Source: Allobosea sp. LC85 (GTDB taxonomy: Bacteria > Pseudomonadota > Alphaproteobacteria > Rhizobiales > Beijerinckiaceae). From it: a DNA stretch of 64,000 bases. Each line of letters begins with the position of its first letter. Position 1 is the first letter of the stretch. The DNA is taken from contig NZ_JPKG01000058.1 of NCBI RefSeq assembly GCF_000735605.1, forward strand, positions 62,001 to 126,000, in the 5' to 3' direction. Below the pieces are notes generated by a model that saw only the letters and a program-made list of their open reading frames with translations, was not told the origin of the DNA and searched no databases. The position numbers were made by a program, and so were the translations under genes. Below are positions 1 through 64,000 of the stretch, piece after piece.

Positions 1-1
1 C

Positions 2-46
2 GTCTTCGACAACCTCTACCAGTATTTCCGCTCCAAGCGCGGATGA
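2..46 (+). CDS. 3' end of a gene upstream of chrA (partial)
   Basis: An open frame enters from the left edge and ends at TGA 44-46, giving the C-terminal residues VFDNLYQYFRSKRG. Only 14 residues are visible, so the product cannot be identified from the sequence. It ends 16 nt before chrA in the same direction, which suggests an operon. In proteobacteria chrB commonly precedes chrA, and a ChrB-type chromate-resistance protein is possible, but that is inference from position only. Confidence 0.45.
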   Translation, partial: VFDNLYQYFRSKRG

Positions 47-62
47 TCGGAAGGACCAGGCC

Positions 63-1478
63 ATGGCCAATCCAGACAGCATAGTCGCGACGCCGGCCTC
101 GAAGAGCGGCACGCCCAGCCATGGTATTTCCTTTGGTGAAGCGGTGCGGGTCTGGGCGCGTGTCGCCGCCTTGAGTTTTGGCGGCCCGGCCGGGCAGATT
201 TCAATGATGCACCGGATCATCGTCGAGGAGAAGCGCTGGATCGGCGAGACCCGGTTCTTGCATGCGCTCAACTATTGCACGCTGCTGCCCGGCCCGGAGG
301 CGCAGCAATTGGCGATCTATATCGGCTGGCTCCTGCACAAGACCAAGGGCGGGCTGGTCGCCGGAAGCCTGTTCGTGCTGCCGGGTGCGATCGCCATCAT
401 GGCGCTGAGCTGGATCTACGCCATCTTCGGCAATGTCGGGGCGGTCCAGGCGCTCTTCTTCGGTCTGAAGGCGGCGGTCCTCGCCATCGTGCTCGAGGCG
501 GTCTCTCGGATCGGCCGACGGGCTCTCAAGAACAATGTCCTGATCGGGCTCGCCGCCGCGGCCTTTGTCGCGCTCTTCTTCTTTCAAGCGCCGTTTCCAC
601 TGGTCATCCTGGCCGCAGGGCTGATTGGCTATCTCGGCGGTCGCGCCGGTTTCACGGCGTTCCTGACGGGCAATGGGCACGGCAAGCTCGGCGGCACGCA
701 GGTCGCGGACGCCGATACGGCCCTTGGCGAGGAGGTTCCGGCTCACGCTCGCCCGCCGGTCAGCTGGTCGCTGAAGGTCGCCGGCGTGGGTCTGCTTCTG
801 TGGGCTCTGCCGGTCCTCGGGCTGCTGGCGCTGTTTGGGCAAGGCAATGTCTTCGCCGACATTGCGGTCTTCTTCTCCAAGATGGCCATGGTGACGTTCG
901 GCGGCGCCTACGCGGTGCTCGCTTATGTCGCGCAGCAGGCCGTCGAGCACTTTGGCTGGCTGAAGCCAGGCGAAATGCTGGACGGGCTCGGCATGGCCGA
1001 GACGACGCCCGGTCCGTTGATCATGGTCACTCAATTTGTGGGCTTCATGGGGGCTTACCGGGCACCGGGTTCGTTGCATCCCCTGCTTGCCGGCACGCTC
1101 GGGGGCCTGCTCACCACCTGGGTGACCTTCGTCCCCTGCTTTCTCTGGATCTTCCTCGGCGCGCCTTTCATGGAGACGATGCGCAGCAACCAGGCTCTGT
1201 CGGCCGCCTTGTCGGCGATCACCGCGGCAGTCGTCGGCGTTATCCTCAATCTCGCGATCTGGTTTGCGCTCAACGTGCTGTTTTCAGAACTGCGCGAGGT
1301 TCGTGGGTTTGGCATGACAGTCGACGTGCCTGTGTTCAGCTCCGTCAACATCCCGTCCCTGGTCCTGACGATTGGGGCGCTGTTGGCGGTGTTTCGCTTC
1401 AAGGTCGGCATGATCGCGGTGCTGGCGGCGTGCTCCGTCCTCGGCGTCCTCTATGGATTCGTCACCGGGTCGATCTAA
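63..1478 (+). CDS. chrA: Chromate transporter ChrA (two-domain CHR family)
   Basis: A 471-aa inner-membrane protein of the CHR family, which exports chromate using the proton gradient. It has the long two-domain form. The N-terminal CHR domain (about residues 24-195) carries the signature ALSFGGPAGQI near residue 37 and the LPGPEAQQL motif near 75. The C-terminal domain (about 270-465) repeats them as MVTFGGAYAVL and ETTPGPLI. Hydrophobic segments cover most of the chain, with a hydrophilic linker around residues 200-235. The ATG at 63 follows an AGGACC ribosome site. The TAA stop at 1476-1478 is formed by the GATCTAA sequence of the intergenic repeat, so the repeat abuts the gene directly. 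Family assignment is firm; substrate is by homology. Confidence 0.93.
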   Translation: MANPDSIVATPASKSGTPSHGISFGEAVRVWARVAALSFGGPAGQISMMHRIIVEEKRWIGETRFLHALNYCTLLPGPEAQQLAIYIGWLLHKTKGGLVAGSLFVLPGAIAIMALSWIYAIFGNVGAVQALFFGLKAAVLAIVLEAVSRIGRRALKNNVLIGLAAAAFVALFFFQAPFPLVILAAGLIGYLGGRAGFTAFLTGNGHGKLGGTQVADADTALGEEVPAHARPPVSWSLKVAGVGLLLWALPVLGLLALFGQGNVFADIAVFFSKMAMVTFGGAYAVLAYVAQQAVEHFGWLKPGEMLDGLGMAETTPGPLIMVTQFVGFMGAYRAPGSLHPLLAGTLGGLLTTWVTFVPCFLWIFLGAPFMETMRSNQALSAALSAITAAVVGVILNLAIWFALNVLFSELREVRGFGMTVDVPVFSSVNIPSLVLTIGALLAVFRFKVGMIAVLAACSVLGVLYGFVTGSI

Positions 1479-1541
1479 CCTTTTTGTGTTTGCATCGGCT
1501 TTGCCCCGAAAACCGCAATCCACTTTTCGGGCCGATGCTTT
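1472..1541 (+). repeat. Family A intergenic repeat, copy 1 (second hairpin only)
   Basis: This half copy of the window's main repeat begins at GATCTAACC. It contains the second hairpin, with arms GCATCGGC...CCCGAAAA and TTTTCGGGCCGATGC. Its left end supplies the chrA stop codon. The first hairpin found in full copies is missing. It sits between convergent genes and could end transcription from chrA. Confidence 0.85.
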
Positions 1542-1686
1542 GGCGGGCGGCCACGCCCCTGTCCGCGGCAGACACGATGCTGGCGTTTTGAGCCTCGGCT
1601 GCAGGCTGCAAGCCGATCGCGCGCGAACCCGAGAAGAACACGAGAAGATTGGCCCCGGCCATCGGCAACGGTCGGCTCCGCTCAGC

Positions 1687-4146
1687 TCATTGCAGCATGG
1701 TCTTGCCGCGGAGCCTGAAGCTGACGAGCAGCAGAGCCGGTCCGGGCAGCAGCAGGTAGCAGACCGCCCCGACCCGAAGCGTCGTATCGATGCCGAACTC
1801 GATGCTCGTCAATACGGCAACGCTGGCCGCGAGCACACCGGCTGCGCCATTGATACCCCAGAACCACGGGGTCGGTCTGGCGTCGATCATGGAGGCCAGT
1901 CGCATTCCGGTGGGAAAACCGAAACCCATCAGGAAGCCGGCCGGAGCGAGAACCAGTACGGCCAACCCGGCCCGGAGCAGCAGGCTTGCGCTCTCCAGAC
2001 GGAGCAGGACCTCGGGAAGCCACGCAGGCAAAACGAGGAGATACACGCTGGTGAGCACCGACCAGCCAATCAGCCGGGCGTTGCTGTGGAGCGGCATGCG
2101 CTCGGATGCCAGGCTGCCGATGCCGGTCGACAGGATCAGGCTGAAGAGGACGACGCTGAGAGCATAGACCGGATGGCCCAGAAATATGCTGATGCGTTGG
2201 AGCAGCGCGATTTCGACCATCATGAAGCCGATGCCGATCAGCGCGAAATAGGTTGTTCCTGCGATGGTCAGCGTTGACGGCGCTGCGCTCACGGTGGACC
2301 GAAGCGGAATGATGATCGTCGCCGCGACGAGAACCGCCGAGATCAGGATCAGCATGGCGAGCGTCAGGGTCGCGCTGAGGTTGCCGCCATAGACGCCGGG
2401 CCTGGACGCGACTGCCAGGAGGTCCTGGTCAAGCAGGCGATCGAGTCGCAACTGGTTGAAGAAGAACGGGCGAGCATCGGTCGGCGCGCTCAGGTCCAGA
2501 TAGGAGGCGCGCGTGGCGCGCTGGAGGGCATCGCGGTCGGGCGCCGAGACGATGCTTGCGAGCAGTGGCGAGGCGGCCGGCGCCTGTGGGTCCAGCAGGA
2601 TGGAAAACGCATAAGTCGCTGCGGCTTCCCGCAAGGCATCCAGGGCCTGCTCCGACAAGGGCGAGCGCGACATCACGATGGTCGCGACTGCGCCTGACGA
2701 GGCCATGAACAGATGCCGCTTCGGCTCGGCCACCCCGAGAGTTTGCAGCGTCGCAACCGCGAGGCTCACCATGCGGCCGGTCTCGTTGACCTCGCCGGGG
2801 GCATGCCACCGGCTCACGGTAAACACGCCCTCGGAGGTCAGGCGCTCGAGGAAGATCCGCCAGGCCTCGACGGTGTAGAGACCATTCTCCGATAAGGTGA
2901 AGGCGCCGGCCCCTGTGGCGGCCCAGGTGTCGATCAGGCTCATCTGGATGATATCGAAGGCGCGGTCGGCACGGGCGAACCAGCTTCGCGCCTCGTCGAT
3001 CTCGAAGCTGAGGCCGGGCTGACGGCCAATCGCCGTGTAGCTTGAGAAGCGCCGCGTCAGCAGATCGATGAAGATCGGATTGATTTCGACTCCGACCACC
3101 TCGGAGAGACCGAACAGGCGCGCCGACAGCATGTCCCTGCCGCCGCCGACGCCGATCACGGCTCCGGTCTGCAGACCAGGAAGCGCATAGGCGAGGTTCG
3201 TCACGTCGTAGCGGAGGAAAGCAAGCTCGCCGAGATCGCCAAGGAAGCGATAGACCGTCGTTCCGGCGCCGCCGTCGATGGTCATCGAGCGCTGTTCGAT
3301 CTGCTCCGGAGCAAACCGGGGGGATGCCCCCCAGAGGCTCGCCAGCGCTTTCTCGCTTTGGCTGACCGTAACGCGCGAGAACGAGTTCCATTTCTCGTAG
3401 GCGATCGTCGCCGGTTGCTCGACATAGTCCTTTACGATCGTTGGCCGGATGCCGTCCGCTACGCTGTTGCCGGCCGCGAGGGCGACAAGGCAGCCCAGCA
3501 CGACCCTGCGGTGCCGGAAGATGGCCGCAATCGGTCGGCCAGGAGGGATGCCATCGAGGCTTGCTCCTGCGAAGAACAGGCCGCCCGCCGCGCCAAAGGC
3601 TGCAATCCAGAGCACCGCCGAGGGACCGCTGACCAGGTTGAGCAGCGCCAGGGCGCCGAGGCAGCCCAGAGCTGCGCCGAGCAGGTCCACGCCATAGACG
3701 ATGCCGACCGGATAGGCGCTACGCGTCAACGCCAGGCTGACGACGATGCCGGAGAAGAAGAATGGCAAGGAAAGGGCGACGGCGAACTCGGCCCAGGCGA
3801 CGAACGACATGACCGATGCGGGCAAGCTCGTGACGATGGTCAGTTGCGCCAGAAGTGCAAAGACGGTCGCCAGGGCGAAGCCGAGCGAAGCGACACTCAG
3901 ATGATAGGACAAGTGCGCGGGACGGTAGGCTTCGGATCGAAGGTAGACCCAGACAGCTCCGGCGGTGAGGCCGAACATCGCGATGCTGATGACGAAGAAC
4001 GCGAGGTGATACCAGGACGTAACGGAAATAATCCGGGTTTCGACGATCTGCAGCATCAGGGTCGCAGCAGTGATCAGGCCGAGGCCCGCATAGAAGGGCA
4101 ACCGCGGCGCGACCTTCTGGACTCGCGCCTCGCTGTCACGGCGCAT
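1687..4146 (-). CDS. Membrane-embedded spermidine-synthase-like protein
   Basis: An 819-aa protein with three parts. An N-terminal block of about seven hydrophobic helices (residues 15-240) precedes a soluble Rossmann methyltransferase/spermidine-synthase-like domain (about 270-520). Another helical block (about 560-815) follows. The SAM-binding glycine motif GVGGGRDML is near residue 332, followed by VVGVEINPIFIDLL, where the acidic residue ends strand beta-2. Polyamine synthases of this fold use decarboxylated SAM, but the spermidine-binding residues cannot be verified here. The family is usually annotated only as a spermidine synthase-like or SAM-dependent membrane protein. It converges with chrA. 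Start at ATG 4146; no close neighbour shares its strand, so it is probably monocistronic. Confidence 0.8.
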   Translation of the reverse strand: MRRDSEARVQKVAPRLPFYAGLGLITAATLMLQIVETRIISVTSWYHLAFFVISIAMFGLTAGAVWVYLRSEAYRPAHLSYHLSVASLGFALATVFALLAQLTIVTSLPASVMSFVAWAEFAVALSLPFFFSGIVVSLALTRSAYPVGIVYGVDLLGAALGCLGALALLNLVSGPSAVLWIAAFGAAGGLFFAGASLDGIPPGRPIAAIFRHRRVVLGCLVALAAGNSVADGIRPTIVKDYVEQPATIAYEKWNSFSRVTVSQSEKALASLWGASPRFAPEQIEQRSMTIDGGAGTTVYRFLGDLGELAFLRYDVTNLAYALPGLQTGAVIGVGGGRDMLSARLFGLSEVVGVEINPIFIDLLTRRFSSYTAIGRQPGLSFEIDEARSWFARADRAFDIIQMSLIDTWAATGAGAFTLSENGLYTVEAWRIFLERLTSEGVFTVSRWHAPGEVNETGRMVSLAVATLQTLGVAEPKRHLFMASSGAVATIVMSRSPLSEQALDALREAAATYAFSILLDPQAPAASPLLASIVSAPDRDALQRATRASYLDLSAPTDARPFFFNQLRLDRLLDQDLLAVASRPGVYGGNLSATLTLAMLILISAVLVAATIIIPLRSTVSAAPSTLTIAGTTYFALIGIGFMMVEIALLQRISIFLGHPVYALSVVLFSLILSTGIGSLASERMPLHSNARLIGWSVLTSVYLLVLPAWLPEVLLRLESASLLLRAGLAVLVLAPAGFLMGFGFPTGMRLASMIDARPTPWFWGINGAAGVLAASVAVLTSIEFGIDTTLRVGAVCYLLLPGPALLLVSFRLRGKTMLQ

Positions 4147-4322
4147 CGATCGCTGCTCCTGCCGATCAGCCAGCCACGTCTACCGAGCCTGGCTCAGCAG
4201 ACTGATCGGCTTGAGATCCGACGCTGAACAACTGTCCCATAAATCGGCGGCGATGTCAGCTTGAGGGGAGCGAGGACACGCGATTGCTGCCGTTGGTCCC
4301 GCGGTCGCTCGGACCGCATGCC

Positions 4323-4428
4323 TGGATCGTCGGACCGGATCTCGTATCCGGTCCAACGATCCAGCCTTTTTGTGTTTGCATCGGCCTTGCCCCGAAAACC
4401 GCAATCCACCTTTCGGGCCGATGCTTTA
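4323..4428 (+). repeat. Family A intergenic repeat, copy 2 (full)
   Basis: A full-length copy. Hairpin 1 has arms GGATCGTCGGACCGGAT and ATCCGGTCCAACGATCC (imperfect). Hairpin 2 has GCATCGGC and GCCGATGC outer arms around CCCCGAAAA. Its right end, GATGCTTTA, supplies the TAA stop of the cyclase gene on the minus strand. Confidence 0.9.
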
Positions 4429-6201
4429 TCCCGTTGATATCGAGAGGAAGATTCCGGCCTCGCGGAGTCCCTCCACCAGTCGGTCGAGCAGATCGGGATC
4501 CCGGTAGGGCAAGGTCCGCCTGAGATGATCGACGGAAAAGCCCGGATTGACCTCCAGGACCTCCCGCCAATAGCGCCGCGCGTCGTCGTGGCGCCCGGTG
4601 CGACCATAGAGACAGGCGAGATAGAAGCGCGACATGTCCGATTGCGGCGCAAGCGTCAGCCGACGCTTGAAGGCGATCTCGGCCTCGTCGAAGCGTCCGA
4701 GGCTCAAGAGAGCCCGTCCCAGGAAATGCAGCGACAGGTCGAATTGCGGGTCGATCCGGTGAGCGCGTGAATAGAGCGCGACGGCGTCTTCGTGCCGGCC
4801 CTGGAATTCCCTTATGTTGCCAAGCGCGGTATGGGCGTCGGCGCAATTGGGGTTGAGCGCGACAGACCGCTCGGCCGGGGCTTCCGCCTCGTCCAGGTGT
4901 CGCATCCAGGCAAGCGCGAGCGCCAGCGAGATATGGGCCTGCGGCTCGGTATCGTCCGTGTCGATTGCCTTTTGTGCCAGCGTGAACGCCTGTGTGAGAT
5001 TGTCAGGCGTCGCGCCGTTCCACTGGTTGACGTATTCGACAAAGGCGATGATCGACAGCCGGGCATAGGCGGCCGCCAGCCCCGGATCGATCGCGATGAC
5101 CCGCTCCAGCATGGCGCGCGCTTCCCTCGACGATACGGCGCTGAGCTGCAGCGTGGTCTGACGGGAGCGCACGAGCAGGTCGTAGGCTTCCGGATCGACC
5201 TTGCCGCGGGCCTCGCGCCGCTCTTCTTCGCGATCTGTCAGTTTCACCCGGAGCGCGCTGACGATCGTGCGGGTCACTTCGTCCTGAACCGCAAAGATAT
5301 CCTCGATGCCGCGATCGTAACGCTCGGCCCAGAGATGGCCGCCGGTCGTGCCGTCGATCATCTGGGCGTTGATGCGGATCCGGTCTGTCGCCCTGCGCAC
5401 GCTGCCCTCAAGAATGTAGCGCACGCCGAGTTCCCGGCTCACCCTGCGGATGTCCGGCGCCTTGCCCTTGTAGGCGAAGGAGGAATTGCGGGCGATGACG
5501 AAGAGGCCGGACACCTTGGACAGATCGGTGATGATGTCCTCGGTGATGCCGTCGGCGAAATAGCCCTGCTCCGGATCGCCGGACATGTTGTCGAATGGCA
5601 GGACCGCGATCGAAGGCTTCTCCGGAAGCCCCGGCCGAGCCTCCACGACTGCGCTTTGCCCATCGCCGGCGCCGTACGGCGCCCAGCTCCAGACATGCAC
5701 CGGGCGCGCGATGTTCTTGACCTCGTGTTGGCCGCTGTCGACGAAAGCGATGCCGACGCGGCCATGGACGTGGTGGTGGACGCTGTCGGAAATCGCGACG
5801 CCCCCGGGACTGGCGAGCGTCTGAAGGCGGGCAGCCACGTTGACCCCATCGCCATAGAGATCGCTGTCCTCGACCATGATGTCGCCGAGATTGACGCCGA
5901 CGCGCAGCACGATCGCCCGGTCGTCCGGCAAGCCGCTATTGGCGGCCGCCATGGCCTGCTGCAGCGCCGCGGCGCATTCGACGGCGTTGACGGCACTGCC
6001 GAATTCGACAAAGGCGCCATCGCCGGTGCGCTTGAAGACGCGGCCCTGATGGTGCGCGACGAGCGGCTCCAGCACCTCTTTCCAGCGCGCCATCAACAGC
6101 GTGTGGGTGTTGCTTTCGTCGCGCTCCATGAGCCGGCTGTAACCGACCACGTCAGCGGCCAGGATGGCAGCAAGCCGGCGTCTGATGGATTCGTTGACCA
6201 T
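4426..6201 (-). CDS. Class III adenylate/guanylate cyclase with TPR repeats
   Basis: A 591-aa soluble signalling protein. Residues 1-170 form a class III nucleotide cyclase domain, with LAADVVGYSRLM near the start (metal-binding Asp) and GDIMVEDSDLYGDGVNVAARL around residue 110, the usual catalytic-strand region. Residues 195-310 match the TolB-like N-terminal segment common in this family (SIAVLPFDNMSGDPEQGYFADG). The C-terminal half (about 340-570) contains tetratricopeptide repeats, for example LNPNCADAHTALGNIREFQG. It probably makes cAMP in response to a signal sensed through the TPR/TolB-like part; the signal is unknown. The TAA stop lies inside repeat copy 2. A small gene 60 nt upstream on the same strand may be cotranscribed. 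Confidence 0.9.
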   Translation of the reverse strand: MVNESIRRRLAAILAADVVGYSRLMERDESNTHTLLMARWKEVLEPLVAHHQGRVFKRTGDGAFVEFGSAVNAVECAAALQQAMAAANSGLPDDRAIVLRVGVNLGDIMVEDSDLYGDGVNVAARLQTLASPGGVAISDSVHHHVHGRVGIAFVDSGQHEVKNIARPVHVWSWAPYGAGDGQSAVVEARPGLPEKPSIAVLPFDNMSGDPEQGYFADGITEDIITDLSKVSGLFVIARNSSFAYKGKAPDIRRVSRELGVRYILEGSVRRATDRIRINAQMIDGTTGGHLWAERYDRGIEDIFAVQDEVTRTIVSALRVKLTDREEERREARGKVDPEAYDLLVRSRQTTLQLSAVSSREARAMLERVIAIDPGLAAAYARLSIIAFVEYVNQWNGATPDNLTQAFTLAQKAIDTDDTEPQAHISLALALAWMRHLDEAEAPAERSVALNPNCADAHTALGNIREFQGRHEDAVALYSRAHRIDPQFDLSLHFLGRALLSLGRFDEAEIAFKRRLTLAPQSDMSRFYLACLYGRTGRHDDARRYWREVLEVNPGFSVDHLRRTLPYRDPDLLDRLVEGLREAGIFLSISTG

Positions 6202-6261
6202 GCGCCTTCCCTGCCCCCATCGGTCCTGCTTCCAGCTCCCTGCGGCGCGGCTCTCCGCGGC

Positions 6262-6555
6262 TCAGCCTTGCTCCAGGAGGCCCTGCACCAGCTCTTCCCA
6301 TTCCTCATCGAGCGTCAGGCGTGACGGCGCAGCGCCGCAGCGCCGGTACCAATAGCCCGCGTTCGATTGATCGCCTTCCTTGCGGTGGAGATAGGCGTGC
6401 ACATGCATGCCCGCCCTGTCCTCATGCGCCTGGGCGCGCTCGTGGGCCTTGTGCCAATCGCCCTTTGCATCCCACCACAGAGCCTGCAGAGCAGGGCTCA
6501 AGCCGGCGGGCGGCTGTGGCTGCGCAATCGACGCCCTGAAGGTCAGCACATCCAA
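6262..6555 (-). CDS. Conserved small hypothetical protein (97 aa)
   Basis: A 97-aa soluble protein rich in His, Trp and Tyr. It has the run HVHAYLHRKEGDQSNAGYWY at about residues 50-69, followed by a Cys and an acidic C-terminus (LDEEWEELVQGLLEQG). This His-rich core resembles a small uncharacterised protein family I recall from Rhizobiales; no function is known to me. It lies 60 nt upstream of the cyclase gene in the same direction, so the two may share a transcript. Confidence 0.7.
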   Translation of the reverse strand: MDVLTFRASIAQPQPPAGLSPALQALWWDAKGDWHKAHERAQAHEDRAGMHVHAYLHRKEGDQSNAGYWYRRCGAAPSRLTLDEEWEELVQGLLEQG

Positions 6556-6957
6556 TATGGGCCACCATCGTGAAATCCGGAGCGCCGATCATAACCGCGA
6601 CAGCGGCCGAACAGTAGCGTGGATTGGGCGATACCGGAGGTCGCCAAGCCTGGGCCATATCGGAGATGGGGGAGCCGACGATGGCGCATGGGAAAGGCGG
6701 TGGCAGGCATGACGCAGGAGGGCATGACGCAGGAGGGAATGGAGAGGCCGGGGAGCGTGAGTGGTCAAGGCTGGCGCGGACGCGCGGCCTCATGACGACG
6801 ACAACGGATCGCGAGGGAGATGTGTTTCTTCGAACCGGAACAGTTCGATCAAGCCGTGGGTTCGGCGGCCACTTCGGGGACAGGTGCCCCCTGACCGTCT
6901 GAATGAGGCCCGCTCGCGGCGACCCAGGCCTGACGGTGCAAGGCGGGCAGCGGGCGG
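6556..6957. other. Intergenic region, divergent promoters expected
   Basis: About 400 nt between the divergent genes at 6555 (minus) and 7021 (plus). A plus-strand open frame (6624-6902) translates to a glycine/histidine-rich, repeat-bearing peptide that I do not regard as a gene. It contains the 15-bp tandem duplication listed separately. No RNA gene was recognised. Confidence 0.5.
6706..6735. repeat. 15-bp tandem duplication (x2)
   Basis: Two exact adjacent copies of GGCATGACGCAGGAG. One of many 15-17 bp tandem duplications in this window. Confidence 0.9.
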
Positions 6958-6983
6958 GGAACCAACCAGCCGGGGCATGGGTT
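6958..6983 (+). promoter_or_regulatory. EcfG-type general stress promoter for the DUF2171 operon
   Basis: GGAAC at 6958-6962, a 17-nt spacer, then GGTT at 6980-6983. The alphaproteobacterial general-stress sigma factor EcfG recognises GGAAC-N16/17-CGTT; the -10 here has G for C. The -10 is 37 nt before ATG 7021, similar to other sites in this window. Confidence 0.6.
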
Positions 6984-7020
6984 GCAGCCTCAATCGCACG
7001 CGATGAGGGAAGCTCAGGCC

Positions 7021-7260
7021 ATGATGTTCGTAGATCAAATCCGCGAAGGGCTCGAGGTCGTCGGCTCCGACCGCGGCCATGTCGGCACCATCGATGCGCT
7101 GGCGGGACAACTGCTCAAATTGAAGAAGGACGATCCCGCATCGGGCGGGACCCACCACTACCTCGATCTCGGGCTCGTCTCCGGTGTCGAGGGAAACACG
7201 ATCACGCTGCTCGTGCCTGCGGCCGAGGCGATGGAGCGATGGTCCGAAGAGAACGACTAG
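7021..7260 (+). CDS. DUF2171 small protein
   Basis: A 79-aa protein beginning [25 protein letters not shown] and continuing with [22 protein letters not shown], the typical layout of DUF2171, a small beta-rich domain related to the PRC barrel. Its function is unknown; such proteins are common in Hyphomicrobiales stress loci. Start ATG 7021 is chosen over an upstream ATG (6982) because GAGGG lies about 11 nt ahead and the domain begins at once. It is the first gene of a likely three-gene operon with the TPP enzyme (68-nt gap) and the flavodoxin-like protein, behind an EcfG-type promoter. Confidence 0.85.
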
Positions 7261-7327
7261 CTCTGCGCCTGTCATCCTCTGCGCCTGTCTTCGCGCGCTT
7301 CTGCACCTCTGCCATCGGGAGGGAGTC

Positions 7328-9118
7328 ATGGCCCAATCCGTATCGGATTTCATCTGGTCGCGTCTGCATGAGTGGGGCGTGCGACGCGTCTATGGCTATC
7401 CCGGCGACGGTATCGGCGGCCTGATGGCGGCGCTGCACCGGCGCGAGGACGACATCGAGTTCGTGCAGGTCAGGCATGAGGAGATGGCCGGCCTGATGGC
7501 GTCGGGCGAAACGCGCTTCACCGGCAAGGTCAGCGTCTGCATCGCGACCTCGGGACCGGGCGCGGTCCATCTCCTCAACGGGCTCTATGATGCCAGGCTT
7601 GATCACCGGCCGGTCGTCGCCCTGGTCGGCCAGCAGGCGCGCTCGGCGATGGGCTCCCACTACCAGCAGGATCTCGACCTGCAATCGCTCTTCAAGGACG
7701 TTGCCGGCGCCTATGTCGAAACCGCTTCGGTGCCGGCGCAGGTTCCCCATCTGATCGATCGCGCCTTTCGGATCGCAGAGGCTGAACGGCGGGTCACCTG
7801 CGTGATCCTGCCCAATGATCTGCAACTCCTGGCCATGCAGGAGCCGGGCCGCGAGCATGGCATGACCCATTCCGGCGTCGGAACCGAATATTCGCCGGTC
7901 GTGCCGGCGCATGCCGCTCTCCAGCGCGCCGCCAATGTCCTGAATGCCGGCGACAAGGTCGCCATCCTCGTCGGCGCCGGCGCGCTCGGCGCCACCGACG
8001 CCGTGCTCGCCACCGCCGAGAGGCTGAAGGCAGGCATCGCCAAGGCGCTGCTCGGCAAGGCGGCCGTTCCGGACGACGTCTCGTTCTGCACGGGGTCGAT
8101 AGGCCTGCTTGGCACCAGGGCGAGCTGGGAGATGATGCAGGCCTGCGACACGCTGCTGATGATCGGATCCGGCTTCCCCTACTCCGAATTCCTGCCCAAG
8201 CCGGAGCAGGCGCGCGGCGTCCAGATCGACATCGATGCCGGCATGCTCGGCCTGCGCTACCCCATGGAGGTCAATCTGATCGGCGATGCGGCCGCGACTT
8301 TGGAGGCGCTGCTGCCGCTCCTCAAGCCCAAGAGGGCCGAGGATTGGCGGGCGACGATCGCGGCGAATGTCAGCGAGGACTGGCAGGAAGCCCGCGAAAG
8401 CGCCCTTGTCGAGGCGACGCCGATCAATCCGCAGCGCGTCGCGTCGGAATTGTCCGAGCGACTGCCGGAGCGCTGCATCGTCACCGCCGATAGCGGCACC
8501 ACGACCGTCTGGTACGCCAGGCAGCTCAGGTTCCGGCGCGGGATGATGGGCTCGGTCTCGGGAACGCTGGCGACGATGGGCTGTGCCATCCCCTACGCCA
8601 TCGCTGCCAAGTTCGCGCATCCGGACCGCCCGGCCATCGCTCTGGTCGGCGATGGCGCGATGCAGATGAACGGCATCACCGAGCTCATCACGATCGCCAA
8701 ATACTGGAAGCGCTGGGCCGATCCCCGGCTCGTGATCATGGTTCTGAACAACCGCGAACTGGCTTTCGTAACCTGGGAGGAACGCCTCCAGGCCGGCGAC
8801 CCAAAATGGCCGGCCAGCCAGGACCTGCCTGACCTGCCCTATGCCGAGATCGCGGCGCTGATGGGCCTGGGCGGTCGCCGGGTCAGCGATCCCGAGCAGG
8901 TCGGGCCGGCCTGGGACGAGGCGCTAGCCGCCGACCGGCCTTTCGTCCTGGACATGGTGACCGACCCGAACGTGCCCCCTCTGCCGCCGCACATCACCTT
9001 CGCGCAGGCACGCGGACTGGCGGGTGCGCTGGCAAGTGGCGATCCGGAGACCGGGAATGTGGTGACCAGCACGGCGAAGGCCATGTTCAGCTCGCTGATC
9101 CCGGGCAGGAAAGAATAG
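7328..9118 (+). CDS. Thiamine pyrophosphate-dependent enzyme (pyruvate oxidase / acetolactate synthase family)
   Basis: A 596-aa member of the POX/ALS superfamily. The N-terminal TPP-Pyr domain includes GYPGDGIGGLM and the catalytic Glu in RHEEMAGLMA (about residue 51). The central Rossmann-like domain covers about 190-320. The C-terminal TPP-PP domain has the cofactor motif beginning GDGAMQMN near residue 440 and ending with NN some 30 residues on. These enzymes decarboxylate pyruvate or related 2-oxo acids; oxidase, synthase or decarboxylase activity cannot be told apart here. Start ATG 7328 follows a strong GGGAGGGAG site. It follows the DUF2171 gene by 68 nt and precedes the flavodoxin-like gene by 50 nt, so it probably works in the stress response. 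Confidence 0.88.
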   Translation: MAQSVSDFIWSRLHEWGVRRVYGYPGDGIGGLMAALHRREDDIEFVQVRHEEMAGLMASGETRFTGKVSVCIATSGPGAVHLLNGLYDARLDHRPVVALVGQQARSAMGSHYQQDLDLQSLFKDVAGAYVETASVPAQVPHLIDRAFRIAEAERRVTCVILPNDLQLLAMQEPGREHGMTHSGVGTEYSPVVPAHAALQRAANVLNAGDKVAILVGAGALGATDAVLATAERLKAGIAKALLGKAAVPDDVSFCTGSIGLLGTRASWEMMQACDTLLMIGSGFPYSEFLPKPEQARGVQIDIDAGMLGLRYPMEVNLIGDAAATLEALLPLLKPKRAEDWRATIAANVSEDWQEARESALVEATPINPQRVASELSERLPERCIVTADSGTTTVWYARQLRFRRGMMGSVSGTLATMGCAIPYAIAAKFAHPDRPAIALVGDGAMQMNGITELITIAKYWKRWADPRLVIMVLNNRELAFVTWEERLQAGDPKWPASQDLPDLPYAEIAALMGLGGRRVSDPEQVGPAWDEALAADRPFVLDMVTDPNVPPLPPHITFAQARGLAGALASGDPETGNVVTSTAKAMFSSLIPGRKE

Positions 9119-9168
9119 TTCGATCGCTGGACATGAAGCTTGTCGACATGGCGAGGAGACGTTCGACC

Positions 9169-10089
9169 ATGAACGAGAGCGCCGGAGATGAGCCGAAGCC
9201 GGTTGATCCTAGCGACCGGCCGCTTCGCGTCCTGATCGTCGCCGGCTCGCAACGGCGGCTGAACAGCTGTCCGGGGCTGGATTCCAAGGCCAGGGCGCTG
9301 ATGCACCGGATGATCGGACATCTGCCGATCGGCTGGCAGGTCGATCACGAGGATATCGGCAACGAGCATGGCAAGCCGAAGATCCAGGCTTGCAACGCCT
9401 GTGTCAGCTCGTCGATGGCGCTCTGTGTCTGGCCCTGCAATTGCTACGGGCCGGACAGCACGACGCAGCCGGATCTGCTCTGGGATCTGCGCCTCTATGA
9501 ACGCCTCGCCCGGGCCGATGCCTGGGCCTTTATTGGCCCGATCAACTGGTACGGCCCGAGCAGCAACTTCAAGCTCATGTTCGATCGGCTGGTCTGCATG
9601 AACGGCGGAAATCCACGTCCGGACCTGATCGAGAAGAAGAACACGCTGCTCGCCCAGCAGCTTGAACGGTCGGATTGCTGGGCCGGGCTCAGCAGGAACC
9701 ACCTCGAAGGCCGCACCGCCGCGTTCTTCTGCTACGGCGACCTGGGAGCCGCCGATCTCGGCGAGGATGGGCGCCCGAAGATCCTGCGGCACAAGGACTG
9801 GTTCGATCCCCGGGAGGAGCCCTATTGCGACGAGCGCGATGCCTATCAGGGCCTGGTCTGGCAATGCCGCTATTCCGGGATCGAAGTGCCGGACGCGCTT
9901 TGGCAGCACGCCGATATCGGGGTCGGAAAAATCTATGCCGACAGCCAGGCCAGCGATCTCGATGCCGAGCCCACGGCGATGGAGCGGTTTGACGGCTGGG
10001 TGGAACACTTTGCCGCCTTCGTGGCAGGGAAAGGCCTGATCCCGAACGTCGCGGAAGCCGAGCGCGCTGCGAAATCCACCACAAATTAG
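9169..10089 (+). CDS. Flavodoxin-fold NAD(P)H-dependent FMN reductase-like protein
   Basis: A 306-aa protein. LRVLIVAGSQRRLNSCPG near residue 20 matches the phosphate-binding loop of the NADPH-dependent FMN reductase/flavodoxin-2 fold, and FIGPINWYGPSSNFKLMFDR near 125 matches its second flavin loop. It is unusually rich in Cys (for example ACNACVSSSMALCVWPCNC) and longer than classic FMN reductases, with an extra C-terminal region. Start ATG 9169 is preferred to 9133 because GAGGAGA sits 9 nt before it. Third gene of the DUF2171-TPP enzyme operon; it could pass electrons to or from that enzyme (inference). Its TAG stop (10087-10089) lies in the left end of a family A repeat. Confidence 0.82.
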   Translation: MNESAGDEPKPVDPSDRPLRVLIVAGSQRRLNSCPGLDSKARALMHRMIGHLPIGWQVDHEDIGNEHGKPKIQACNACVSSSMALCVWPCNCYGPDSTTQPDLLWDLRLYERLARADAWAFIGPINWYGPSSNFKLMFDRLVCMNGGNPRPDLIEKKNTLLAQQLERSDCWAGLSRNHLEGRTAAFFCYGDLGAADLGEDGRPKILRHKDWFDPREEPYCDERDAYQGLVWQCRYSGIEVPDALWQHADIGVGKIYADSQASDLDAEPTAMERFDGWVEHFAAFVAGKGLIPNVAEAERAAKSTTN

Positions 10090-10189
10090 ATCATCGGAGC
10101 GGATATCGTATCCGGTCCGATGATCTAACCTTCCATGATTGCATCGGCTTTCCCGAACACCGCGATCCACTTTTCGGGCCGATGCTTCA
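10087..10189 (+). repeat. Family A intergenic repeat, copy 3 (full)
   Basis: Full copy starting TAGATCATCGG and ending GCCGATGCTTC. Hairpin 1 pairs GATCATCGG with CCGATGATC; hairpin 2 pairs GCATCGGC with GCCGATGC. Its left end supplies the stop codon of the flavodoxin-like gene. It separates convergent genes. Confidence 0.9.
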
Positions 10190-10220
10190 GACGTGACGGG
10201 GCTGCCCGTCGAATGCAGGC

Positions 10221-10643
10221 TCACGCGTCGCCCGACACCTCGTGGCGACTTTTTCGGTGTCCCAGCCGACGGCCGATCGCGGCCGCTGCGCCACCGACGA
10301 TCATTCCGCTGACAGCCGGAATCCAGGCCTTGTGGTGACCGAGTTCGGGCATCGCGGCGAGAGTGACGACTTTAAGGTCCGGCGCGGCGTGCCGGCGCCG
10401 GCCGACAAGGATGGCGACGACCATTGCCGAAACGGCGAGCAACAGCAGCATCGCTGCCACCAGGAGGCCGGCCTGCACCGCCCCGGACATGGAAGCAAGC
10501 CACGCGTGAAGCGCGTCCAACGCATAGCCTGCGGCACATATGATCAGAAGTCCGGCGGCCCCATAGAGCCCGTAGACGGTCGCGATCCTTTTCAATCGAC
10601 CGACGATTTCTGCCGCCAAAACCCTGCCTGGCCCCGCGAACAT
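10221..10643 (-). CDS. Holin-X-like (phage holin family) membrane protein
   Basis: A 140-aa protein with two clear transmembrane helices at about residues 25-45 (GLYGAAGLLIICAAGYAL) and 57-80 (AGLLVAAMLLLLAVSAMVVAIL). The C-terminus is basic after a third weak hydrophobic stretch (VSGMIVGGAAAAIG). This matches the 'putative Holin-X' small-protein family, which in Hyphomicrobiales chromosomes is usually found beside DUF883 proteins and not in prophages. It starts 2 nt after the DUF883 stop, so the two form an operon. Function unknown; a membrane stress role is inferred from the EcfG promoter. Confidence 0.75.
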   Translation of the reverse strand: MFAGPGRVLAAEIVGRLKRIATVYGLYGAAGLLIICAAGYALDALHAWLASMSGAVQAGLLVAAMLLLLAVSAMVVAILVGRRRHAAPDLKVVTLAAMPELGHHKAWIPAVSGMIVGGAAAAIGRRLGHRKSRHEVSGDA

Positions 10644-10645
10644 CC

Positions 10646-10933
10646 CTATCGAGCCACGCTGAAGCCGACGAACAAGCCGATCATCGCCGCAAAACCGACC
10701 GCCTGAAGCGGTTTTTCGCGAATTTCGTCAATGATTCGCTGCTGCAAACCGGCGGCTCGTTCGCTCGCGATGTCGACGAACCGGTCTGTCACGAACGCAG
10801 CCTCGTCCACTGCTTCGCCGGCGGAATTTGCCAATTCGCCAATCCCGCCGCCAATGTCCTCTGCAGACTCGGACATGTCCTGCTTACGGTTCTTGGCACC
10901 AGTGCGCCTGGGCTTCACGGGATCTGCGGCCAT
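10646..10933 (-). CDS. DUF883 (ElaB/YqjD-like) membrane-anchored protein
   Basis: A 95-aa protein. A basic N-terminus is followed by an amphipathic helical region with Glu/Ala-rich heptads, then EIREKPLQAVGFAAMIGLFVG, a C-terminal transmembrane anchor typical of the ElaB/YqjD/DUF883 family. E. coli members bind ribosomes and locate to the inner membrane in stationary phase. Here it is first in an operon with the holin-like gene and lies behind a clear EcfG-type promoter. Confidence 0.85.
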   Translation of the reverse strand: MAADPVKPRRTGAKNRKQDMSESAEDIGGGIGELANSAGEAVDEAAFVTDRFVDIASERAAGLQQRIIDEIREKPLQAVGFAAMIGLFVGFSVAR

Positions 10934-10968
10934 CGTCGTCTCCCACGCTGAAACGGATCATTGGCGGC

Positions 10969-10993
10969 AACGCACATGAATGCCGCCAGTTCC
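10969..10993 (-). promoter_or_regulatory. EcfG-type promoter for DUF883-holin operon
   Basis: Read on the minus strand: GGAAC (10993-10989), 16-nt spacer, CGTT (10972-10969). A full match to the GGAAC-N16-CGTT consensus, with the -10 36 nt before ATG 10933. Confidence 0.8.
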
Positions 10994-11078
10994 GCCGCGC
11001 GCGTCAGAGATTGGCATCGCGGAATGCTGCGGCTTCGGTCGCCGACGAGCGGGCAGCACGGCGCGGCATGGGTTGAAC

Positions 11079-11750
11079 TCAAGCGCCCGTTTGGGAATGG
11101 GGAGCCTCGACCGGTTTGGACTCCGGCGAGCCGCGGAAGCGCAAGAATATCGACAGGACAATGAGCACCGCGGTGGACAGGAACTCGGACTGCCAGTTCT
11201 GGAACGACTCAAACCAGAATCGCGCATCGAGAAGATAGGCAAACGCAGAGATTGTCGTCTTGCCATGCAGGAGCGCTTGCTCGTTCGCAGCCTTCAGGCT
11301 TCCAAACCAATGCATCGCAAATGAGAAAACGAACAGCGCGACAAGTGCGACGCCGAGCGAGACGGCGTAGAGCTGCTTCCACCATCCCCCTTTGGCCACT
11401 GGCCACGGTGCCGATCGTGGATCGATCTGCTTCGCCGGTTCTTCGCTCTTGTCGGGGTCTTTGGATTCAGCCGATCCTCGCTGCACCAGGACCGCTGTCA
11501 GCATCACGTAAGTGGCCATCTGAAGAAACTCACTCTCCCAGTTCTCGAACAGGGCTGAGATGAACTCTCCGCTCGTCAGGTATTGGAAAAAGGTCTGACC
11601 GGCCCGCCCGTGAGCAATCAATTCCTCGCTCGAAGAACGCCAGCCTGTCAGCGCCATGCCGATGAGAGACACCGCGAACATCAGCGCGAGCGCGAGGGTC
11701 AGGCCATTGTCTCTGATCCAGGAGGTCCGCCGCGATGGTTGGTCCGCCAT
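11079..11750 (-). CDS. DUF6766 family membrane protein
   Basis: A 223-aa membrane protein with about four hydrophobic segments: near residues 15-33 (TLALALMFAVSLIGMAL), 75-90, 125-150 (AVSLGVALVALFVFSFAMHW) and 190-205. The phrases ENWESEFLQMATYVMLT and QNWQSEFLSTAVLIVLS show an internal duplication, one in each half. This two-repeat layout matches the DUF6766 family (function unknown). The ATG at 11750 follows AAAGG at a suitable distance. It appears monocistronic. Confidence 0.82.
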   Translation of the reverse strand: MADQPSRRTSWIRDNGLTLALALMFAVSLIGMALTGWRSSSEELIAHGRAGQTFFQYLTSGEFISALFENWESEFLQMATYVMLTAVLVQRGSAESKDPDKSEEPAKQIDPRSAPWPVAKGGWWKQLYAVSLGVALVALFVFSFAMHWFGSLKAANEQALLHGKTTISAFAYLLDARFWFESFQNWQSEFLSTAVLIVLSIFLRFRGSPESKPVEAPHSQTGA

Positions 11751-11840
11751 GACGTTTACCTTTCATCGCTCCGAGGAAGGTCACACGGCGATTGAATGGA
11801 GGGAGCTGCCAATCCCGGCATCATTCATGGCGCCTCAGGG

Positions 11841-12455
11841 TTAGTCCGTGTTTCGTGGCCAGGCACGAAGGATCTCCTCCGCTTCTGCAATTGCGAGCTG
11901 GTGCGCAAACCGTAGCTCGAACATCGTGATCAGAGCGTCATGGCCTGCATCTGACGAGCTGCAGACTGCATCGCGCGCAACCACAATGAAGAACCCGAGA
12001 TCGATCGCTGCCAGGATGGTGGACAAGACGCACACATCCGTCTCGGCCCCGGAGACAACGAGCGTGTCGACCTTCCTCTCGCGGAGCAGGGAAACCAGCT
12101 TGTGCCCGCCGAACGCAGAGTAGACGGGCTTGTCGTAGACGAGCGCCGGGGGAACGAAAGCAGCCAGTTCCGGCATCAGATCCAGAAGTCGGGGATCCAA
12201 TCGGTCGCGTGTCGTCTCGCGCCAGTGACGATAGTAACCGCGCCAGGCTCCCTGCGCGCTGTCGGGGGTTGGCGGTGGGATGAACCGGGTGAAAATCGTT
12301 CGCTCGCGAGCGTGAGCGGTCAATTCGGCGCAAGTCGGTAGGACGCGCTCCATCCACGGAGTCGGCCACGGGCCGTCGGTGGAAAACAAGCGCTGCATGT
12401 CGATGCAGATGTGAAGGGAACGCGACGATAGTCGCAGCCGCTCGGCACTCGACAT
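11841..12455 (-). CDS. Isochorismatase-like cysteine hydrolase
   Basis: A 204-aa alpha/beta hydrolase of the isochorismatase superfamily. The catalytic triad is visible: Asp in HICIDMQRLF near residue 18, Lys in YDKPVYSAF near 105 and Cys in AETDVCVLSTIL near 142. The superfamily hydrolyses nicotinamide, N-carbamoyl compounds, isochorismate and related substrates; no feature here picks one. The start is uncertain: ATG 12455 has a GGTGG site close by, while an upstream TTG at 12476 has no ribosome site. Confidence 0.82.
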   Translation of the reverse strand: MSSAERLRLSSRSLHICIDMQRLFSTDGPWPTPWMERVLPTCAELTAHARERTIFTRFIPPPTPDSAQGAWRGYYRHWRETTRDRLDPRLLDLMPELAAFVPPALVYDKPVYSAFGGHKLVSLLRERKVDTLVVSGAETDVCVLSTILAAIDLGFFIVVARDAVCSSSDAGHDALITMFELRFAHQLAIAEAEEILRAWPRNTD

Positions 12456-12549
12456 GGGCCACCCGGTTTGGCTCAAGAAGCAGACGCTGTCTGGGCGATT
12501 GGATGCGGCAATCGATGTCGGCGCATCGATTGCCGCATGGCATCATCGG

Positions 12550-14097
12550 TCATTCGATGGTGTCGACGACCTGGCGGCTCTGTGGCTCGACGATCAGGAC
12601 ATCGTCGCCGATGAGCGTATAGTGGTAGCCGCGAAGCCTCTGATCGCGCTCCTCCACCTCGGGGGGTAGCGGATGAAGGACGATCTGGCTTGGCAGGACG
12701 GCTCCCCGCAAGCCGTCGATCCCCTGAACCTCACCGGGTTTGGCGTTGCCCAGGATGATCCGCGCAAGGTCATGTCGATCACCGGAAGCGCGCGCCTGGC
12801 TTGAGAGCGCACCGGTGGTCTGCGGAGCTGCAGACGCCGATCGCGACCCGCTCTTGTCGACGACCTCGACAATGCGATGCGTCCTCGGCTCGACGATGGC
12901 GACTTCGTCGCTCTCCGTCATGATATACTGATATCCGCGCCAATTTGGATTGGCTTCGACCAGTTCGACCGGAAGGTCATAGTAAGGTGCGCTCGCGGGC
13001 AGGACGACACCTTGCTGAAAGACGATCTCAGCCGGCCGGCGCCAACGCCTCACATCGCGCCGGGTTTCGAAGGCGGCGTAGATATCGACGGTCCCAGCTC
13101 GGCCGCCACCGCGATCGATCACCTCGACGATGCGTCGGCTGCGCGGGTCGACAATGATGATCTCCCGGTCGGAGACGGTGTAGCGATAATCGCGATATTG
13201 CGGCCTGATGGCGGCAATATCGCGAGGCAACGGCTGGAGCTGCACGCGAGATGGCAGCGCAGCGCCGACCGATACGGAGATCCCCAGATTCTGCACCGGG
13301 CGGATCTCGTTGCGTTCGACCCGCTCGCGCACCGTATCGGCGATCCGCTGACTGTCGGAATCGGCACGCGCTCGTTCGGCGCTCTGGCTTCCGGGAGAAG
13401 CCCGATTTTCTGCGGGCGAAGGACCGGCCGTTCCAGGCTGCGCCGGACTGGGGCGTTGTGCAGTGCCCGGCCGCTCTTCGTCTTGCCGGGTCGGTGCAGG
13501 TCGTGCCGTACTCGGATCCTGGGTCGGCGCAGGCTGCGCGGTATTCGGATCCTGGGTCGGCGCACGTCGCGCCGTGTTCGGATCCTGGGTCGGCGCAGGC
13601 CGCGCCGTGTTCGGATCGGTGGGGCGTCGATCTGGCCGCTGAGGCTGCGCGGTTTCAGGTGAACCGGGCCCGCGGGTGTTCGGCTGAGCCCGATCGGTAT
13701 CCCTTCGGTCATTTCGTTCGTTTTGCCGCTGGGCCTGACCGCGCTCTTCAGGTTGCCCTCTCCGCAACTCTTGCTGAGCACGCGGGTCCGCGGGCGGGGT
13801 CGGCTGCTCGCGCTGGACCTGTTCGCGCTCACGCCGAGGCATCTGGCCCCGCGGCGCTTCGGGGCCGCGAGGCTGTTCGATCTGAGCACCGCGTCGTTCG
13901 CCCGGTGACTCGTCGAGGCGCTGTTGCGGCGCCCCACGGTCGCTCCCGGAAGAGCGCGGGGCCATATCGCCCTGCGCCGGTCTTTCGGCGCGACTGCGCG
14001 GCATCTCATCGGACTGACCGACGATAGCAGGCTGCGCCCATGCCAGCCCCGAATGGGCAGCAAAAGCGATGACCGCAATTCCTGTAAACCGTTTCAT
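12550..14097 (-). CDS. Secreted protein with three DUF1236 domains and a Pro/Gln-rich linker
   Basis: A 515-aa protein with a signal peptide (MKRFTGIAVIAFAAHSGLAWA, then cleavage). A long disordered Arg/Pro/Gln-rich region (about residues 30-260) contains three to four 11-residue repeats of the type QDPNTARPAPT. Three DUF1236 units follow. Each has a VLP/ALP strand, a YRYTV/YQYIM/YHYTL centre and an IVDPRSRRIVEVI-type end. DUF1236 proteins are small periplasmic proteins of unknown function in Hyphomicrobiales; one usually carries a single unit, so a triple-unit form is notable. Start ATG 14097 is chosen because GGGGAGTAG precedes it and it begins the signal peptide. An EcfG-like promoter lies upstream. 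Confidence 0.85.
   Translation of the reverse strand: MKRFTGIAVIAFAAHSGLAWAQPAIVGQSDEMPRSRAERPAQGDMAPRSSGSDRGAPQQRLDESPGERRGAQIEQPRGPEAPRGQMPRREREQVQREQPTPPADPRAQQELRRGQPEERGQAQRQNERNDRRDTDRAQPNTRGPGSPETAQPQRPDRRPTDPNTARPAPTQDPNTARRAPTQDPNTAQPAPTQDPSTARPAPTRQDEERPGTAQRPSPAQPGTAGPSPAENRASPGSQSAERARADSDSQRIADTVRERVERNEIRPVQNLGISVSVGAALPSRVQLQPLPRDIAAIRPQYRDYRYTVSDREIIIVDPRSRRIVEVIDRGGGRAGTVDIYAAFETRRDVRRWRRPAEIVFQQGVVLPASAPYYDLPVELVEANPNWRGYQYIMTESDEVAIVEPRTHRIVEVVDKSGSRSASAAPQTTGALSSQARASGDRHDLARIILGNAKPGEVQGIDGLRGAVLPSQIVLHPLPPEVEERDQRLRGYHYTLIGDDVLIVEPQSRQVVDTIE
13512..13617. repeat. 33-bp tandem repeat inside the DUF1236 gene
   Basis: TCGGATC recurs at 13512, 13545, 13578 and 13611, giving about three full 33-bp units that keep frame and encode the 11-residue Pro-rich repeats. 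Copy number could vary between strains. Confidence 0.9.
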
Positions 14098-14132
14098 GGG
14101 ATCTACTCCCCTGGTGTTTTCCAATGGGTACC

Positions 14133-14158
14133 AACCCCGCAGGCTCGAAGGGTGTTCC
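14133..14158 (-). promoter_or_regulatory. EcfG-like promoter for triple DUF1236 gene
   Basis: On the minus strand GGAAC (14158-14154), 17-nt spacer, GGTT (14136-14133). It has the same G-for-C change in the -10 as the sites at 6958 and 52228. The -10 is 36 nt before ATG 14097. Confidence 0.5.
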
Positions 14159-14300
14159 CATTTTCTGATGGGCAGCCGGTCGCGTGTTCGCCGCGATTCC
14201 ACGAAGCGGAGGGCAACATCGAGGCTCTGCCTTAGGAGAAGATTCTGCTGCAGCAGGCTGACGCAATCGCTCCGGCCGGGTTGCTTGGCCCAGGCCGCGA

Positions 14301-14372
14301 GCATGCTCTAAACTATGAGAGTCGAACACGTTTTCTGCGTTTGGACGTTTTCGTCCAAACGCAGCGTGATCT
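14301..14372. repeat. Family B intergenic repeat, copy 1
   Basis: Contains GCATGCTCTAAACTAT, then the hairpin GCGTTTGGACG-TTTT-CGTCCAAACGC, flanked by ACACG and CGTGAT arms. It is closely similar to the element at 53384-53455. It lies between the 3' end of alanine dehydrogenase and the 5' side of the DUF1236 gene. Confidence 0.85.
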
Positions 14373-14429
14373 CGACCGCTTTTTATCGCGTCGAGGCGGG
14401 TTTTGCCTCGCTCCCCGGGAGCTTTGCTT

Positions 14430-15551
14430 TCATTGGCGGCTAATGACCGCGAGAGGATCGACGAAGGGCAAGCTTTGAGCCTTTGCGACTGGCTCGCAGG
14501 TGACCTCACCAGCGCACACATTGAGGCCATGGCGCAAATGAGGATCCTGTTTCAAGGCCGTGCGCCAGCCGTGATTGGCGATGGCCAGCACGAAAGGCAA
14601 GGTCGCGTTGTTGAGCGCGAAGGTCGAGGTGCGGGCGACTGCGCCAGGCATGTTGGCCACGCAGTAATGGACGACCCCATCGACGATATAGGTCGGGTCG
14701 GAATGCGTGGTGGCACGCGATGTTTCGAAGCAACCGCCCTGGTCGATCGCTACGTCCACGACGACGGAGCCCCGCTTCATGGTGCGGATCATATCGTGGC
14801 TGACCAGCTTGGGCGCCGACGCTCCGGGAATGAGCACCGCACCAATCACCAGGTCTGCTTGCCTCACGAGTTCCTCGATCGCCGCTTGCGTAGAAAAGAC
14901 CGTGGTAATCGCATTGCCGAACTGGTTGGACAGGCGCTTCAGAGGCTCGCCTGAGCGGTCCACCACCGTGACCCTTGCACCCATGCCAATGGCGATCGTC
15001 GCCGCATGTGTGCCCGACACGCCGCCGCCGAGTATGACGACAGATGCTGCGGGAACACCCGGAACCCCACCCAGCAAGATGCCTCGCCCCCCTTGGGCCT
15101 TCTCCAGCGCGTGCGCGCCCACCTGGGGCGCAAGCCTGCCTGCCACTTCGGACATGGGCGCCAGAAGCGGCAGCGCGCCGGAGGGAGAGGTGACGGTCTC
15201 ATAAGCGATACAGATCGCCTTGGATGCGATGAGGTCCCGGGTTTGCGCCGGATCGGGAGCAAGGTGCAGATAGGTGAACAGGATCTGTTCGGGCCGCAAA
15301 CGCTTGCGCTCCTCGGCCAAGGGCTCCTTGACCTTCACCACCATCTCGGCTTCAGCGAAGATCCTATCGGGACCGTCCACCATCTTGGCGCCGACCGCTA
15401 TGTAATCCTCGTCCGTGATGCCAGCGCCCAAGCCTGCTCCGGACTGGACCATGACGTGGTGCCCATGATGAACCAGCTCCCGCACGGATGACGGGACGAG
15501 GCCCGTACGCGCTTCGTTGTCTTTGATTTCGGACGGCACGCCAATGAGCAT
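14430..15551 (-). CDS. ald: Alanine dehydrogenase
   Basis: A 373-aa protein matching alanine dehydrogenase in length and throughout its sequence; it interconverts L-alanine and pyruvate + ammonia with NAD. MLIGVPSEIKDNEARTGLVP is the typical N-terminus. A conserved Lys lies in VVKVKEPL near residue 74. The nucleotide-binding loop is VVILGGGVSGTHAA near residue 170, and VVDVAIDQGGCFETS and ANMPGAVARTST occur in the C-terminal part. Start ATG 15551 has GGAGGAAG just upstream and fits the family N-terminus better than ATG 15575. Together with the upstream TPP enzyme it touches pyruvate metabolism, but it is not in that operon. Confidence 0.95.
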   Translation of the reverse strand: MLIGVPSEIKDNEARTGLVPSSVRELVHHGHHVMVQSGAGLGAGITDEDYIAVGAKMVDGPDRIFAEAEMVVKVKEPLAEERKRLRPEQILFTYLHLAPDPAQTRDLIASKAICIAYETVTSPSGALPLLAPMSEVAGRLAPQVGAHALEKAQGGRGILLGGVPGVPAASVVILGGGVSGTHAATIAIGMGARVTVVDRSGEPLKRLSNQFGNAITTVFSTQAAIEELVRQADLVIGAVLIPGASAPKLVSHDMIRTMKRGSVVVDVAIDQGGCFETSRATTHSDPTYIVDGVVHYCVANMPGAVARTSTFALNNATLPFVLAIANHGWRTALKQDPHLRHGLNVCAGEVTCEPVAKAQSLPFVDPLAVISRQ

Positions 15552-15870
15552 GGAAGCTTCCTCCAATAGAGCCAAGGCCGGTGAACTGGGCCAATATGCG
15601 CGCCTATGATTGCGCGGCTGGCAGGATAATTCATCCGTCTATTAACGGCTCCCATGCGGTCATGATCTTCGGCGAAGCCGCTCGACCGCCCTTTCGACGA
15701 TCGCCCGTCAAGGCCGATGAGGATGTGCGGCCGACCGTCCGTCACCCAGCGTGCCCTGTCCTCCTCCCGTGTGCCGGCGAAAACTCCCGGCCGTTCCAGA
15801 AATCTCGAGCCGTTCCCCACGGCCACAGCCCTTCTGCAACGGCACGCCCGCACGTTCCGCTCTCGTGCGC
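15552..15870. other. Intergenic region without a recognised gene
   Basis: About 320 nt upstream of ald on the minus strand. Several frames are open but none gives a convincing protein or ribosome site. The ald promoter should be here; no clear consensus was seen. Confidence 0.4.
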
Positions 15871-15972
15871 TCGAGCACCGGACCGGAAATGGTATCCGGT
15901 CCGATGCTCGAGCCTTTTGTGTTTGCATCGGCTTTGCCCCGAAAACCGCAATCCACTTTTCGGGCCGATGCC
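15871..15972 (+). repeat. Family A intergenic repeat, copy 4 (full)
   Basis: Hairpin 1 arms are TCGAGCACCGGACCGGA and TCCGGTCCGATGCTCGA, a variant with GAGCA in place of GATCA on both sides. Such compensatory change suggests selection on base pairing. Hairpin 2 is standard. It does not adjoin a stop codon and stands upstream of the cupin gene. Confidence 0.88.
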
Positions 15973-16041
15973 ATAGGCCGAACTTTTGTGAAACGCGCGC
16001 GTTACCCCGCGGTCCTCTTTCATCCGGGGAAGGCTCCGGCA

Positions 16042-16560
16042 ATGGCAACGATATCGACGACGGCTATTCACCTGGAGGAGCGCGCGTGGATACCCAACAA
16101 TCCACGCTTGCCCGTGATCGTCTATGACGCCGCATTCCCTGGAGAGGGGGGAGACGATCTCGCGACGGCCATGGAGGCGCGCTTCGGCGCGAATGGCTGG
16201 CCGGCACAGTGGCGAAATGGGATTTACGACTTTCACCATTATCACTCGCAGGGGCACGAGGTCCTCGGCATTGCGGCCGGCTCAGCAGAGGTGGTGCTCG
16301 GTGGGCCGAAGGGGCGGATTTTAGCAGTCCGCGCCGGCAACGTTTTGCTGCTCCCGGCCGGCACCGGACATTGCCGTGGCAATGCCTCCAGCAACTTCCT
16401 CGTGGTTGGAGCCTACCCACCCGGTCAAAGCGGCAACATCATTCGCGACGCACCGACCAGCGCGATCCGCGAGGCCATTGCGCAGCTGCGCTTTCCGCCG
16501 ATGGATCCCGTGTATGGGCAGGATGGACCGCTAACGCAGCATTGGGCCAACAATTTGTAA
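16042..16560 (+). CDS. Cupin-like protein
   Basis: A 172-aa protein with a single cupin fold. IYDFHHYHSQGHEVLGIAAG near residues 62-81 is cupin motif 1 (His pair and Glu), and AGNVLLLPAGTGHCRG near 105-120 is motif 2 (His). It is probably a small metal-binding cupin; substrate unknown. Start ATG 16042 has GGGGAAGG upstream; the longer open frame runs back through the repeat and is not translated sequence. A full family A repeat lies about 70 nt upstream. Confidence 0.8.
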   Translation: MATISTTAIHLEERAWIPNNPRLPVIVYDAAFPGEGGDDLATAMEARFGANGWPAQWRNGIYDFHHYHSQGHEVLGIAAGSAEVVLGGPKGRILAVRAGNVLLLPAGTGHCRGNASSNFLVVGAYPPGQSGNIIRDAPTSAIREAIAQLRFPPMDPVYGQDGPLTQHWANNL

Positions 16561-16798
16561 GCGCTGCATCGAACCAGTCGGCTCTCGTAGGGTCATCCAT
16601 GCCGCCGTCAAGGCGCTCTCGCAAAAACTGAGGCCGCGGCTGCGACATCCTCACCCTTCACCGGGACGAGCTCTCCGGGGGGAGCCGGAAGCCCGCCAAC
16701 GAGGGGGAAAACCATCTCCCCGCCGACCCGCAAGCGATCAAGACCTCGCAACCTGCGCCTGTGACTGGGGCGCCGCCGGCCGATACAGGTCGGCTCGT
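16561..16798. other. Intergenic region without a recognised gene
   Basis: With the promoter region downstream this makes a 309-nt gap. No coding frame with a ribosome site and no RNA structure was recognised. Confidence 0.4.
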
Positions 16799-16824
16799 GG
16801 AACATTCGAAATCGCCCCGGCGTT
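16799..16824 (+). promoter_or_regulatory. EcfG-type promoter for the secreted protein at 16870
   Basis: GGAAC at 16799-16803, 17-nt spacer, CGTT at 16821-16824. A full consensus match, 46 nt before the ATG. Confidence 0.8.
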
Positions 16825-16869
16825 TCCCGATCGCGGTCGTCCGTGCCTTGAGCAACGGGAGCAACGATC

Positions 16870-17301
16870 ATGGATTCCACACGCTATCTCGCTATCGCCT
16901 GTATCGTCTCCGCTTTTCAGGCCAGCACAGCAATCGCCGGTCCCTGCGCCGGGGAGGTCGAAACCCTGACGAAGACATTGGCTGCCACGGATGCGGGGGC
17001 CGGCCCAACCTCGGGCGGGGCGGGCACAGCCCAGCCTGGTGCCGGGCCCGCCCAGCACCCGCCAGCCGAAATCATGGCCCGCGAAGCTCAGGGCAAGGCG
17101 GCGTCGCCAGAGGACGTCCGCCGCCAGACCCAGGGCCAATCCACCGCCGCCGAGCAGGCAAAGGGCGCTCGCCCGCCTGGCACGACGAACAAGGCTGAAG
17201 CGTCTGCTGCGCTCGATCGGGCCAAGGGCCTGGATCGTGCTGGTCGCGAGGCCGAATGCATGGAGGCGGTGAAGCAGGCAAAGCGGCTGATGGGGTCTTA
17301 G
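16870..17301 (+). CDS. Secreted hypothetical protein, low complexity (143 aa)
   Basis: A 143-aa protein with a signal peptide (about residues 1-23, ending STAIAG). It continues with CAGEVETLTKTLAATD and a Gly/Ala/Pro/Gln-rich disordered stretch (about 42-110), then a helical C-terminus (DRAKGLDRAGREAECMEAVK). The two Cys residues, one in each conserved end, could form a disulphide. Function unknown. The EcfG-type promoter upstream suggests stress induction. Its TAG stop at 17299-17301 is the first part of a family A repeat. Confidence 0.8.
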   Translation: MDSTRYLAIACIVSAFQASTAIAGPCAGEVETLTKTLAATDAGAGPTSGGAGTAQPGAGPAQHPPAEIMAREAQGKAASPEDVRRQTQGQSTAAEQAKGARPPGTTNKAEASAALDRAKGLDRAGREAECMEAVKQAKRLMGS

Positions 17302-17404
17302 ATCATCGGACCGGATAACGTATCCGGCCCGATGATCTAACCTTTTTGTGTTTGCATCGGCTTTGCCCCGAAAACCGCAATCCACTTTTCGGGCCGATGC
17401 TTTA
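17299..17404 (+). repeat. Family A intergenic repeat, copy 5 (full)
   Basis: A near-consensus copy starting TTAGATCATCGGACCGGATA (from 17298) and ending GCCGATGCTTTA. Hairpin 1 pairs GATCATCGG with CCGATGATC; hairpin 2 pairs GCATCGGC with GCCGATGC around CCCGAAAA/TTTTCGGG. Its left end supplies the stop codon of the secreted-protein gene. Confidence 0.92.
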
Positions 17405-17559
17405 GGCGAACCGTCGCCCGCGATGATCTGCCGGAACTGTCGATGTCGTCGAGGCCTGGTGCGATCGGGCCTCCGACCTGCAAGGCCCCGTCCATCCGAG
17501 CGGCCATCCCGGCCGAATGGCCTCCGGCTGAGCGCGCAGCCGTGCCGCACATCCCTTGT

Positions 17560-17610
17560 CCAATTCCATGCCTCGCCCAATTCCATGCCGCGCCCAATTC
17601 CATGCTGACC
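17560..17610. repeat. 17-bp tandem repeat (x3)
   Basis: CCAATTCCATG recurs at 17560, 17577 and 17594, giving three 17-bp units directly upstream of the exonuclease gene. Confidence 0.85.
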
Positions 17611-17632
17611 AGCGGCTGATGCGGTCATTCCG

Positions 17633-18424
17633 GTGAAAATCGCGACCTTCAATGTGAACGGGATCAATGGCCGGTTATCCGTCCTGCTGCGTTGGCTCGC
17701 AGAAGCCGAGCCCGATATCGTCTGCCTTCAGGAGCTCAAGACATCGCAGGGAACGTTTCCGGCAGGTGCCATCCGTGATGCCGGCTACGGTGCCATCTGG
17801 CTGGGGCAGAAGAGCTGGAACGGGGTCGCGATTCTGGCGCGGGGTGCAGAACCGATTGAAACACGCCGCCACCTGCCCGGCGACGAGGCCAACACGCAGA
17901 GCCGGTATATCGAAGCGGCCGTAAGCGGCATATTGATCGGGTGTCTGTACGTGCCCAACGGCAATCCGGCCCCGGGCCCGAAATTCGACTACAAACTGAG
18001 GTGGTTGGAACGGTTGCTCGCGCATGCCGACACCCTCCTGGCCCACGAGGTCCCGGTCGCGCTGATCGGCGACTTCAACGTGATCCCGACTGAGCTGGAT
18101 GTCTACAAGCCGGAGCGCTGGCTGGATGACGCCCTGTTCCGGCCCGAAATCCGCAGCGACTTCCATGCGCTCGTCGGCCAGGGGTGGACGGACGCCGTGC
18201 GCAAGATGCATCCGGACCAGCCGATCTACACGTTCTGGGATTATTTCAGGAATGCATGGGGTCGAAATGCCGGTCTTCGCATCGACCATATGCTTCTGAG
18301 CCCAGAGCTTGCGGGGCGGCTGAGGGCCGCAGGCGTAGACCGTGACGTGCGCGGTTGGGACAAGGCGAGCGACCACGCCCCGGTTTGGGTCGAGTTGCGT
18401 GAGAAGCGTAGCAGAGCCAGGTGA
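17633..18424 (+). CDS. xth: Exodeoxyribonuclease III (AP endonuclease family)
   Basis: A 263-aa exonuclease III/AP endonuclease, acting in base-excision repair at abasic sites and damaged 3' ends. Catalytic motifs are clear: TFNVNGI (Asn) at residues 5-11, CLQELKT (metal-binding Glu) near 34, LYVPNG (Tyr) near 105, LIGDFNVIP (Asp/Asn) near 145, and WDKASDHAPVWVEL (Asp-His) near 243. It starts with GTG at 17633; the conserved N-terminus MKIATFNVNGI begins there. The gene lies alone between repeats and a short convergent gene. Confidence 0.93.
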   Translation: MKIATFNVNGINGRLSVLLRWLAEAEPDIVCLQELKTSQGTFPAGAIRDAGYGAIWLGQKSWNGVAILARGAEPIETRRHLPGDEANTQSRYIEAAVSGILIGCLYVPNGNPAPGPKFDYKLRWLERLLAHADTLLAHEVPVALIGDFNVIPTELDVYKPERWLDDALFRPEIRSDFHALVGQGWTDAVRKMHPDQPIYTFWDYFRNAWGRNAGLRIDHMLLSPELAGRLRAAGVDRDVRGWDKASDHAPVWVELREKRSRAR

Positions 18425-18476
18425 CAGTCCTGCAATCCAACCGGCCAGTGCCGACCCTGAGGAACGTCTCGTCAGG

Positions 18477-18680
18477 TCAATTCTTCTTCACCGGACGCCC
18501 GGGGTCGAGCGCGCTTGGCGAGCTGGAGGGCTTCGGGTCGCCCCTTGCAGACGTGGCATTCGCGCCGTCGCCGGCCGGCTTTGCCCGTTCGTCTGTCGGC
18601 ATGCCCGATCCCGGCCGCGGGCGGCTATCGCTTGTCCGTCCAGGCTGCCCCGTCGGCTTGTCTTGTTTTCCGGTCGTCAT
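18477..18680 (-). CDS. Small disordered hypothetical protein (67 aa)
   Basis: A 67-aa, highly charged protein rich in Pro, Ser, Gly and Lys (TTGKQDKPTGQPGRTSDSRP near the start), predicted disordered. Start ATG 18680 has a good AAGGAGG site; an upstream ATG (18713) has none. No family recognised. Ribosome site and position support it as a gene, but composition alone is weak evidence. Confidence 0.5.
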   Translation of the reverse strand: MTTGKQDKPTGQPGRTSDSRPRPGSGMPTDERAKPAGDGANATSARGDPKPSSSPSALDPGRPVKKN

Positions 18681-18739
18681 GTCCGCCTCCTTTGTGGTCG
18701 AGGTTTTGCCCATTCACCGGACAATCGCATGCTCGCCCG

Positions 18740-18937
18740 CTACACGACGCCACCATCTTCCCCGCGGACGCAGACACTGAACAATCGGTGGTCCCCGTCC
18801 GGCATTGCTGCGCGCGCCATATCGGGCAGAGCGTCCAAGGCCGATCGCCGCGCCGCTCGGTCGTCGGGACGTTCGAGTCCTTCCTCGTCGATTTCGACGA
18901 CGTCGCCGTCCGTGCTGTCGAAGAAATAACGGGTCAT
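18740..18937 (-). CDS. DUF6894 family small protein (copy 1)
   Basis: A 65-aa protein beginning MTRYFFDSTDGDVVEIDEEG and continuing ARRSALDALPDMARA, the layout of DUF6894 (x-Tyr-Phe-Phe-Asp start, acidic 'DEEG', helical Ala/Leu end). Function unknown. Start ATG 18937 is set by the family N-terminus. A perfect EcfG-type promoter lies 33 nt upstream. Other members of the family in the window are at 52527 (intact), 50688 and 21185 (both broken). Confidence 0.82.
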   Translation of the reverse strand: MTRYFFDSTDGDVVEIDEEGLERPDDRAARRSALDALPDMARAAMPDGDHRLFSVCVRGEDGGVV

Positions 18938-18969
18938 GCTCACACCGCGTTCGCGGGAGTTCATGAAGG

Positions 18970-18994
18970 AACGCAATGAGAGAGCGTCCGTTCC
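18970..18994 (-). promoter_or_regulatory. EcfG-type promoter for DUF6894 gene at 18740
   Basis: On the minus strand GGAAC (18994-18990), 16-nt spacer, CGTT (18973-18970). Full consensus match, 33 nt before the start codon. Confidence 0.8.
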
Positions 18995-19157
18995 TTGCCC
19001 AGCGCGGCCCTTCGTCACTCTCCGCCAGAAGATGGCGGGAGGCGGGCCTGACGGTGCCGCTGATGCCTGGTTCGCAAGCGATGAAGCTGGTGCCTGTCGT
19101 CACCAAGCCGCCTGCCGCGCCCGTGAGGCTTCCAGTGCCGGACGTCAGCGTGGCGTC

Positions 19158-19838
19158 TTATCCGGCACTCCGCCGAGAGGGGACGTCGAGGTAATATTGC
19201 GGAGCCTCGCGCCGGTCGAACATGCCGTAGTCGCGTATGACGCGCACATGGCGAAGCCTTTGTCCCGCGAGCGACGCCTCGTCCTCAAAGCCCTTCGCTG
19301 CGGTCTCGTCTCGCCAGGACATCAGCAGGATCAGGTTGCCGGGCGTCAGCACCGCGTCGAACACGTCCCATGACAGCAGGCCGTCGGCTTGCGGGAGCAG
19401 GCCGAGAGACGCCGCGCACGCGGCCGCACCTGCCTCCTCGCCGACATTCTCCGGCCCGGAACCCGTCACCAGCGTGACGGTCGTCCCCTCGCCTGCTTCG
19501 GTCTCGTCCAGGCGCTGCTGCTGGAGCCTGTGGCCTGCGGGGATCTGCGTGTCCCGCGTGACCTCCCCGACGCGCAGGTGATAGTCGAGGAAGATCTCGG
19601 ACCGGCCCTTTTCCTGCGCGATGTGGTGGCGCATCGTCGTGCGCCAGCGGACCACCGCCTTCTCGTCACGCCAGCTGGAGAGCGAGAGAAGCCAGCCCGC
19701 CCGCGTCATGCTGCGGTAGCGGATATTGTCGACGAACCCGTCCACCGCCTCCAGTTCGGGCCGCAGCGACCTGGCCACGCCGAGATAGGCATCCCAGTGT
19801 TCCGGCGCCGGACGCACTTCGAAGATCACAGAAAACAT
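19158..19838 (-). CDS. Antibiotic biosynthesis monooxygenase (ABM)-type protein, two domains
   Basis: A 226-aa protein with two ferredoxin-like ABM units. The first is MFSVIFEVRPAPEHWDAYL to about residue 95, with LLSLSSWRDEKAVVRWR. The second covers about 110-210 and ends LILLMSWRDETAAKGF. The repeated SWRDE-x-A motif marks both. ABM proteins include monooxygenases and haem-degrading enzymes, but many have no known reaction. Start ATG 19838 follows GGGGAGAGG. It appears monocistronic. Confidence 0.82.
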   Translation of the reverse strand: MFSVIFEVRPAPEHWDAYLGVARSLRPELEAVDGFVDNIRYRSMTRAGWLLSLSSWRDEKAVVRWRTTMRHHIAQEKGRSEIFLDYHLRVGEVTRDTQIPAGHRLQQQRLDETEAGEGTTVTLVTGSGPENVGEEAGAAACAASLGLLPQADGLLSWDVFDAVLTPGNLILLMSWRDETAAKGFEDEASLAGQRLRHVRVIRDYGMFDRREAPQYYLDVPSRRSAG

Positions 19839-20075
19839 CGGCCTCTCCCCGGTTCGAGCTATTCGCGTCACACAGCGGCGATGCAGTCCATCTCGACGGC
19901 GAAGCCGCCATTGGCACACGAGCGATGCAGCCGGCTGGCTGGATTGGCATTTCGCCGTTCATCCGTCGCGCCGCAGAACGCGCAGATCCGCGCCATGCCC
20001 GAAAATTAACATTCGTTAAGGCCGCCCTGTCACCGGGAACATATCGTCTCGCCGATGGAGACGGGGGCTGCCGGC

Positions 20076-20414
20076 ATGCCGACCTTAAGCAGTGTAGTGT
20101 TTCTACCATGGTATGAGCAGGAAGATTACACCCGTCTTCGCCAGATGAAAGGCGGCGATCATCTTCCACCGGATTATAATGATTGGCGCACTCAGGCCGC
20201 AGCGCATGCAATTCGTCTATTGGAGACCGGCTCTTCGGCGCAGATCGTACGACTGAACATAGAAGGCTATTTTGCCTGGCTTGAGCAGCTTTGCCTCGCG
20301 GACACGACGCGGGCTCGCCAGCTGTATCTCGCCCATGTCTCCAGCGAGGCCGGATGTGACGCGCGGGACATGTATTGGCCGGAATGGCCGATGAAGCCGA
20401 TTGCGGCAACCTAA
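20076..20414 (+). CDS. Hypothetical protein (112 aa)
   Basis: A 112-aa soluble protein starting MPTLSSVVFLPWYEQEDYTR and ending in an aromatic-rich tail (ARDMYWPEWPMKP). The helical middle (IRLLETGSSAQIVRLNIEGYFAWLEQ) looks like a real folded domain. I do not recognise a family. ATG 20076 is chosen over 20055 because GGGGGCTG lies just upstream; this choice is not certain. Confidence 0.6.
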   Translation: MPTLSSVVFLPWYEQEDYTRLRQMKGGDHLPPDYNDWRTQAAAHAIRLLETGSSAQIVRLNIEGYFAWLEQLCLADTTRARQLYLAHVSSEAGCDARDMYWPEWPMKPIAAT

Positions 20415-20503
20415 CGAGGTTCGATGATGCCCTTACCCGCTGACGGTGTCGCGCGAAGGCTTCATGCGATCCCGAAGTGTTCAACGGCTGAACGTATGAT
20501 CAC

Positions 20504-20528
20504 GGAACCCGACAATCCTTTTCAGGTT
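20504..20528 (+). promoter_or_regulatory. Possible EcfG-like promoter upstream of 20654
   Basis: GGAAC at 20504-20508, 16-nt spacer, GGTT at 20525-20528. The -10 is the GGTT variant and lies 126 nt before the ATG at 20654, with the tandem repeat in between. It is therefore weaker than the others. Confidence 0.35.
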
Positions 20529-20538
20529 TTCTGTCCAG

Positions 20539-20586
20539 GTCCTGCCGCTGGGAAGTCCTGCCGCCGGTAAGTCCTGCCGCCGGGAA
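20539..20586. repeat. 16-bp tandem repeat (x3)
   Basis: Three adjacent 16-mers of the form GTCCTGCCGCCGGGAA, with one or two mismatches each, in the leader of the gene at 20654. Confidence 0.9.
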
Positions 20587-20653
20587 CAAGCCGGTTCGCC
20601 AGCATCTTTAGACGCAAGGAATTAACGGGAAACAACAGGGAGGGCATCGGGGA

Positions 20654-20857
20654 ATGGACACCAAGGAAACGCTCACGGTGGCGAAGCTGAAGCAGATGAT
20701 CATCACTGCAGACGCGAACGAGGGCGCGGTGATTTTCCTGGAAACGGATTCCGAGGCCGCCCTCGAACTTCTCATTGGGCCCGAGGTTTTGGCCGCTCTT
20801 GAGGTCGCGCTCGTCAAGGCTGCCGCTGTGCACGCGAAACATCACCAGGTTCAGTGA
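20654..20857 (+). CDS. Small hypothetical protein (67 aa)
   Basis: A 67-aa protein, MDTKETLTVAKLKQMIITAD at the start, then alternating strands and an Ala/Val-rich helix (LAALEVALVKAAAVHAKHH). The ATG follows a purine-rich GGGAGGGCATCGGGGA leader. No family recognised. It may be stress regulated if the distant GGAAC-N16-GGTT site is real. Confidence 0.6.
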   Translation: MDTKETLTVAKLKQMIITADANEGAVIFLETDSEAALELLIGPEVLAALEVALVKAAAVHAKHHQVQ

Positions 20858-20940
20858 TCCTGAAGGCGCCAACCTCAAGGCCACAGGCAGGCTCCTTGTC
20901 CGCCATGGCAAGGCGGTTCCGCGGCGAGGCCGGACGGCGA

Positions 20941-21174
20941 TCAGTCATCCTGCCGGCGGCTGGGCTGCGGGTGCAGAACCCGGTCGCTATCCATGGCCTC
21001 GCGCTGCTTCAGAAGTTTGTCGAGCCGGTCCTGTTGCTCGTTGATCCTGTTCGCGATGGCTTCCTCGGCCCCGGATCCGGTGGTCGCGGTGGCGCGCTCC
21101 ATCAGCTCTGCGATAGTCCGTCGGGCGATCGAAATCTGCCCGTCCAGATCCTGCTTGAAACCGCTCTCAGGCAT
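20941..21174 (-). CDS. Small coiled-coil hypothetical protein (77 aa)
   Basis: A 77-aa protein, almost wholly helical and charged: QDLDGQISIARRTIAELMER and NRINEQQDRLDKLLKQREAM suggest a coiled coil. Start ATG 21174 has GGAGGATC 9 nt upstream; the frame stays open further up only because it reads into a decayed DUF6894 gene. No family recognised. Confidence 0.6.
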   Translation of the reverse strand: MPESGFKQDLDGQISIARRTIAELMERATATTGSGAEEAIANRINEQQDRLDKLLKQREAMDSDRVLHPQPSRRQDD

Positions 21175-21184
21175 TGGCTGATCC

Positions 21185-21324
21185 TCCGCGGGGAAGCCGG
21201 GACGAGCCAACGGCTGCTCAAAGCGAGGCTGGCGGCAAATATGGGGTCCATCGGCGTAGCGGATCCGACATCGACGCTGAGAGCGACTGTCCTGGATATG
21301 CACGGCAGTGATTTCACCGAGATC
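21185..21324 (-). pseudogene. DUF6894 gene remnant, 5' truncated and frameshifted
   Basis: In one frame the minus strand reads LGEITAVHIQ...RIRYADG. In the next frame it reads PIFAASLALSSRWLVPA. Together these align with the intact DUF6894 protein at 52527 (LGDIIAEHIQ, IRIRYADGTPIFAAKLTL, then a Trp). A frameshift after ADG splits it, and the whole first half is missing exactly where a family A repeat begins. Confidence 0.75.
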
Positions 21325-21417
21325 GATGATCGGGCCGGTACCCGGTCCGATCATCTGGCCTTCGGTGTTTGCATCGGCTTTTCCGAAAGCCGCAATCCAC
21401 TTTTCTGGCCGAGGCTT
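21325..21417 (+). repeat. Family A intergenic repeat, copy 6 (diverged)
   Basis: Hairpin 1 (GATGATCGGGCCGG / CCGGTCCGATCATC) and hairpin 2 (GCATCGG...TTCCG / TTTTCTGGCCGAGGC) are both present but carry more changes than most copies. It abuts the broken end of the DUF6894 remnant and lies 9 nt from the stop of the next minus-strand gene. Confidence 0.85.
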
Positions 21418-21425
21418 GGCGTTGG

Positions 21426-21971
21426 TTACATCGACGGCCTTACGAAAGGCGGGGCTTCCGGATCGAACTGCGTCCAGCCTTCGCGCTCATAGGCGGTTCT
21501 CCGATCGACCATATCGATCGGCGTCGCACCGTCCATGATCGCCTCCACGGTCGAGGCGTGTTCCTCGGCGACCCTGACCGACACGACACTGCCGCCTCGC
21601 CGGACTGTCTCGGCATAGCAGTGGGCATCTTTCTCATCCACCCCAGAACGCGTCAGGGCGCCGACGAGGCCGCCGGCTACGGCGCCCGTTGCGGCCCCCG
21701 CCGCGGTCGATGCAAGCCAGCCAGTTGCGACGACCGGCCCGATCCCGGGAATTGCAATCCAGCCGAGGCCCGCCAGCAATCCGGCGGCTCCGCCGATCAG
21801 GCCCCCGACTCCGGCGCCCTCTCCGGCGTGGCTTTCGCCATCGCGATCGACGTCATTGCGGCAGCCGATGACGCTGATATCCGCATCCTCGACGCCGGCC
21901 TCCTTCAATTCACGGACGACGGATTCAGCCTGATCAAAGGTATCGTACGAACGGGTGATCATCTGGGTCAT
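21426..21971 (-). CDS. General stress protein, YflT-like N-terminus with glycine-zipper region
   Basis: A 181-aa protein. ITRSYDTFDQAESVVRELKE followed by ADISVIG at the N-terminus matches the YflT/heat-induced stress domain. The central part (about 55-115) is a Gly/Ala-rich glycine-zipper hydrophobic stretch (GVGGLIGGAAGLLAGLGW) that could insert in membrane. The C-terminal third resembles a second small alpha/beta unit (SVVSVRVAEEHASTVEAIM). Start ATG 21971 has GAGGAC upstream and fits the family start. No EcfG site found nearby. Confidence 0.8.
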   Translation of the reverse strand: MTQMITRSYDTFDQAESVVRELKEAGVEDADISVIGCRNDVDRDGESHAGEGAGVGGLIGGAAGLLAGLGWIAIPGIGPVVATGWLASTAAGAATGAVAGGLVGALTRSGVDEKDAHCYAETVRRGGSVVSVRVAEEHASTVEAIMDGATPIDMVDRRTAYEREGWTQFDPEAPPFVRPSM

Positions 21972-21982
21972 CTGCGATGTCC

Positions 21983-22127
21983 TCAGTTGCGCGTGATGTT
22001 GCCGCAATCATCGACGCTGACATTGACCTGCTGGCCGCTATGCGCCGCCGTGCCCTTCCAGACACCGTTCTCGTCCTTCTTGAGGTCGGAAACGGTACTG
22101 TAGCCGTTTGCCTCGAGGGCCAGCTCG
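21983..22127 (-). pseudogene. C-terminal remnant of a PepSY-like secreted protein
   Basis: The minus strand reads ELALEANGYSTVSDLKKDEN, then GVWKGTAAHSGQQVNVSVDD and CGNITRN before TGA at 21983-21985. This resembles the C-terminus of small PepSY-like periplasmic proteins (ANGYxxVxxLxxDxxGxW...). An in-frame TGA lies a few codons upstream and no start codon or signal peptide is found, so only the 3' end survives. Confidence 0.6.
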
Positions 22128-22299
22128 CAAGGTCAGAAAGAGGCCAATGCCGTGTTGCACGGTTGCGCTGCGCCTCCACCGAATGGGAGAGGCACCGTCT
22201 CCGCACCTCACTGCCCTCAGGGGCGACGCGGGCCAGCTTGGAACGAACGCCCTCGTCAGGGAGATGATCCAAGAGAACGAGGTCCAACCGCTCGGTACC

Positions 22300-22325
22300 A
22301 GCCCGCTCGCCAGTGAGAGCGGGCT
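22300..22325 (-). terminator. Possible hairpin terminator
   Basis: A 9-bp perfect stem (AGCCCGCTC / GAGCGGGCT) with an 8-nt loop just past the stop of the minus-strand gene at 22329. There is no T run on either side, so its role as a terminator is only likely from position. Confidence 0.4.
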
Positions 22326-22328
22326 CCC

Positions 22329-22628
22329 TTATTCCTGGCGCAGCTTCCCCAGGTTTCCGGGAAGACCCGAGAACGGCAGATCGTCCTCCGTCAGCAATTG
22401 GCCGCCTTCCGGCTCGCCGTCATCCAGCTCGGTCGGCGCGAGCATTTCTGCCGCGACCGAGATAATTTCGGGCGATGGCTGGGTGTCTTCCTGAAGCTGC
22501 CATTCGACGAATTCGCGGCTCTTGCCCGCCCCTTCAGCGAGCATGGCGACCCAGTCCTGATGAGGGTACTGGTCAGCCATCCTGAGCGCGAGTTCCCGGC
22601 CGTTTGCGATCGGTTCCATGGGCCTCAT
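22329..22628 (-). CDS. Hypothetical protein (99 aa)
   Basis: A 99-aa acidic soluble protein beginning MRPMEPIANGRELALRMADQ, with EFVEWQLQEDTQPSPEIIS in the middle and an LTEDDLPFSGLPG tail. The strong GAGGAGG site before ATG 22628 supports the gene. No family recognised. Confidence 0.62.
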   Translation of the reverse strand: MRPMEPIANGRELALRMADQYPHQDWVAMLAEGAGKSREFVEWQLQEDTQPSPEIISVAAEMLAPTELDDGEPEGGQLLTEDDLPFSGLPGNLGKLRQE

Positions 22629-22655
22629 GATGCTGCCTCCTCTTGCTGAGGGAGC

Positions 22656-22680
22656 AACTCATTCTGGAACAGCGAGTTCC
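22656..22680 (-). promoter_or_regulatory. Weak EcfG-like site upstream of 22628
   Basis: Minus strand GGAAC (22680-22676), 16-nt spacer, AGTT (22659-22656). Only three of four -10 bases match, but the position (about 27 nt before the ATG) fits. Confidence 0.3.
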
Positions 22681-22768
22681 CGTCGGCGCCAAGCCCGCTG
22701 CCGTGAAGCCGGACATCCTGTAGAGCCATGGTTCAGAGAATGGCGTCGCGATACTTCACTGCGGCTGC

Positions 22769-22875
22769 TTAGATCATCGGACCGGGAAATCGTATCCTGT
22801 TCGATGATCTAAGCCTTTGTGTTTGCATCGGCCTTGCCCCGAAAACCGCAATCCACTTTTCGGGCCGATGCTTTA
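22769..22875 (+). repeat. Family A intergenic repeat, copy 7 (full)
   Basis: Starts TTAGATCATCGGACCGGGA and ends GCCGATGCTTTA. Hairpin 1 is slightly degraded on its right arm; hairpin 2 is intact. Its right end supplies the TAA stop (22873-22875) of the minus-strand flavoprotein gene. Confidence 0.9.
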
Positions 22876-23625
22876 GCGCGCCCAATAGGCCACGATCTTC
22901 TGGCGCTCAGCGCCTGATTGCTTCAGCTCCTCGGACTGGGCGCGCAGCGTCCTGACGACGGACTTCTCGGCCGCGGCCCAGAGATAGGTCTTTCCGTCAT
23001 CGATCTGCTCAAGGGGCAGCAGGTCGACCAGGCGGCTGCCGTCGGTGTCCCCATGAGCGAGATGGAACCAGGTCGTGCTTGCCCGGGGATGGTCAGGCAG
23101 GGGCTGCTGATGGGTTTCATCCGCCATCTCGAGGAAGACCCGGCTGGAGACTTGGCTTGGCGTCTGTTCGAGGATCCGTGCGACCGCCGGCAGGCCGGTG
23201 GCGTCCGCGATCAGGATCTGCCGCTCCAGCTCGTCGGGCCGGGCATAGAGCCCGCGCGGATTGTTGATCACGATCCGCTCGCCGAGTTCCGCATCGCGCG
23301 CCCAGTCGCTGGCCTGGCCGCCATCATGCACCACGAGGTCGACATCGAGTTCGCAGCGAGCCAAATCGAAGCGCCGGACCGTATAGGTGGAATAGCGGAC
23401 GCGCTGCCGTTCCTCCGGGAAGGCCCAGCGCCCCTCGGCATCGATCGTCGGCAGGGTGAGTTCGCCAGTCGCGGGATCGGGGAAGAACAGCCGGATATAT
23501 TCATCCGGGATCCCGGTCGAGCGAAAGCGCTTCAGGCCCTCGCCCGAAAAGGTCAGCCTGATCATGCCAGGCGTCAGATAGCGGCGCGCGACCAGCGTCG
23601 CTTCGTGGAACGGGTCTTCCGTCAT
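22873..23625 (-). CDS. Siderophore-interacting protein family FAD/NAD(P)-binding oxidoreductase
   Basis: A 250-aa protein with the SIP-type FAD-binding fold: MIRLTFSGEGLKRF near residue 21, DEYIRLFFPDP near 40 and VRYSTYTVRRFD (the R-x-Y-[ST] FAD-binding motif) near 76. These are followed by VVHDGGQASDWA and a C-terminal NAD(P)-binding domain (LIADATGLPAVARIL; YLWAAAEKSVVRTLR). Family members reduce ferric siderophores with NAD(P)H in the cytoplasm. Start ATG 23625 has a GAGAG site. The stop codon comes from the family A repeat. No siderophore transport genes are near. Confidence 0.9.
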   Translation of the reverse strand: MTEDPFHEATLVARRYLTPGMIRLTFSGEGLKRFRSTGIPDEYIRLFFPDPATGELTLPTIDAEGRWAFPEERQRVRYSTYTVRRFDLARCELDVDLVVHDGGQASDWARDAELGERIVINNPRGLYARPDELERQILIADATGLPAVARILEQTPSQVSSRVFLEMADETHQQPLPDHPRASTTWFHLAHGDTDGSRLVDLLPLEQIDDGKTYLWAAAEKSVVRTLRAQSEELKQSGAERQKIVAYWAR

Positions 23626-23922
23626 TGATCTCTCACCCCGGCGCATCGGACAGCCAGCGCCAGTGCTTCTTCCACGGAGCAGCCCAGGCTGCAAGCGGCT
23701 TAGTCTTTGATTTATTTAGACTATCTCTAAACCATGGCGCCCCTGGAACCGCGGCAGGGCCGTTCTTCCCCTGCGCCTGGTCGCGTCTGTGGGGCCTGCA
23801 TTGCCAGGAGTGACGTCGCGGCAAAGCCTCGATCGTAAGCCCCCTCGCCTGCGCCGCCCCGCCGCCCCGCGGCAATGTTCAATGCCCGCGCCTGTGCTAA
23901 AGCGCGACCAGGGGAGGCTGCC

Positions 23923-24561
23923 ATGGCACAGATCGTGAATGATGCGCGTTTTTGGGACCGGTCCGCGCGGAAATACGCCGCGGGTCCGATCGCGGACATG
24001 GCGGGCTATGAGCGCACGCTGGAGCGCACGCGGCACCATCTCAAGGATGGCGATGCGGTCTTCGAATTCGGCTGCGGCACCGGCACCACGGCGCTCAGGC
24101 TCGCGCCCTTTGTCCAGCGCATCGTGGCGACCGATATCTCGGGCGAGATGATTGCGATCGCGAGGGGCAAGGCCGAGGCCGCGGGCTGCAGCCATGTCGC
24201 GTTCAAAGTCGCGACACCGGCCGAGATGCCCTGCCCTGACGGAACATTCGACGTCGTTCTCGGGTTCAATGTCCTGCACCTGATCGCGGCGCGGGAGGCC
24301 GCCTTGGCGAGCATCCATCGGCTGCTGAAGCCCGGCGGGATCTTCATCTCCAAGACGCCATGCCTCGCCGAGATGAACCTCTTCCTGCGTCTCGCCGTGC
24401 CGCTGATGCAGCGCGTCGGCAAGGCGCCCTATGTCAGCTTTCTCAGCACGGAAGAGCTTGAGCGCGAGATTGCGGCAGCGGGCTTCGAGATCATCGAACG
24501 CGAACACCACGCCTCGCGCGGCCGGGATGCCCGGCCGTTCCTGGTGGCACGGAAGCGCTGA
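23923..24561 (+). CDS. Class I SAM-dependent methyltransferase
   Basis: A 212-aa small-molecule or lipid-type methyltransferase. DAVFEFGCGTGTTALRL near residue 45 is SAM motif I, IVATDISGEMI is motif II, GTFDVVLGFNVLHLI near 108 is motif IV and LLKPGGIFISKTP near 130 is motif VI. A similar family includes UbiE/COQ5-like enzymes, but the substrate is unknown. Start ATG 23923 follows GGGGAGG. The promoter region to the divergent flavoprotein gene is about 300 nt. Confidence 0.88.
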   Translation: MAQIVNDARFWDRSARKYAAGPIADMAGYERTLERTRHHLKDGDAVFEFGCGTGTTALRLAPFVQRIVATDISGEMIAIARGKAEAAGCSHVAFKVATPAEMPCPDGTFDVVLGFNVLHLIAAREAALASIHRLLKPGGIFISKTPCLAEMNLFLRLAVPLMQRVGKAPYVSFLSTEELEREIAAAGFEIIEREHHASRGRDARPFLVARKR

Positions 24562-24760
24562 AATCTCCCGGGAACCGCCCTGATCGAGCCGGCAGGCGCG
24601 GATGCGTCGAAGGGATGCGGCACTCGATCTGTGCGACCTCGTGCTCGTCGCGCTGTCCCTCCGTCATGCCGGAACTGGGGCCTGTTCTGGATCTGACGCT
24701 CGCCCCTTCCGACGAGCAGGATGGGCCGCGCGCGCCGGCGCGCTCGCGCTGGGCGTGAGT

Positions 24761-24826
24761 TCATCGGACCGTATCTCGTATCGGCTGTCCTGAAGACCGC
24801 GATCCATTTTTCGGGCGATGCTTTAG
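24761..24826 (+). repeat. Family A intergenic repeat, copy 8 (degenerate)
   Basis: A shortened, diverged copy. TCATCGGACCGTATCTCGTA is the remains of hairpin 1, and ACCGCGATCCATTTTTCGGG followed by GATGCTTTA the remains of hairpin 2. The central segment with GTGTTTGCATC is lost. Confidence 0.7.
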
Positions 24827-24849
24827 CCGTGGGCAAGGGCCCGAGCAGC

Positions 24850-24885
24850 TTGACTCCCCAATCTCAGAATGTTCCTATTTTGTTC
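24850..24885 (+). promoter_or_regulatory. LexA (SOS) box over a sigma-70-like promoter
   Basis: GTTC at 24871-24874, 7 nt, GTTC at 24882-24885: an exact match to the alphaproteobacterial SOS operator GTTC-N7-GTTC. TTGACT at 24850-24855 is a good -35, and TCCTAT/TATTTT around 24873-24881 would be the -10, so LexA would block the promoter. It ends 18 nt before the ATG at 24904. Confidence 0.8.
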
Positions 24886-24903
24886 TTGTTGCGAGAGCGA
24901 GAT

Positions 24904-25098
24904 ATGCCAGACGATCAGCCGGCCATCACGGTCATCACCGATCGGGAGATCGACGCGGTGCTGTGCGAGGCCAAGGGCGACGCGCGCGAGGCGATCCGCA
25001 TGTTGCTGCACGATCTCGCAGTCCTGGCTACTGACGCCGAGCGGCTGGTCTCGAAAGGCTTTGTGCGCGGTCGGGCGCCGTGGAAGAGGATTGGATGA
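24904..25098 (+). CDS. Putative SOS-regulated small protein (64 aa)
   Basis: A 64-aa protein: VITDREIDAVLCEAKGDARE then AIRMLLHDLAVLATDAERLV, a helical body, ending in FVRGRAPWKR. It resembles small proteins of unknown function I recall from Hyphomicrobiales. First gene of a two-gene operon with a perfect LexA box just upstream, so expression after DNA damage is expected. GAGAGCGAG serves as ribosome site. The next gene overlaps its stop by 4 nt (ATGA). Confidence 0.75.
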   Translation: MPDDQPAITVITDREIDAVLCEAKGDAREAIRMLLHDLAVLATDAERLVSKGFVRGRAPWKRIG

Positions 25099-25334
25099 TG
25101 GTGACGCGCACGCAAAGGCATTTCTCGCCCTATGACGCGGAGAAGTTGCTCGCGCTGGTGGAGAGCGCCCAGCGCGAAATTGGGCAGTATCAAGCGACGG
25201 TGCCGCTCAACTCGGCGATCCATACGGCACTGAAGGCTTTCAGGGACGCCGCGACCCTGCTCGCCGATACGGCGCGTGGCGATGTCGGGACCGGTCGGGC
25301 GATTCCGGGGCCGTATACGACGCCGGGGCGATAG
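25095..25334 (+). CDS. Putative SOS-regulated small protein (79 aa), second gene
   Basis: A 79-aa protein starting MMVTRTQRHFSPYDAEKLLA, helical (LVESAQREIGQYQATVPLNS; ALKAFRDAATLLADTA) and ending in a Gly/Pro-rich tail. Start ATG 25095 overlaps the preceding stop (ATGA), indicating translational coupling. No family recognised. Function unknown, but it should be co-induced with the first gene by LexA release. Confidence 0.68.
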   Translation: MMVTRTQRHFSPYDAEKLLALVESAQREIGQYQATVPLNSAIHTALKAFRDAATLLADTARGDVGTGRAIPGPYTTPGR

Positions 25335-25378
25335 ACGAAGAATCCGGCGGGCCGCGGACATCGCAGCCCCCTTCCCCG

Positions 25379-25403
25379 GGAACCTGCTCCACTGATGCTC
25401 GTT
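25379..25403 (+). promoter_or_regulatory. EcfG-type promoter for NTF2-like gene
   Basis: GGAAC at 25379-25383, 16-nt spacer, CGTT at 25400-25403. Full consensus match, but only 21 nt before ATG 25425. Confidence 0.72.
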
Positions 25404-25424
25404 CTTCGGCAAAGGAGAACAGCC

Positions 25425-25808
25425 ATGTCCGGAAACAAGCAACAGATCATCGATCTCGAGACGCGCTTCTGGCAGTCGATGGTCGACAAGGATGCGAAGC
25501 TCGCGAAATCGATGATCGCTGAGGAATGTCTGCTCACCGGCCCGATGGGGGCGATGAAGATCGACCCGGACCGGTATGAATCCTTGACGGAAGAGGGCCA
25601 GTGGACGCTGCGAAGCTTCAAGCTCAGCGATGTCGACGTGATCATGCCGTCCGACGAAGTCGCCGTCATCGCCTACAAGGTGCACCAGAAGGGCGAGATG
25701 AAGGGCAAGCCCATGGACATGAAATGCGCGGACAGCTCGACCTGGGTCAGGGATGGACGGGCCTGGAAATGCGCGCTCCACACCGAGACGATGCTGCAGA
25801 ATGCGTAG
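25425..25808 (+). CDS. Nuclear transport factor 2 (DUF4440)-like protein
   Basis: A 127-aa cone-shaped NTF2-like fold protein. IIDLETRFWQSMVDKDAKLA at the N-terminus is the typical first helix, followed by SMIAEECLLTGPMG and strands ending SSTWVRDGRAWKCALHTET. Members include isomerases and many ligand-binding proteins of unknown function. Start ATG 25425 has AAAGGAGAA upstream. The EcfG-type promoter suggests a stress role. Confidence 0.85.
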   Translation: MSGNKQQIIDLETRFWQSMVDKDAKLAKSMIAEECLLTGPMGAMKIDPDRYESLTEEGQWTLRSFKLSDVDVIMPSDEVAVIAYKVHQKGEMKGKPMDMKCADSSTWVRDGRAWKCALHTETMLQNA

Positions 25809-26095
25809 AGCGCTCATTTGACTGCGATGGGGCGTGAGCCGGTGATCCGATCGGGCGCCGGTTGCCGTGGTGGCTGGCGCCGATCCGGACGTCGCGCTCA
25901 ACCGGCCAGATCATGCCCCGATCGCCGGGAAGTAGATCCCCGCCATGCCTTGCGCGCAATTTCACCTGCCTTCGACATCGCATAAAAGCAAGCAGGACGG
26001 GGCTCAGTCTGCGTCGGCAGGCTCTGTCTGCGCGAGGTGGTCGCTCGAATTTCGGGGCGGGTACTGCGAACAGCCTCCCAGCGAAGGATACGATA

Positions 26096-26914
26096 TTGGC
26101 CTTTCTGACTGAACCGGAGCCGCCGCGTGGCCGGCCGATGGAGGTTGTCCCCGGCATCTCCCGTATCGTCGCCAATAATCCAAGCCTGATGACCTATCGT
26201 GGCACCAATACCTATCTGATCGAGGATGGCGACGGGTTCGTGGTTCTCGATCCCGGCCCCGACGATGCCGGGCATCTCGACGACATCATGCGCGCGACGG
26301 GCGGCGCGGTCTCGGCGATCGTGCTGAGCCACACCCATTCCGACCATCTCGGCGCGACCGCCGGCCTGAAGGCGCGCACCGGCGCCAGGACATACGCCTA
26401 CCATCTCAGTGCCGATGACGCCTTTATCCCGGACATCCTGCTGAAGGACGGCGACACCGCATTGGGGATGACCGCGATCCATACGCCGGGACATGCCTCC
26501 GACCATCTCTGCTTTGCCTTCCGGGACGGCATCCTGTTCAGCGCCGACCACGTCATGTCCTGGTCGAGCAGCATCGTCGCACCGCCGGGCGGTGACATGG
26601 CCGATTACGTCCGTAGCCTGCGGCTGATGCTGGCGCGAGACGACAGCCTGTATCTGCCCGGGCATGGGCCGCCGCTGCCAAATCCGCAGCCCTATGTCGG
26701 CGAATTGCTCGCATTTCGCCTCAGGCGCGAGAACGCCATTGCCGATGCGCTGAAGGCCGGGCCGCTGGGAACCTGGGATCTCGTCGATCTGCTCTATTCG
26801 CAGACCGATCCGTGGCTGCGGCGCGCCGCCGAGCGCAATGTGACGGCGCATTTGCTCAAGCTCAGGGATGAAGGGCGCGCAGAGAGTTTCGATGAGAAGT
26901 GGGTTTCGGTCTGA
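26096..26914 (+). CDS. MBL-fold metallo-hydrolase (LACTB2-like)
   Basis: A 272-aa metallo-beta-lactamase-fold hydrolase. The metal site is visible: SHTHSDHLGA (HxHxDH) near residue 82, HTPGHASDHL near 130, SADHVMSW near 152 and LPGHGPPLP near 190. The N-terminal MTYRGTNTYLIE and the C-terminal helical domain match the LACTB2-type group. A TTG start at 26096 is proposed: it has GAAGGA 8 nt upstream and adds the conserved segment FLTEPEPPRG before the ATG at 26138. The substrate is unknown; relatives act as esterases, nucleases or acyl-CoA hydrolases. Confidence 0.88.
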   Translation: MAFLTEPEPPRGRPMEVVPGISRIVANNPSLMTYRGTNTYLIEDGDGFVVLDPGPDDAGHLDDIMRATGGAVSAIVLSHTHSDHLGATAGLKARTGARTYAYHLSADDAFIPDILLKDGDTALGMTAIHTPGHASDHLCFAFRDGILFSADHVMSWSSSIVAPPGGDMADYVRSLRLMLARDDSLYLPGHGPPLPNPQPYVGELLAFRLRRENAIADALKAGPLGTWDLVDLLYSQTDPWLRRAAERNVTAHLLKLRDEGRAESFDEKWVSV

Positions 26915-27007
26915 CGCGATCGGGGCGTTCGACCGTCTAAGCGGTTCGCAGCCGTTGCTCCTGAACCGCCGAAGGTGGCGTCGCGACGAATGGTTGGCCC
27001 GCGCCCC

Positions 27008-29527
27008 TCATTGCTCGATCAGGCGTCGCTCGGTCCGCGCGGCCGCCCATTCCACGAAGGTCTTCGGGCAATTCGTCGCCGCGTAGAACATGAACGGGTC
27101 GGCCTCGGCCCTGGCATTCTCCAGAAGGTACCATTCGCCAAGATAGAAATTCGCCTCGCAGGTCTGTTCGCCATGCTTGATCGGGTCACGGCTTTGGGTC
27201 GCCGCGCGGAAGGCGTTGCGATCGATCTCGCCGCGATAGAACTGGATCACGGGCGCCGGCCAAACCGCCATGTCGACGTCCCTTGCGGCGGAGGCGAGCC
27301 GGCCCCCTCGCCCCGAACGCGCGGAGACGATGTGCAGCCATAGGGCGGCATAGGCGTCATCCGGCCGTAGCGTCAGGGCCCGTTCCAGGCCCTGAATCGC
27401 TTCGTCGGGCCGGCCGTCGAAGAAGGCAAGCCAGCCGCGCAGGCGTAGCGCGTTGACATTATCCGGCTCCAGCGCGAGCGCCTGATCGAGCCTGGTGATC
27501 GCGTCGCGCTGTCGGCCCATGGCATCGAGAATGCCGGCCATGCTGACGAGCGCGTCGGCGCTGGACGGTTGCAGGCGAACCCGGACTTCTGCATCCGCGA
27601 GCGCGGCATCGAGCAAGCCAAGCGCGCGCTCGGCCTGCGCGCGCCAGCCATAGATCTCGGGCTTGGGCGGAGCCTTGGTGGCGATCGCGCGGGTGAAGAG
27701 GTCGCGCGCGTTTTCCCAGTCCTGCGCCTTTCGCCGCGCGTCGCCCGCAACAGCAAAGGCATTCTGCTCGATGATCGGGAGATCGCCGGGGGACAGGGCG
27801 GCCTGGGCCCTGCTGACAAGTGTCAAGGCCTTCTCACGCGCGAGCTTGTCGTTGCCGGCCGCGACGGCATGGGCGAGATGGCTGCGCGGATCGCGCGGAT
27901 ACTGGCGGACGAGCTCGGCGGAGCGTGCGAGCCATTCGGCGTCGGTCTTCGGCAGTTGCTCCGGTGGAATCGTCAACCGGGCCAGAGCTACGTCCCCAAA
28001 GCCCGCGCGCGGGATCGAGAGGAAGGTCAGGGCTGCGAGGCCGAGTGCGGCTGCAAGCGCGGGGCGCGCCCAGCGCGGGCGCCTCGTCCCGGCATCCCAG
28101 GACAGCAGGATCAGGGCGCCGAGCACGGCCCCGGTGAGCGCCCCGCTGCCATGGCTGGCATGGTCGAGTTGTCCAGTGGCGAGTCTGCCGCCAGCGACGA
28201 AGGTTGCGAGCAGGATCGCGACGCAGAATGCCTGCAACCAGAGACGGCGGGCATCGTCGGCAAGCCGGAAGCTCACCAAGAGGCCCGCGGCGATCACGGC
28301 CATGATGGCGCCGGAAGCCCCTGCACCGAGCAGGGTTGCCGGGTTCACCAGGATCGAACCGAGAGACCCCGCAAGCCCGCCGAGCAGGAAGATGGCGAGA
28401 AGCCAGCCCATCCCGAGGACCGGCTGGAGGAACCAGCCGGCGATCGCGAGGATGACGACATTGCCGATCAGATGCGCCACGCTCCAGTGGAGGAACATGG
28501 CGAGGACGAGCCGGTACCATTGCCCGGCCTGGAGCACGAGTTCGCTGGCGACGCCGCCGAACAGCACGATGGTCACACCAGTGACGCCAAAGCTCTGCGA
28601 CCGGATATAGGTTTCGGCCAGTTCGGCGATGAAAACGAGGATGAGGAGAGCCGCCAGCGCGAGCGTCGCCCAAGGGAGGGACCGGAGGCCCGCGGACGGA
28701 GAGGCTTTCCCCGAAGCGTCGCCGGGAATTCCAGGTTCTGCACCAGGCTGCTGCTCAGGCGCGACCTCCCTGACCCCGTTCACGAGACGGAGCACGGTGG
28801 TTCCCGCAGCCTCGTCGTAGAAGGCATCGCGCCCTCGCGCGATCGCACTCAAGGCGGCGATCACCGCCATGGCGATCGGCAGATTGCCGAGGAAGCTCAG
28901 GATGGACGCCAGATCGTTCGGAAGCGGTACACCTAAGCGAACAGCCGCGAACAGCAGGACCGCCATTCCCAGCGACGCCACGCAGGGCAGCGCGAACAGC
29001 AGGTAGCGCCGGGCGAGCGCGGCGCGGATATCGGCTGCGACCGGCTCGTTCCAGCGCGGCACGACGCGCAGCGACAACAGATGGCGCCCGAGGCTCGGCA
29101 CGCCCCTGATCTCCAGCAGCCACCGCATCAGCGCCAGCAGCGGCCATTGCAGGACCGAAAGGTCGAAGGCCAGCGTCATCTGGTCTTGCGCGTTCAGCGC
29201 ATAGCTGAGCGAGGTCGTGACGCTTGACCCTGTCTCCTGCCGCGACAGCGTGTAGAACCGGGCGGTCGGCTGCCCCATCAGCGATTTCGTGCAGATGCTT
29301 TCCGCGGTCGGCCGGAAGCCGGCCGGAATCTCGATCGTCGCGGGGCGGCTTTGGGCCGGCCGGCAATCCGTCACGAAGCTGGAACCGTCGATCAGCGCCC
29401 CATTCGAGAGCGGAAACAGGATGGTCGCGAGTGACTGGGTGACAATCATCACGACGACAAGATCGATCAGGAAGGCAAGGCCGCGGCGCAGGACGCCGCC
29501 CTTCACCCAATCCGGTGCGTCACCCAT
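27008..29527 (-). CDS. RDD-rhomboid protease-TPR fusion protein
   Basis: An 839-aa protein with three parts. Residues 1-260 form an RDD-type membrane domain (LRRGLAFLIDLVVVMIVTQS near the start, SLGRHLLSLRVVPRW in the middle). Residues 290-500 form a rhomboid intramembrane protease. Its key sites are HLIGN (residues 357-361), GAGASGAIM with the catalytic Ser near 401, and DHASHGSGALTG with the catalytic His near 460. Residues 540-839 are soluble and rich in TPR helices (for example QPSSADALVSMAGILDAMGR). Rhomboids cut membrane proteins within transmembrane helices. Fusion of all three parts is unusual. It appears monocistronic. Confidence 0.88.
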   Translation of the reverse strand: MGDAPDWVKGGVLRRGLAFLIDLVVVMIVTQSLATILFPLSNGALIDGSSFVTDCRPAQSRPATIEIPAGFRPTAESICTKSLMGQPTARFYTLSRQETGSSVTTSLSYALNAQDQMTLAFDLSVLQWPLLALMRWLLEIRGVPSLGRHLLSLRVVPRWNEPVAADIRAALARRYLLFALPCVASLGMAVLLFAAVRLGVPLPNDLASILSFLGNLPIAMAVIAALSAIARGRDAFYDEAAGTTVLRLVNGVREVAPEQQPGAEPGIPGDASGKASPSAGLRSLPWATLALAALLILVFIAELAETYIRSQSFGVTGVTIVLFGGVASELVLQAGQWYRLVLAMFLHWSVAHLIGNVVILAIAGWFLQPVLGMGWLLAIFLLGGLAGSLGSILVNPATLLGAGASGAIMAVIAAGLLVSFRLADDARRLWLQAFCVAILLATFVAGGRLATGQLDHASHGSGALTGAVLGALILLSWDAGTRRPRWARPALAAALGLAALTFLSIPRAGFGDVALARLTIPPEQLPKTDAEWLARSAELVRQYPRDPRSHLAHAVAAGNDKLAREKALTLVSRAQAALSPGDLPIIEQNAFAVAGDARRKAQDWENARDLFTRAIATKAPPKPEIYGWRAQAERALGLLDAALADAEVRVRLQPSSADALVSMAGILDAMGRQRDAITRLDQALALEPDNVNALRLRGWLAFFDGRPDEAIQGLERALTLRPDDAYAALWLHIVSARSGRGGRLASAARDVDMAVWPAPVIQFYRGEIDRNAFRAATQSRDPIKHGEQTCEANFYLGEWYLLENARAEADPFMFYAATNCPKTFVEWAAARTERRLIEQ

Positions 29528-29664
29528 GCCCCACCCCGATCATGGCCGGCAGCCTTTTGCGCTGCTTTGCTCGGCCGCAAGCTCAGGCTGTCATGAATAG
29601 GGCGCACCGTTCAGCTTGTCACGGCCTCGCCAAGTCTACGGACAAGGGACTGGCTCCATTGCCC

Positions 29665-30480
29665 TTATTTCTCTGCCTTGCCCAGCAGTTGCGAGGCGGC
29701 GAGCAGCAGCGAGGTGATCACGATCATGATCGTCGAGATCGCCGCGATGGTCGGGTCGATCTGGTCGCGCAGCGCCATGAACATCGCGCGCGTCAGCGTC
29801 GAGTTGTCGCCGCCGGAGACGAAGAGCGAGACCACGACCTCGTCGAAGGAGGTCAGGAAGGAGAGCAAAGCCGAGGTGACGATGGCGAAGCCGATCTGGG
29901 GCATCGTCACCTGGAGGAAGGCCTGCGCCCGGGTCGCGCCCAGGCTGCGGGCGACGCGCTCCTGGTCGAGATCAAAACTCTTCAGGGCCGAGCCGACGAT
30001 CATCATCACGATCGGCACGGCGAGCATCGTATGCGCGAGCACGATGCCGAGGAAGGAATTGACCATCTTGAGCTGCACGAAGGCATAGAACAGCGCGATG
30101 CCGACGAGGATGACCGGAACGATCGTCGGCGTCAGCAGCGCCAGGATCACGACCCCGCCGAAGCGCAGCCGCGAGACATGCAGCCCATAGGCCGCGAGCG
30201 TGCCGACCGGAGTCGCCACGAGCGCCGTGCAGATGCCGGCCTTGAGCGAGGTCGCGGTGGCCGCCATCCAGCTCGGCGAGGAGAAGAAGGCCTCGTACCA
30301 GCGCAACGACCATTGCCGCGGCGGAAACTCCAGGTACTGCGACTGCGAGAACGACATCGGGATCACGATCAGCGTCGGCAGGGCGAGGAAGGCCAGCACC
30401 AGCACGCCGAGCCCGTAGAGCCAGAGCCGCGACCGGTGCGTGATCTGCGTGTCGCTGGCGGGACGATCGAACCAGCTCAT
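29665..30480 (-). CDS. ABC transporter permease, PotC-like
   Basis: A 271-aa inner-membrane permease of the spermidine/putrescine type with about six transmembrane helices. The EAA-type loop SLGATRAQAFLQVTMPQI near residue 185 contacts the ATPase. Start ATG 30480 lies 2 nt after the stop of the preceding permease; a TTG at 30486 is an alternative. Last gene of a four-gene operon (binding protein, ATPase, permease, permease) in which successive genes overlap or nearly touch. Confidence 0.9.
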   Translation of the reverse strand: MSWFDRPASDTQITHRSRLWLYGLGVLVLAFLALPTLIVIPMSFSQSQYLEFPPRQWSLRWYEAFFSSPSWMAATATSLKAGICTALVATPVGTLAAYGLHVSRLRFGGVVILALLTPTIVPVILVGIALFYAFVQLKMVNSFLGIVLAHTMLAVPIVMMIVGSALKSFDLDQERVARSLGATRAQAFLQVTMPQIGFAIVTSALLSFLTSFDEVVVSLFVSGGDNSTLTRAMFMALRDQIDPTIAAISTIMIVITSLLLAASQLLGKAEK

Positions 30481-30482
30481 GT

Positions 30483-31397
30483 TCAATGCCCCGCGCCGAA
30501 GAGGCCGGCGCCGCGCGAGAGCCGGGCCGCCAGGACGAGCACGACGAGCGTGATCACCAGCAGCACGACACCGAGCGCGCTCGCCGCCCCCCAGTTGAAG
30601 AACAGCTCGATATCGTTGGCGATGCGGTTCGAGACCATCGTCACCTTGCCGCCGCCGAGCATGGCCGGCGTCACGTAGAAGCCGAGGCAGAGCACGAAGA
30701 CGAGCGCGGAGCCGGCGGCGAGGCCGGGCAGCGACAGCGGAAAGAACACGGTCCAGAAGCCATGGGCCGGGGTCGAGCCGAGACTGGAGGCCGCCCGCAG
30801 CAGGTCGCGGTCGATCGCCCGCATCGTGCCGTAGAGCGGCAGGACGAGGAAGGGAAGCATGATATGGACCATGCCGATCAGCGTTCCCGCGACATTATGG
30901 ACGAGCTGCAGCGGCTCGCTCCAGAGGCCGAGCTCGATGCCCCAGGTGTTGATCAGCCCGCGACGCTGCAGCAGCACCAGCCAGGCATAGGTCCGCACCA
31001 GCAGCGAGGTCCAGAACGGCAGCAGCACCGCGATCATGCAGAGATTGGCGGCGCGCCGCGGCAGCTGCGACAGGAAATAGGCGAGCGGATAGCCGAGCAG
31101 GATGCAGATCGCCGTGGTCAGCAGGCTGATCTCGAAGGTGGTGCGGAAGGTGCGGCCATAGGAGGGCTCGGCCAGCATGCGCCGGTAATGCTCCAGGCTC
31201 GGTGCACCGGCATCGTCGAAGAAGGACAGGCCGAACAGCCAGCCGACCGGCAGCAGCACCGTGACGGTGACGAGCAGGAGCGCAGGCGCTGCCAGCGCCG
31301 CCAGCCCGAGTCGCTCGCGCCAATGGTCGCGGCGCAGCGCCGCGGCATGGAAATCGTCGCCGGGGGCGCCGGCGATGCTGAGCCCGGGCGCGCTCAT
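30483..31397 (-). CDS. ABC transporter permease, PotB-like
   Basis: A 304-aa permease with about six transmembrane helices. The first is LAALAAPALLLVTVTVLLP near residue 35, and the EAA loop is SSLGSTPAHGFWTVFFPLSL near 205. Start ATG 31397 follows GGGAGGGAG and overlaps the ATPase stop by 4 nt (ATGA); a longer frame upstream is the ATPase region read in another frame. It forms the pore together with the PotC-like permease. Confidence 0.9.
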   Translation of the reverse strand: MSAPGLSIAGAPGDDFHAAALRRDHWRERLGLAALAAPALLLVTVTVLLPVGWLFGLSFFDDAGAPSLEHYRRMLAEPSYGRTFRTTFEISLLTTAICILLGYPLAYFLSQLPRRAANLCMIAVLLPFWTSLLVRTYAWLVLLQRRGLINTWGIELGLWSEPLQLVHNVAGTLIGMVHIMLPFLVLPLYGTMRAIDRDLLRAASSLGSTPAHGFWTVFFPLSLPGLAAGSALVFVLCLGFYVTPAMLGGGKVTMVSNRIANDIELFFNWGAASALGVVLLVITLVVLVLAARLSRGAGLFGAGH

Positions 31398-32542
31398 GTG
31401 CGCTCCCTCCCCTCGTCGGCCAGCAGCACGGTGTCGCTGACGGCGATGCCGACCGCGATCGGCGTGCCGCGTGCCGGCGGCGCGGAATCGTCGCCCCGCG
31501 TCGCCATGCGCAGGCTGACCAGGCTGCCATCGCCCAGCACGAGCTGCAGCAGCAGCGTGTCGCCCTGGTAGATCGCGCTCTGGACCGTGCCCTCGAAGCG
31601 GTTCATCGCCTCGGCTTCGCCGCCGTCGAGGATGCGCAGCCGTTCCGGGCGCAGCATCATCACGCAATGCCGCTGCCCGGCCGGGATCTTTGGCGCCCGG
31701 ATGACGGAGCCGGCCGCCCGGCAGATGCCATCGGCGACCTCGACTGCGAGGAACGAGGATTCGCCGATGAACTCGGCGACGAAGCGGCTGCCGGGCTGGT
31801 CGTATATCGCGCGCGGGGTGTCGATCCTCGCGATCCGGCCGCGATCGAGCACGGCGATGCGGTCCGACATGGTCAGGGCCTCGCGCTGGTCATGCGTGAC
31901 ATAGACGGTGGTGGTACCGAGGCGGTCATGGAGCTGGCGCAGCTCGATCTGCATGCGCTCGCGCAGCTGCTTGTCGAGTGCCGAGAGCGGCTCGTCCATC
32001 AGGATGATGCGCGGCTCGAAGACGATGGCGCGGGCGAGCGCGACGCGCTGGCGCTGGCCGCCGGAGAGCTGGTTGATGCTGCGCCCGCCATAGCCGCCGA
32101 GCTGGAACATCTCGAGCGCAGCCTCGACGCGGCGGGCGATCTCGTTCGCCGGCACGCGCCTGAGCCTAAGCGGGAACCCGACATTGCGGGCGACATCCAT
32201 ATGCGGAAACAAGGCATAGTTCTGGAAGACCATGCCGATCTCGCGCTTGTGCGGCGCAAGCCGGACGACCTCGCGCTCGCCGAAGCGGATGCTGCCCTGG
32301 TCGGGCCGCAGGAAGCCGGCAATCGCCATCAGCAGGGTCGTCTTGCCCGAACCCGACGGGCCGAGCAGGGTCAGGAACTCGCCCGGCCTGACATCGAGAT
32401 CGACAGCGTCGAGCACGGAGACGGCGCCATAGGCCTTGCTCAGTCGCCGCACCGCGATCGGCAGCGCCTTACCTACGGGTGAGACGAGCGGGGCTGCCGC
32501 TGTGGCAGCCTCCCGCTCGCCGGAATCAGCCACCCGCCTCAT
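31394..32542 (-). CDS. ABC transporter ATP-binding protein, PotA-like
   Basis: A 382-aa ATPase. Walker A is GPSGSGKTT near residue 60, the Q-loop is VFQNYALFPHM, the signature is LSGGQRQRVALARA near 157, Walker B is ILMDEPLSALD near 180 and the switch His is in YVTHDQREA near 214. The C-terminal TOBE domain (about 270-380; MMLRPERLRI) is typical of PotA/CysA-like importers. Start ATG 32542 overlaps the binding-protein stop by 4 nt. Confidence 0.93.
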   Translation of the reverse strand: MRRVADSGEREAATAAAPLVSPVGKALPIAVRRLSKAYGAVSVLDAVDLDVRPGEFLTLLGPSGSGKTTLLMAIAGFLRPDQGSIRFGEREVVRLAPHKREIGMVFQNYALFPHMDVARNVGFPLRLRRVPANEIARRVEAALEMFQLGGYGGRSINQLSGGQRQRVALARAIVFEPRIILMDEPLSALDKQLRERMQIELRQLHDRLGTTTVYVTHDQREALTMSDRIAVLDRGRIARIDTPRAIYDQPGSRFVAEFIGESSFLAVEVADGICRAAGSVIRAPKIPAGQRHCVMMLRPERLRILDGGEAEAMNRFEGTVQSAIYQGDTLLLQLVLGDGSLVSLRMATRGDDSAPPARGTPIAVGIAVSDTVLLADEGRERT

Positions 32543-33594
32543 TCGGTCAGCATATTCTGATAGGCTGCCGAGGCCTGGGCCTCGAACTTGGTGTACCAGT
32601 CGAGGTCGATCGCCACTTGCTTCGCGGCATTGTCGGGATGGGAGGGCAGCGTCCTGGCATAGGCCGCCTCGATCGTGCCGAGGTCATAGGCTTTCTTGTT
32701 GGTCGGCCCGTAGGTGATGTATTTGGTGAATTCCGCCTGGTATTGCGGCTTGCTGATCTCGGCCAGGAACTTCATCGCCAGGTCCTTGTTAGGGGCCCCC
32801 TTGGCGATGGCGAAGCAGTCATAGTCGAGCAGCGCCTGGTTGAAGGTGTAGGCGACCTTCGCACCGTCCTTGGCGGCGACGTCGAAGCGGCCGTTCCAGC
32901 CGGTGATCATGTCGACCTCGCCATCCTTCATCAGCTGGGCGTGCTGGGCGCCGGAGCTCCACCAGACCGCGACATGCGGCTTCAGCTCGCGGATCTTCTT
33001 GATCGCGCGCTCGATGCCGCCGGGCTGCGACAGCACCTCGTAGACCTTCTCCGGCGGCACGCCGTCGGCCATCAGCGCGGGCTCGAGCGCGCCGGCCACG
33101 CCCTTGCGATAGGAGCGCTTGCCCGGGAATGTCTTGACGTCCCAGAAATCGGCCCAGCTCTGCGGGCCGCTCTGGCCATAGGTCTTGGTGTTCCAGGCCA
33201 GCACCGTGGAGAAGACATCGCCGCCGACGCAGTAATCCTGCGCCGTGCCGGGCACGAAGCTCGAGGTGTCGATGACCTTGTAGTCGAGCTTTTCGAGGAT
33301 GCCCTCGGAGCCTGCCCGCGCCGCGCTGCCGGAGCCGCTGGCGACGACATCCCAGGTCACGGCGCCGGCCTTCACCTTGAGGCGCAGGTCGGCGATGCTG
33401 CTATAGGTCTCTTCCCTGAGCTTGATGCCCAGCGCCTTGGCGGCGGGCACGAACAGCGCCTTGCTCTGCGCCTCCTGATAGGAGCCGCCGAAGGACACGA
33501 CAGTGAGCTCCTGCGCCAAGGCGGGCAGCGCGCCGGCCAGGCTCAGGAGAAGGACGAGGGTCGATCGCGACGGCAGGATCGGCGGGCACTGCAT
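32539..33594 (-). CDS. Periplasmic substrate-binding protein, PotD/PotF-like
   Basis: A 351-aa exported binding protein. A signal peptide of about 27 residues (LVLLLSLAGALPALAQ) precedes ELTVVSFGGSYQEAQSKALF, typical of the spermidine/putrescine-binding (SBP_bac_8 or PotD-like) class. The ligand could be a polyamine, an opine, or a related amine; the sequence does not decide. Start ATG 33594 has AGGAGAT upstream. First gene of the transporter operon; a putative MocR operator lies 100 nt before it. Confidence 0.9.
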   Translation of the reverse strand: MQCPPILPSRSTLVLLLSLAGALPALAQELTVVSFGGSYQEAQSKALFVPAAKALGIKLREETYSSIADLRLKVKAGAVTWDVVASGSGSAARAGSEGILEKLDYKVIDTSSFVPGTAQDYCVGGDVFSTVLAWNTKTYGQSGPQSWADFWDVKTFPGKRSYRKGVAGALEPALMADGVPPEKVYEVLSQPGGIERAIKKIRELKPHVAVWWSSGAQHAQLMKDGEVDMITGWNGRFDVAAKDGAKVAYTFNQALLDYDCFAIAKGAPNKDLAMKFLAEISKPQYQAEFTKYITYGPTNKKAYDLGTIEAAYARTLPSHPDNAAKQVAIDLDWYTKFEAQASAAYQNMLTE

Positions 33595-33693
33595 GTCATA
33601 TCTCCTGGGCTGAAGGGCGCATGTCCAGCGGCAGTCGCGCAGTCGCCGCGGCGACCCAGCTTCCCGCCTCTGTGAGCCTGCAGAATTTGTTGA

Positions 33694-33721
33694 AATTGGT
33701 CTGGCCAGAAGGTCCATTCTG
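33694..33721. promoter_or_regulatory. Putative MocR operator, site 1 (transporter operon)
   Basis: AATTGGTCTG (33694-33703), 5 nt, AAGGTCCATTCTG (33709-33721). Both halves and their spacing are repeated exactly at 37754-37781 beside the MocR gene. It lies between the transporter operon and the upstream amine-oxidase gene. Confidence 0.65.
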
Positions 33722-33762
33722 AGAATTGGGGAAGGCCAATCCGCAGGATCGATCCCGCTGGC

Positions 33763-35061
33763 TCATCGGGCGAGGCGATCGCGCCAGCGGTAATAGAAGA
33801 CCGACGGCGCGAGGAACCAGGGATTGCCGCTGTAGAAGGGCCGCGTCGGGAATGGCAGGTCGTCGAGCGCGGTCTTGCCCACGGCCAAGCCGAGCACCTG
33901 CTGGCCGAGCCGCATGCCGAAATAGCTCGCCGTGCCGACGCCCGCCCCGCAATAGCCCATGGCGTAGTAGAGCCCGTCATGGCGGCCGACATGCATCAGC
34001 TCGTCGAAGGTGTAGGCGACGAAGCCGCACCAGGAATGGCTGATCCGCGTCTTCGCCAGTTCGGCGAAGATCGCGCTCATGTCGGCATGGAGCTTCGGCC
34101 CGCTGCGCCGCGGATCGGTCTCGCTCAGCGAGACGCGGCCGCCGAACAGGATGCGGCGCCGGTCGGGCGAGGCGCGGTAGTAATAGACGACCTTGCGGGT
34201 ATCGCTGACGATGCGGTTGCGCGGGATCAGTTTGTCCATCAGCGCCGGCTCCAGCGGCTCGGTCGCGATGATGTAGCTGCCGATCGGGATGACGCGGCGG
34301 CGCAACCAGCCGGTCGCCGGCCCGGTATAGCCGTTTGTGGCGACAACGACGTCGCGCGCGCGGATCGTGCCGCGCGGCGTCTCGACCAGGAAGTCCTTGC
34401 CCTGCCTTGTGATCGCGGTCGCCGGGCAGAACGGCACGAGCGCGGCGCCCGCCGCGATGACGCGCTCCAGCAGACCCTGATGATAGCGCGCCGGGTTGAC
34501 CGAGGCATGGCCGGCATAGACCACGCCGCCATGATAGAGGTCCGAGCCGATCTCGTCGCGCTGCTCGGCCCGTGGCACGACATGGCAGGGCACTTCGAGG
34601 CCCTTGGGCTGGGTGTCGACGCGGCGTGCGAGCATCTCGTACTGGCCCGGTGAATGCGCGGCGTGAAAGCGCCCGACCACGTCGAAATCGCAGTCGATCG
34701 CCTCGTCGCGCACGAACTCGCCGATCCAGCGCAGCGAGCGATGGCCCTCCTGCAGGATCGCGAAGGCCCGTTTCTCGCCGTGACGGCGCGCCAGGGCCTC
34801 GAGGCCGGGCTTGATGCTGGTCGAGATCTGGCCGCCATTGCGGGTGCTGCAGCCGAAGCCGGCCGCCTCCGCATCGAGCACCACCGTGCTGCGCCCGCCC
34901 CTGGCGGTCTGCAGAGCGGCATGCAGGCCGGTATAGCCGGAGCCGACGACCACGACATCGGCCTGTTTCGGCGGCTCCGCGCGGGGCAGTTCCGGCCGCG
35001 GGACCCCGTCCCACCAATAGGGTGCCGCCTTGAAATCGGCGGTAAACAGCTCACTCGACAT
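33763..35061 (-). CDS. FAD-dependent oxidoreductase (DAO family, PuuB-like)
   Basis: A 432-aa flavoprotein. ADVVVVGSGYTGLHAALQTA near residue 34 is the FAD ADP-binding loop, followed by VVLDAEAAGFGCSTRNGGQI, the typical DAO-family sequence ('GFGASGRNGG') after it. The C-terminal CGAGVGTASYFGMRLGQQVL closes the FAD site. PuuB-like members oxidise gamma-glutamylputrescine or N-methylated amines with O2 or an electron carrier. No gamma-glutamylpolyamine synthetase gene is in the window, so the substrate is unsettled. Start ATG 35061. It is in line with the aldehyde dehydrogenase 24 nt upstream. Confidence 0.88.
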   Translation of the reverse strand: MSSELFTADFKAAPYWWDGVPRPELPRAEPPKQADVVVVGSGYTGLHAALQTARGGRSTVVLDAEAAGFGCSTRNGGQISTSIKPGLEALARRHGEKRAFAILQEGHRSLRWIGEFVRDEAIDCDFDVVGRFHAAHSPGQYEMLARRVDTQPKGLEVPCHVVPRAEQRDEIGSDLYHGGVVYAGHASVNPARYHQGLLERVIAAGAALVPFCPATAITRQGKDFLVETPRGTIRARDVVVATNGYTGPATGWLRRRVIPIGSYIIATEPLEPALMDKLIPRNRIVSDTRKVVYYYRASPDRRRILFGGRVSLSETDPRRSGPKLHADMSAIFAELAKTRISHSWCGFVAYTFDELMHVGRHDGLYYAMGYCGAGVGTASYFGMRLGQQVLGLAVGKTALDDLPFPTRPFYSGNPWFLAPSVFYYRWRDRLAR

Positions 35062-35085
35062 TCCGTCGTTTCCCCCCGGGCCCGT

Positions 35086-36579
35086 TCAGAGCCGCGCCAC
35101 AACACTCTTGAGCTTGCAGTAGCTGCGCAAGCCCGCCATGCCCTTGGCCCGGCCAAAGCCGGATTTACGGTTACCGCCGAAGGGCATGGCGATGCCGCCG
35201 GCGAAGAACTCGTTGATGTAGACCTGGCCGGCATCGACCGCGCGCGCGAAGCGCCAGGCCTTGGCATGGTCACGGGTGTAGATGCCGGCGACCAGCGCAT
35301 AGGAGGTCGCGTTGGCGGCCGCGATGACCTCGTCCAGATCGGCGGCGATCTGCACCGTCAGGACCGGGCCAAAAATCTCCTCCTGCACCAGTGGGTCGTC
35401 CGGGCCGCGGGCAAGAATGATGGTCGGACGATAGAACCAGCCGCCGCCGCACTCGCTTGCCGGGACGATGCCGCCACCGATCAGGATGCGGTTTCCGGCC
35501 GCACGCGCCCGCTCGACATGGGCCTCGATGCGCGCGAGCTGCTGCAGCGAATTGATCGGCCCGATGCCGGCCTCGCTGAGGCCGTGGCCGAGTTGCATCG
35601 CTGAAACGCGGGCGACGAGCCAATCGAGAACTTCGCCCGCGATCGGCTCCTCCAGGATCAGCCGCGAGCCGGCCGAGCAGATCTGGCCGGCATTCTCGTA
35701 GATCGCTCCGAGCACGCCCTCGACCGCCGGCCCGATCTCGCAATCGGCCATGAGCGCGACGGGGGATTTGCCGCCGAGTTCGAACGCCAGCCGCGTGACA
35801 TGCTCGGCCGCCGCCCGCATCACGCGTTGGCCCGTCGCGACCGAGCCGGTGAAAGTGATGTGGTCGATGCCGGGATGGGAGACGAGCGCTGCCCCCGCCT
35901 CCGCGCCCGTGCCGGCGACGACATTGAGCACGCCGTCCGGCAGGCCGGCCTCATGCAGCAATTCCGCCAGCATCAGCGTGGTGAAGGGCGTCTGCTCGGC
36001 CGGCTTGACGACGAGCGTGCAACCGGCGGCAAGCGCCGGCGCAATGCCGCGCGCGGCCGTCGAGAGCGGATAGTTCCATGGCACGATCTGCGCGACGACG
36101 CCGATCGGTTCCTCGATCGTCACCCCGAGATAATCCGGGCCGAGCGGCACGCTGTCGCCATGGAGCTTGTCGGCGGCCCCGGCATAATAGGCGAAGGCGC
36201 GGATGACGCCGCCGACATCGCCCTCGGATTCGGCGAGCAGCTTGCCGGAATCGAGCGTCTCGACGACAGCGAACCGCGCCGCCCGCTCGCGCAGCAGATG
36301 GCTCGCGCGCATCAGAATTTCGCCGCGGGCCGCCGGCGTCATCTGCGACCAGGGGCCGGTGAGCGCCGCGCGCGCTGCGGCCACCGCCGCCGCCACATCC
36401 TCGGCAGTCCCCGCCGCGACGCTGGCGAAAGGAACGCCGCGGCCGGGGTCGAAACTCTCCATCTCCCGCCCGGAGACGGAGGCAATGAGCCGGCCGCCGA
36501 TGAAATGCCCGCGCGGCAGGCCAGCCAGGGTGCCGGTGCGTTGCGCTTCCGCGACCAGCCCCGCCTGGTCGAGGGTCAC
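35086..36579 (-). CDS. NAD(P)-dependent aldehyde dehydrogenase
   Basis: A 497-aa aldehyde dehydrogenase. IVPWNYPLS near residue 150, FTGSVATGQRV near 230, catalytic Glu in AFELGGKSP near 255 and nucleophile Cys in ENAGQICSAGSRL near 288; the C-terminus has GGNRKSGFGRAKG. It probably oxidises the aldehyde released by the amine oxidase downstream. Start is GTG 36579, which overlaps the stop of the preceding gene as GTGA; the longer open frame is not used. Confidence 0.93.
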   Translation of the reverse strand: MTLDQAGLVAEAQRTGTLAGLPRGHFIGGRLIASVSGREMESFDPGRGVPFASVAAGTAEDVAAAVAAARAALTGPWSQMTPAARGEILMRASHLLRERAARFAVVETLDSGKLLAESEGDVGGVIRAFAYYAGAADKLHGDSVPLGPDYLGVTIEEPIGVVAQIVPWNYPLSTAARGIAPALAAGCTLVVKPAEQTPFTTLMLAELLHEAGLPDGVLNVVAGTGAEAGAALVSHPGIDHITFTGSVATGQRVMRAAAEHVTRLAFELGGKSPVALMADCEIGPAVEGVLGAIYENAGQICSAGSRLILEEPIAGEVLDWLVARVSAMQLGHGLSEAGIGPINSLQQLARIEAHVERARAAGNRILIGGGIVPASECGGGWFYRPTIILARGPDDPLVQEEIFGPVLTVQIAADLDEVIAAANATSYALVAGIYTRDHAKAWRFARAVDAGQVYINEFFAGGIAMPFGGNRKSGFGRAKGMAGLRSYCKLKSVVARL

Positions 36580-37682
36580 GCCGACACCTCGCTGACGCAA
36601 TACTCGGCCCGGTCCAGCCAGTCGGGCTCGATCTCGACGCCCCAGCCGGGCTCGCAAGGGATCGCGACCATGCCGTCGCGGGCTTTTGGTGGGTTGCGCA
36701 GCAGCCCCTGCTCCCATGGATAATAGTCAGGCCCCTCGATCGAGAACTCGACATAGGGGCCGGCATTGGCGAGCGCGCCCATGACATGCAGGGTGAACAC
36801 CGTCACCAGCGACTGGTTGGCGGAATGGGGCGTCACCGGCAGGCCGGCCTCGGCCGCCCAGCGCGCCACCGTCAGCATGCGCCCGACGCCGCCGATATAG
36901 CAGATATCCGGCTGCACCACGTCGACGACGCGCCCGTCGATCATCGCCCGCCAGATCGCGAGGTCGCAATCCTGCTCGCCACCGGTGACGTCGAGGTCGA
37001 GCGCCTCGCGGACCTCGCGGGTCCAGGCATGTTCCCAATAGGGACAGGGCTCCTCGAAATGGACGATGCCATGGTCCTGCAGCATGCGGCCGACCGCGAT
37101 GGCGCTCGCCGGCGAGTAGCCGCTATTGGCATCGACCAGCAGCGTCGCCTCATCGCCGAGCGCGGCGCGGACCTGCGGCACGATCGCCTCGGTGCGGCCG
37201 GGCCATTCATCGCGGTCGCGGCCGCATTCGCGCCCGACCCGGAACTTGAAGGCGCGGTAGCCATGGGCATCGCGCAGCCGGGCGAGCCGCTCGGCCTCGG
37301 CCTCGGGCGTGATCTCGCCGCGTTTCATGCTGGAGGCGTAGACCGGGAACGGCCGCGGCGTGCCGCCGAGCAATTCGCAGACGCTTTTCCGCTCCTTCCG
37401 GCCGCGCAGGTCCCAGAGCGCCGTGTCGAGCCCGGTCAGGGCCCGGCAAAGATAGGAGCCCGGGAACTTGTGCTCGCGCTCGCCGATCGTCGCGACGAGG
37501 TCGTCGACCGCGAAGGCGTCCCAACCGATCGCCCAACGGGCGACCTGGCGGTGGAAGACGGTCGCGGTGATGTCGGCATTATAGGGCGAGAACTGGCCCC
37601 AGCCCTGGCTGCCATCCTCGCAGGTGGCACGCACGAAGCCGACATCCGGGGTCGTGAAGCTTTCGAGACGGGTGATCTTCAT
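36576..37682 (-). CDS. Mandelate racemase/muconate lactonizing enzyme family protein
   Basis: A 368-aa enolase-superfamily enzyme. Barrel residues: FKFRVG near 145, metal ligands Asp in VDANSGYS near 179, Glu in HFEEPCP near 205 and Glu in TGGEQDCD near 228, then VQPDICYIGG and His in TPHSANQ near 280. These enzymes abstract a proton alpha to a carboxylate and act as racemases, epimerases or acid-sugar dehydratases. With an amine oxidase and ABC importer as partners, an unusual amino-acid or betaine substrate is possible (inference). First gene of the minus-strand catabolic operon; the MocR-type operator lies 72 nt upstream. Confidence 0.88.
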   Translation of the reverse strand: MKITRLESFTTPDVGFVRATCEDGSQGWGQFSPYNADITATVFHRQVARWAIGWDAFAVDDLVATIGEREHKFPGSYLCRALTGLDTALWDLRGRKERKSVCELLGGTPRPFPVYASSMKRGEITPEAEAERLARLRDAHGYRAFKFRVGRECGRDRDEWPGRTEAIVPQVRAALGDEATLLVDANSGYSPASAIAVGRMLQDHGIVHFEEPCPYWEHAWTREVREALDLDVTGGEQDCDLAIWRAMIDGRVVDVVQPDICYIGGVGRMLTVARWAAEAGLPVTPHSANQSLVTVFTLHVMGALANAGPYVEFSIEGPDYYPWEQGLLRNPPKARDGMVAIPCEPGWGVEIEPDWLDRAEYCVSEVSA

Positions 37683-37753
37683 TGCTGCCGCCGCCAATCC
37701 ATCGCCGTGGCCCAGCGCGATTGCGAGGCGGCGTGGGCCCAGAAAGGGACTTG

Positions 37754-37781
37754 AATTGGTCTGAACCCAAGGTCCATTCTG
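37754..37781. promoter_or_regulatory. Putative MocR operator, site 2 (divergent promoter)
   Basis: AATTGGTCTG (37754-37763), 5 nt, AAGGTCCATTCTG (37769-37781), identical in both conserved blocks and spacing to site 1. It lies between the enolase-superfamily gene and the divergent MocR gene and could control both. Confidence 0.7.
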
Positions 37782-37849
37782 GCGAAAGCAGCAGTCCAAT
37801 CGCAGAGATCGGGACCAGCGCTGGCTTGGGCAAGAGCACTGGGAGCGAC

Positions 37850-39334
37850 ATGGTCAAACGCGAGGAAGGCGTCCTGCTGCAATCGATCGTGCTGGATCGA
37901 GAGGGGCCGCATGGGCTCAGCGTCCAGGTCTGCGTGGGCTTGCGCGAACTCATCCTGAGCGGCGCGCTCAAGGTCGGCGAGCGCCTGCCGGCGACACGGA
38001 CGCTGGCGCAGGAGTTCGGCGTGGCCCGCACCACCATCGTCGAGAGCTTCGAGCGGCTCGCCGCCGAGGGGCTGGTCGAGACCCGCGTCGGCGCCGGCAC
38101 CTATGTCAGTCAGGCGCTGGCGAGCGAGCGGCCGGCGCCCGTGACTGCGGCTGTGGCCGTGCCGACCGCAAAACTCCGGCTGGCGCAGGCGATGGACTCC
38201 GCCTCGAAGCTGTTCGGCACACGCCTGCCGCACCAGCCGCGCGCCTTCACCACGGCGATGCCCGCTTTTGACGCCTTCCCGATGGCGCAATGGGCCAAAC
38301 TCTCCGGCCGGCACTGGCGCAAGGCGCGCCAACAGGTCCTCGGCTATCCCGATCCCCATGGCGAGGCCGTGCTACGCCAGGCGATCGCGGCCCATCTGCG
38401 GCTCAACCGCGGCATCGCCTGCGAATGGCAGCAGATCTTCATCGTCGCGGGCGCCCAGCAGGCCTTCCAGCTCCTCGCGGCGACGCTGATCAATCCGGGC
38501 GACAAGGTCTGGTTCGAGAACCCGGGCGCGATCGGGGCCCGCAACAGCCTGATCCTGTCGGGCGCCGATATCGTGCCGGTTCCGGTCGACGAGGCCGGCC
38601 TGATCGTCGAGGCGGGCCTGCGCCGTGCGCCGGATTTCAAGCTCGCCTTCGTCACGCCCTCGCACCAGCAGCCGCTCGGCGCCAAGATGAGCCTGGAACG
38701 GCGCCTGGCCCTGCTGGAGGCGGCGCAGGCGAGTTCCGCCTGGATCATCGAGGATGACTGGGACGGCGAATTCTGCTTCCAGGGCGCGCCGATGGCGACG
38801 CTGACCAGCATCGACCTGACCGGCCGCGTGATCTATGTTGGCACCTTCTCGAAGACGCTGTTTCCCTCGCTGCGGCTCGGCTTCCTCGTCGCCCCGCCCC
38901 AGCTCGCCGAGCAGATCGGAATCTGCCTCGACGCCTTTTCGCCGGGCGTACCGACGGCGCTGCAGGGCATCGTCGCCGATTTCATCGTCGAGGGGCATTT
39001 CGCCACCCATGTCCGGCGCATGCGCAAGCTCTACCAGGAGCGTCATCAGGCGCTGATCGCGGCGGCGGACGCGCATCTGGCGGGCGACCTCACCGTGATC
39101 TCGACCCATACCGGCATGCATACGATCGGCTTCCTGCGCGAGGGGTTGGACGCCGTCGCGGTGACGCAGGCCGCCGCCCGGCGCGGCATCACGGTGGCGC
39201 CGATCAGCCGCTTCAGCCTGGAGCCGGTCGAGCGCGACGGGCTCGTGCTCGGCTTCAGCGGCTTCACCCCGGCGCAGATCCAGGCAGGCGTGCTTGGCTT
39301 GCGCCAGGCGATCGACGATCTCGCCCCGGCCTGA
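37850..39334 (+). CDS. MocR-family transcriptional regulator (GntR HTH + aminotransferase domain)
   Basis: A 494-aa regulator. Residues 20-95 form a winged GntR helix-turn-helix (VCVGLRELILSGALKVGERL then LPATRTLAQEFGVARTTIVE), and residues 120-490 form a PLP aminotransferase-like fold. The conserved cofactor Lys lies in YVGTFSKTLFPSLRLGFL near 338, preceded by WIIEDDWDGEF (Asp). MocR proteins sense amino-acid-like ligands through PLP. It is divergent from the catabolic operon, with a shared operator in between, so it is the probable regulator of the whole locus. Start ATG 37850 has GGGAG upstream. Confidence 0.92.
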   Translation: MVKREEGVLLQSIVLDREGPHGLSVQVCVGLRELILSGALKVGERLPATRTLAQEFGVARTTIVESFERLAAEGLVETRVGAGTYVSQALASERPAPVTAAVAVPTAKLRLAQAMDSASKLFGTRLPHQPRAFTTAMPAFDAFPMAQWAKLSGRHWRKARQQVLGYPDPHGEAVLRQAIAAHLRLNRGIACEWQQIFIVAGAQQAFQLLAATLINPGDKVWFENPGAIGARNSLILSGADIVPVPVDEAGLIVEAGLRRAPDFKLAFVTPSHQQPLGAKMSLERRLALLEAAQASSAWIIEDDWDGEFCFQGAPMATLTSIDLTGRVIYVGTFSKTLFPSLRLGFLVAPPQLAEQIGICLDAFSPGVPTALQGIVADFIVEGHFATHVRRMRKLYQERHQALIAAADAHLAGDLTVISTHTGMHTIGFLREGLDAVAVTQAAARRGITVAPISRFSLEPVERDGLVLGFSGFTPAQIQAGVLGLRQAIDDLAPA

Positions 39335-39357
39335 TCCCAACTTGATCCCTTCTTGCG

Positions 39358-39390
39358 GATTGGACTGGCGCTTCGAACAGAATGGTCCTT
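39358..39390. promoter_or_regulatory. Putative MocR operator, site 3 (GMC oxidoreductase)
   Basis: On the reverse strand AAGGACCATTCTG (39390-39378), 12 of 13 bases identical to the second block of sites 1 and 2. GATTGGACTG (39358-39367) on the forward strand resembles the first block at 8 of 10. Spacing and relative orientation differ from sites 1-2. Confidence 0.5.
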
Positions 39391-39410
39391 AGCGACAAGC
39401 CCAATTCACC

Positions 39411-39469
39411 CTAAAGCATCGGCCGGAAAAGTGGATGGCGGTTTTCGGAGAAAACCGATGCAAACACAT
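39411..39469 (-). repeat. Family A intergenic repeat, copy 9 (second hairpin, inverted)
   Basis: Reverse-oriented half copy, starting TAAAGCATCGGCCGGAAAAG and ending AAACCGATGCAAACACA. It lies between the MocR gene and the GMC oxidoreductase, 45 nt before the latter's start. Confidence 0.85.
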
Positions 39470-39513
39470 CGAGAGCCTGCTCAGCCAACGCCGGAAGCGG
39501 CAGGGAGTCCGTC

Positions 39514-41124
39514 TTGGAGGAATGGGATGTCATCGTCATCGGCGCGGGCTCGGCCGGCTGCGCGCTGGCCGGGCGGCTCGCACTGGCCGGGCGCGGCCGC
39601 ATCCTCGTGCTCGAAGCCGGGCCGCGCGACCTGAGCCCCTGGCTGCATCTGCCGATCGGCTACGGCAAAACCTTCTACCACCCGCGCCTGAACTGGATGT
39701 ACCGGACGGAAAGCCAGCCGGGCCTCGCCGGCCGCCAGATCTACCAGCCGCGCGGCAAGGTCGTGGGCGGGTCGAGCGCGATCAACGCGATGGTCTATAT
39801 GCGCGGCCAGCGTGAGGATTTCGACGGCTGGGAGGCGATGGGCAATCCCGGCTGGGGCTGGCGCGAAGTGCTCGCCGCCTATCGCCGCATGGAGGATCAT
39901 GCGCTCGGCGCGTCAGTCTGGCATGGCGCGGGCGGCCCCGTGCATGTCGAGGACATCGCCTCGGTCGTCCATCCCCTCACCCCGATCTTCGTCAAGGCGG
40001 CAGGGGAAGCCGGCCTGCCCTTCAACCCCGATCTCAACGGCGAAAGCTGCGAGGGCTCCGGCTTCTACCAGATCACGACGCGCGGCGGCCTGCGTGAATC
40101 GGCAGCGCGCGCCTATCTGCATCCCGCCCGCAAGAGCGGGCGCGTCAAGGTCGAGACCGGCGTGCTGGCCTCGCGCATCCTGTTCGAGGGACGCCGCGCC
40201 GTCTGCGTCGAAGGCCGGCGCGACGGCCAGCCGGTCGGCTTCCGCACGGCGGGTGAGATCGTCGTCGCGGCGGGCGCGATCAATTCCCCCCAGCTGCTGC
40301 AGCTCTCCGGCATCGGCGCGCCCGCGCTTCTCGCGCAGCACGGCATCACCGCCTTGCACGCCTTGCCGGCGGTCGGCGCCCATCTCCAGGACCATCTCTG
40401 CTACGACCATGTCTACCGGTCCAGGCAGCCCAGCCTGAACGAGGCGCTGCTCTCCTGGCCCGGCCGCATCGGCATGGCGCTGCAATACGCGCTTCACCGC
40501 AGCGGCCCGCTCGCGCTCAGCGTCAACCAGGGCGGCGGCTTCTTCAAGACGCGGCCGGGGCTCGAGCGCCCGGACATGCAGCTCTATTTCTCGCCGCTGA
40601 GCTATGAGCGCGCCCTGCCCGGCGTGCGCGCGCTGATGAAGCCCGATCCGTTCTCCGGCTTCAGCACCAGTGTCTCGCCCTGCCGGCCGCGCAGCCGCGG
40701 GCATGTCGCGATCCGCTCGCCCGATCCCCAAGTCGCCCCGGTGATCGAACCGAACTACCTCTCCGATCCAGAGGATATCCGCGACATCCTCGCCGGGGCA
40801 CGGTTCCTGCGCCGCCTGGCATCGGCCCCGAGCTTTGCCGCCCTGATCGAGAGCGAGATCCGCCCGGGGCGGGATTGCGCCGATGACGAGGCGCAGCTCG
40901 ATGCCATCCGGCAGCAGGCCTATTCGGTCTTCCACCCCTGCGGCACCTGCCGGATGGGGCCCGACCCTGCGGATTCAGTGGTCGATGCGAGCCTCAGGGT
41001 GCATGGCCTCGGCGGCCTGCGCATCGCCGATGCGTCGATCTTTCCGACGATCCCCTCGGGCAACACCAACGCCCCAGCGATGATGGTCGGCGAACGTGCC
41101 GCCGAACTCATGCTCGCGGAGTGA
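39514..41124 (+). CDS. GMC-family FAD oxidoreductase (choline dehydrogenase-like)
   Basis: A 536-aa GMC oxidoreductase. WDVIVIGAGSAGCALAGRLA at the N-terminus is the FAD loop; GKVVGGSSAINAMVYMRGQ near 84 is GMC signature 1; GAINSPQLLQLSGIG near 257 is signature 2. The catalytic His lies in VFHPCGTCRMG near 475, with SGNTNAPAMMVGERAA at the end. It oxidises an alcohol to an aldehyde, perhaps feeding the aldehyde dehydrogenase of the neighbouring operon. Start is TTG 39514 with GGGAG upstream; the conserved FAD motif begins at residue 4. A third, weaker operator-like sequence lies upstream, linking it to the MocR locus. Confidence 0.9.
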   Translation: MEEWDVIVIGAGSAGCALAGRLALAGRGRILVLEAGPRDLSPWLHLPIGYGKTFYHPRLNWMYRTESQPGLAGRQIYQPRGKVVGGSSAINAMVYMRGQREDFDGWEAMGNPGWGWREVLAAYRRMEDHALGASVWHGAGGPVHVEDIASVVHPLTPIFVKAAGEAGLPFNPDLNGESCEGSGFYQITTRGGLRESAARAYLHPARKSGRVKVETGVLASRILFEGRRAVCVEGRRDGQPVGFRTAGEIVVAAGAINSPQLLQLSGIGAPALLAQHGITALHALPAVGAHLQDHLCYDHVYRSRQPSLNEALLSWPGRIGMALQYALHRSGPLALSVNQGGGFFKTRPGLERPDMQLYFSPLSYERALPGVRALMKPDPFSGFSTSVSPCRPRSRGHVAIRSPDPQVAPVIEPNYLSDPEDIRDILAGARFLRRLASAPSFAALIESEIRPGRDCADDEAQLDAIRQQAYSVFHPCGTCRMGPDPADSVVDASLRVHGLGGLRIADASIFPTIPSGNTNAPAMMVGERAAELMLAE

Positions 41125-41288
41125 GGCGCGAGCAGTGAGGCGCTTGGAAAACCGCCCCCATCGCAACGATGCGCCCGAACCCATCTTCCAACACTAAAGG
41201 AGGGATCACACTCCACGAGATGACGGGATTGGTTGCCCGGGGCGTGCCGGTGCCATTGCCCGCCTGTCGGGCGCGTGAGCAGGTTGTC

Positions 41289-41510
41289 TCAGGCCGCGCG
41301 GCTGTGGATCGAACGCAGGTAATGCTCGGCCTGCTGATAGTGCCGCTCAGCCTCGATGTGATTGCCGGCTCGGGCCTCCGCGTCACCAAGCGTCAGGGCG
41401 CGCTCGTATCGCTGTCGAGCGTCCGGATAGGCCCCCAGTTGCTCCCGTTGGGCGGGCAGGCCGGGTGGGTTGAAAGAGTGGAAATTACCGCGTGAGGACG
41501 GTCGGCGCAC
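41289..41510 (-). CDS. DUF4167-like short protein (73 aa)
   Basis: A 73-aa protein. Its C-terminal half, ARQRYERALTLGDAEARAGN followed by HIEAERHYQQAEHYLRSI, resembles the DUF4167 signature ('NYERY-x-ALA-x-A-x-x-GDRIEAE-x-YYQHAEHY'). The full-length family is much larger and has a long disordered C-terminus, so this is a short or truncated relative. The N-terminus (MRRPSSRGNFHSFNPP) is low complexity and the start is uncertain. Confidence 0.6.
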   Translation of the reverse strand: MRRPSSRGNFHSFNPPGLPAQREQLGAYPDARQRYERALTLGDAEARAGNHIEAERHYQQAEHYLRSIHSRAA

Positions 41511-42192
41511 GGCGCTTCTCCTTGTTCACCTCCGCAACCACGGAAGCCTTCGCGACGATCGCTCGCTCCGGGGCATTCCAGGCCAACCCGTTCCCGCCGC
41601 ATTCACGCGGACTCAGCCCAATCTCGTCGCAAGCGAAGCCTTCAGGACCGACGCGGCGCAGAAGAGGCCGGCGGGCCCGACAACCCTTTGTTGTAGGAGC
41701 CACTCCACCGGGCCACGCGTGCGACCCGACAGCATTGCAAGTTCCAGCATTGCAAGTTCACTGACACAATCGAGCCTGCCGCAACGCGCTTCCAGCTCGC
41801 GAAAGAGCGCGACGCCTGTTGCGGGCACTTCACATCCAATCCGATGGGGGAAACCTGATTCGAATGAGCCTGCCATCGACGCTCGCTCTGCGGGGTCACG
41901 CGATGAACGCCCGCCCCACGATTTGGTTCCGGGACGAAGCAGGCCCATGACGCGCGCCGAGGTGAGACAACCGTCCGCGTCATTCATGGCAGGCCGGTTA
42001 TGGGCCCGGTTAGCCGGCCCCCCGCCCAAAAGCCGGCATGACCCAGGGTTGAACGGCTCGTGCTTGTCCATCGATAGAGCTGGGCGCTACGATGCTCTAA
42101 AAGACTTGGATCGATTCGCGTCTTCTTAACGAATCGACTGCTACGCAACCATGGCGTATTGCAAAAGCAGCGCCGATACTCGAGGGGCTCGG
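41511..42192. other. Gene-poor region
   Basis: About 680 nt with no convincing gene. The longest minus-strand frame (41613-42071) has no clear ribosome site or domain and spans the tandem duplication at 41731. The region 42080-42190 is AT-richer and should hold the promoter of the lipoprotein gene. Confidence 0.45.
41731..41760. repeat. 15-bp tandem duplication (x2)
   Basis: AGCATTGCAAGTTCC followed by AGCATTGCAAGTTCA, one mismatch. Confidence 0.88.
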
Positions 42193-42318
42193 ATGACCAG
42201 ATCAGCTATTGTTATTGTGTCGATCGCTTTGCTTGCCGCCGGCGGCTGCGTTGGTGTTGGCAAGGGCAAGGGCAAGGCGCCCCCGCCGGTCGCCACGCCA
42301 ATCGTCACCAAGGGCTAA
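42193..42318 (+). CDS. Very small lipoprotein (41 aa)
   Basis: A 41-aa lipoprotein: MTRSAIVIVSIALLAAGGC is a complete signal peptide with the lipobox AAGGC. The mature part is only about 23 residues (VGVGKGKGKAPPPVATPIV then TKG), rich in Gly, Lys and Pro. GAGGGG lies 6 nt before the ATG. Two hairpins follow at once, the second with a T run. It resembles tiny Gly/Lys-rich lipoproteins seen in Rhizobiales; function unknown. Signal, ribosome site and terminator together make it a solid gene. Confidence 0.75.
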   Translation: MTRSAIVIVSIALLAAGGCVGVGKGKGKAPPPVATPIVTKG

Positions 42319-42322
42319 CCGA

Positions 42323-42351
42323 TTGCGCGACGGCTCGCCGCCGTCGCGCAA
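42323..42351. terminator. Perfect 12-bp hairpin after the small lipoprotein gene
   Basis: TTGCGCGACGGC, 5-nt loop, GCCGTCGCGCAA, beginning 5 nt after the stop. No T run follows, so it may protect the mRNA 3' end or work with the next hairpin. Confidence 0.6.
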
Positions 42352-42357
42352 CCACCC

Positions 42358-42391
42358 GGCACTGGCACATTCCCTGCGTCAGTGCCTTTTT
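42358..42391 (+). terminator. Rho-independent terminator
   Basis: GGCACTG stem (42358-42364) pairing with CAGTGCC (42380-42386), followed by TTTTT (42387-42391). Ends transcription of the small lipoprotein gene. Confidence 0.75.
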
Positions 42392-42477
42392 AAACGCGAA
42401 TGATAGCGCCGTACTACGGCTCCTCCACAGCCCTGCCCGAGAGCGTGTCAGTACCCCGGGCGACGACGCAACGTTGC

Positions 42478-42852
42478 TCAAGCGGCCTTGCGCGGAACCT
42501 GCGACCGCAGCGGCTGCGATGATTGGCCGATGACCTCCCCGGTCAGCTTGCTGCATTCCGCCATGATCCCCTCGCTGAGATCGGCCAAGGCCTTGCCTTC
42601 GTCGATCAGCTTTTCGGACAGGCTCATCGTGGCCTCGATCTGGCCGGCCTGGAACGCCAGCAGCCCCTCGGCGTCCTTGATCTCGGAGGCCGCCTTCAGG
42701 CGCTCGATTCCCAGGTCCATGCAACTCCGCAGCATCTTCATCTGCAGCGTGCTGAGCTTCTGAAAATTGTCGAGCGCGAGCCTGTTCGTCTCGACGGCAA
42801 CGGTCATTGAATTCTTCCACGGTTCCATCAGGCTGTTCGACAGGTCATGCAT
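42478..42852 (-). CDS. Phasin family protein
   Basis: A 124-aa helical protein: NSMTVAVETNRLALDNFQKL then MKMLRSCMDLGIERLKAASE and LLAFQAGQIEATMSLSEKLI. This pattern of amphipathic helices with QA-x-x-x-x-x-x-LSEKL matches phasin domain proteins, which coat polyhydroxyalkanoate granules or have stress roles. Start ATG 42852 follows GGGAGAC. A PHB depolymerase is encoded at 59275, not adjacent. Confidence 0.82.
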   Translation of the reverse strand: MHDLSNSLMEPWKNSMTVAVETNRLALDNFQKLSTLQMKMLRSCMDLGIERLKAASEIKDAEGLLAFQAGQIEATMSLSEKLIDEGKALADLSEGIMAECSKLTGEVIGQSSQPLRSQVPRKAA

Positions 42853-43303
42853 GGTCGTGTCTCCCGTTGGCTTGTGATTGTGAGCGCTCATGACGGGCAG
42901 CCCTGAAGGAATGCCCGCCAGCTCGCCAGTCTGGACCCCGGCAAGCGACGCCATGACGACAGCGCAGCCGATCGACGCAAACGACCCAACCGCAGCCGGC
43001 TGCAGTCTTGGATGAGGCTGCCTTGGATGAGGCTGAGCCGCATCCGGGTGGAGCGAGAGGTTTTGCTCGTGGATGATGGCGGTTTCCTGACGGGAGACCT
43101 GGCCGCCCCGGCGGCGGCCCTCAGGGCCCTGTCGCTCGCTGACGAAGTCGTGACAGCGGGCGCGAGCCGGGCAGCCCGATGCCGCTTGCACCTTGCAAAG
43201 GCAGGTTCATGATGACAGCAAGACTTGGCTGGCTCCGTCACTGGGATGAGAGGTCAGCGACGGGTTCGGCGTGTGAGTTCCGGGGTTGCGTGGGGAGCGT
43301 CGC
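42853..43303. other. Intergenic region without a recognised gene
   Basis: About 450 nt. Open frames on both strands give Arg/Ala-rich translations without ribosome sites. It includes the 15-bp duplication at 43007. Confidence 0.4.
43007..43036. repeat. 15-bp tandem duplication (x2)
   Basis: CTTGGATGAGGCTGC then CTTGGATGAGGCTGA, one mismatch. Confidence 0.88.
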
Positions 43304-43399
43304 ATGCTTGCGAGGAATAACCTCAGGGCTGTCTGGCTGCGCATCGGGGTCGTGCTGGCTCTGGCCGCACTCGTCATCATCCCGATGCTGCTCAACTAG
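43304..43399 (+). CDS. Single-pass small membrane protein (31 aa)
   Basis: A 31-aa open frame: MLARNNLRAVWLR followed by IGVVLALAALVIIPMLLN, a positively charged N-terminus and one transmembrane helix, in-plus orientation cytoplasmic. GGGGAG lies 6 nt before ATG 43304. No homologue is recalled; its composition and ribosome site make a real small membrane protein plausible. Confidence 0.5.
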   Translation: MLARNNLRAVWLRIGVVLALAALVIIPMLLN

Positions 43400-43603
43400 G
43401 AACGCGAGCCGGCGGCGAACTGGGGAGTTGGCTACGATAGACAACCGAATAGCTCACGCGGCTCCGCGTTATGCGATGCGCTGATCGTGTGCCAAGGGTG
43501 ATCGAGCGCCAGGACAGCAATCCGAGCAATGACGATCCTGCCTCCTCGTCGCTGATCGATCACAACAACCGGTCGCCGCCCGCATCTGTGCGGCCTTGGA
43601 CTG

Positions 43604-43867
43604 TTACAAGCAGAACACCGTCCAGCCTTCGGACGTCTGGCAGAGCATCGGGCGGAGGCCTGAGCCTTGCCTTGCGTCGATGGGGAACATCGTCCGCATC
43701 GCCCCCCTGGCTTCGCGGAGGCGGTCAGCGGCCGTCTCGGCACGGGCTTCGCGCCCGGCCTGCCGCCGGTCGCCGCTGCCGACGCCACCGGTCCAGCCCG
43801 ATACCGTGTCCGAGTCCGGCTCAGTCTCGACAGTCTCGTCCTGAAAGTTCGATGCAGTGCAATCCAT
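43604..43867 (-). CDS. Hypothetical protein (87 aa)
   Basis: An 87-aa frame starting MDCTASNFQDETVETEPDSD, an acidic N-terminus, then a charged helix (AETAADRLREARGAMRTMFP) and the tail CQTSEGWTVFCL. GGGGTG lies about 10 nt before ATG 43867. No family recognised; moderate support from composition and ribosome site. Confidence 0.4.
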   Translation of the reverse strand: MDCTASNFQDETVETEPDSDTVSGWTGGVGSGDRRQAGREARAETAADRLREARGAMRTMFPIDARQGSGLRPMLCQTSEGWTVFCL

Positions 43868-44195
43868 GTCATTCACACCCCGTCTGAAGATTTGGCTCAA
43901 GAGCGGCGGTCCGGGACAGTGAGCCAATCGCCGTCGGGGATGCTTCCGATCAGCTCATCGACGCTGCGGAGGTCGCGTCGTCGCCCCTGCGGCGAAACCG
44001 GCGCAATCTCGGATCGGACCTCACCAAAATGGGGGGCGGCGTGGCCCGGCGCATGTTATTTTCAGCCAAAGTTTTGTTCGGCCCGGCCCAGGACTTGCCC
44101 CAGCCACGCACCGCGTCCTAACGCGATATTGTCCTCATCACCTGCATCAAGGCCCTGGCGTTGGTTCTGGTGATCGCCGTCACGCGACCGCCCTA

Positions 44196-44651
44196 TCAGC
44201 TGGAAAGACGAGGGCGCCCCTTGAAATCGGCGATCAACTCGGCGAGCGGGATCAGTCGGCGCGACACCAGGCCGCCAACCCTGGCGGAGGGGCTCGTGAA
44301 GATGACAAAGCCGGTGGCCTGAACCACCGGGGCGAGCTCGGGCATCGAGAAGGCCGTCTCCATCAGCTCGAATGTCTCGCCGGCATCGGCGGCTTGCCCA
44401 ATATGCAGCCGCACGGCCTCCGCTGTTTCCTTGGGCGATGCGCGAAGCAATTGCCCATACGCATCCGCCGCGGCCCAGACAGCAGCGTAGAACGCCAGTC
44501 TGTTGTCGAACATGCGGCCGGCATCGCTGTCGCCAGACACGGCGCTGATTTCAGCAGCGGTGTTGAGCATGCCGATGAAGTCGTCCAGCCGGGCAGCGAT
44601 CGTGGCCGCCTTCGACCGATGGGAAAACTCATCGAACATCGTCACGTCCAT
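44196..44651 (-). CDS. Hypothetical protein (about 151 aa)
   Basis: A soluble alpha-helical protein: AARLDDFIGMLNTAAEISAV, then RLAFYAAVWAAADAYGQLLR and a C-terminal LIPLAELIADFKGRP. Base composition by codon position looks coding. The start is unclear: ATG 44651 (MDVTMFDEFS) is proposed, but the frame runs to 44738 and no strong ribosome site stands out. No family recognised. Confidence 0.5.
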   Translation of the reverse strand: MDVTMFDEFSHRSKAATIAARLDDFIGMLNTAAEISAVSGDSDAGRMFDNRLAFYAAVWAAADAYGQLLRASPKETAEAVRLHIGQAADAGETFELMETAFSMPELAPVVQATGFVIFTSPSARVGGLVSRRLIPLAELIADFKGRPRLSS

Positions 44652-44957
44652 CGTTTCGGGTGCGGACGCGATCATCCGCGATAAGCGAAATCGGACAGAC
44701 CGCGGCGCAAGGCCCCATTTTCGAAGCTGCGCTAACACGGCGCCTCGCGCGGCAACTTGCGCCTTGACGCCAATGAGTTGCTATTTCCAGCCAGGTGCCG
44801 GGAGCGCCTGATCGCTCCGGAGGGCGCGCTGAGGTCTTCCAGGCGCACTCCGTTGGCGTCCCTCATTACAGCTCGTGCGAGGCCTGCATCGCAGCTCAGC
44901 TGCGAAGCACCACCGCAGGGAGAGGCGGAAGCGCCCCGCACGCACATCCTGCCGGGA

Positions 44958-45052
44958 TGTCCGATGGTCAGGCTAAAACATGAGTCGGCCAAAGGCCTTA
45001 GGCGCAATGACTCAACGTCCACAATAAGGTGAAGGCCGCCCTGGACCGCGCT
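44958..45052. repeat. Diverged duplicated segment, copy A
   Basis: About 95 nt that align with 45597-45689. Shared blocks are CGATGGTCAGGCTAAAA / CGACGGTCAGGCCAAAA, GGCGCAATGACTCA / GCGCGATGACTCA, and CCACAATAAGGTGAAGGC / CCACAATAAGGCGAAGGC. Confidence 0.7.
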
Positions 45053-45110
45053 GCCGGCATTCCCGGCCTAGATCGCCGCTCGCCCCACCGGACGCAATGT
45101 GGCGATCTAT

Positions 45111-45170
45111 CTCTTTGCATTGCATCGGATTTTTCCGAAAAGCGGATTCCACTTCTCGGTCCGATGCTCT
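45111..45170 (+). repeat. Family A intergenic repeat, copy 10 (second hairpin, diverged)
   Basis: GCATCGGATTTTTCCGAAAA and TTCTCGGTCCGATGC form hairpin 2; hairpin 1 is absent. It follows duplicated segment A and is followed by a GGCCAGCGA block also found after copy B. Confidence 0.8.
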
Positions 45171-45247
45171 CGGCTTCGCTCCGTCGGCCAGCGATCTGTC
45201 CGGCAACCATCTGCCGTCGCAACAGATCTCGGCATGACGATTGAGGA

Positions 45248-45424
45248 ATGATCCGCGCTGCCAGCGGGCTCCTGGAAGACCGCGCGGTCGAGGAACTCGC
45301 GCAGTCCCGCGGGGTCGGCCGGGAGACGGTTCGCGGTCAGGTCAAGGCGGTGCTGGCGAAAACCGGGTGCCGCTCGCAGGCCGGTTTCATCAGGCGGCTG
45401 GCTCCATTGACGACAGCGGCCTGA
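45248..45424 (+). pseudogene. LuxR-type helix-turn-helix remnant (58 aa)
   Basis: Reads AASGLLEDRAVEELAQSRGV then GRETVRGQVKAVLAKTGCRS and QAGFIRRL. This matches the recognition part of a LuxR C-terminal HTH (AxxxGVSxxTVRxxLKxVxxKTGCxxQAxLVRxL). The rest of the regulator is missing. GAGG precedes the ATG, so a short product is possible, but it is best read as the 3' end of a lost gene. The intact LuxR gene at 46522 is not its source (different sequence). Confidence 0.65.
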
Positions 45425-45596
45425 GAGGCAGCCCCGGGGCGGGCGTCCGGGGAACAGAGAGGATCGCGGCACAGGCGAAACGGCGCTTCCCGGCAGGCGA
45501 TCCGCGCCTGGCCCTCGTCTGGCCCCCCACACCAGGCCCGTCGGCCCGAGAGAACCTCCGCAAGGGCAAGCGCCTTGCCCGCAGACCCTGTTCGCG

Positions 45597-45689
45597 TGTT
45601 CGACGGTCAGGCCAAAATCCGAGTCGACTGAGGATCTTGCGCGCGATGACTCATCAACCACAATAAGGCGAAGGCAACCCCGCGACCGA
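45597..45689. repeat. Diverged duplicated segment, copy B
   Basis: Partner of 44958-45052; the similarity resumes beyond it as GGCTCCGCCGGCCAGCGA, matching CGCTCCGTCGGCCAGCGA after copy A. Confidence 0.7.
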
Positions 45690-45870
45690 GCTACGGACGG
45701 TTCCGACCATGGCTTGGCTCCGCCGGCCAGCGAGCGGCCTGCCAATCACGCGCTCCCGGATCACGAAGAGCATGGCGGCCTCCCCGCTCGCGCGGAGCGA
45801 GCGTGAATTCCCAACTCGGCTCACAGCGGGTCCGCCCCCCTGCGCCCGGGGGCGCTGCTGGGACGGGGGT

Positions 45871-46200
45871 CTAGCGCTTGGCCGTCGTGACCGGCCCGAG
45901 CGCAAGAATGCTGTCATAGAGCGCCAGCGCCTCGTCGACGCGGCCGGCATAGCAGACCGAGCGCGCGCTGCGCTGCGTCTCAACCGCGCCAAGCAGCCGC
46001 TCCGGAGGCAGGATCGCGGCCTCGCCATGATCCTCGATCAGGGTGATGGTCGTGATCTCCTTCGCGGCGCATTCGCGGGAAAATCCTGACTGGTCCTGCG
46101 CCATTGCGGCCGTCGCCATCCCCAGGGAGGCGCCGAGGATAAACCCGAGACGGGCACGGCGAACTCCGATGATCGGGCCGGAAAAGCTCGAAACAGCCAT
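45871..46200 (-). CDS. Secreted hypothetical protein (109 aa)
   Basis: A 109-aa protein with a signal peptide of about 35 residues (ARLGFILGASLGMATAAMAQ). The mature part is DQSGFSRECAAKEITTITLI then EDHGEAAILPPERL and YAGRVDEALALYDSILAL, with two Cys. The helical end looks like half a TPR motif. GAGGAGAGAAG before ATG 46200 is a strong ribosome site. No family recognised. Confidence 0.72.
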   Translation of the reverse strand: MAVSSFSGPIIGVRRARLGFILGASLGMATAAMAQDQSGFSRECAAKEITTITLIEDHGEAAILPPERLLGAVETQRSARSVCYAGRVDEALALYDSILALGPVTTAKR

Positions 46201-46416
46201 CGCTTCTCTCCTCGCGCGAGTGCTCGCGACCACGCCCAGCTTTGGCAGGACGCGGCCCCGGCTCTGATCCAGGATCGGACAGATGGGCCATGCTAGGCAG
46301 CCGGCTCGCATCCGCATCATCGGAACCGATGAGGCCGCCGACCGAATCGCGTCTGAGAGCGGATGCCCCGGCGCCGGGCGCGCGCATTCAGGCAGGCTCG
46401 GGCGGGTTCAGGCGAG

Positions 46417-46526
46417 TTTAAAGCATCGGCCCGAAACGTGGATTGCGGTTTTTGGGGGAAAGCCGATGCAAACACAAAAAGCTTAGATCATCGAACGGGA
46501 TACGATATCCGGTCCGATGATCTAAG
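46417..46526 (-). repeat. Family A intergenic repeat, copy 11 (full, inverted)
   Basis: Reverse-oriented full copy: TTTAAAGCATCGGCCCGAAA at its left, GGTCCGATGATCTAA at its right. The right end supplies the TAG stop (46522-46524) of the minus-strand LuxR gene. Confidence 0.9.
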
Positions 46527-47685
46527 CGCGTGGGGCAGGCAGCTGCGAGGCCCGGATCGGCGGCGTCGAGTTGTGCAGCAATTGCAGGAGCTTGCTCTGC
46601 CGCGACGTGCCGGTCTTGGAGAACATGTGCTGCAGATGGGTCCGAAGGGTCGGCTCGCTGATGCCGAGCATGTCGGCCGCCTCCTTGCCGCCCAGCCCCT
46701 CGGCCAGCGCCAGCAGCACGCGCAGTTCGCCACCGGTCAGCCCATGCAGCCGGGCAAAGGCCTCCCCCGGCATCAGCGGCGCCTGGACGGGGTCCTGCAT
46801 GAACACGGCGCAGGACGCAGAAAAGGGGGCAACGGTGCTGCGGCGCTGACCGGACGCGACCGGAAGGAAGGTTGCGACATAGCCGGCGCCCCCGGCATCC
46901 GGGATCGCCAGCGAATGCGCGCTCGTGTCGATTTCGGTGTCGTCGCGCCCGGCCTGGTCGATCGCCCTGGACAGAACCGCACGCGCCGCCGGATCCGTGG
47001 GGGAAAGCCGGTTGTTCACGAGCCGGATCGAACCGCCGGTCCTGACCTGGCGCTCGGCGGCGGCATTCATGTAGACGACGCGGCCATCGCGTGCGGTGAG
47101 GTAAACACCCGCGACCAGGGCATCGAGCGTCCGTTCCAGCATCTCCGATTTCAGCGTCCTGATATCGAGCGCATCGGAGATGGCGAGCGCGCGGCAGACA
47201 TGCGGGGCGAGAAGCTTGAAGAGGTCGATCTCACGCTTCTGATAATGCGCGATCTTTTCGCTGCGGGAGGCATGCAGCGAGGCCATGCGGCCACCGGTCC
47301 GCAATGCGGGAAACCAGATGATGTCCTGCACGCCAAAGGGCTTCCGCACATCGCTGAAAAACCTGCTCTCGACCAGTTCGGAGTGGTTCATCGAGAGCGC
47401 GCTGACATCGCCGAGATTCGAGACGAAATCGGCAGCGGCCATCGGGCTCTTCGCATAATGCGCTCCCAGCTGCTCCAGGAATTCCTGCCGGTACCCGAAG
47501 ACGAAAAGCTGGTCGTTCAGCATATGCCTGAGATCGTGAACGCAGATCCCGCCTGCCGTGCTTTCGCAGAGGGCAGCAATACTTCGGCAAGCGTCCGGCC
47601 ACTGGTGTGGGTCGAGCGCGCAATCATAGATTATGCCGATCGTGTCGGATAAGGCCTGGGCTGAGGCTCCGTCGAGATTAGCCAT
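46522..47685 (-). CDS. LuxR-family transcriptional regulator
   Basis: A 387-aa regulator with a long N-terminal sensor part (GAF/PAS-like; VYLTARDGRVVYMNAAAERQ near residue 200) and a C-terminal LuxR HTH at about 318-375 (LTGGELRVLLALAEGLGGKE then AADMLGISEPTLRTHLQHMF, SKTGTSRQSKL). No receiver domain is present, so it probably senses a small ligand. The upstream 130 nt are AT-rich. The stop codon comes from a family A repeat. No target gene can be named. Confidence 0.9.
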   Translation of the reverse strand: MANLDGASAQALSDTIGIIYDCALDPHQWPDACRSIAALCESTAGGICVHDLRHMLNDQLFVFGYRQEFLEQLGAHYAKSPMAAADFVSNLGDVSALSMNHSELVESRFFSDVRKPFGVQDIIWFPALRTGGRMASLHASRSEKIAHYQKREIDLFKLLAPHVCRALAISDALDIRTLKSEMLERTLDALVAGVYLTARDGRVVYMNAAAERQVRTGGSIRLVNNRLSPTDPAARAVLSRAIDQAGRDDTEIDTSAHSLAIPDAGGAGYVATFLPVASGQRRSTVAPFSASCAVFMQDPVQAPLMPGEAFARLHGLTGGELRVLLALAEGLGGKEAADMLGISEPTLRTHLQHMFSKTGTSRQSKLLQLLHNSTPPIRASQLPAPRA

Positions 47686-48105
47686 GTGCAGTCCCCAGCC
47701 CGTTGGATGCCGCTAATACCTGCTGTTAGTTTGACCAGATGAAGAATGCTGCACGACGACAAAGAATGACACAACATCTTTGGCCGGGAAATACTGGAAC
47801 TCCGGGCTCTCCCCAAAGCAATATGACGTATGGTCAATTACCAATTCCGGCGCACGGCGCCGCCGCCCGATCGTGCAGAGATCGATCGTGCAGGGATGGG
47901 AGGTCGCGGTTTCCCCGGAGCTCGGCCCCAGCGCGTAGCGTCCAGGTGCGCAGCTGGAATGGGATGCGATGTCACGGCGCGAGGACGTCGACGCGCCCGA
48001 GCCCGGCCACCGGCAGGCGGTACAGCAGCAGGCTCATCGCTTCCGATGATGTGGCGGCTGCGGTCGATTGGCTAGAATTGCGCATCGCCATTCCTGGAGG
48101 CTGTC
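47686..48105. other. Intergenic region, divergent promoters
   Basis: About 420 nt between the LuxR gene and the small plus-strand gene. The LuxR-proximal third is AT-rich for this genome. A 39-codon minus-strand frame (47972-48091, ending LYRLPVAGLGRVDVLAP) is present but too weakly supported to call. Confidence 0.4.
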
Positions 48106-48378
48106 ATGCTGGCTCGTGCCGATGCGCTCCCCCTCGCCGGAGATCCCGTCCGTGAGCCGCTATGGCCACAGGCTGTCACGCAATCGCTTCTGGAACGCTG
48201 CGATCTCACCAGGACAGCGGATACCGGGAAAGCGGAACCTGCCCAGCCCCCGCTGCAGGTCACACCGGAGCTCATGGCATTCTACAGGAACCACGCCCAT
48301 GATCTGCGGGCCGAGGCGATCCGGAATGCGCAAACCGCTGTCTGGTCTTTCCTCGCCAGGATCGTCCGGCAGCGTTGA
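48106..48378 (+). CDS. Conserved small hypothetical protein (90 aa)
   Basis: A 90-aa protein. The C-terminal part, TPELMAFYRNHAHDLRAEAI then RNAQTAVWSFLARIVRQR, matches a short helical motif seen in small Hyphomicrobiales proteins of unknown function (xELMAFYRxxAHxLRAEAxR). The N-terminal half is variable. GGAGG lies 6 nt before the ATG. Confidence 0.72.
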   Translation: MLARADALPLAGDPVREPLWPQAVTQSLLERCDLTRTADTGKAEPAQPPLQVTPELMAFYRNHAHDLRAEAIRNAQTAVWSFLARIVRQR

Positions 48379-48458
48379 CGGCCATGTGGCGATGAGGCCC
48401 GGGATCGATCGCGAGCCGATCGCCGGACGCGCCTCGGGCCTCTCCGCGAAGCCGGCCC

Positions 48459-48647
48459 CTGATGCAGGACACCGAGCAGCACCGCCGCATCGAAACCCGC
48501 GTCTTCCGGCAGGCTCTCGACCGTTCCCAGGCGGAGCTCCACGGTATCACCAAGCCCTTGCGCCGCAATCCGCCGGGCCGCAAGCGCGAGCATTGGCTGC
48601 GAAGGATCGACGCCGACGCAGCGCCAGCGCTCGCAGGGCCCGGCCCT
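48459..48647 (-). pseudogene. Internal fragment of a class I SAM methyltransferase
   Basis: Reads CVGVDPSQPMLALAARRIAA then QGLGDTVELRLGTVESLPED and AGFDAAVLLGVLH, which covers motif II to motif IV of a SAM methyltransferase (GVDxSxxML..., FDAAVLLGVLHH). The motif I glycine loop, the N-terminus and the C-terminus are absent. It lies next to the tandem family A array. Confidence 0.7.
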
Positions 48648-48698
48648 GCCCTGCGACACTCGCAACGGCTTGGCACGAGACATCTGCGCCGCCCATGA

Positions 48699-48925
48699 GA
48701 TCATCAGACCGGATATTTTTTCCAGGCCGATGCTCTAATCTTATTGCGCTTGCATCGCCCGCCCCGAAAACCGCACTCCACTTTTCGGGCCGATGCCTTG
48801 AACTTTTTGTGTCGGCATCGACCGCCCCGAAAACCGCACTCCACTTTTCGGGCCGATGCCTTGAACTTTTTGTGTCGGCATCGGCTGCCGCGAAAACTGC
48901 ACTCCACTTTTCGAGCCGATGCCTT
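48699..48925 (+). repeat. Family A intergenic repeat, tandem array (copy 12)
   Basis: A degraded hairpin 1 (GATCATCAGACCGG then CAGGCCGATGCTC) is followed by three hairpin-2 units in tandem. The unit period is 63 bp, shown by GAACTTTTTGTG at 48800 and 48863. Each unit carries CGAAAAC and CCACTTTTCG. This is the only tandem amplification of the repeat in the window. Confidence 0.9.
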
Positions 48926-48945
48926 GGGCCCCGAACCGGGCTCGT

Positions 48946-50499
48946 TCAGTTCTCCGGCTCAGGCAGCGGCGCGACCGCCGGTGCGTTCAGCACGCTGCCA
49001 TCCGGCGCAAAATGGGAGCCATGGCAGGGACAATCCCAGCACAGTTCAAACGAGTTCCACTTCAGATCACAGCCAAGATGCGTACAGGCCGCCGACCGTT
49101 CAAACAGCTCCCCGCTCTCGTCGCGATAGGCGGCAATCCTGGCCGTGCCGCGGGGAATGATCGCCCCTTGCCCGGGAAGCAGATCCTCGACCGAGCCGGG
49201 CGATGACGCGGCGCCGGAAGGGGCTGGGTCATTCTCCGAGGTTTCTTGCCCGCCAGCCTCCTGCCCTGACGCTTCCTGCCCTGACGCTTCCTGCCCTGAC
49301 GCATCGCCTGGGGTGCGAGCCGGGTCATAGACGCCGGCATAGGGGCTGATATCGCCGGCGATCATCTCCGGGATCATCACGCTGGCAATGACGCCGTGGG
49401 TGATGCCCTGGCCGGAATCCCCGGTCGTGACGTAGATGCGCTTGCAGTCAGGCCCCAGGCCGATGAACGCAGAGTAGTCGCGTGTTTCCATCACCTGTCC
49501 GGACCAGCGATGCGTTTCCTCTCCGAGCCCGGGCACCAGCAACCGGATCCAGGCTTCGAGAGCGGCGAACCCTGCGATCGCATGATCCTTTTCGCCCGTC
49601 TTGTGGTCCTCGCCGCCGACGATCAGCAAATCCTGTCCGTCGGCTGCAGCGGCGAGGCGAACATAGTGATAGGGATCGAACGTATCCCAATACAGCCGGT
49701 CCTCCAGTTCCCCGTGTTTCAGGGCGAAGGCCATCGCATAGCTGCGGTACGGCACCTGTTTGCGGTGAAAGCCGGCGGATGCATGGATCGGCGAATTGGT
49801 CGCGACCACAGCATGAGACGCCATGACCCGATGGCCATTCGCCAGCGTCAGTCGAACCATGTCGCCCTGCTCCTCGAGCTTGTCGACCGCGGTGTTCGGG
49901 TGAAGGCGTCCGCCCTTCGCTTCAAATGCGCGACAAAGGCCCTGCAAGTATTTCAAGGGATGGAACGCCGCCTGATTGGGGTACCGGAGATAAGGGGCTT
50001 CCTCGAGACCCCGCAGAGCGAGCCCCTTGGCAGGGGTGACCTCGACCGCCAGTTTTGCAGCGGCTTCGATTTCGTCCTGGAGGACGCTCTCCTTGCTCGA
50101 CGGATCGAGGAACAGGATGCCGTCGAGCCAGCGAAATTCACAATCGATGCCTTCCCTGGACTGGATGGCCTCGATCCGATCGACGGCAGCGCTGTGACTC
50201 TCCTGAAACCCGCGGGCGATTTCGGGGCCGCGCTTCGAAACCAGCTTGGCCAGTGAATCATCGCAGATCGGCGCAAGATGCGCGGTGGTCCGTGCCGTCA
50301 TGCCGCCCGCGATCTCGCCGCGGTCCAGGACGGCAACGGAGAGCCCGCGTCGGAGCAGTTCATAGCCAATCGACAAGCCGGCGATGCCCGCACCGATCAC
50401 CGCGACATCGATGGTGAGGTCGATCTCGAGCGGCCTGGCATGGCTCGCGACCTTCACGTCCATCCAGACGGAGCGGCTATGTTCCTGCATCGCATTCAT
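48946..50499 (-). CDS. FAD-dependent oxidoreductase with C-terminal Rieske [2Fe-2S] domain
   Basis: A 517-aa protein. Residues 25-395 are a DAO-type FAD domain (TIDVAVIGAGIAGLSIGYEL near 30; YVTTGDSGQGITHGVIAS near 375). Residues 395-445 are a low-complexity linker with the pentad SGQEA repeated. Residues 445-517 are a Rieske domain with both ligand pairs visible: CTHLGC (Cys-x-His) and CPCHGSHF (Cys-x-x-His). Such fusions pass electrons from an amine-type substrate through FAD to an iron-sulphur centre; the substrate is unknown. Start ATG 50499 follows GGAGG; the longer frame is not used. Confidence 0.9.
   Translation of the reverse strand: MNAMQEHSRSVWMDVKVASHARPLEIDLTIDVAVIGAGIAGLSIGYELLRRGLSVAVLDRGEIAGGMTARTTAHLAPICDDSLAKLVSKRGPEIARGFQESHSAAVDRIEAIQSREGIDCEFRWLDGILFLDPSSKESVLQDEIEAAAKLAVEVTPAKGLALRGLEEAPYLRYPNQAAFHPLKYLQGLCRAFEAKGGRLHPNTAVDKLEEQGDMVRLTLANGHRVMASHAVVATNSPIHASAGFHRKQVPYRSYAMAFALKHGELEDRLYWDTFDPYHYVRLAAAADGQDLLIVGGEDHKTGEKDHAIAGFAALEAWIRLLVPGLGEETHRWSGQVMETRDYSAFIGLGPDCKRIYVTTGDSGQGITHGVIASVMIPEMIAGDISPYAGVYDPARTPGDASGQEASGQEASGQEAGGQETSENDPAPSGAASSPGSVEDLLPGQGAIIPRGTARIAAYRDESGELFERSAACTHLGCDLKWNSFELCWDCPCHGSHFAPDGSVLNAPAVAPLPEPEN
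49261..49305. repeat. 15-bp tandem repeat (x3) in the FAD/Rieske linker
   Basis: CTGCCCTGACGCTTC at 49261, 49276 and, with one change, 49291. It is in frame, encodes the pentad repeat of the interdomain linker, and could vary in copy number. Confidence 0.92.
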
Positions 50500-50687
50500 C
50501 GGACAACCTCCACGCCTTGCGAGGAGCAACGCCAATGCCTGCCCTTGGTTCGCATACGGAGCGAAGATTGCCCGGGTATGGTCACTTGCGAGCCCGATGC
50601 GCCCCGCCGATCCTGCCGACGTCGCCCCGTACCAGACAGCTGGCCGACAGCAGGTTCGCCACCTCACTCTTCGGACGCGCGTGGCAT

Positions 50688-50951
50688 CTAGCTTTGGCGC
50701 AGCAATGGAGGAGCCGGTGTCAGCCACCGGCTGTTCAGTGTCAGTTTCGCAGCGAGAATGGGGGTTCCATCAGCGTAGCGAATTCTTAGATCGACGCTGA
50801 GATCATCACTGGTCTCGATATGCTCAGCGATGATGTCGCCCAGGCTCGAAAGCGCCTAAAGGCGCGCAGCGGCGTGGTCCTCAAGATCAATTCCATGATC
50901 ATCCACGACGAGCTGGGTGTTGATCTCGATGTCGAAGAAATACTGGGCCTC
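50688..50951 (-). pseudogene. DUF6894 pseudogene with lost start codon and nonsense mutation
   Basis: A near copy of the intact gene at 52527. It reads AQYFFDIEINTQLVVDDHG, then DLEDHAAARL, TAG, ALSSLGDIIAEHIE and IRYADGTPILAAKLTL in one frame. The initiating ATG is replaced by GAG (50951-50949), and a Ser codon has become TAG (50858-50856). The rest of the frame is open to TAG at 50690-50688. Confidence 0.88.
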
Positions 50952-50976
50952 AACGACCGCAACGTCGACAGGTTCC
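50952..50976 (-). promoter_or_regulatory. EcfG-type promoter in front of the DUF6894 pseudogene
   Basis: Minus strand GGAAC (50976-50972), 16-nt spacer, CGTT (50955-50952). Full consensus, and it begins at the very base where the start codon was lost. In the intact copy the corresponding -10 is TGTT. Confidence 0.65.
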
Positions 50977-51189
50977 CCGGTTCTGCGCAGCATCAGGACC
51001 CGGTATGCGATCAGGTCGCAGTCGCCGATCCACGGTTTCCATCGGCTGGGAAGGCGCTGGGACGGCAACCGTCCTGGACGAGCAGCGTGATCGCGGCTCG
51101 AACGCTCGTCACCGCGTAACCTCGCCACGATCTGGAACCTTCGGCCAGCTCACGCGTTTCGTCTCCGTACCACTCATGACCCCTGACTT

Positions 51190-51223
51190 GGCCCGCCGCG
51201 GGAGGACGCCGCGGGCCCTTTTT
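51190..51223 (+). terminator. Rho-independent terminator without an obvious gene
   Basis: GGCCCGC (51190-51196), 14-nt loop, GCGGGCC (51211-51217), then CTTTTT. No plus-strand gene is found before it, so it may end an unannotated small RNA starting in 50980-51180. Confidence 0.6.
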
Positions 51224-51288
51224 CGGCGTGCGCTGGTGACACGCCTATTCCTGCCCAGGTCATGCCTGCCGCGAGCTCATTCCTGCCG

Positions 51289-51504
51289 TTAGATCACCTG
51301 CCGCGGTGTCATTCCTGTCGTGGTGACCCTGCGTGCCTCGTAGGTAACGATAGCGGTCTTGAGCGCTTGCAGTTCGAGCATCTCCACCGCATTGGGCTTC
51401 GCATCTTCCAGCTGCCCGATGCGCTGGAGCGCATAGCGATAGTCCTCATGGCAGGTGATGCAGACGGTCGGTGTTTCCGGTCTGAGTTCGGTAACCGTGG
51501 TCAT
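51289..51504 (-). CDS. Small CxxC protein (71 aa)
   Basis: A 71-aa protein starting MTTVTELRPETPTVCITCHE and continuing YALQRIGQLEDAKPNAVEML. The single CxxC plus His (CITCHEDYRY) could hold a metal or haem, but there is no signal peptide and one CxxCH only. Start ATG 51504 follows GGGAGGGG. No family recognised. Confidence 0.62.
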   Translation of the reverse strand: MTTVTELRPETPTVCITCHEDYRYALQRIGQLEDAKPNAVEMLELQALKTAIVTYEARRVTTTGMTPRQVI

Positions 51505-51873
51505 CGGATTGCCCCTCCCGTGGCCTAAGCTCAACATTCGTCGCTGCTCGCCGGAAGGTCATTGGCGAAGCCAGTCGCTCAGCTAAGATTATCCGGCCAC
51601 GCAGACATTTACCATTGTTAATGTGTCGAGCCGAATGGCCTGAGATTCTGTCTGACCGGCATGGCTGCCTGGTCGCACCAGCCGGGCCCGGACTGTATGA
51701 CGAGCGATCGTGATGACCAGATTCTTCATCGACAGCGATGATGGCGCGCGAAGTCATTGATCGGCACGGGTTCGAGTTTCCCGCCCCGGAATCCGCGTTC
51801 TCGCGTCGATAGGTCTGCCCAAAATGTGGATAGCCGCCCTGACATGCGCATCGTCAGGGCGGCGGGGCGAACC

Positions 51874-52185
51874 TTACTCGATGATCTGAATGATCCTTCG
51901 CGTGCTGGGTTCGACCAGGACGGCGCGGTCATTGATCATAGTATACCGATACTGAGTCACGCCGACATCCGCGGGGAATGCATGCAGTTCGACGGCGGCC
52001 GGAAGAGTGGCGCCGACCGTGACAGATTCCTGGATCTTCACGGATTTCGGCTTCTCCTTCATGAAGTAGGATTTGATCTTGCCGGACTGCTCCGTCGTGA
52101 TTGTCGTTGTTGTCGTGGTCTGCGCCAATGCCGCGGAGCTCATCAGGGCGGCAGCGAATAGGCTCGTCAGGATTCGGTAGGTCAT
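51874..52185 (-). CDS. DUF1236 single-domain secreted protein
   Basis: A 103-aa protein with a signal peptide (LTSLFAAALMSSAALAQ), a Thr-rich stretch (TTTTTTITTEQ), then one DUF1236 unit: VTVGATLPAAVELHAFPADV followed by YRYTMINDRAVLVEPSTRRI. It is the single-unit relative of the triple-unit protein at 12550. Start ATG 52185 follows GGAGGAC. An EcfG-like promoter lies upstream. Function unknown. Confidence 0.88.
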   Translation of the reverse strand: MTYRILTSLFAAALMSSAALAQTTTTTTITTEQSGKIKSYFMKEKPKSVKIQESVTVGATLPAAVELHAFPADVGVTQYRYTMINDRAVLVEPSTRRIIQIIE

Positions 52186-52227
52186 GGACGTCCTCCGTCG
52201 GTGAGTGTCCTCCCCGGCCGCTTTCAA

Positions 52228-52252
52228 AACCCCCTGGCCTCGTGCTTGTTCC
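52228..52252 (-). promoter_or_regulatory. EcfG-like promoter for DUF1236 gene at 51874
   Basis: Minus strand GGAAC (52252-52248), 16-nt spacer, GGTT (52231-52228). The -10 is 43 nt before the ATG. Confidence 0.55.
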
Positions 52253-52526
52253 ACACTGGATTCAACCGAGCCATGACTCTCGGCGAACAGGGGTTGCGCC
52301 CCGGGGGACCGATCGGTTTAGCTCGTACCTCACTGAACTGGCCCGTTCCGAACGGAGTGCGGGCCTCTCTTTGTCGGGCGTGCCGACGCGTCGATCATAC
52401 CGTTGCGGTGGAGACTTTGCCGGGTTTGCCCCCGGGGCTGTGGTGCTTCGGTGGTGAAACGCGGTGGCGCGTCCCTCCCCTTTTGAGCCGACCGCCTGAT
52501 ATCTCGCCATAATCCCGGCCGGCCGG

Positions 52527-52820
52527 TCAGACGGCGGACCCCTCTCGTGGAGTGGCGGCATTCCGGATCTGCGACGGGGGAACTGGCGTGATCCACTGGC
52601 TTTTCAGTGTCAGTTTCGCTGCGAAAATGGGAGTGCCGTCCGCGTAGCGGATTCGTATATCGACCCCGAGGTTGTCATTGGCCTGGATATGCTCTGCGAT
52701 GATGTCACCGAGGCTCGAAAGCGCCGAAAGCCGCGCGGCGGCGTGGTCCTCAAGGTCTAAGCCTTCGTCGTCCACGACCAGTTCGGCGTTGATCTCGATG
52801 TCGAAAAAATACTGGGCCAT
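52527..52820 (-). CDS. DUF6894 family small protein (copy 2, intact)
   Basis: A 97-aa protein, MAQYFFDIEINAELVVDDEG then DLEDHAAARLSALSSLGDII and VDIRIRYADGTPIFAAKLTL. The N-terminal YFFD, acidic DDEG and helical AARLSAL are the DUF6894 pattern. Function unknown. It is the intact relative of two broken copies in the window (50688 and 21185). An EcfG-like site lies upstream. Confidence 0.85.
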   Translation of the reverse strand: MAQYFFDIEINAELVVDDEGLDLEDHAAARLSALSSLGDIIAEHIQANDNLGVDIRIRYADGTPIFAAKLTLKSQWITPVPPSQIRNAATPREGSAV

Positions 52821-52828
52821 GCAGTCTA

Positions 52829-52853
52829 AACAGCCGCGACGTCGGCAGGTTCC
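52829..52853 (-). promoter_or_regulatory. EcfG-like promoter for DUF6894 gene at 52527
   Basis: Minus strand GGAAC (52853-52849), 16-nt spacer, TGTT (52832-52829), one mismatch in the -10. Unusually close to the ATG (about 9 nt), implying a very short leader. Confidence 0.45.
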
Positions 52854-52982
52854 CGGCCGACTCAGCGCCTTTCAATGAGTTGCATTATGACAACAGTCAG
52901 CGCGGCTCCGGACCGGGTGGCATTTTGAGCCTTGCCTTGTTTTGATCCATTATAAAATTGTGAGCCTCGCAGGAGGAAGGCG

Positions 52983-53243
52983 ATGCCGTTTCGATCGATC
53001 GTTGCCACGCCAGAGGAACTCGCCCGGATTGCCGCGGCGTTCGAGGAAGCGTGGAATGACATCGAGGCAAGAATCGACCCATTGAGCGCCCCGGGCCAAC
53101 GCGAGCGTCTTGCCGCAATCGTCGCTGAATTGTGGGCGGACCACCCCCTTGATCTGGCGGCAGCGGCGGTCCGACGGTTCAATGAAACCGCGGCGAAACT
53201 GCCGAAAGCGCCAGTTATTCAAAAAGCGCCAAAAGACTCCTGA
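52983..53243 (+). CDS. Small hypothetical protein (86 aa)
   Basis: An 86-aa soluble helical protein: MPFRSIVATPEELARIAAAF then EEAWNDIEARIDPLSAPGQR and ERLAAIVAELWADHPLDLAA. The AGGAGGAAGG site before ATG 52983 is strong. The length and layout (EExARIAxAFExAWxxI) resemble small Hyphomicrobiales proteins of unknown function. It lies alone before the family B repeat. Confidence 0.72.
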   Translation: MPFRSIVATPEELARIAAAFEEAWNDIEARIDPLSAPGQRERLAAIVAELWADHPLDLAAAAVRRFNETAAKLPKAPVIQKAPKDS

Positions 53244-53342
53244 GCGAGTGAAAAAACGAGCCTCGCCGCGGAACCGCGGGTTTCGCCACGGGTTTGCTAT
53301 TGGCGTGTTGGCGTCGTCCCACATCCGGCGCCGTCACGGCTA

Positions 53343-53455
53343 AGAGCAAGCTGCGAAAAAGTGGCAACGGTTTTTCGCATAGAGCTTGCTCTAAACTATT
53401 AGTGTCGATCACGTTTTCTGCGTTTGGACGATTTCGTCCAAACGCAGCGTGATCT
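53343..53455. repeat. Family B intergenic repeat, copy 2, with extra hairpin
   Basis: The first part is a strong hairpin: AGAGCAAGCT plus GCGAAAAA pairs with TTTTTCGC plus AGCTTGCTCT around a 10-nt loop. The second part (53384-53455) matches copy 1 at 14301: GCTCTAAACTAT, then GCGTTTGGACG / CGTCCAAACGC with outer arms GATCACG / CGTGATC. Confidence 0.88.
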
Positions 53456-53626
53456 ACGAAGCCCCGCCGCACTACCCTCCCCCGGGAACGGCGGGGCGAC
53501 TGGTCGTGACCTCGTTTGCTTCCCGATCATGAGCATGGCCGCTGGGCAAGGCGAACGCGGTCACCCCGGCAGCTTGTGGTCGATTGCCATTCCCCGTTTG
53601 GGCCGACTGACGCCTTGGCTTCGCAG

Positions 53627-53658
53627 GCGAACCCTTCAGATTGCGAACCCTTCAGACT
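53627..53658. repeat. 16-bp tandem duplication (x2)
   Basis: GCGAACCCTTCAGATT followed by GCGAACCCTTCAGACT, overlapping the 3' end of the HD-domain gene on the minus strand. Confidence 0.88.
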
Positions 53659-54092
53659 GGAGGCGGAGTCTCGTTGAGTGTGCGAAGGCCCGCGGCATAC
53701 TTCCGGCTCAATCGGCTGCGGTCCGGAACCTGCGCCAGGCGCGTTTCGGCCATATTGTCGAGAAGGTCGGCGTATTTCACGAAACGGGCCTGCGGGTGGC
53801 TGGCGGCACGGCGCACGAAGGCGATGTAATCCTCGCCCTCTCGTCGGGTGAGCGCGTCTATCGCCGTCACCACCTGATCAGGAAAGCCTTCTCGACGCAG
53901 GTCATCCAACGTCCAGTCGGAATCTTCGACGACATCATGGAGCGCGGCGATGATCGCGTGTTGTTCCTGGCCGGCGGAGAGGAACCGGGCCATCAGGCGC
54001 ATCGGGTGCGCGATGTACGGTTCGCCGGCCTTGTCCTTCTGGCCTTCATGGGCTTTCGCGGCGATCTCGATTGCTCGGTCCAGCGTGCTCAC
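53652..54092 (-). CDS. HD-domain phosphohydrolase ((p)ppGpp hydrolase / MESH1-like)
   Basis: A 146-aa protein matching the hydrolase part of RelA/SpoT and the small alarmone hydrolases: AIEIAAKAHEGQKDKAGEPY, then IAHPMRLMARF and the HD pair in AIIAALHDVVEDSDWTLDDL (His-Asp) near residue 51, with VKYADLLDNMAE near 105. It probably removes the 3'-pyrophosphate of (p)ppGpp or acts on a related nucleotide. No synthetase domain is present. Start ATG 54092. Its last codons overlap a 16-bp tandem duplication. Confidence 0.88.
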   Translation of the reverse strand: MSTLDRAIEIAAKAHEGQKDKAGEPYIAHPMRLMARFLSAGQEQHAIIAALHDVVEDSDWTLDDLRREGFPDQVVTAIDALTRREGEDYIAFVRRAASHPQARFVKYADLLDNMAETRLAQVPDRSRLSRKYAAGLRTLNETPPPV

Positions 54093-54160
54093 CCGTCGCC
54101 TCCCGTTCTTGGTCGCCCGGAGCCGTTCAACCGTTTACCCGGCGGGCCGGAGCGCATTCC

Positions 54161-54346
54161 GCCCCTTCTCAGTTGCGATCTTGCGACCACCCTCTGCAGC
54201 CTGCCCCAGAGGTTCATGACGAAGCGGGCCATCGGCTTTCGCAATGGCGCAATGTCTGCCGAGACCAGCAACAGGCCGAGCGGCAGCATCCAGAGTCCAA
54301 ACCCGGGCAAAACCGAGAAGTTGCCGTCGAGAACGATAATTGTCTG
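54161..54346 (-). pseudogene. Remnant of a duplicated small membrane-protein gene
   Basis: Reads LPGFGLWMLPLGLLLVSADI then APLRKPMARFV and NLWGRLQR, almost identical to residues 55-100 of the intact protein at 56083 (VLGLWMLPLGLLLISADIAP). The first half of the gene is replaced by unrelated sequence, three residues (HAS) are deleted before MNLWG, and the end diverges into RSQLRRG. Confidence 0.8.
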
Positions 54347-54596
54347 AAAAATTGCCAGTTCCCGTCAAGCGCTGGATTGATGCTCCAACCTCTGTGACCA
54401 CGAACGGCATGGGCTTCATCACCGGCGGAATCTTCCGAATAGGATCGGACAGGGCGCTGCGTGGTGAGGCAAACAAGCCACGCGTACGCGGAATACTCCG
54501 GCCACGTCCGTGAGCGCCGGCTCTGTGCTTGACCGAGACGGGCAGGCAAACCTAAGTGGCTGCTCGATCGTGCAGACAGGTTGCGGGTGTTGAGAG

Positions 54597-55952
54597 ATGA
54601 GTTGGGGCGACCACAATCCTCACGCGAATATCTGCACGACGCTTGCCGCAAACGACCGTTCCAATACGCCGTCGCGTTTGAGACGCGCAGCGATTCCCGC
54701 CACTGCGGTCCTTCTCGGCGCGCTTCTGGGCGGTTGCGCAGGGGATGTCCGCGGCGTGCTTGCGCCGGTGGCCTCGACCGCGCCCGGGACCAGCAAGGTC
54801 ACGATGCTGGTCGCGACGACGCGTTCGCCCGATGAGGATGCGGGCGTGCTGTTTTCAGGAGAGCGTGGCAAGCCCGGCTTCGCGGAGATCACCGTCTCGC
54901 TGCCGCCGGATGCGCGACGCAAGATCGGCGAGGTGCAGTGGCCGAGCAAACTGCCTGGCGACCCCGCGACCGAGTTCGTGACGCTCAAGGTCGACAAGAT
55001 CGACCGCACCGAGGCGATCGCACGCTTCCACAAGGCCGTACAGAAAGTGCCCAAGCGGCGCGTGATGGTCTTCATCCACGGCTTCAACAACCGCTTCGAG
55101 GATGCGGTCTACCGCTTCGCCCAGATCGTCCACGATTCCAACGCCGAGGTCGTGCCGATCCTGTTCACCTGGCCCTCGCGCGGCTCGCTCTTCGCCTATG
55201 GCTATGACCGCGAGAGCGGCAACTATTCGCGGCAGGCGCTCGAAAACCTGTTCCAGGCGCTGGCCAAGGACCCGGCGGTCGGCGAGGTCTCGGTGCTGGC
55301 CCACTCGATGGGCAACTGGGTGACGCTCGAGGCATTGCGCCAGATGGCGATCCGCAACGGCCGGATCGCGCCGAAGATCGCCAATGTCATGCTGGCCGCG
55401 CCCGATGTCGATATCGACGTCTTCCGCAACCAGATCGCCGAGATGGACGGCAAGCGGCCGCGCTTCACGGTGTTCGTGTCGCAGGATGACAAGGCGCTCG
55501 CGGTGTCGCGCCGTGTCTGGGGCAGCACCGCGCGGCTGGGCGCCATCGACCCCGACGCGGAACCCTATCGCAGCCAGCTCGCGGCGGCCGACATCACCGT
55601 TCTCAACCTAACCAAGCTGCGCACCGGCGACAGCCTGAACCACGGCAAATTCGCCGAGAGCCCCGAGGTGGTGAAGCTGATCGGAACGCGCCTGGTCGCA
55701 GGGCAGCCGATCACCGATTCCCGGGTGGGCCTCGGCGAACGCCTGATGCAGGTTACAGCCGGAACGGCCGCTGCCGTGGGCACGGCAGCCGGGCTGGCGA
55801 TCTCGGCGCCGATCGCGGTGATCGATCCCAACACCCGGCGCAACTTCAACGACAAGGTCGAACAGGTCGGGCACTCGATCGGCGATGCAACGGAAGCGAC
55901 GAGCCACGCGATTACCGCGCCGCTGGAGAACGCGGGACTGGCAACGCGCTAG
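54597..55952 (+). CDS. DUF900 family alpha/beta hydrolase lipoprotein
   Basis: A 451-aa protein. A hydrophobic segment and lipobox (ATAVLLGALLGGC, Cys near residue 47) suggest a lipoprotein. The alpha/beta hydrolase domain (about 150-300) carries VMVFIHGFNNRFEDAVYRFA (oxyanion region) and the nucleophile elbow VLAHSMGNW, with FTWPSRGSLFAYGYDRES typical of DUF900 ('FxWPSxG'). The C-terminal quarter is a Gly/Ala-rich helical tail. Relatives are esterase-like envelope proteins of unknown substrate. The N-terminal region before the lipobox is unusually long, so the true start may be internal. Confidence 0.85.
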   Translation: MSWGDHNPHANICTTLAANDRSNTPSRLRRAAIPATAVLLGALLGGCAGDVRGVLAPVASTAPGTSKVTMLVATTRSPDEDAGVLFSGERGKPGFAEITVSLPPDARRKIGEVQWPSKLPGDPATEFVTLKVDKIDRTEAIARFHKAVQKVPKRRVMVFIHGFNNRFEDAVYRFAQIVHDSNAEVVPILFTWPSRGSLFAYGYDRESGNYSRQALENLFQALAKDPAVGEVSVLAHSMGNWVTLEALRQMAIRNGRIAPKIANVMLAAPDVDIDVFRNQIAEMDGKRPRFTVFVSQDDKALAVSRRVWGSTARLGAIDPDAEPYRSQLAAADITVLNLTKLRTGDSLNHGKFAESPEVVKLIGTRLVAGQPITDSRVGLGERLMQVTAGTAAAVGTAAGLAISAPIAVIDPNTRRNFNDKVEQVGHSIGDATEATSHAITAPLENAGLATR

Positions 55953-56082
55953 ATCGGGGCAGGCCACATCTTGCGCACGCGTTCGCGTCAAAGCCTGACA
56001 ATAATCAGCGCACCCTGATGTGAAGCGAAGTCCTCTCGCTGCCGGTAGCGTGCCATAACCGCGTTCGAATGTCCGCCGCTTC

Positions 56083-56394
56083 TCAGTTGCGGCGGTGCCA
56101 CCACCTCTGCAGCCTGCCCCAGAGGTTCATGGAGGCGTGGACGAAGCGGGCCATCGGCTTTCGCAATGGCGCAATGTCTGCCGAGATCAGCAACAGGCCG
56201 AGCGGCAGCATCCAGAGTCCAAGCACGGGCAGAAGCGAGAAGACGCCGCCGAGAATGAGGAGAAGGCCCACGGGTATTCGCGCCCAACGCGATGCGGGAT
56301 GCCGCAGCCACCGCAACGTCGATGCAAGCCCCTTTGGAACCTCCCGCTCGATGCGCTTGAAGGCCACTCGGAGTTCGTGCTGTCCCTTGTTCAT
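56083..56394 (-). CDS. Small membrane protein, two transmembrane helices (103 aa)
   Basis: A 103-aa protein: a basic N-terminus (RVAFKRIEREVPKGLASTLR), two hydrophobic helices (RIPVGLLLILGGVFSLLPVL and WMLPLGLLLISADIAPL), and a basic C-terminus (MNLWGRLQRWWHRRN). The two-helix hairpin between positive ends resembles the PGPGW-type family. Start ATG 56394 fits better than 56463. A decayed paralogue lies at 54161-54346. Confidence 0.72.
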   Translation of the reverse strand: MNKGQHELRVAFKRIEREVPKGLASTLRWLRHPASRWARIPVGLLLILGGVFSLLPVLGLWMLPLGLLLISADIAPLRKPMARFVHASMNLWGRLQRWWHRRN

Positions 56395-56598
56395 CGTCTC
56401 TGCCGATCGAGGTCGTCGGACAACGCGTGGGCCAACGATTGGTTCGTCGCGCCTGCCCGGCAACGAGGCCCTTCGGAAGCCGTCGGGCCGGCATCGGGAT
56501 CGACGGAGCCATCGAGGTCCGTCTTCAGCTCCATCCGGGACGAGCGAACCGCTTGTTTCCGCCCACCGTCCCTGCGCCCTTCACGAGATGGTTCAGCC

Positions 56599-56628
56599 GG
56601 CTAGGTTTGGGTCGGCTAGGTTTGGGCC
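56599..56628. repeat. 15-bp tandem duplication (x2)
   Basis: CGGCTAGGTTTGGGT then CGGCTAGGTTTGGGC, one mismatch, just downstream of the small lipoprotein gene at 56658. Confidence 0.88.
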
Positions 56629-56657
56629 GGATCGCATGATCCGGCCCAAGGCAAGCA

Positions 56658-56879
56658 TCAGTTACCGCCGGGCGCGCCGAGACGATAAGCTCTCTGCAAC
56701 TGCTGGGGGGTTGAAGGATAGAGCGTCTGGCATTCACTCCAGTAGCCGGATTTGGGCGCCCGGTTATTGGGGTCGGCGCAGATCGTGGCGAGTTGCTGAG
56801 CCCGTGATTGCGAGCTCTGGCAGCCCGACAGGATCAATCCGATCGATAACGCAATGCCGGTCATGGCACAGGTCTTCAT
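56658..56879 (-). CDS. Small lipoprotein (73 aa)
   Basis: A 73-aa lipoprotein: MKTCAMTGIALSIGLILSGC is a signal peptide with lipobox LSGC. The mature part, QSSQSRAQQLATICADPNNR then SGYWSECQTLYPSTPQQLQ, has two Cys that could pair. GGGAAGATGTC precedes the ATG. Function unknown. Confidence 0.8.
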   Translation of the reverse strand: MKTCAMTGIALSIGLILSGCQSSQSRAQQLATICADPNNRAPKSGYWSECQTLYPSTPQQLQRAYRLGAPGGN

Positions 56880-57000
56880 GACATCTTCCCTTGATGGAGG
56901 TTCTGGCCTTGATTGAGCTTCTGGCGCTCGCCAGCCTGATGGAGGGAAACAGGCGCCCCCGAGCGGGGGCGCCGGCCTGGTTGCTTTCTTTCGCCAGCGG

Positions 57001-58803
57001 TCAGTCCGACCGGCCCTTCGTGTTCTTGATCTGCTCGATGACCTGGTCGAGGTTGTAGCTCGCCGGGTCCTGCATCGGCGGGAACTCCTTGTAGGAGAGA
57101 AGTTCCTTCATCCACAGCGCCTGGCCGATCGGCAGCATGTTCCAATCGTAGATATAGGCGGTGGAGGGGGAGCCGATGGTACCGCCCATGCCCATGAGCG
57201 TCTTGTATTGCGACCCGATCGAGGTCTCGAAGGGATCGCGCTTGATGTTGACGACCTGGGCCCAGTGGAAGGGCAGCACGCCCGAGATGAAGCCGGCAGG
57301 CGAGTCGGACACCATCGCGAAGTAGATCTTCCAGTTCTTGTAGCGGACCGCCGACGGTTCCTTGCCCGAATAGTAGAAGAACGTATCGCGTGCCGATTTT
57401 TCCGAACGCCCAAGAAGGTATTCGACCTGGTCGACGCCATCGAGCTTGGTCTTGACGATGCCGGGATAGCTGCCCGCCATGATGCGCTGGTTCAGCGCAT
57501 TGCCCTTGTCTCCGCCCGCGAGGTTGACGAGCGTCGGCAGCCAGTCGAGCGACGCGAAGATGTCATTCTTGATCGTGCCCGGCCGGATGCCACCGGCAGG
57601 CCAGCGCACGAGCGCAGGCGCGCGCATGCCGCCCTCCCAGGTGCTCAGCTTGCCGCCCTTGAAGGGGGTGGTGCCGCCATCCGGGAAGGTGATCGTCTCG
57701 GCGCCGTTGTCGGTGGTGAAGACGACGATCGTGTTGTCGAGCTGGCCCATGTCCTGCAGCTTCTTGAGCACGACGCCGATATTGTCATCCATCTGCTTCA
57801 TGCCGGCTTCGTTGAGGCCCCAGTCCTTGCCGCCGGGCTCGCCGATCATCGCCTCGTATTTCGGCGACAGAACCGTCGTGACATGCATGCGCGCCGGGTT
57901 GTACCAGGCGAAGAACGGCTTGTTGGTCCGCCTTGGGTCATTGCGCTCGAGGAAGTCGACGACCTTGGCAGAGATTTCCTCGTCCACCGTCTTCGACCGT
58001 TCCAGCGTCAGCGGGCCTTCGTCCCGGCATGTCTGATTGGCCCCGGTGCCATTGGACGAGGTGCAGAACAGCACGGGACGCGGCGGCGTCAGGCAGGTCG
58101 TCGTTCTTGGATCGACCGCGCCGGGAACCGGCGGAAGACCCGGGATCGCCGTGTTCAGGCACGGCGGAGCAACGGTCTGCTGGGTCGAGTTCCTGTTGAT
58201 GTCGGGGAAGCTCACGCCCTGCATCGCGTCGAGGTGATAGAGATAGCCCCAGAATTCCTGGAAGCCGTGCGCGGTCGGCAGCGCGTCGGTGTGGTCGCCG
58301 AGATGGTTCTTGCCGAACTCTCCGGTGTTGTAGCCGAGGTCGAGCAGGAATTTGGCAAGCGCCGGGGTTCCGGGCCGCAGATAGGACGGGCTGCCCGGCA
58401 GTTGCGGCGGGATCATTCCCGTCCGCAAGGGGTGCATGCCGGTGAAGAAGGCATTGCGGCCGGCCGTGCAGCTCTGCTCGGCGTAGTAATGCGTGAAGAG
58501 CGCACCCTCCTGCCCGATCCGGTCGATATTGGGCGTCTCCCCGACCATCAGGCCGCGGTGGTAGATGCTCGGCTGCATGATGCCGATGTCGTCGCCCATG
58601 ATGAACAGGATGTTCGGGCGGGATTGCGCCGGGGACGGCGCTTGTGCCGGGGCCTGCCCGCAGGCCGGCGTCACGGCCGCAGCACCGATCAACGCAGTGG
58701 CGCCGAGCAGGGCTGCGCGGGTTCGCCCCTGCCAGCCATGGAATGCTCGCTGCAAGTAATTTTTGACCTCTGCAAGTCCACTCATCTCGCCATTGGATGT
58801 CAT
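57001..58803 (-). CDS. Arylsulfatase (type I sulfatase)
   Basis: A 600-aa secreted sulfatase. RPNILFIMGDDIGIMQP holds the metal-binding Asp pair. CTAGRNAFFTG is the sulfatase signature in which Cys becomes formylglycine (C-x-A-x-R form). VVFTTDNGAETITFPDGG near residue 320 and GGKLSTWEGGMRAPALVRW are conserved. The N-terminus has a hydrophobic export segment (AALLGATALIGAAAVTPACG). It hydrolyses sulfate esters, supplying sulfate. The start is uncertain among ATGs at 58818, 58809 and 58803; 58803 has GGAG six bases ahead. The maturation enzyme is not encoded nearby. Confidence 0.92.
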   Translation of the reverse strand: MTSNGEMSGLAEVKNYLQRAFHGWQGRTRAALLGATALIGAAAVTPACGQAPAQAPSPAQSRPNILFIMGDDIGIMQPSIYHRGLMVGETPNIDRIGQEGALFTHYYAEQSCTAGRNAFFTGMHPLRTGMIPPQLPGSPSYLRPGTPALAKFLLDLGYNTGEFGKNHLGDHTDALPTAHGFQEFWGYLYHLDAMQGVSFPDINRNSTQQTVAPPCLNTAIPGLPPVPGAVDPRTTTCLTPPRPVLFCTSSNGTGANQTCRDEGPLTLERSKTVDEEISAKVVDFLERNDPRRTNKPFFAWYNPARMHVTTVLSPKYEAMIGEPGGKDWGLNEAGMKQMDDNIGVVLKKLQDMGQLDNTIVVFTTDNGAETITFPDGGTTPFKGGKLSTWEGGMRAPALVRWPAGGIRPGTIKNDIFASLDWLPTLVNLAGGDKGNALNQRIMAGSYPGIVKTKLDGVDQVEYLLGRSEKSARDTFFYYSGKEPSAVRYKNWKIYFAMVSDSPAGFISGVLPFHWAQVVNIKRDPFETSIGSQYKTLMGMGGTIGSPSTAYIYDWNMLPIGQALWMKELLSYKEFPPMQDPASYNLDQVIEQIKNTKGRSD

Positions 58804-58887
58804 TTTCATCTCCAACATTTGCTTGGGATAAGATCTTGCGCATTGAAGATCTTTCCGAAACACGGCAAACAACCACGTCGGATCAGC

Positions 58888-59001
58888 ATGAGGGCTGAAC
58901 CGCCGAATGATGCATTGGATTTTGAATTCGACTGCGTAGATCTGAGCAGCTGGCCGGAGTATTGGCGGGCAATCGCCTCAAATGATATTGAAACGATGTA
59001 G
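58888..59001 (+). CDS. Possible small acidic protein (37 aa)
   Basis: A 37-codon frame divergent from the sulfatase: MRAEPPNDALDFEFDCVDLS then SWPEYWRAIASNDIETM. The acidic, aromatic-rich composition looks like protein, but only a weak ribosome site (GATCAG) precedes it. It could also be the 5' end of a lost gene. Confidence 0.3.
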   Translation: MRAEPPNDALDFEFDCVDLSSWPEYWRAIASNDIETM

Positions 59002-59274
59002 CGACCAACTACTCGACGACTATATATGCTGCTCTGGCTTCGATGTGAAACGAATTCGAATGCTGGAGAACGGCGACCGCGTTGGGACATTGAACGCGGC
59101 CGGGAGCAAGCGACCGCTCGGGGTGCTCCGAAGGGCGCTTCGTCGATCGGGTCAGGCCAGTCGTGATGTCCGCCCTGTGCCCCGCGCGCAGACGTTCAAT
59201 CCGACGGATCGGCACGCCAGGCAGCCCGCCCCTTGCCGCGCCCTCCCCGCAGCATGCGATGTGAGACGAGCCCA

Positions 59275-60399
59275 TCAGTTTTCCAGGAAGAACCGGATCA
59301 TCTCGCGCGAGGCATCCGGGCCCGACGCATCCGTGTAGCTTCCCGTCCGATCCCCGCCCGACCAGGCGTGACCGGCCCCCTTGACCAGCCAGTACTCCGT
59401 GATGGCCGGACCATGTGCAGGTCCCACCAGCGTGCGGGTGACATGCCGGCCATTGACGACGGCATTCGTCATCAACTCCGCCAGTGCGTCATCGCGAGCC
59501 CGTGCCCGGGCAAACAGCGTCTCGCCGTTCGAGGGGTGAACCGTGGCATCGGCCGTGCCGTGGAAGATGATCTGCCTGGTACCGTTTGCTTTCGCCGGAG
59601 CTGTCGCTTTCGCGTTCCCCTTCATCGCCGCGAAGGCCGACATCACATCGGTTGCGGCGCCATGGGGAAGGCCGGAATGGATGCCGGCTGCCGAAAAGAC
59701 CTCGGGATAGGTCGAGGACAGCACATCGGCCATCGCGCCGCCCGCAGACAGGCCGGCGACAAACACGCGCTCGCGATCGATCCCGAATTCGGCGGCCAGT
59801 TCCTGGGCGAGCCCGGCCAGAACCGCCGGCTCCCCCGCCCCGCGCCGCTGATGACGCGGGTCGAACCAGTTCCAGCAGCCCTGGGCATTGGCCGAACCCG
59901 GCTGGTGGGGATAGGCGACGACGATGCCGAATTCGTCGGCCAGCCGGTTCATCCGGGTTCCCCGCGCAAAATCGTCGGGGTCCTGCGTGCAGCCATGCAG
60001 CATCACCACCAAAGCGAGTTCCCGCCCGGCATGATCCGCCGGTACGTAGAGCTTGTAAGCCAGTGAGCCGGCGGCGTTGCGAAAGCTGCGCGAGCGAAAG
60101 CGCCCATCCTCGTCTGCGGGGGCGGGCTGGTGACGCGCCGTGCCCGGCTGCTCGGCGAAGCGCGCCCGCTCGGTCCGAAGCGATTGCAGGATGTCGCCGA
60201 GTCCCCGCCGGGCATGAGCCTTTGACCCGGCCCTGTCCCCCTCGACGGTGCCGGGACGCTGCGGGGCTTGATCAGGGCGCCCGGCGAGCGCTTGCTGAAT
60301 GGCCGCGGTCGCGCCCGCAACATCGGCATTCCTCAGGCGTGTCATGGCTTCGCCGATGGCGGAGCGGATGTGCATGGTCATGGAGATGTGCCTTTTCAT
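59275..60399 (-). CDS. PHB depolymerase family esterase
   Basis: A 374-aa alpha/beta hydrolase. LALVVMLHGCTQDPDDFARG (oxyanion hole) is near residue 128, the nucleophile elbow FVAGLSAGGAMADVL near 215, an Asp in HGTADATVHPSNGE near 285 and the His in KGAGHAWSGG near 345. This matches the extracellular poly(3-hydroxybutyrate) depolymerase/feruloyl-esterase-like family. No signal peptide is seen; residues 1-100 are a helical extension. Start ATG 60399 overlaps the stop of the RHH regulator (ATGA), giving a two-gene operon. It may act in polyester turnover with the phasin at 42478 (inference). Confidence 0.88.
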   Translation of the reverse strand: MKRHISMTMHIRSAIGEAMTRLRNADVAGATAAIQQALAGRPDQAPQRPGTVEGDRAGSKAHARRGLGDILQSLRTERARFAEQPGTARHQPAPADEDGRFRSRSFRNAAGSLAYKLYVPADHAGRELALVVMLHGCTQDPDDFARGTRMNRLADEFGIVVAYPHQPGSANAQGCWNWFDPRHQRRGAGEPAVLAGLAQELAAEFGIDRERVFVAGLSAGGAMADVLSSTYPEVFSAAGIHSGLPHGAATDVMSAFAAMKGNAKATAPAKANGTRQIIFHGTADATVHPSNGETLFARARARDDALAELMTNAVVNGRHVTRTLVGPAHGPAITEYWLVKGAGHAWSGGDRTGSYTDASGPDASREMIRFFLEN

Positions 60400-60788
60400 G
60401 CCAGCCTGTCGGACAGGGCGGTCTTGATGTCGGGAGAGGCATGCAGCGCGCCGAGCACCGTCAGGGAGGCGATCGTCTCCCGGGCGAGCTCGGGCGAGAC
60501 GTCCGCTTCAATGACGGCAAGGCCAAGCACGCGGATTTCCAGGCGTTCGCCGGCGGCCCTGGCCGCTTCGAGATCGCGTCTTGTGAAGACGCGCAGGCCA
60601 AGTTCGAGAGAGAGCCGCGTCGTCGCCTGCGCGGCGACATCGGCATGGGTCGCAAGCTGGTTTCTGACCGCGGTGCGAATGAAGTCCGACCGGTTTGAAT
60701 AGAAGCCGTCCCTGACGAGCAGGTCGATGCGCCCGAGATCGACGAAGCCGAGATTGAGCGTGAGTTTTTCGCTATCGGGCGTCTTCAT
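60396..60788 (-). CDS. Ribbon-helix-helix (CopG/ParD-like) transcriptional regulator
   Basis: A 130-aa protein. The N-terminal 45 residues form a ribbon-helix-helix: KLTLNLGFVDLGRIDLLVRD then GFYSNRSDFIRTAVRNQL, in which the strand pairs across a dimer and 'SNRSDFIRTAVR' forms the second helix. The C-terminal 80 residues are helical and unlike known toxins. It is followed by the PHB-depolymerase gene with a 4-nt overlap. A perfect 44-bp palindrome ends 2 nt before ATG 60788, so it almost surely controls itself. A start at 60800 is also possible but would lie inside the palindrome. Confidence 0.85.
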   Translation of the reverse strand: MKTPDSEKLTLNLGFVDLGRIDLLVRDGFYSNRSDFIRTAVRNQLATHADVAAQATTRLSLELGLRVFTRRDLEAARAAGERLEIRVLGLAVIEADVSPELARETIASLTVLGALHASPDIKTALSDRLA

Positions 60789-60789
60789 T

Positions 60790-60833
60790 TTTCCATCCAT
60801 ATACCATCCATATGGATGGTATATGGATGGAAA
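60790..60833. promoter_or_regulatory. 44-bp perfect palindrome (probable RHH operator)
   Basis: Centre between 60811 and 60812; all 22 base pairs match. Each arm holds CCATCCATAT twice in tandem, so the site offers four ordered half-sites, as expected for cooperative binding by ribbon-helix-helix dimers. It overlaps the ribosome-site region of the regulator gene at 60788. Confidence 0.85.
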
Positions 60834-60977
60834 TCGCCGACGCGCAAGAGGGCGGGCCGGAATGGCCTCAGCCAGCGAGGCGCCGACATTGAACGCCAGC
60901 CCCCTATTGCCCGCCGCTCGTCCGAGTTCGGAGCCCTGCGGGCTTGCTGCGGGCATTTTCCGCTGGTCCACCATCGT

Positions 60978-61002
60978 GGAACATGGCCGTCGCCTGGCCG
61001 TT
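60978..61002 (+). promoter_or_regulatory. EcfG-type promoter for PPOX stress protein
   Basis: GGAAC at 60978-60982, 16-nt spacer, CGTT at 60999-61002. Full consensus, 26 nt before ATG 61028. Confidence 0.8.
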
Positions 61003-61027
61003 CACCCTGCAAAAGCAGGAGGATGCC

Positions 61028-61513
61028 ATGCCGACGCCAAGCGAACTGGAAGCGAAATTCTGGAAAGCCTTGAAGTCCGACATGACCGTCATGCTCGGCT
61101 TGGCCGGTACCGAGCAGGGCCATACCCGCCCGATGACGGCGCAGCTCGAGGCCGATCACGGGCCGATCTGGTTCTTCGCCTCCCGCGACACCGAGTTGGT
61201 CAAGGCGCTCGCGGGCAGCAAGCCTGCAGCCTTCAGCCTGGCCTCGAAGGGCCATGATCTGTTCGCCTCGGTCGAGGGCGATCTTTCCATCGATATGGAT
61301 CGTCAGGTCATCGACCGGCTTTGGAACAGCTTCGTCGCGGCCTGGTTCGAAGGCGGCAAGGACGATCCCAATCTCGCCCTGCTGCGCTTCGACCCGAGCA
61401 GCGCCGAGATCTGGGAAAACGCCAATAACCTGATGGCAGGGATCAAGATGCTGCTCGGGGTTAACCCCAAGGACGACTACCAGGACAAGGCTGCCAAGGT
61501 CTGGCTGGATTAG
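61028..61513 (+). CDS. Pyridoxamine 5'-phosphate oxidase-fold general stress protein
   Basis: A 161-aa split-barrel flavin-binding protein: FWKALKSDMTVMLGLAGTEQ, then TRPMTAQLEADHGPIWFFAS and GDLSIDMDRQVIDRLWNSF, ending FDPSSAEIWENANNLMAGIK. It is of the general stress protein 26 type, which binds FMN/FAD; activity is unproven. Start ATG 61028 follows AGGAGGATG. The EcfG promoter supports a stress role. Divergent from the RHH regulator. Confidence 0.9.
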   Translation: MPTPSELEAKFWKALKSDMTVMLGLAGTEQGHTRPMTAQLEADHGPIWFFASRDTELVKALAGSKPAAFSLASKGHDLFASVEGDLSIDMDRQVIDRLWNSFVAAWFEGGKDDPNLALLRFDPSSAEIWENANNLMAGIKMLLGVNPKDDYQDKAAKVWLD

Positions 61514-61686
61514 CGGGTCCTCGGCCGGCGATCGGCATCTCCGACGCCGCAGGCCGGCCCGTGGCCAGGCCCTCGCGACCGTCAGGGGCGGATGGCCCCC
61601 TGCGCCACCGGAGCGGCCTGGATTGCGCGGGTCGAAGATCGGTTCGGCGGTGGCAGCCCCGCAACCGATCCGGCCAGCCATGCTCC

Positions 61687-61750
61687 CATGCATGCTCTCT
61701 CTCATGCACGCTCTGTCTCATGTACGCTCTCTCTCATGCACGCTCTCTTG
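61687..61750. repeat. 16-bp tandem repeat (x4)
   Basis: Four 16-bp units of the form CATGCACGCTCTCTCT at 61687, 61703, 61719 and 61735, with one or two changes each. The array ends 5 nt before the stop of the minus-strand dehydrogenase gene. Confidence 0.92.
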
Positions 61751-61755
61751 GGCGG

Positions 61756-62832
61756 TCAGATATTGTCGCCCCGCAAGGCCTGGCAGACCGCCTCCGTCAC
61801 CTGCTTCGTCGTTGCATTCCCGCCGAGATCCGGTGTGTGCAGCCCGGGATCGGCGGTCACGCGCTCGACGGCCCGCATCAGCCGCGCCGCGGCGTTCGCC
61901 TCGCCGAGATGGTCCAGCATCATGGCCCCGGTCCAGAAGGTGGCGACAGGGTTGGCGATGCCCTTGCCGGTAATGTCGAAGGCCGAACCATGGATCGGCT
62001 CGAACATCGAGGGCGACTTGCGCTCCGGGTTGAGGTTGGCGGTCGGCGCGATGCCAAGCGAACCGGCGAGAGCGGCGGCGAGATCCGACAGGATATCGGC
62101 GTGGAGATTGGTCGCGACGATGGTATCGAGCGTCTCGGGCTTCAGCGTCATGCGCATCGTCATGGCGTCGACCAGCATCTTGTCCCAGGTCACGTCGGGG
62201 AATTCGCGCGCGACCTCGACGGCGATCTCGTCCCACATCACCATGCCGTGGCGCTGGGCATTCGATTTGGTGACGACGGTCAAGAGCTTGCGCGGCCGCG
62301 AGCGCGCGATCTCGAAGGCGTAGCGGATGATGCGGCTGACGCCGGCGCGCGTGAACATCGCGACATCGGTCGCAACCTCCTGCGGCAGGCCCTTGTGCAC
62401 ACGCCCGCCGACCCCGGCATATTCGCCCTCGGAGTTCTCGCGCACGATTACCCAGTCGAGCTCCGGCCCCGAGACATGGCGCAGCGGACTGACGATGCCG
62501 GGCAGGATGCGGGTCGGCCGGACATTCGCGTATTGGTCGAGCGGCTGGCAGATCGCGAGCCTGAGGCCCCAGAGCGTGACATGGTCTGGAATGTCGGGAG
62601 CACCGACCGCGCCGAAATAGATCGCATCGAAGGCCCTGAGCTGGTCGGCCCCGTCCGCCGGCATCATCACGCCATGCTTGCGGTAATAATCCGATCCCCA
62701 GTCGAAGGACTGGACCTCGACGCGGAAGCCGCCGTCCCGTTCGGCGCAGACCTCGAGCGCCTGCAACCCGGCGGCAATGACCTCGGGGCCGATCCCGTCC
62801 CCTCCGATGGCAGCGATCCGGTGTGTGCGCAT
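61756..62832 (-). CDS. Tartrate dehydrogenase/decarboxylase-like (isopropylmalate dehydrogenase family)
   Basis: A 358-aa beta-decarboxylating dehydrogenase. HRIAAIGGDGIGPEVIAAGL is the family start, IVRENSEGEYAGVGGRVHKG near residue 135 is the active-site region of the tartrate dehydrogenase branch, VTKSNAQRHG holds the catalytic Lys, and HADILSDLAAALAGSLG holds metal-binding Asp. EPIHGSAFDITGKGIANPVA binds NAD. Likely substrates are tartrate or D-malate. Start ATG 62832 fits the family; ATG 62844 is also possible. The tricarboxylate-type binding protein gene lies upstream in the same direction, separated by a repeat. Confidence 0.9.
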   Translation of the reverse strand: MRTHRIAAIGGDGIGPEVIAAGLQALEVCAERDGGFRVEVQSFDWGSDYYRKHGVMMPADGADQLRAFDAIYFGAVGAPDIPDHVTLWGLRLAICQPLDQYANVRPTRILPGIVSPLRHVSGPELDWVIVRENSEGEYAGVGGRVHKGLPQEVATDVAMFTRAGVSRIIRYAFEIARSRPRKLLTVVTKSNAQRHGMVMWDEIAVEVAREFPDVTWDKMLVDAMTMRMTLKPETLDTIVATNLHADILSDLAAALAGSLGIAPTANLNPERKSPSMFEPIHGSAFDITGKGIANPVATFWTGAMMLDHLGEANAAARLMRAVERVTADPGLHTPDLGGNATTKQVTEAVCQALRGDNI

Positions 62833-62930
62833 GGTCGTTCTCATGGTTCCTGGTTTCAACGGGTATTGCTGGCTTCAATCGACCGAGCGCAAAAAGCGCC
62901 CGGCGGCGAGCGGTCTTTTCACGAGGAGCG

Positions 62931-63005
62931 GACCGATGATCTAACCTTCTGTGGTTGCATCGGCTTTCCCGAAAACCGCATTCCACTTTTCGGGCCGATG
63001 CCCTA
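62931..63005 (+). repeat. Family A intergenic repeat, copy 13 (mostly second hairpin)
   Basis: Keeps only the right arm of hairpin 1 (CGGACCGATGATCTAAC) and all of hairpin 2 (GCATCGGC / GCCGATGC). Its right end, GATGCCCTA, supplies the TAG stop (63003-63005) of the minus-strand Bug-family gene. Confidence 0.88.
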
Positions 63006-63980
63006 GGGGACGGTGACGCCGGCATTCCTGATCACCGGCACCCATTTCTCGATCTCGCTGCGCACGAGTTCGCCAAGCGCAGCCGGACTCTGGCCCGCCT
63101 CGTCCGGCAGTTCAGCCCCAAGCTCGAGGAGGCGCTTGCGCGTCGTTTCGTCCTTGAGGGCGGCGCGTGCCGAGGCGTTGAGCTTGTCGACGATTTCCCT
63201 GGGCGTGCCCTTGGGCGCGAACATCGCGTTCCAACCGGTTGCCTGGAAGGCCGGCAGGCCCTGTTCGGCCGCGGTCGGGACGTCGGGAATGACCGACAAG
63301 CGGTTCTTCACCGCAACGACCAGGCCCTTGCCCTCCTTCGCCTGAACCGTCGGGACGATCGCGACGGTCTGGTCGCAGACATAATCGACCTGGCTGCCGA
63401 GCAGCGCATTGAGGGCCGGGCCCGAGCCGCGGAAAGGCACGTGCTGCGGCTTGACCCCGAGCAGCGAGTCCAGGAACAGGCAGGTCAGATGCGAGGTCGA
63501 GCCGACGCCGCCCGAGCCGTAATTCAGCTTGGCCGCATTGGCCTTGAGATAGGCGACAAACTCGCGGAAATCGCTGACCGGCAGGTCCTTCCTGGCGACG
63601 ACCAGCATCGGCGTCGACGCCGAGTTCATGATCGGCTCGAAATCGGTGCGCGGATCATAGGCCAGCTTGGGATAGAGACCGACGCTCGCGGCCTGCGTGC
63701 CGAGATTGCCCATCAAGAGCGTGTAACCGTCGGGGCTGGCCTTGGCGACGCGCGTCGCCCCGGTCGTGCCGCCTGCTCCGGCCAGGTTCTCGACGATCAT
63801 GGCCTGGCCGAGCGTCCGGCTCATATGCTCGGCCATGAAGCGAGCCACGATATCGGTCGTCCCGCCGGCTGCGAACGGCACGACAAGCGTGATCTGCCTG
63901 GTCGGATAGACCGGCGTTTGCGCGAAGGCGCCTGCAGCGAGGGACAAAGTCGCGGCCAGCGCGAGACAAATCCTCTTCAT
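63003..63980 (-). CDS. Bug-family (TctC-like) periplasmic substrate-binding protein
   Basis: A 325-aa protein. The signal peptide MKRICLALAATLSLAAGAFA is followed by YPTRQITLVVPFAAGGTTDI, the hallmark of Bug/TctC proteins, and later by IVENLAGAGGTTGATRVAKA and YGSGGVGSTSHL. These proteins bind carboxylates such as tricarboxylates and nicotinate for tripartite tricarboxylate transporters. No TctA/TctB membrane genes are in the window; they may lie beyond the right edge, or this is one of the many orphan Bug proteins. The ATG follows GGGAGAGGAA. It may serve the tartrate dehydrogenase next door. Confidence 0.93.
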   Translation of the reverse strand: MKRICLALAATLSLAAGAFAQTPVYPTRQITLVVPFAAGGTTDIVARFMAEHMSRTLGQAMIVENLAGAGGTTGATRVAKASPDGYTLLMGNLGTQAASVGLYPKLAYDPRTDFEPIMNSASTPMLVVARKDLPVSDFREFVAYLKANAAKLNYGSGGVGSTSHLTCLFLDSLLGVKPQHVPFRGSGPALNALLGSQVDYVCDQTVAIVPTVQAKEGKGLVVAVKNRLSVIPDVPTAAEQGLPAFQATGWNAMFAPKGTPREIVDKLNASARAALKDETTRKRLLELGAELPDEAGQSPAALGELVRSEIEKWVPVIRNAGVTVP

Positions 63981-64000
63981 CGTTCCTCTCCCGAAATTGG

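Follow-up and report, generated by a model that had tools for sequence, protein, structure and literature searches.

A three-box element of defined polarity, a putative MocR operator, precedes three catabolic and transport units in Allobosea sp. LC85

Three copies of one three-box DNA element lie 5' of an ABC transporter unit, an enolase/aldehyde dehydrogenase/oxidase unit with a divergent mocR gene, and a GMC oxidoreductase gene, all within the 64,000-nucleotide stretch of Allobosea sp. LC85 analysed here (the window). Judging from sequence comparisons, the element is very likely a MocR operator through which the three catabolic and transport units would be activated and mocR itself probably repressed. 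The units are those that the first-pass annotation of this DNA had named, and their nine genes are conserved together as a block in the genus. The features, in window coordinates, are as follows:

29665–30486, minus strand: ABC transporter permease, PotC-like
30483–31391, minus strand: ABC transporter permease, PotB-like; start approximate
31394–32542, minus strand: ABC transporter ATP-binding protein, above the cut-off of the potA model
32539–33594, minus strand: extracellular solute-binding protein (SBP); nearest solved structures 5l9g (named MotA) and 4i1d
33694–33740, plus strand: site A (box 1, 33694–33703; box 2, 33709–33721; box 3, 33734–33740)
33763–35061, minus strand: FAD-dependent oxidoreductase of the DAO (amine/amino-acid oxidase) family, 432 aa
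35086–36579, minus strand: aldehyde dehydrogenase, 497 aa; its start overlaps the enolase stop (36576–36579)
36576–37682, minus strand: enolase-superfamily protein (ENO; mandelate racemase/muconate lactonizing type), 368 aa; its relatives with solved structures (3tcs, 3u4f, 3t9p, 3t8q) bear generic names
37754–37800, plus strand: site B (box 1, 37754–37763; box 2, 37769–37781; box 3, 37794–37800)
37850–39334, plus strand: MocR-family regulator, 494 aa; GntR wHTH at residues 26–86, aminotransferase class I/II at residues 150–457
39359–39406, minus strand: site C (box 1, 39397–39406; box 2, 39378–39390; box 3, 39359–39365)
39514–41124, plus strand: GMC oxidoreductase, 536 aa; listed with a TTG start, which is uncertain

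Every copy is made up of AATTGGnCTn, AAGGnCCATTCTG and, after 12 bases, GnCCAAT. The starts of the direct boxes (ATTGGnC and AATGGnCC) are separated by 22 bp, roughly two turns of the helix, and the GnCCAAT box is inverted, reading GGCCAAT at site A, GTCCAAT at site B and, on the plus strand, ATTGGAC at site C. We took 2–4 repeated boxes, direct and/or inverted, with a core that is mostly TGT or TGG, as the mark of a MocR operator; sites A, B and C all have this form, with ATTGGNC and AATGGNCC direct and GNCCAAT inverted. Box 1 stands 71–107 bp from the start codons, site A being 99 bp 5' of the SBP start codon (33594) and site C 107 bp 5' of the listed GMC start. The first-pass annotation had described a two-block element with two identical, equally spaced copies and a third, partial one. 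Both blocks are real, and the pattern AATTGGTCTG-N5-AAGGTCCATTCTG indeed recurs without mismatch at 33694–33721 and 37754–37781, repeating 23 specified bases, but the third box, present at all three copies, had been missed. The third copy does carry box 2 on the minus strand with one mismatch, although its span is 39359–39406 and not 39358–39390. Site C is weaker than A and B: its box 1, AATTGGGCTT, matches at 8 of 10 positions and is separated from box 2 by 6 bases, not 5.

When the window was shuffled 100 times, no shuffle contained two matches to the two-block pattern with up to 3 mismatches allowed, whereas box 2 alone, at the same tolerance, does not reach significance (it has 16 matches in the window, and as many in 6 of the 100 shuffles). 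The scan of the genome for further sites that the first-pass annotation had suggested gave only the three known places in 6.56 Mb for the relaxed two-block pattern (up to 3 mismatches), against none for the reversed control. The core pattern ATTGGNC-N15-AATGGNCC occurs without mismatch at all three sites, with one additional place at 2 mismatches; at up to 1 mismatch it has 7 additional places in the genome versus 1 in the reversed control, and these 7 are not counted as sites because the full sequence model lists none of them. That model yields 63 matches at E ≤ 2.7e-6, three for each MocR-bearing genome of the genus, and the best match after those is partial (E 0.044).

The genome is rich in intergenic repeats, one of which, of another family, adjoins site C. 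Their number, and the one beside site C, would suit a reading of the element as a dispersed repeat or a fragment of a mobile element. Copy number and placement lead us to reject this reading, which is almost certainly wrong: there are only 3 copies in 6.56 Mb, all 5' of the genes of one cluster, and the element is kept in distant genomes while its flanks are not.

Within the genus, the boxes could be aligned in 20, 21 and 21 sequences of the gaps that hold sites A, B and C, respectively (62 three-box sites), and the frequency of the major base in the box columns, with gaps counted against a column, is 0.96, 0.95 and 0.91, versus 0.65, 0.57 and 0.37 in the flanks. The pattern was found in 21 of 67 genus genomes, which are exactly those with a MocR ortholog (at least 83% identity); the other 46 have partial matches at most (E 0.047 or worse). 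In the gap that separates mocR from its divergent target gene, the site is conserved in all 21 of these genomes and, outside the genus, in the ENO/MocR gap at 48 of the 49 loci where mocR lies opposite an enolase-superfamily gene, the exception (L117) having no gap site above a score cut-off of 19.5, which was chosen after the control was seen. A further site is present at 37 of these 49 distant loci and at none of the other 12, L107–L109 among them. At L156, where a MocR of 42% identity has other neighbours, a site scoring 22.5 likewise exceeds the cut-off. The clade of this MocR extends through the Alphaproteobacteria (including Bosea, Pseudolabrys, Roseibium, Stappia, Oceanicola, Stella and Azospirillum) to some Burkholderiales MAGs.

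Linkage alone could produce such co-occurrence in the genus, where the whole block is conserved, and the sites might then be read by another DNA-binding regulator, with mocR a mere passenger of the cluster. The class-wide sample makes this improbable: all 10 genomes that have this MocR also have a site 5' of the enolase gene, and none of the 17 enolase-bearing genomes without it does. By locus, the site was found in 9 of 9 cases with MocR adjacent to ENO and in 1 of 20 without. Counts in this analysis are not independent, because close relatives are common among the loci and, of the 9 class-wide positives, 4 already belonged to an earlier locus set. The one exception, G325, encodes its MocR on another contig than ENO. 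It was considered as a site with an unlinked regulator and rejected as such; its two contigs share an overlap of 443 bases (95.7% identity), and therefore the regulator probably lies some kilobases off in the same cluster, though not as the enolase gene's neighbour. Moreover, the conserved nine-gene block contains no other regulator, and the half-sites are of the TGGAC kind, as reported for TauR and YczR in the available text of PMC5320631 and PMC4944035, respectively. The same 17 genomes, in which enolase genes lack the element, weigh against core promoter or RNA leader elements common to the three units, as do the scattered boxes with their whole-turn spacing, which have the appearance of a protein site. 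A CTTGAA directly before box 1 of site B, a possible -35 for mocR, is what speaks for this highly improbable alternative. The element is confined to genomes that encode the regulator, and its blocks are kept at orthologous loci; absence of the blocks from those loci had been named beforehand as grounds for abandoning the idea of a shared MocR operator. Both results support that idea.

A property absent from the first-pass annotation is the polarity of the sites. Of 137 sites in 80 loci, 29 have no recognised gene start nearby; the other 108 lie within 250 bp of one that does not belong to mocR, and 107 of these 108 assignable sites are oriented alike towards the target, or 45 of 46 once the ENO cases are set aside; targets were assigned without regard to the expected direction. 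One site at L131 is in the wrong orientation, and at L147 and L157 a near-palindromic site scores slightly higher in the opposite one. At sites A, B and C the inverted box is the box closest to the regulated gene. Polarity bears on the mode of action, since an activator needs it and a simple repressor does not, and this argues against MocR being purely a repressor of all three units that is relieved by its effector. Such a circuit, for which EnuR is the model, is nevertheless the alternative we regard as unlikely rather than implausible: EnuR, itself a MocR protein, is a repressor, and the operators predicted for it overlap the core promoter (in the available text of PMC8739950); a box 1 at the distances found here could overlap a promoter too. 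The layout, however, is unlike the EnuR palindrome given in the same text. Promoter positions are ones that we infer, since a sigma-70 scan found 0 promoters with 0.6 expected.

The protein itself has the two parts that define the MocR subfamily of GntR regulators, namely the wHTH (PF00392, 63.7 bits, residues 26–86) and the fold type I aminotransferase-like domain (PF00155, 88.9 bits, residues 150–457), and GabR (4n0b) aligns to residues 14–488 with E 2.3e-48. The lysine that binds PLP in GabR (K312) corresponds to K335, a lysine in 64 of 64 clade rows and 14 of 15 others. The effector is probably not GABA because Arg207 of GabR, which holds the GABA carboxylate, is replaced by Gly229 in 64 of 64 clade rows, though Arg430 is retained as R454 in 63 of 64. 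As for naming, the protein passes the PdxR model NF052282 (388.6 bits, cut-off 320), so NCBI's rule could call it PdxR, but the rhizopine MocR model NF052281 gives the highest NCBIfam score (459.4 bits, below its cut-off of 650); GabR (NF052285, 249.3 bits against 600) and YczR (177.7 against 487.4) are also below theirs. The linkage to PLP synthesis or salvage that marks PdxR was not seen in the conserved block, whose nine genes are those of transport and catabolism, and the site model, which bears on this too, finds only the three cluster sites in the genome.

Taken together, these observations favour activation by MocR. A dimer would read the two direct boxes and/or the inverted GnCCAAT, sitting in one polarity 5' of each catabolic promoter; an amine effector would react with its PLP, and the enolase/aldehyde dehydrogenase/oxidase unit, the ABC transporter unit and the GMC oxidoreductase gene would thereby be activated. 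As in GabR, the regulator probably represses its own gene, because the boxes of site B lie close 5' of mocR. Binding, activation, autorepression and the amine effector are all steps that we infer from sequence; the substrate of the pathway would bear an amine and is perhaps polyol- or opine-like. The circuit is well supported, but it is of an ordinary bacterial kind and unsurprising. More tentatively, it may represent an undescribed regulog, in which a MocR clade senses an amine intermediate distinct from GABA, taurine and ectoine. Acting through the polar three-box operator, the regulator would activate a pathway of ENO, GMC oxidoreductase, aldehyde dehydrogenase and FAD-dependent oxidase, together with an importer for whose binding protein MotA is the nearest relative. 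The shared element joins a transporter, a GMC oxidoreductase and an enolase-superfamily enzyme into one pathway, and as a reliable operator of defined polarity it allows a single reporter to be used in probing substrate, effector and mode of action.

We found no literature linking Bosea with MocR, nor any joining at least four of MocR, mandelate racemase, aldehyde dehydrogenase, FAD-dependent oxidoreductase and ABC transporter. The main text of PMC5320631 mentions none of COG4948, mandelate, enolase, choline dehydrogenase, COG2303 and spermidine, although the regulog may be among its 86 tabulated groups. Compared with known systems, and within the available text of the sources cited, both similarities and differences emerge: (i) The moc-boxes of the rhizopine MocR are pairs of 11-bp direct repeats (PMC10107442), which is a likeness, but their sequence, AAAGYGGYTCT, is unlike ATTGGAC and the pathway is another. 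(ii) The gammaproteobacterial YczR motif (GTCCACT, inverted ACTGGAC, a 12 bp spacing and direct GTCCATT; PMC4944035) has nearly the half-site and layout of this element, although its targets, unlike those here, are genes of YczE membrane proteins. (iii) TauR of Rhodobacter capsulatus, a transcriptional activator, as is proposed here, binds direct repeats CTGGACYTAA (PMC5320631), and its TGGACCT core matches box 2 on the opposite strand; it differs in having two direct repeats and taurine genes as targets. (iv) GabR of Bacillus subtilis, which combines activation of its target with autorepression (PMC6917764), has the MocR fold and the PLP lysine in common with this regulator, and its mode of action is the one proposed here. 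(v) The commonest MocR motif structure (PMC5320631) equals this element in the number and orientation of its boxes, and has the same whole-helix-turn, slightly variable spacing and the same TGG core.

The candidate operator is built of three boxes rather than the two described in the first-pass annotation. The two perfect copies of that two-block element are found where they had been reported and the pattern is far above chance (up to 3 mismatches allowed: 2 matches in the window, 0 in 100 shuffles), but each copy carries a third box 12 bases past box 2: GGCCAAT at site A, and GTCCAAT at sites B and C (C read on its own strand). In the case of the third copy, block 2 is indeed present on the minus strand with 1 mismatch (39378-39390), whereas the extent had to be revised: block 1, which had been missed, is also present there (AATTGGGCTT), its spacer being 6 bases long instead of 5, so that site C spans 39359-39406. 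Read on the opposite strand, all three sites conform to ATTGGNC-N15-AATGGNCC followed by an inverted GNCCAAT, and the direct pair alone matches A, B and C with 0 mismatches. The genome scan for further sites that had been proposed, run with a slightly relaxed two-block pattern (up to 3 mismatches), found A, B and C and nothing else in the whole 6.56 Mb genome (reversed control, 0). The sites and their genes, with families assigned from Pfam and NCBIfam, are as follows:

32539-33594, minus strand: solute-binding protein (SBP) gene of the ABC transporter unit
33694-33740, plus strand: site A, in the 168 bp separating the oxidase and SBP genes
33763-35061, minus strand: FAD-dependent oxidase gene (DAO)
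36576-37682, divergent from mocR, start at 37682: enolase-superfamily gene (ENO)
37754-37800, plus strand: site B, in the gap between the enolase-superfamily gene and mocR
37850-39334, plus strand, start at 37850: mocR, encoding a GntR-type winged helix-turn-helix, an aminotransferase-like domain and the PLP lysine K335
39359-39406, minus strand: site C, in the mocR-GMC gap
39514-41124, plus strand: GMC oxidoreductase gene (GMC)

The mocR-GMC gap also holds a short repeat built around AAAAGTGG-N4-CGGTTTTC (39427-39453, plus strand), with 12 further occurrences elsewhere in the window (for example at 1501, 15934, 17363 and 22834). With up to 2 mismatches there are 13 window matches against 0 in 100 shuffles, and a shorter core (up to 1 mismatch) has 322 matches genome-wide (reversed control, 0). 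Since the stretch in which it lies beside site C is confined, among the aligned sequences, to the window and the loci of the two closest MocRs (L034 and L035), the repeat was probably inserted there.

Within the genus, 21 of 67 genomes (the window's own counted) encode an ortholog of the window MocR with at least 83% identity, and the row permC-permB-ATP-SBP-DAO-ALDH-ENO, mocR, GMC (ALDH, aldehyde dehydrogenase) is intact in 19 of the 20 relatives, the exception (L049) being a short contig. The boxes are visible in the alignments of gaps A, B and C (20, 21 and 21 sequences), with major-base frequencies, gaps counted against the column, of 0.96, 0.95 and 0.91 in the box columns against 0.65, 0.57 and 0.37 in the flanks. 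When all 67 genomes were searched with the pattern, matches came from exactly the 21 that have the MocR, two in each (A and B; control, 0). A sequence-only site model gave 63 matches (E ≤2.7e-6), three in each of these 21; the next-best match was partial (E 0.044), and the other 46 genomes had partial matches only (27 genomes, E 0.047 to 1) or none (19), in a search whose stricter filters at such size drop some weak matches.

A scan of named genomes retained 80 loci, of which 66 are no more than 66% identical, and a three-box weight matrix built from the genus sites was applied to all 80, with a cut-off of 19.5 that is the top score among 160 reversed strands and was chosen once that score was seen. 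The enolase gene is divergent from mocR, within 3 kb, at 49 of the 66 loci, and in 48 of these 49 the gap contains a site (the exception, L117, has none above the cut-off); the conservation of the blocks at orthologous loci, on which the initial proposal depended, extends beyond the genus. At L129 and L131, where the gap is about 1 kb, the site adjoins the enolase gene. At least one additional site occurs in 37 of the 49 loci and none in 12. The remaining 17 comprise 15 MocRs at 39-45% identity without the gene set and two loci (L122, L152) moved or cut off; only L156 has a site above the cut-off (score 22.5). In a quick tree of 79 rows (short rows L149 and L157 left out), the window MocR groups with the enolase-linked rows in one 64-row branch (SH-aLRT 100), long branches elsewhere making the outer joins unsure. 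About 1512-1662 bases past the mocR start in L127-L154 (Roseibium, Stappia, Labrenzia and kin), many of the sites come close to being long palindromes, ATTGGACTG ... CAGTCCAAT, the middle box (ATATATCCATT) being degenerate, and differ from the Bosea sites.

Enolase loci with and without the MocR served as a control. In a sample of 385 genomes of the class, and leaving aside that of the window, 27 have an enolase homolog (E ≤1e-100), at 29 loci in all. Where the MocR is the divergent neighbour the site is present in 9/9 loci, four of which, with the G325 regulator, overlap the 80-locus scan (L112, L113, L114, L123 and L122); where it is not, the site is present in 1/20. That one (L214, genome G325) lies on a contig overlapping the end of a second contig, which encodes a 57% identical MocR. 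Counted per genome, the site precedes the enolase gene in 10/10 with the MocR and 0/17 without (hand-calculated odds of 1 in C(27,10), about 1.2e-7, presuming an independence that genomes do not have); a further enolase locus of genome G408, L213, lacks the site. The element is a real operator, and its assignment as the candidate site of the adjacent MocR is well supported.

At A and C, and at B as seen from the enolase gene, the box closest to the target is the inverted one (box 1). Among 137 sites in the 80 loci, 108 lie within 250 bp of a recognised gene start, mocR not counted, and box 1 lies towards it in 107 (45/46 without the enolase cases), the sole exception being in L131. L153 and L155 have an inverted GMC gene, and its site, 69-70 bp upstream, is inverted too. 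Most of the 29 sites with no recognised gene start nearby belong to Roseibium, Stappia and kin and follow mocR in minus orientation; there, the first probe-recognised gene past the site is a plus-strand ABC ATPase 1.3-1.7 kb away; in L147 and L157 a near-palindromic site scores slightly higher in the opposite orientation. This nearly uniform polarity would suit activation by MocR. At site B, box 2 starts 40-48 bases from the mocR match start in 25/48 loci, and box 3 therefore ends near the start codon; with GabR as a model, described in the part of that study considered here as activator of gabTD and repressor of its own gene (PMC6917764), autorepression at site B is likely. A promoter scan found no promoter, so promoter positions are inferred.

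GabR residue roles were taken from the same portion of that paper and transferred by alignment to the 64 clade rows. K335, D303 and R342 are conserved in 64/64 and the GabR Arg430 equivalent in 63/64, and the Arg207 position is Gly in 64/64 and that of Tyr205 Ala in 60/64. From these retained and replaced residues, an amine is expected as effector, which may bear one carboxylate and is probably not GABA. The residue set (Arg430 kept, Arg207 replaced by Gly, Tyr205 mostly by Ala) would make up a clade-specific effector pocket. The SBP is nearest to 4i1d and to 5l9g, named MotA, which we take to be an opine importer protein. Together with the oxidase, aldehyde dehydrogenase, GMC oxidoreductase and enolase-superfamily enzyme, this allows a tentative guess, of low confidence, at an opine-like or amino-polyol substrate. 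For the enolase-superfamily protein, the structures of four relatives have been solved (3tcs, 3u4f, 3t9p and 3t8q; E ≤1.1e-146), all under generic names only.

The window MocR passes the NCBIfam PdxR model (388.6 against a cut-off of 320) and gets a better score from the rhizopine MocR model, though one below that model's cut-off; neither name is adopted here. In the main text of the MocR survey of Suvorova and Rodionov (PMC5320631), six enolase, GMC and transporter terms do not occur; the motif may still have been described earlier, for instance in the supplementary tables of that survey or in RegPrecise. As far as the portion of that survey considered here goes, the commonest MocR motif has two direct boxes and one inverted box, with TGT or TGG cores and a slightly variable helix-turn spacing, and sites A, B and C fit it in layout, core, spacing and variation. 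The three-site operator is ordinary in kind, and the YczR motif, in the part of its description compared (PMC4944035), is nearly identical to the window sites in both half-site and layout.
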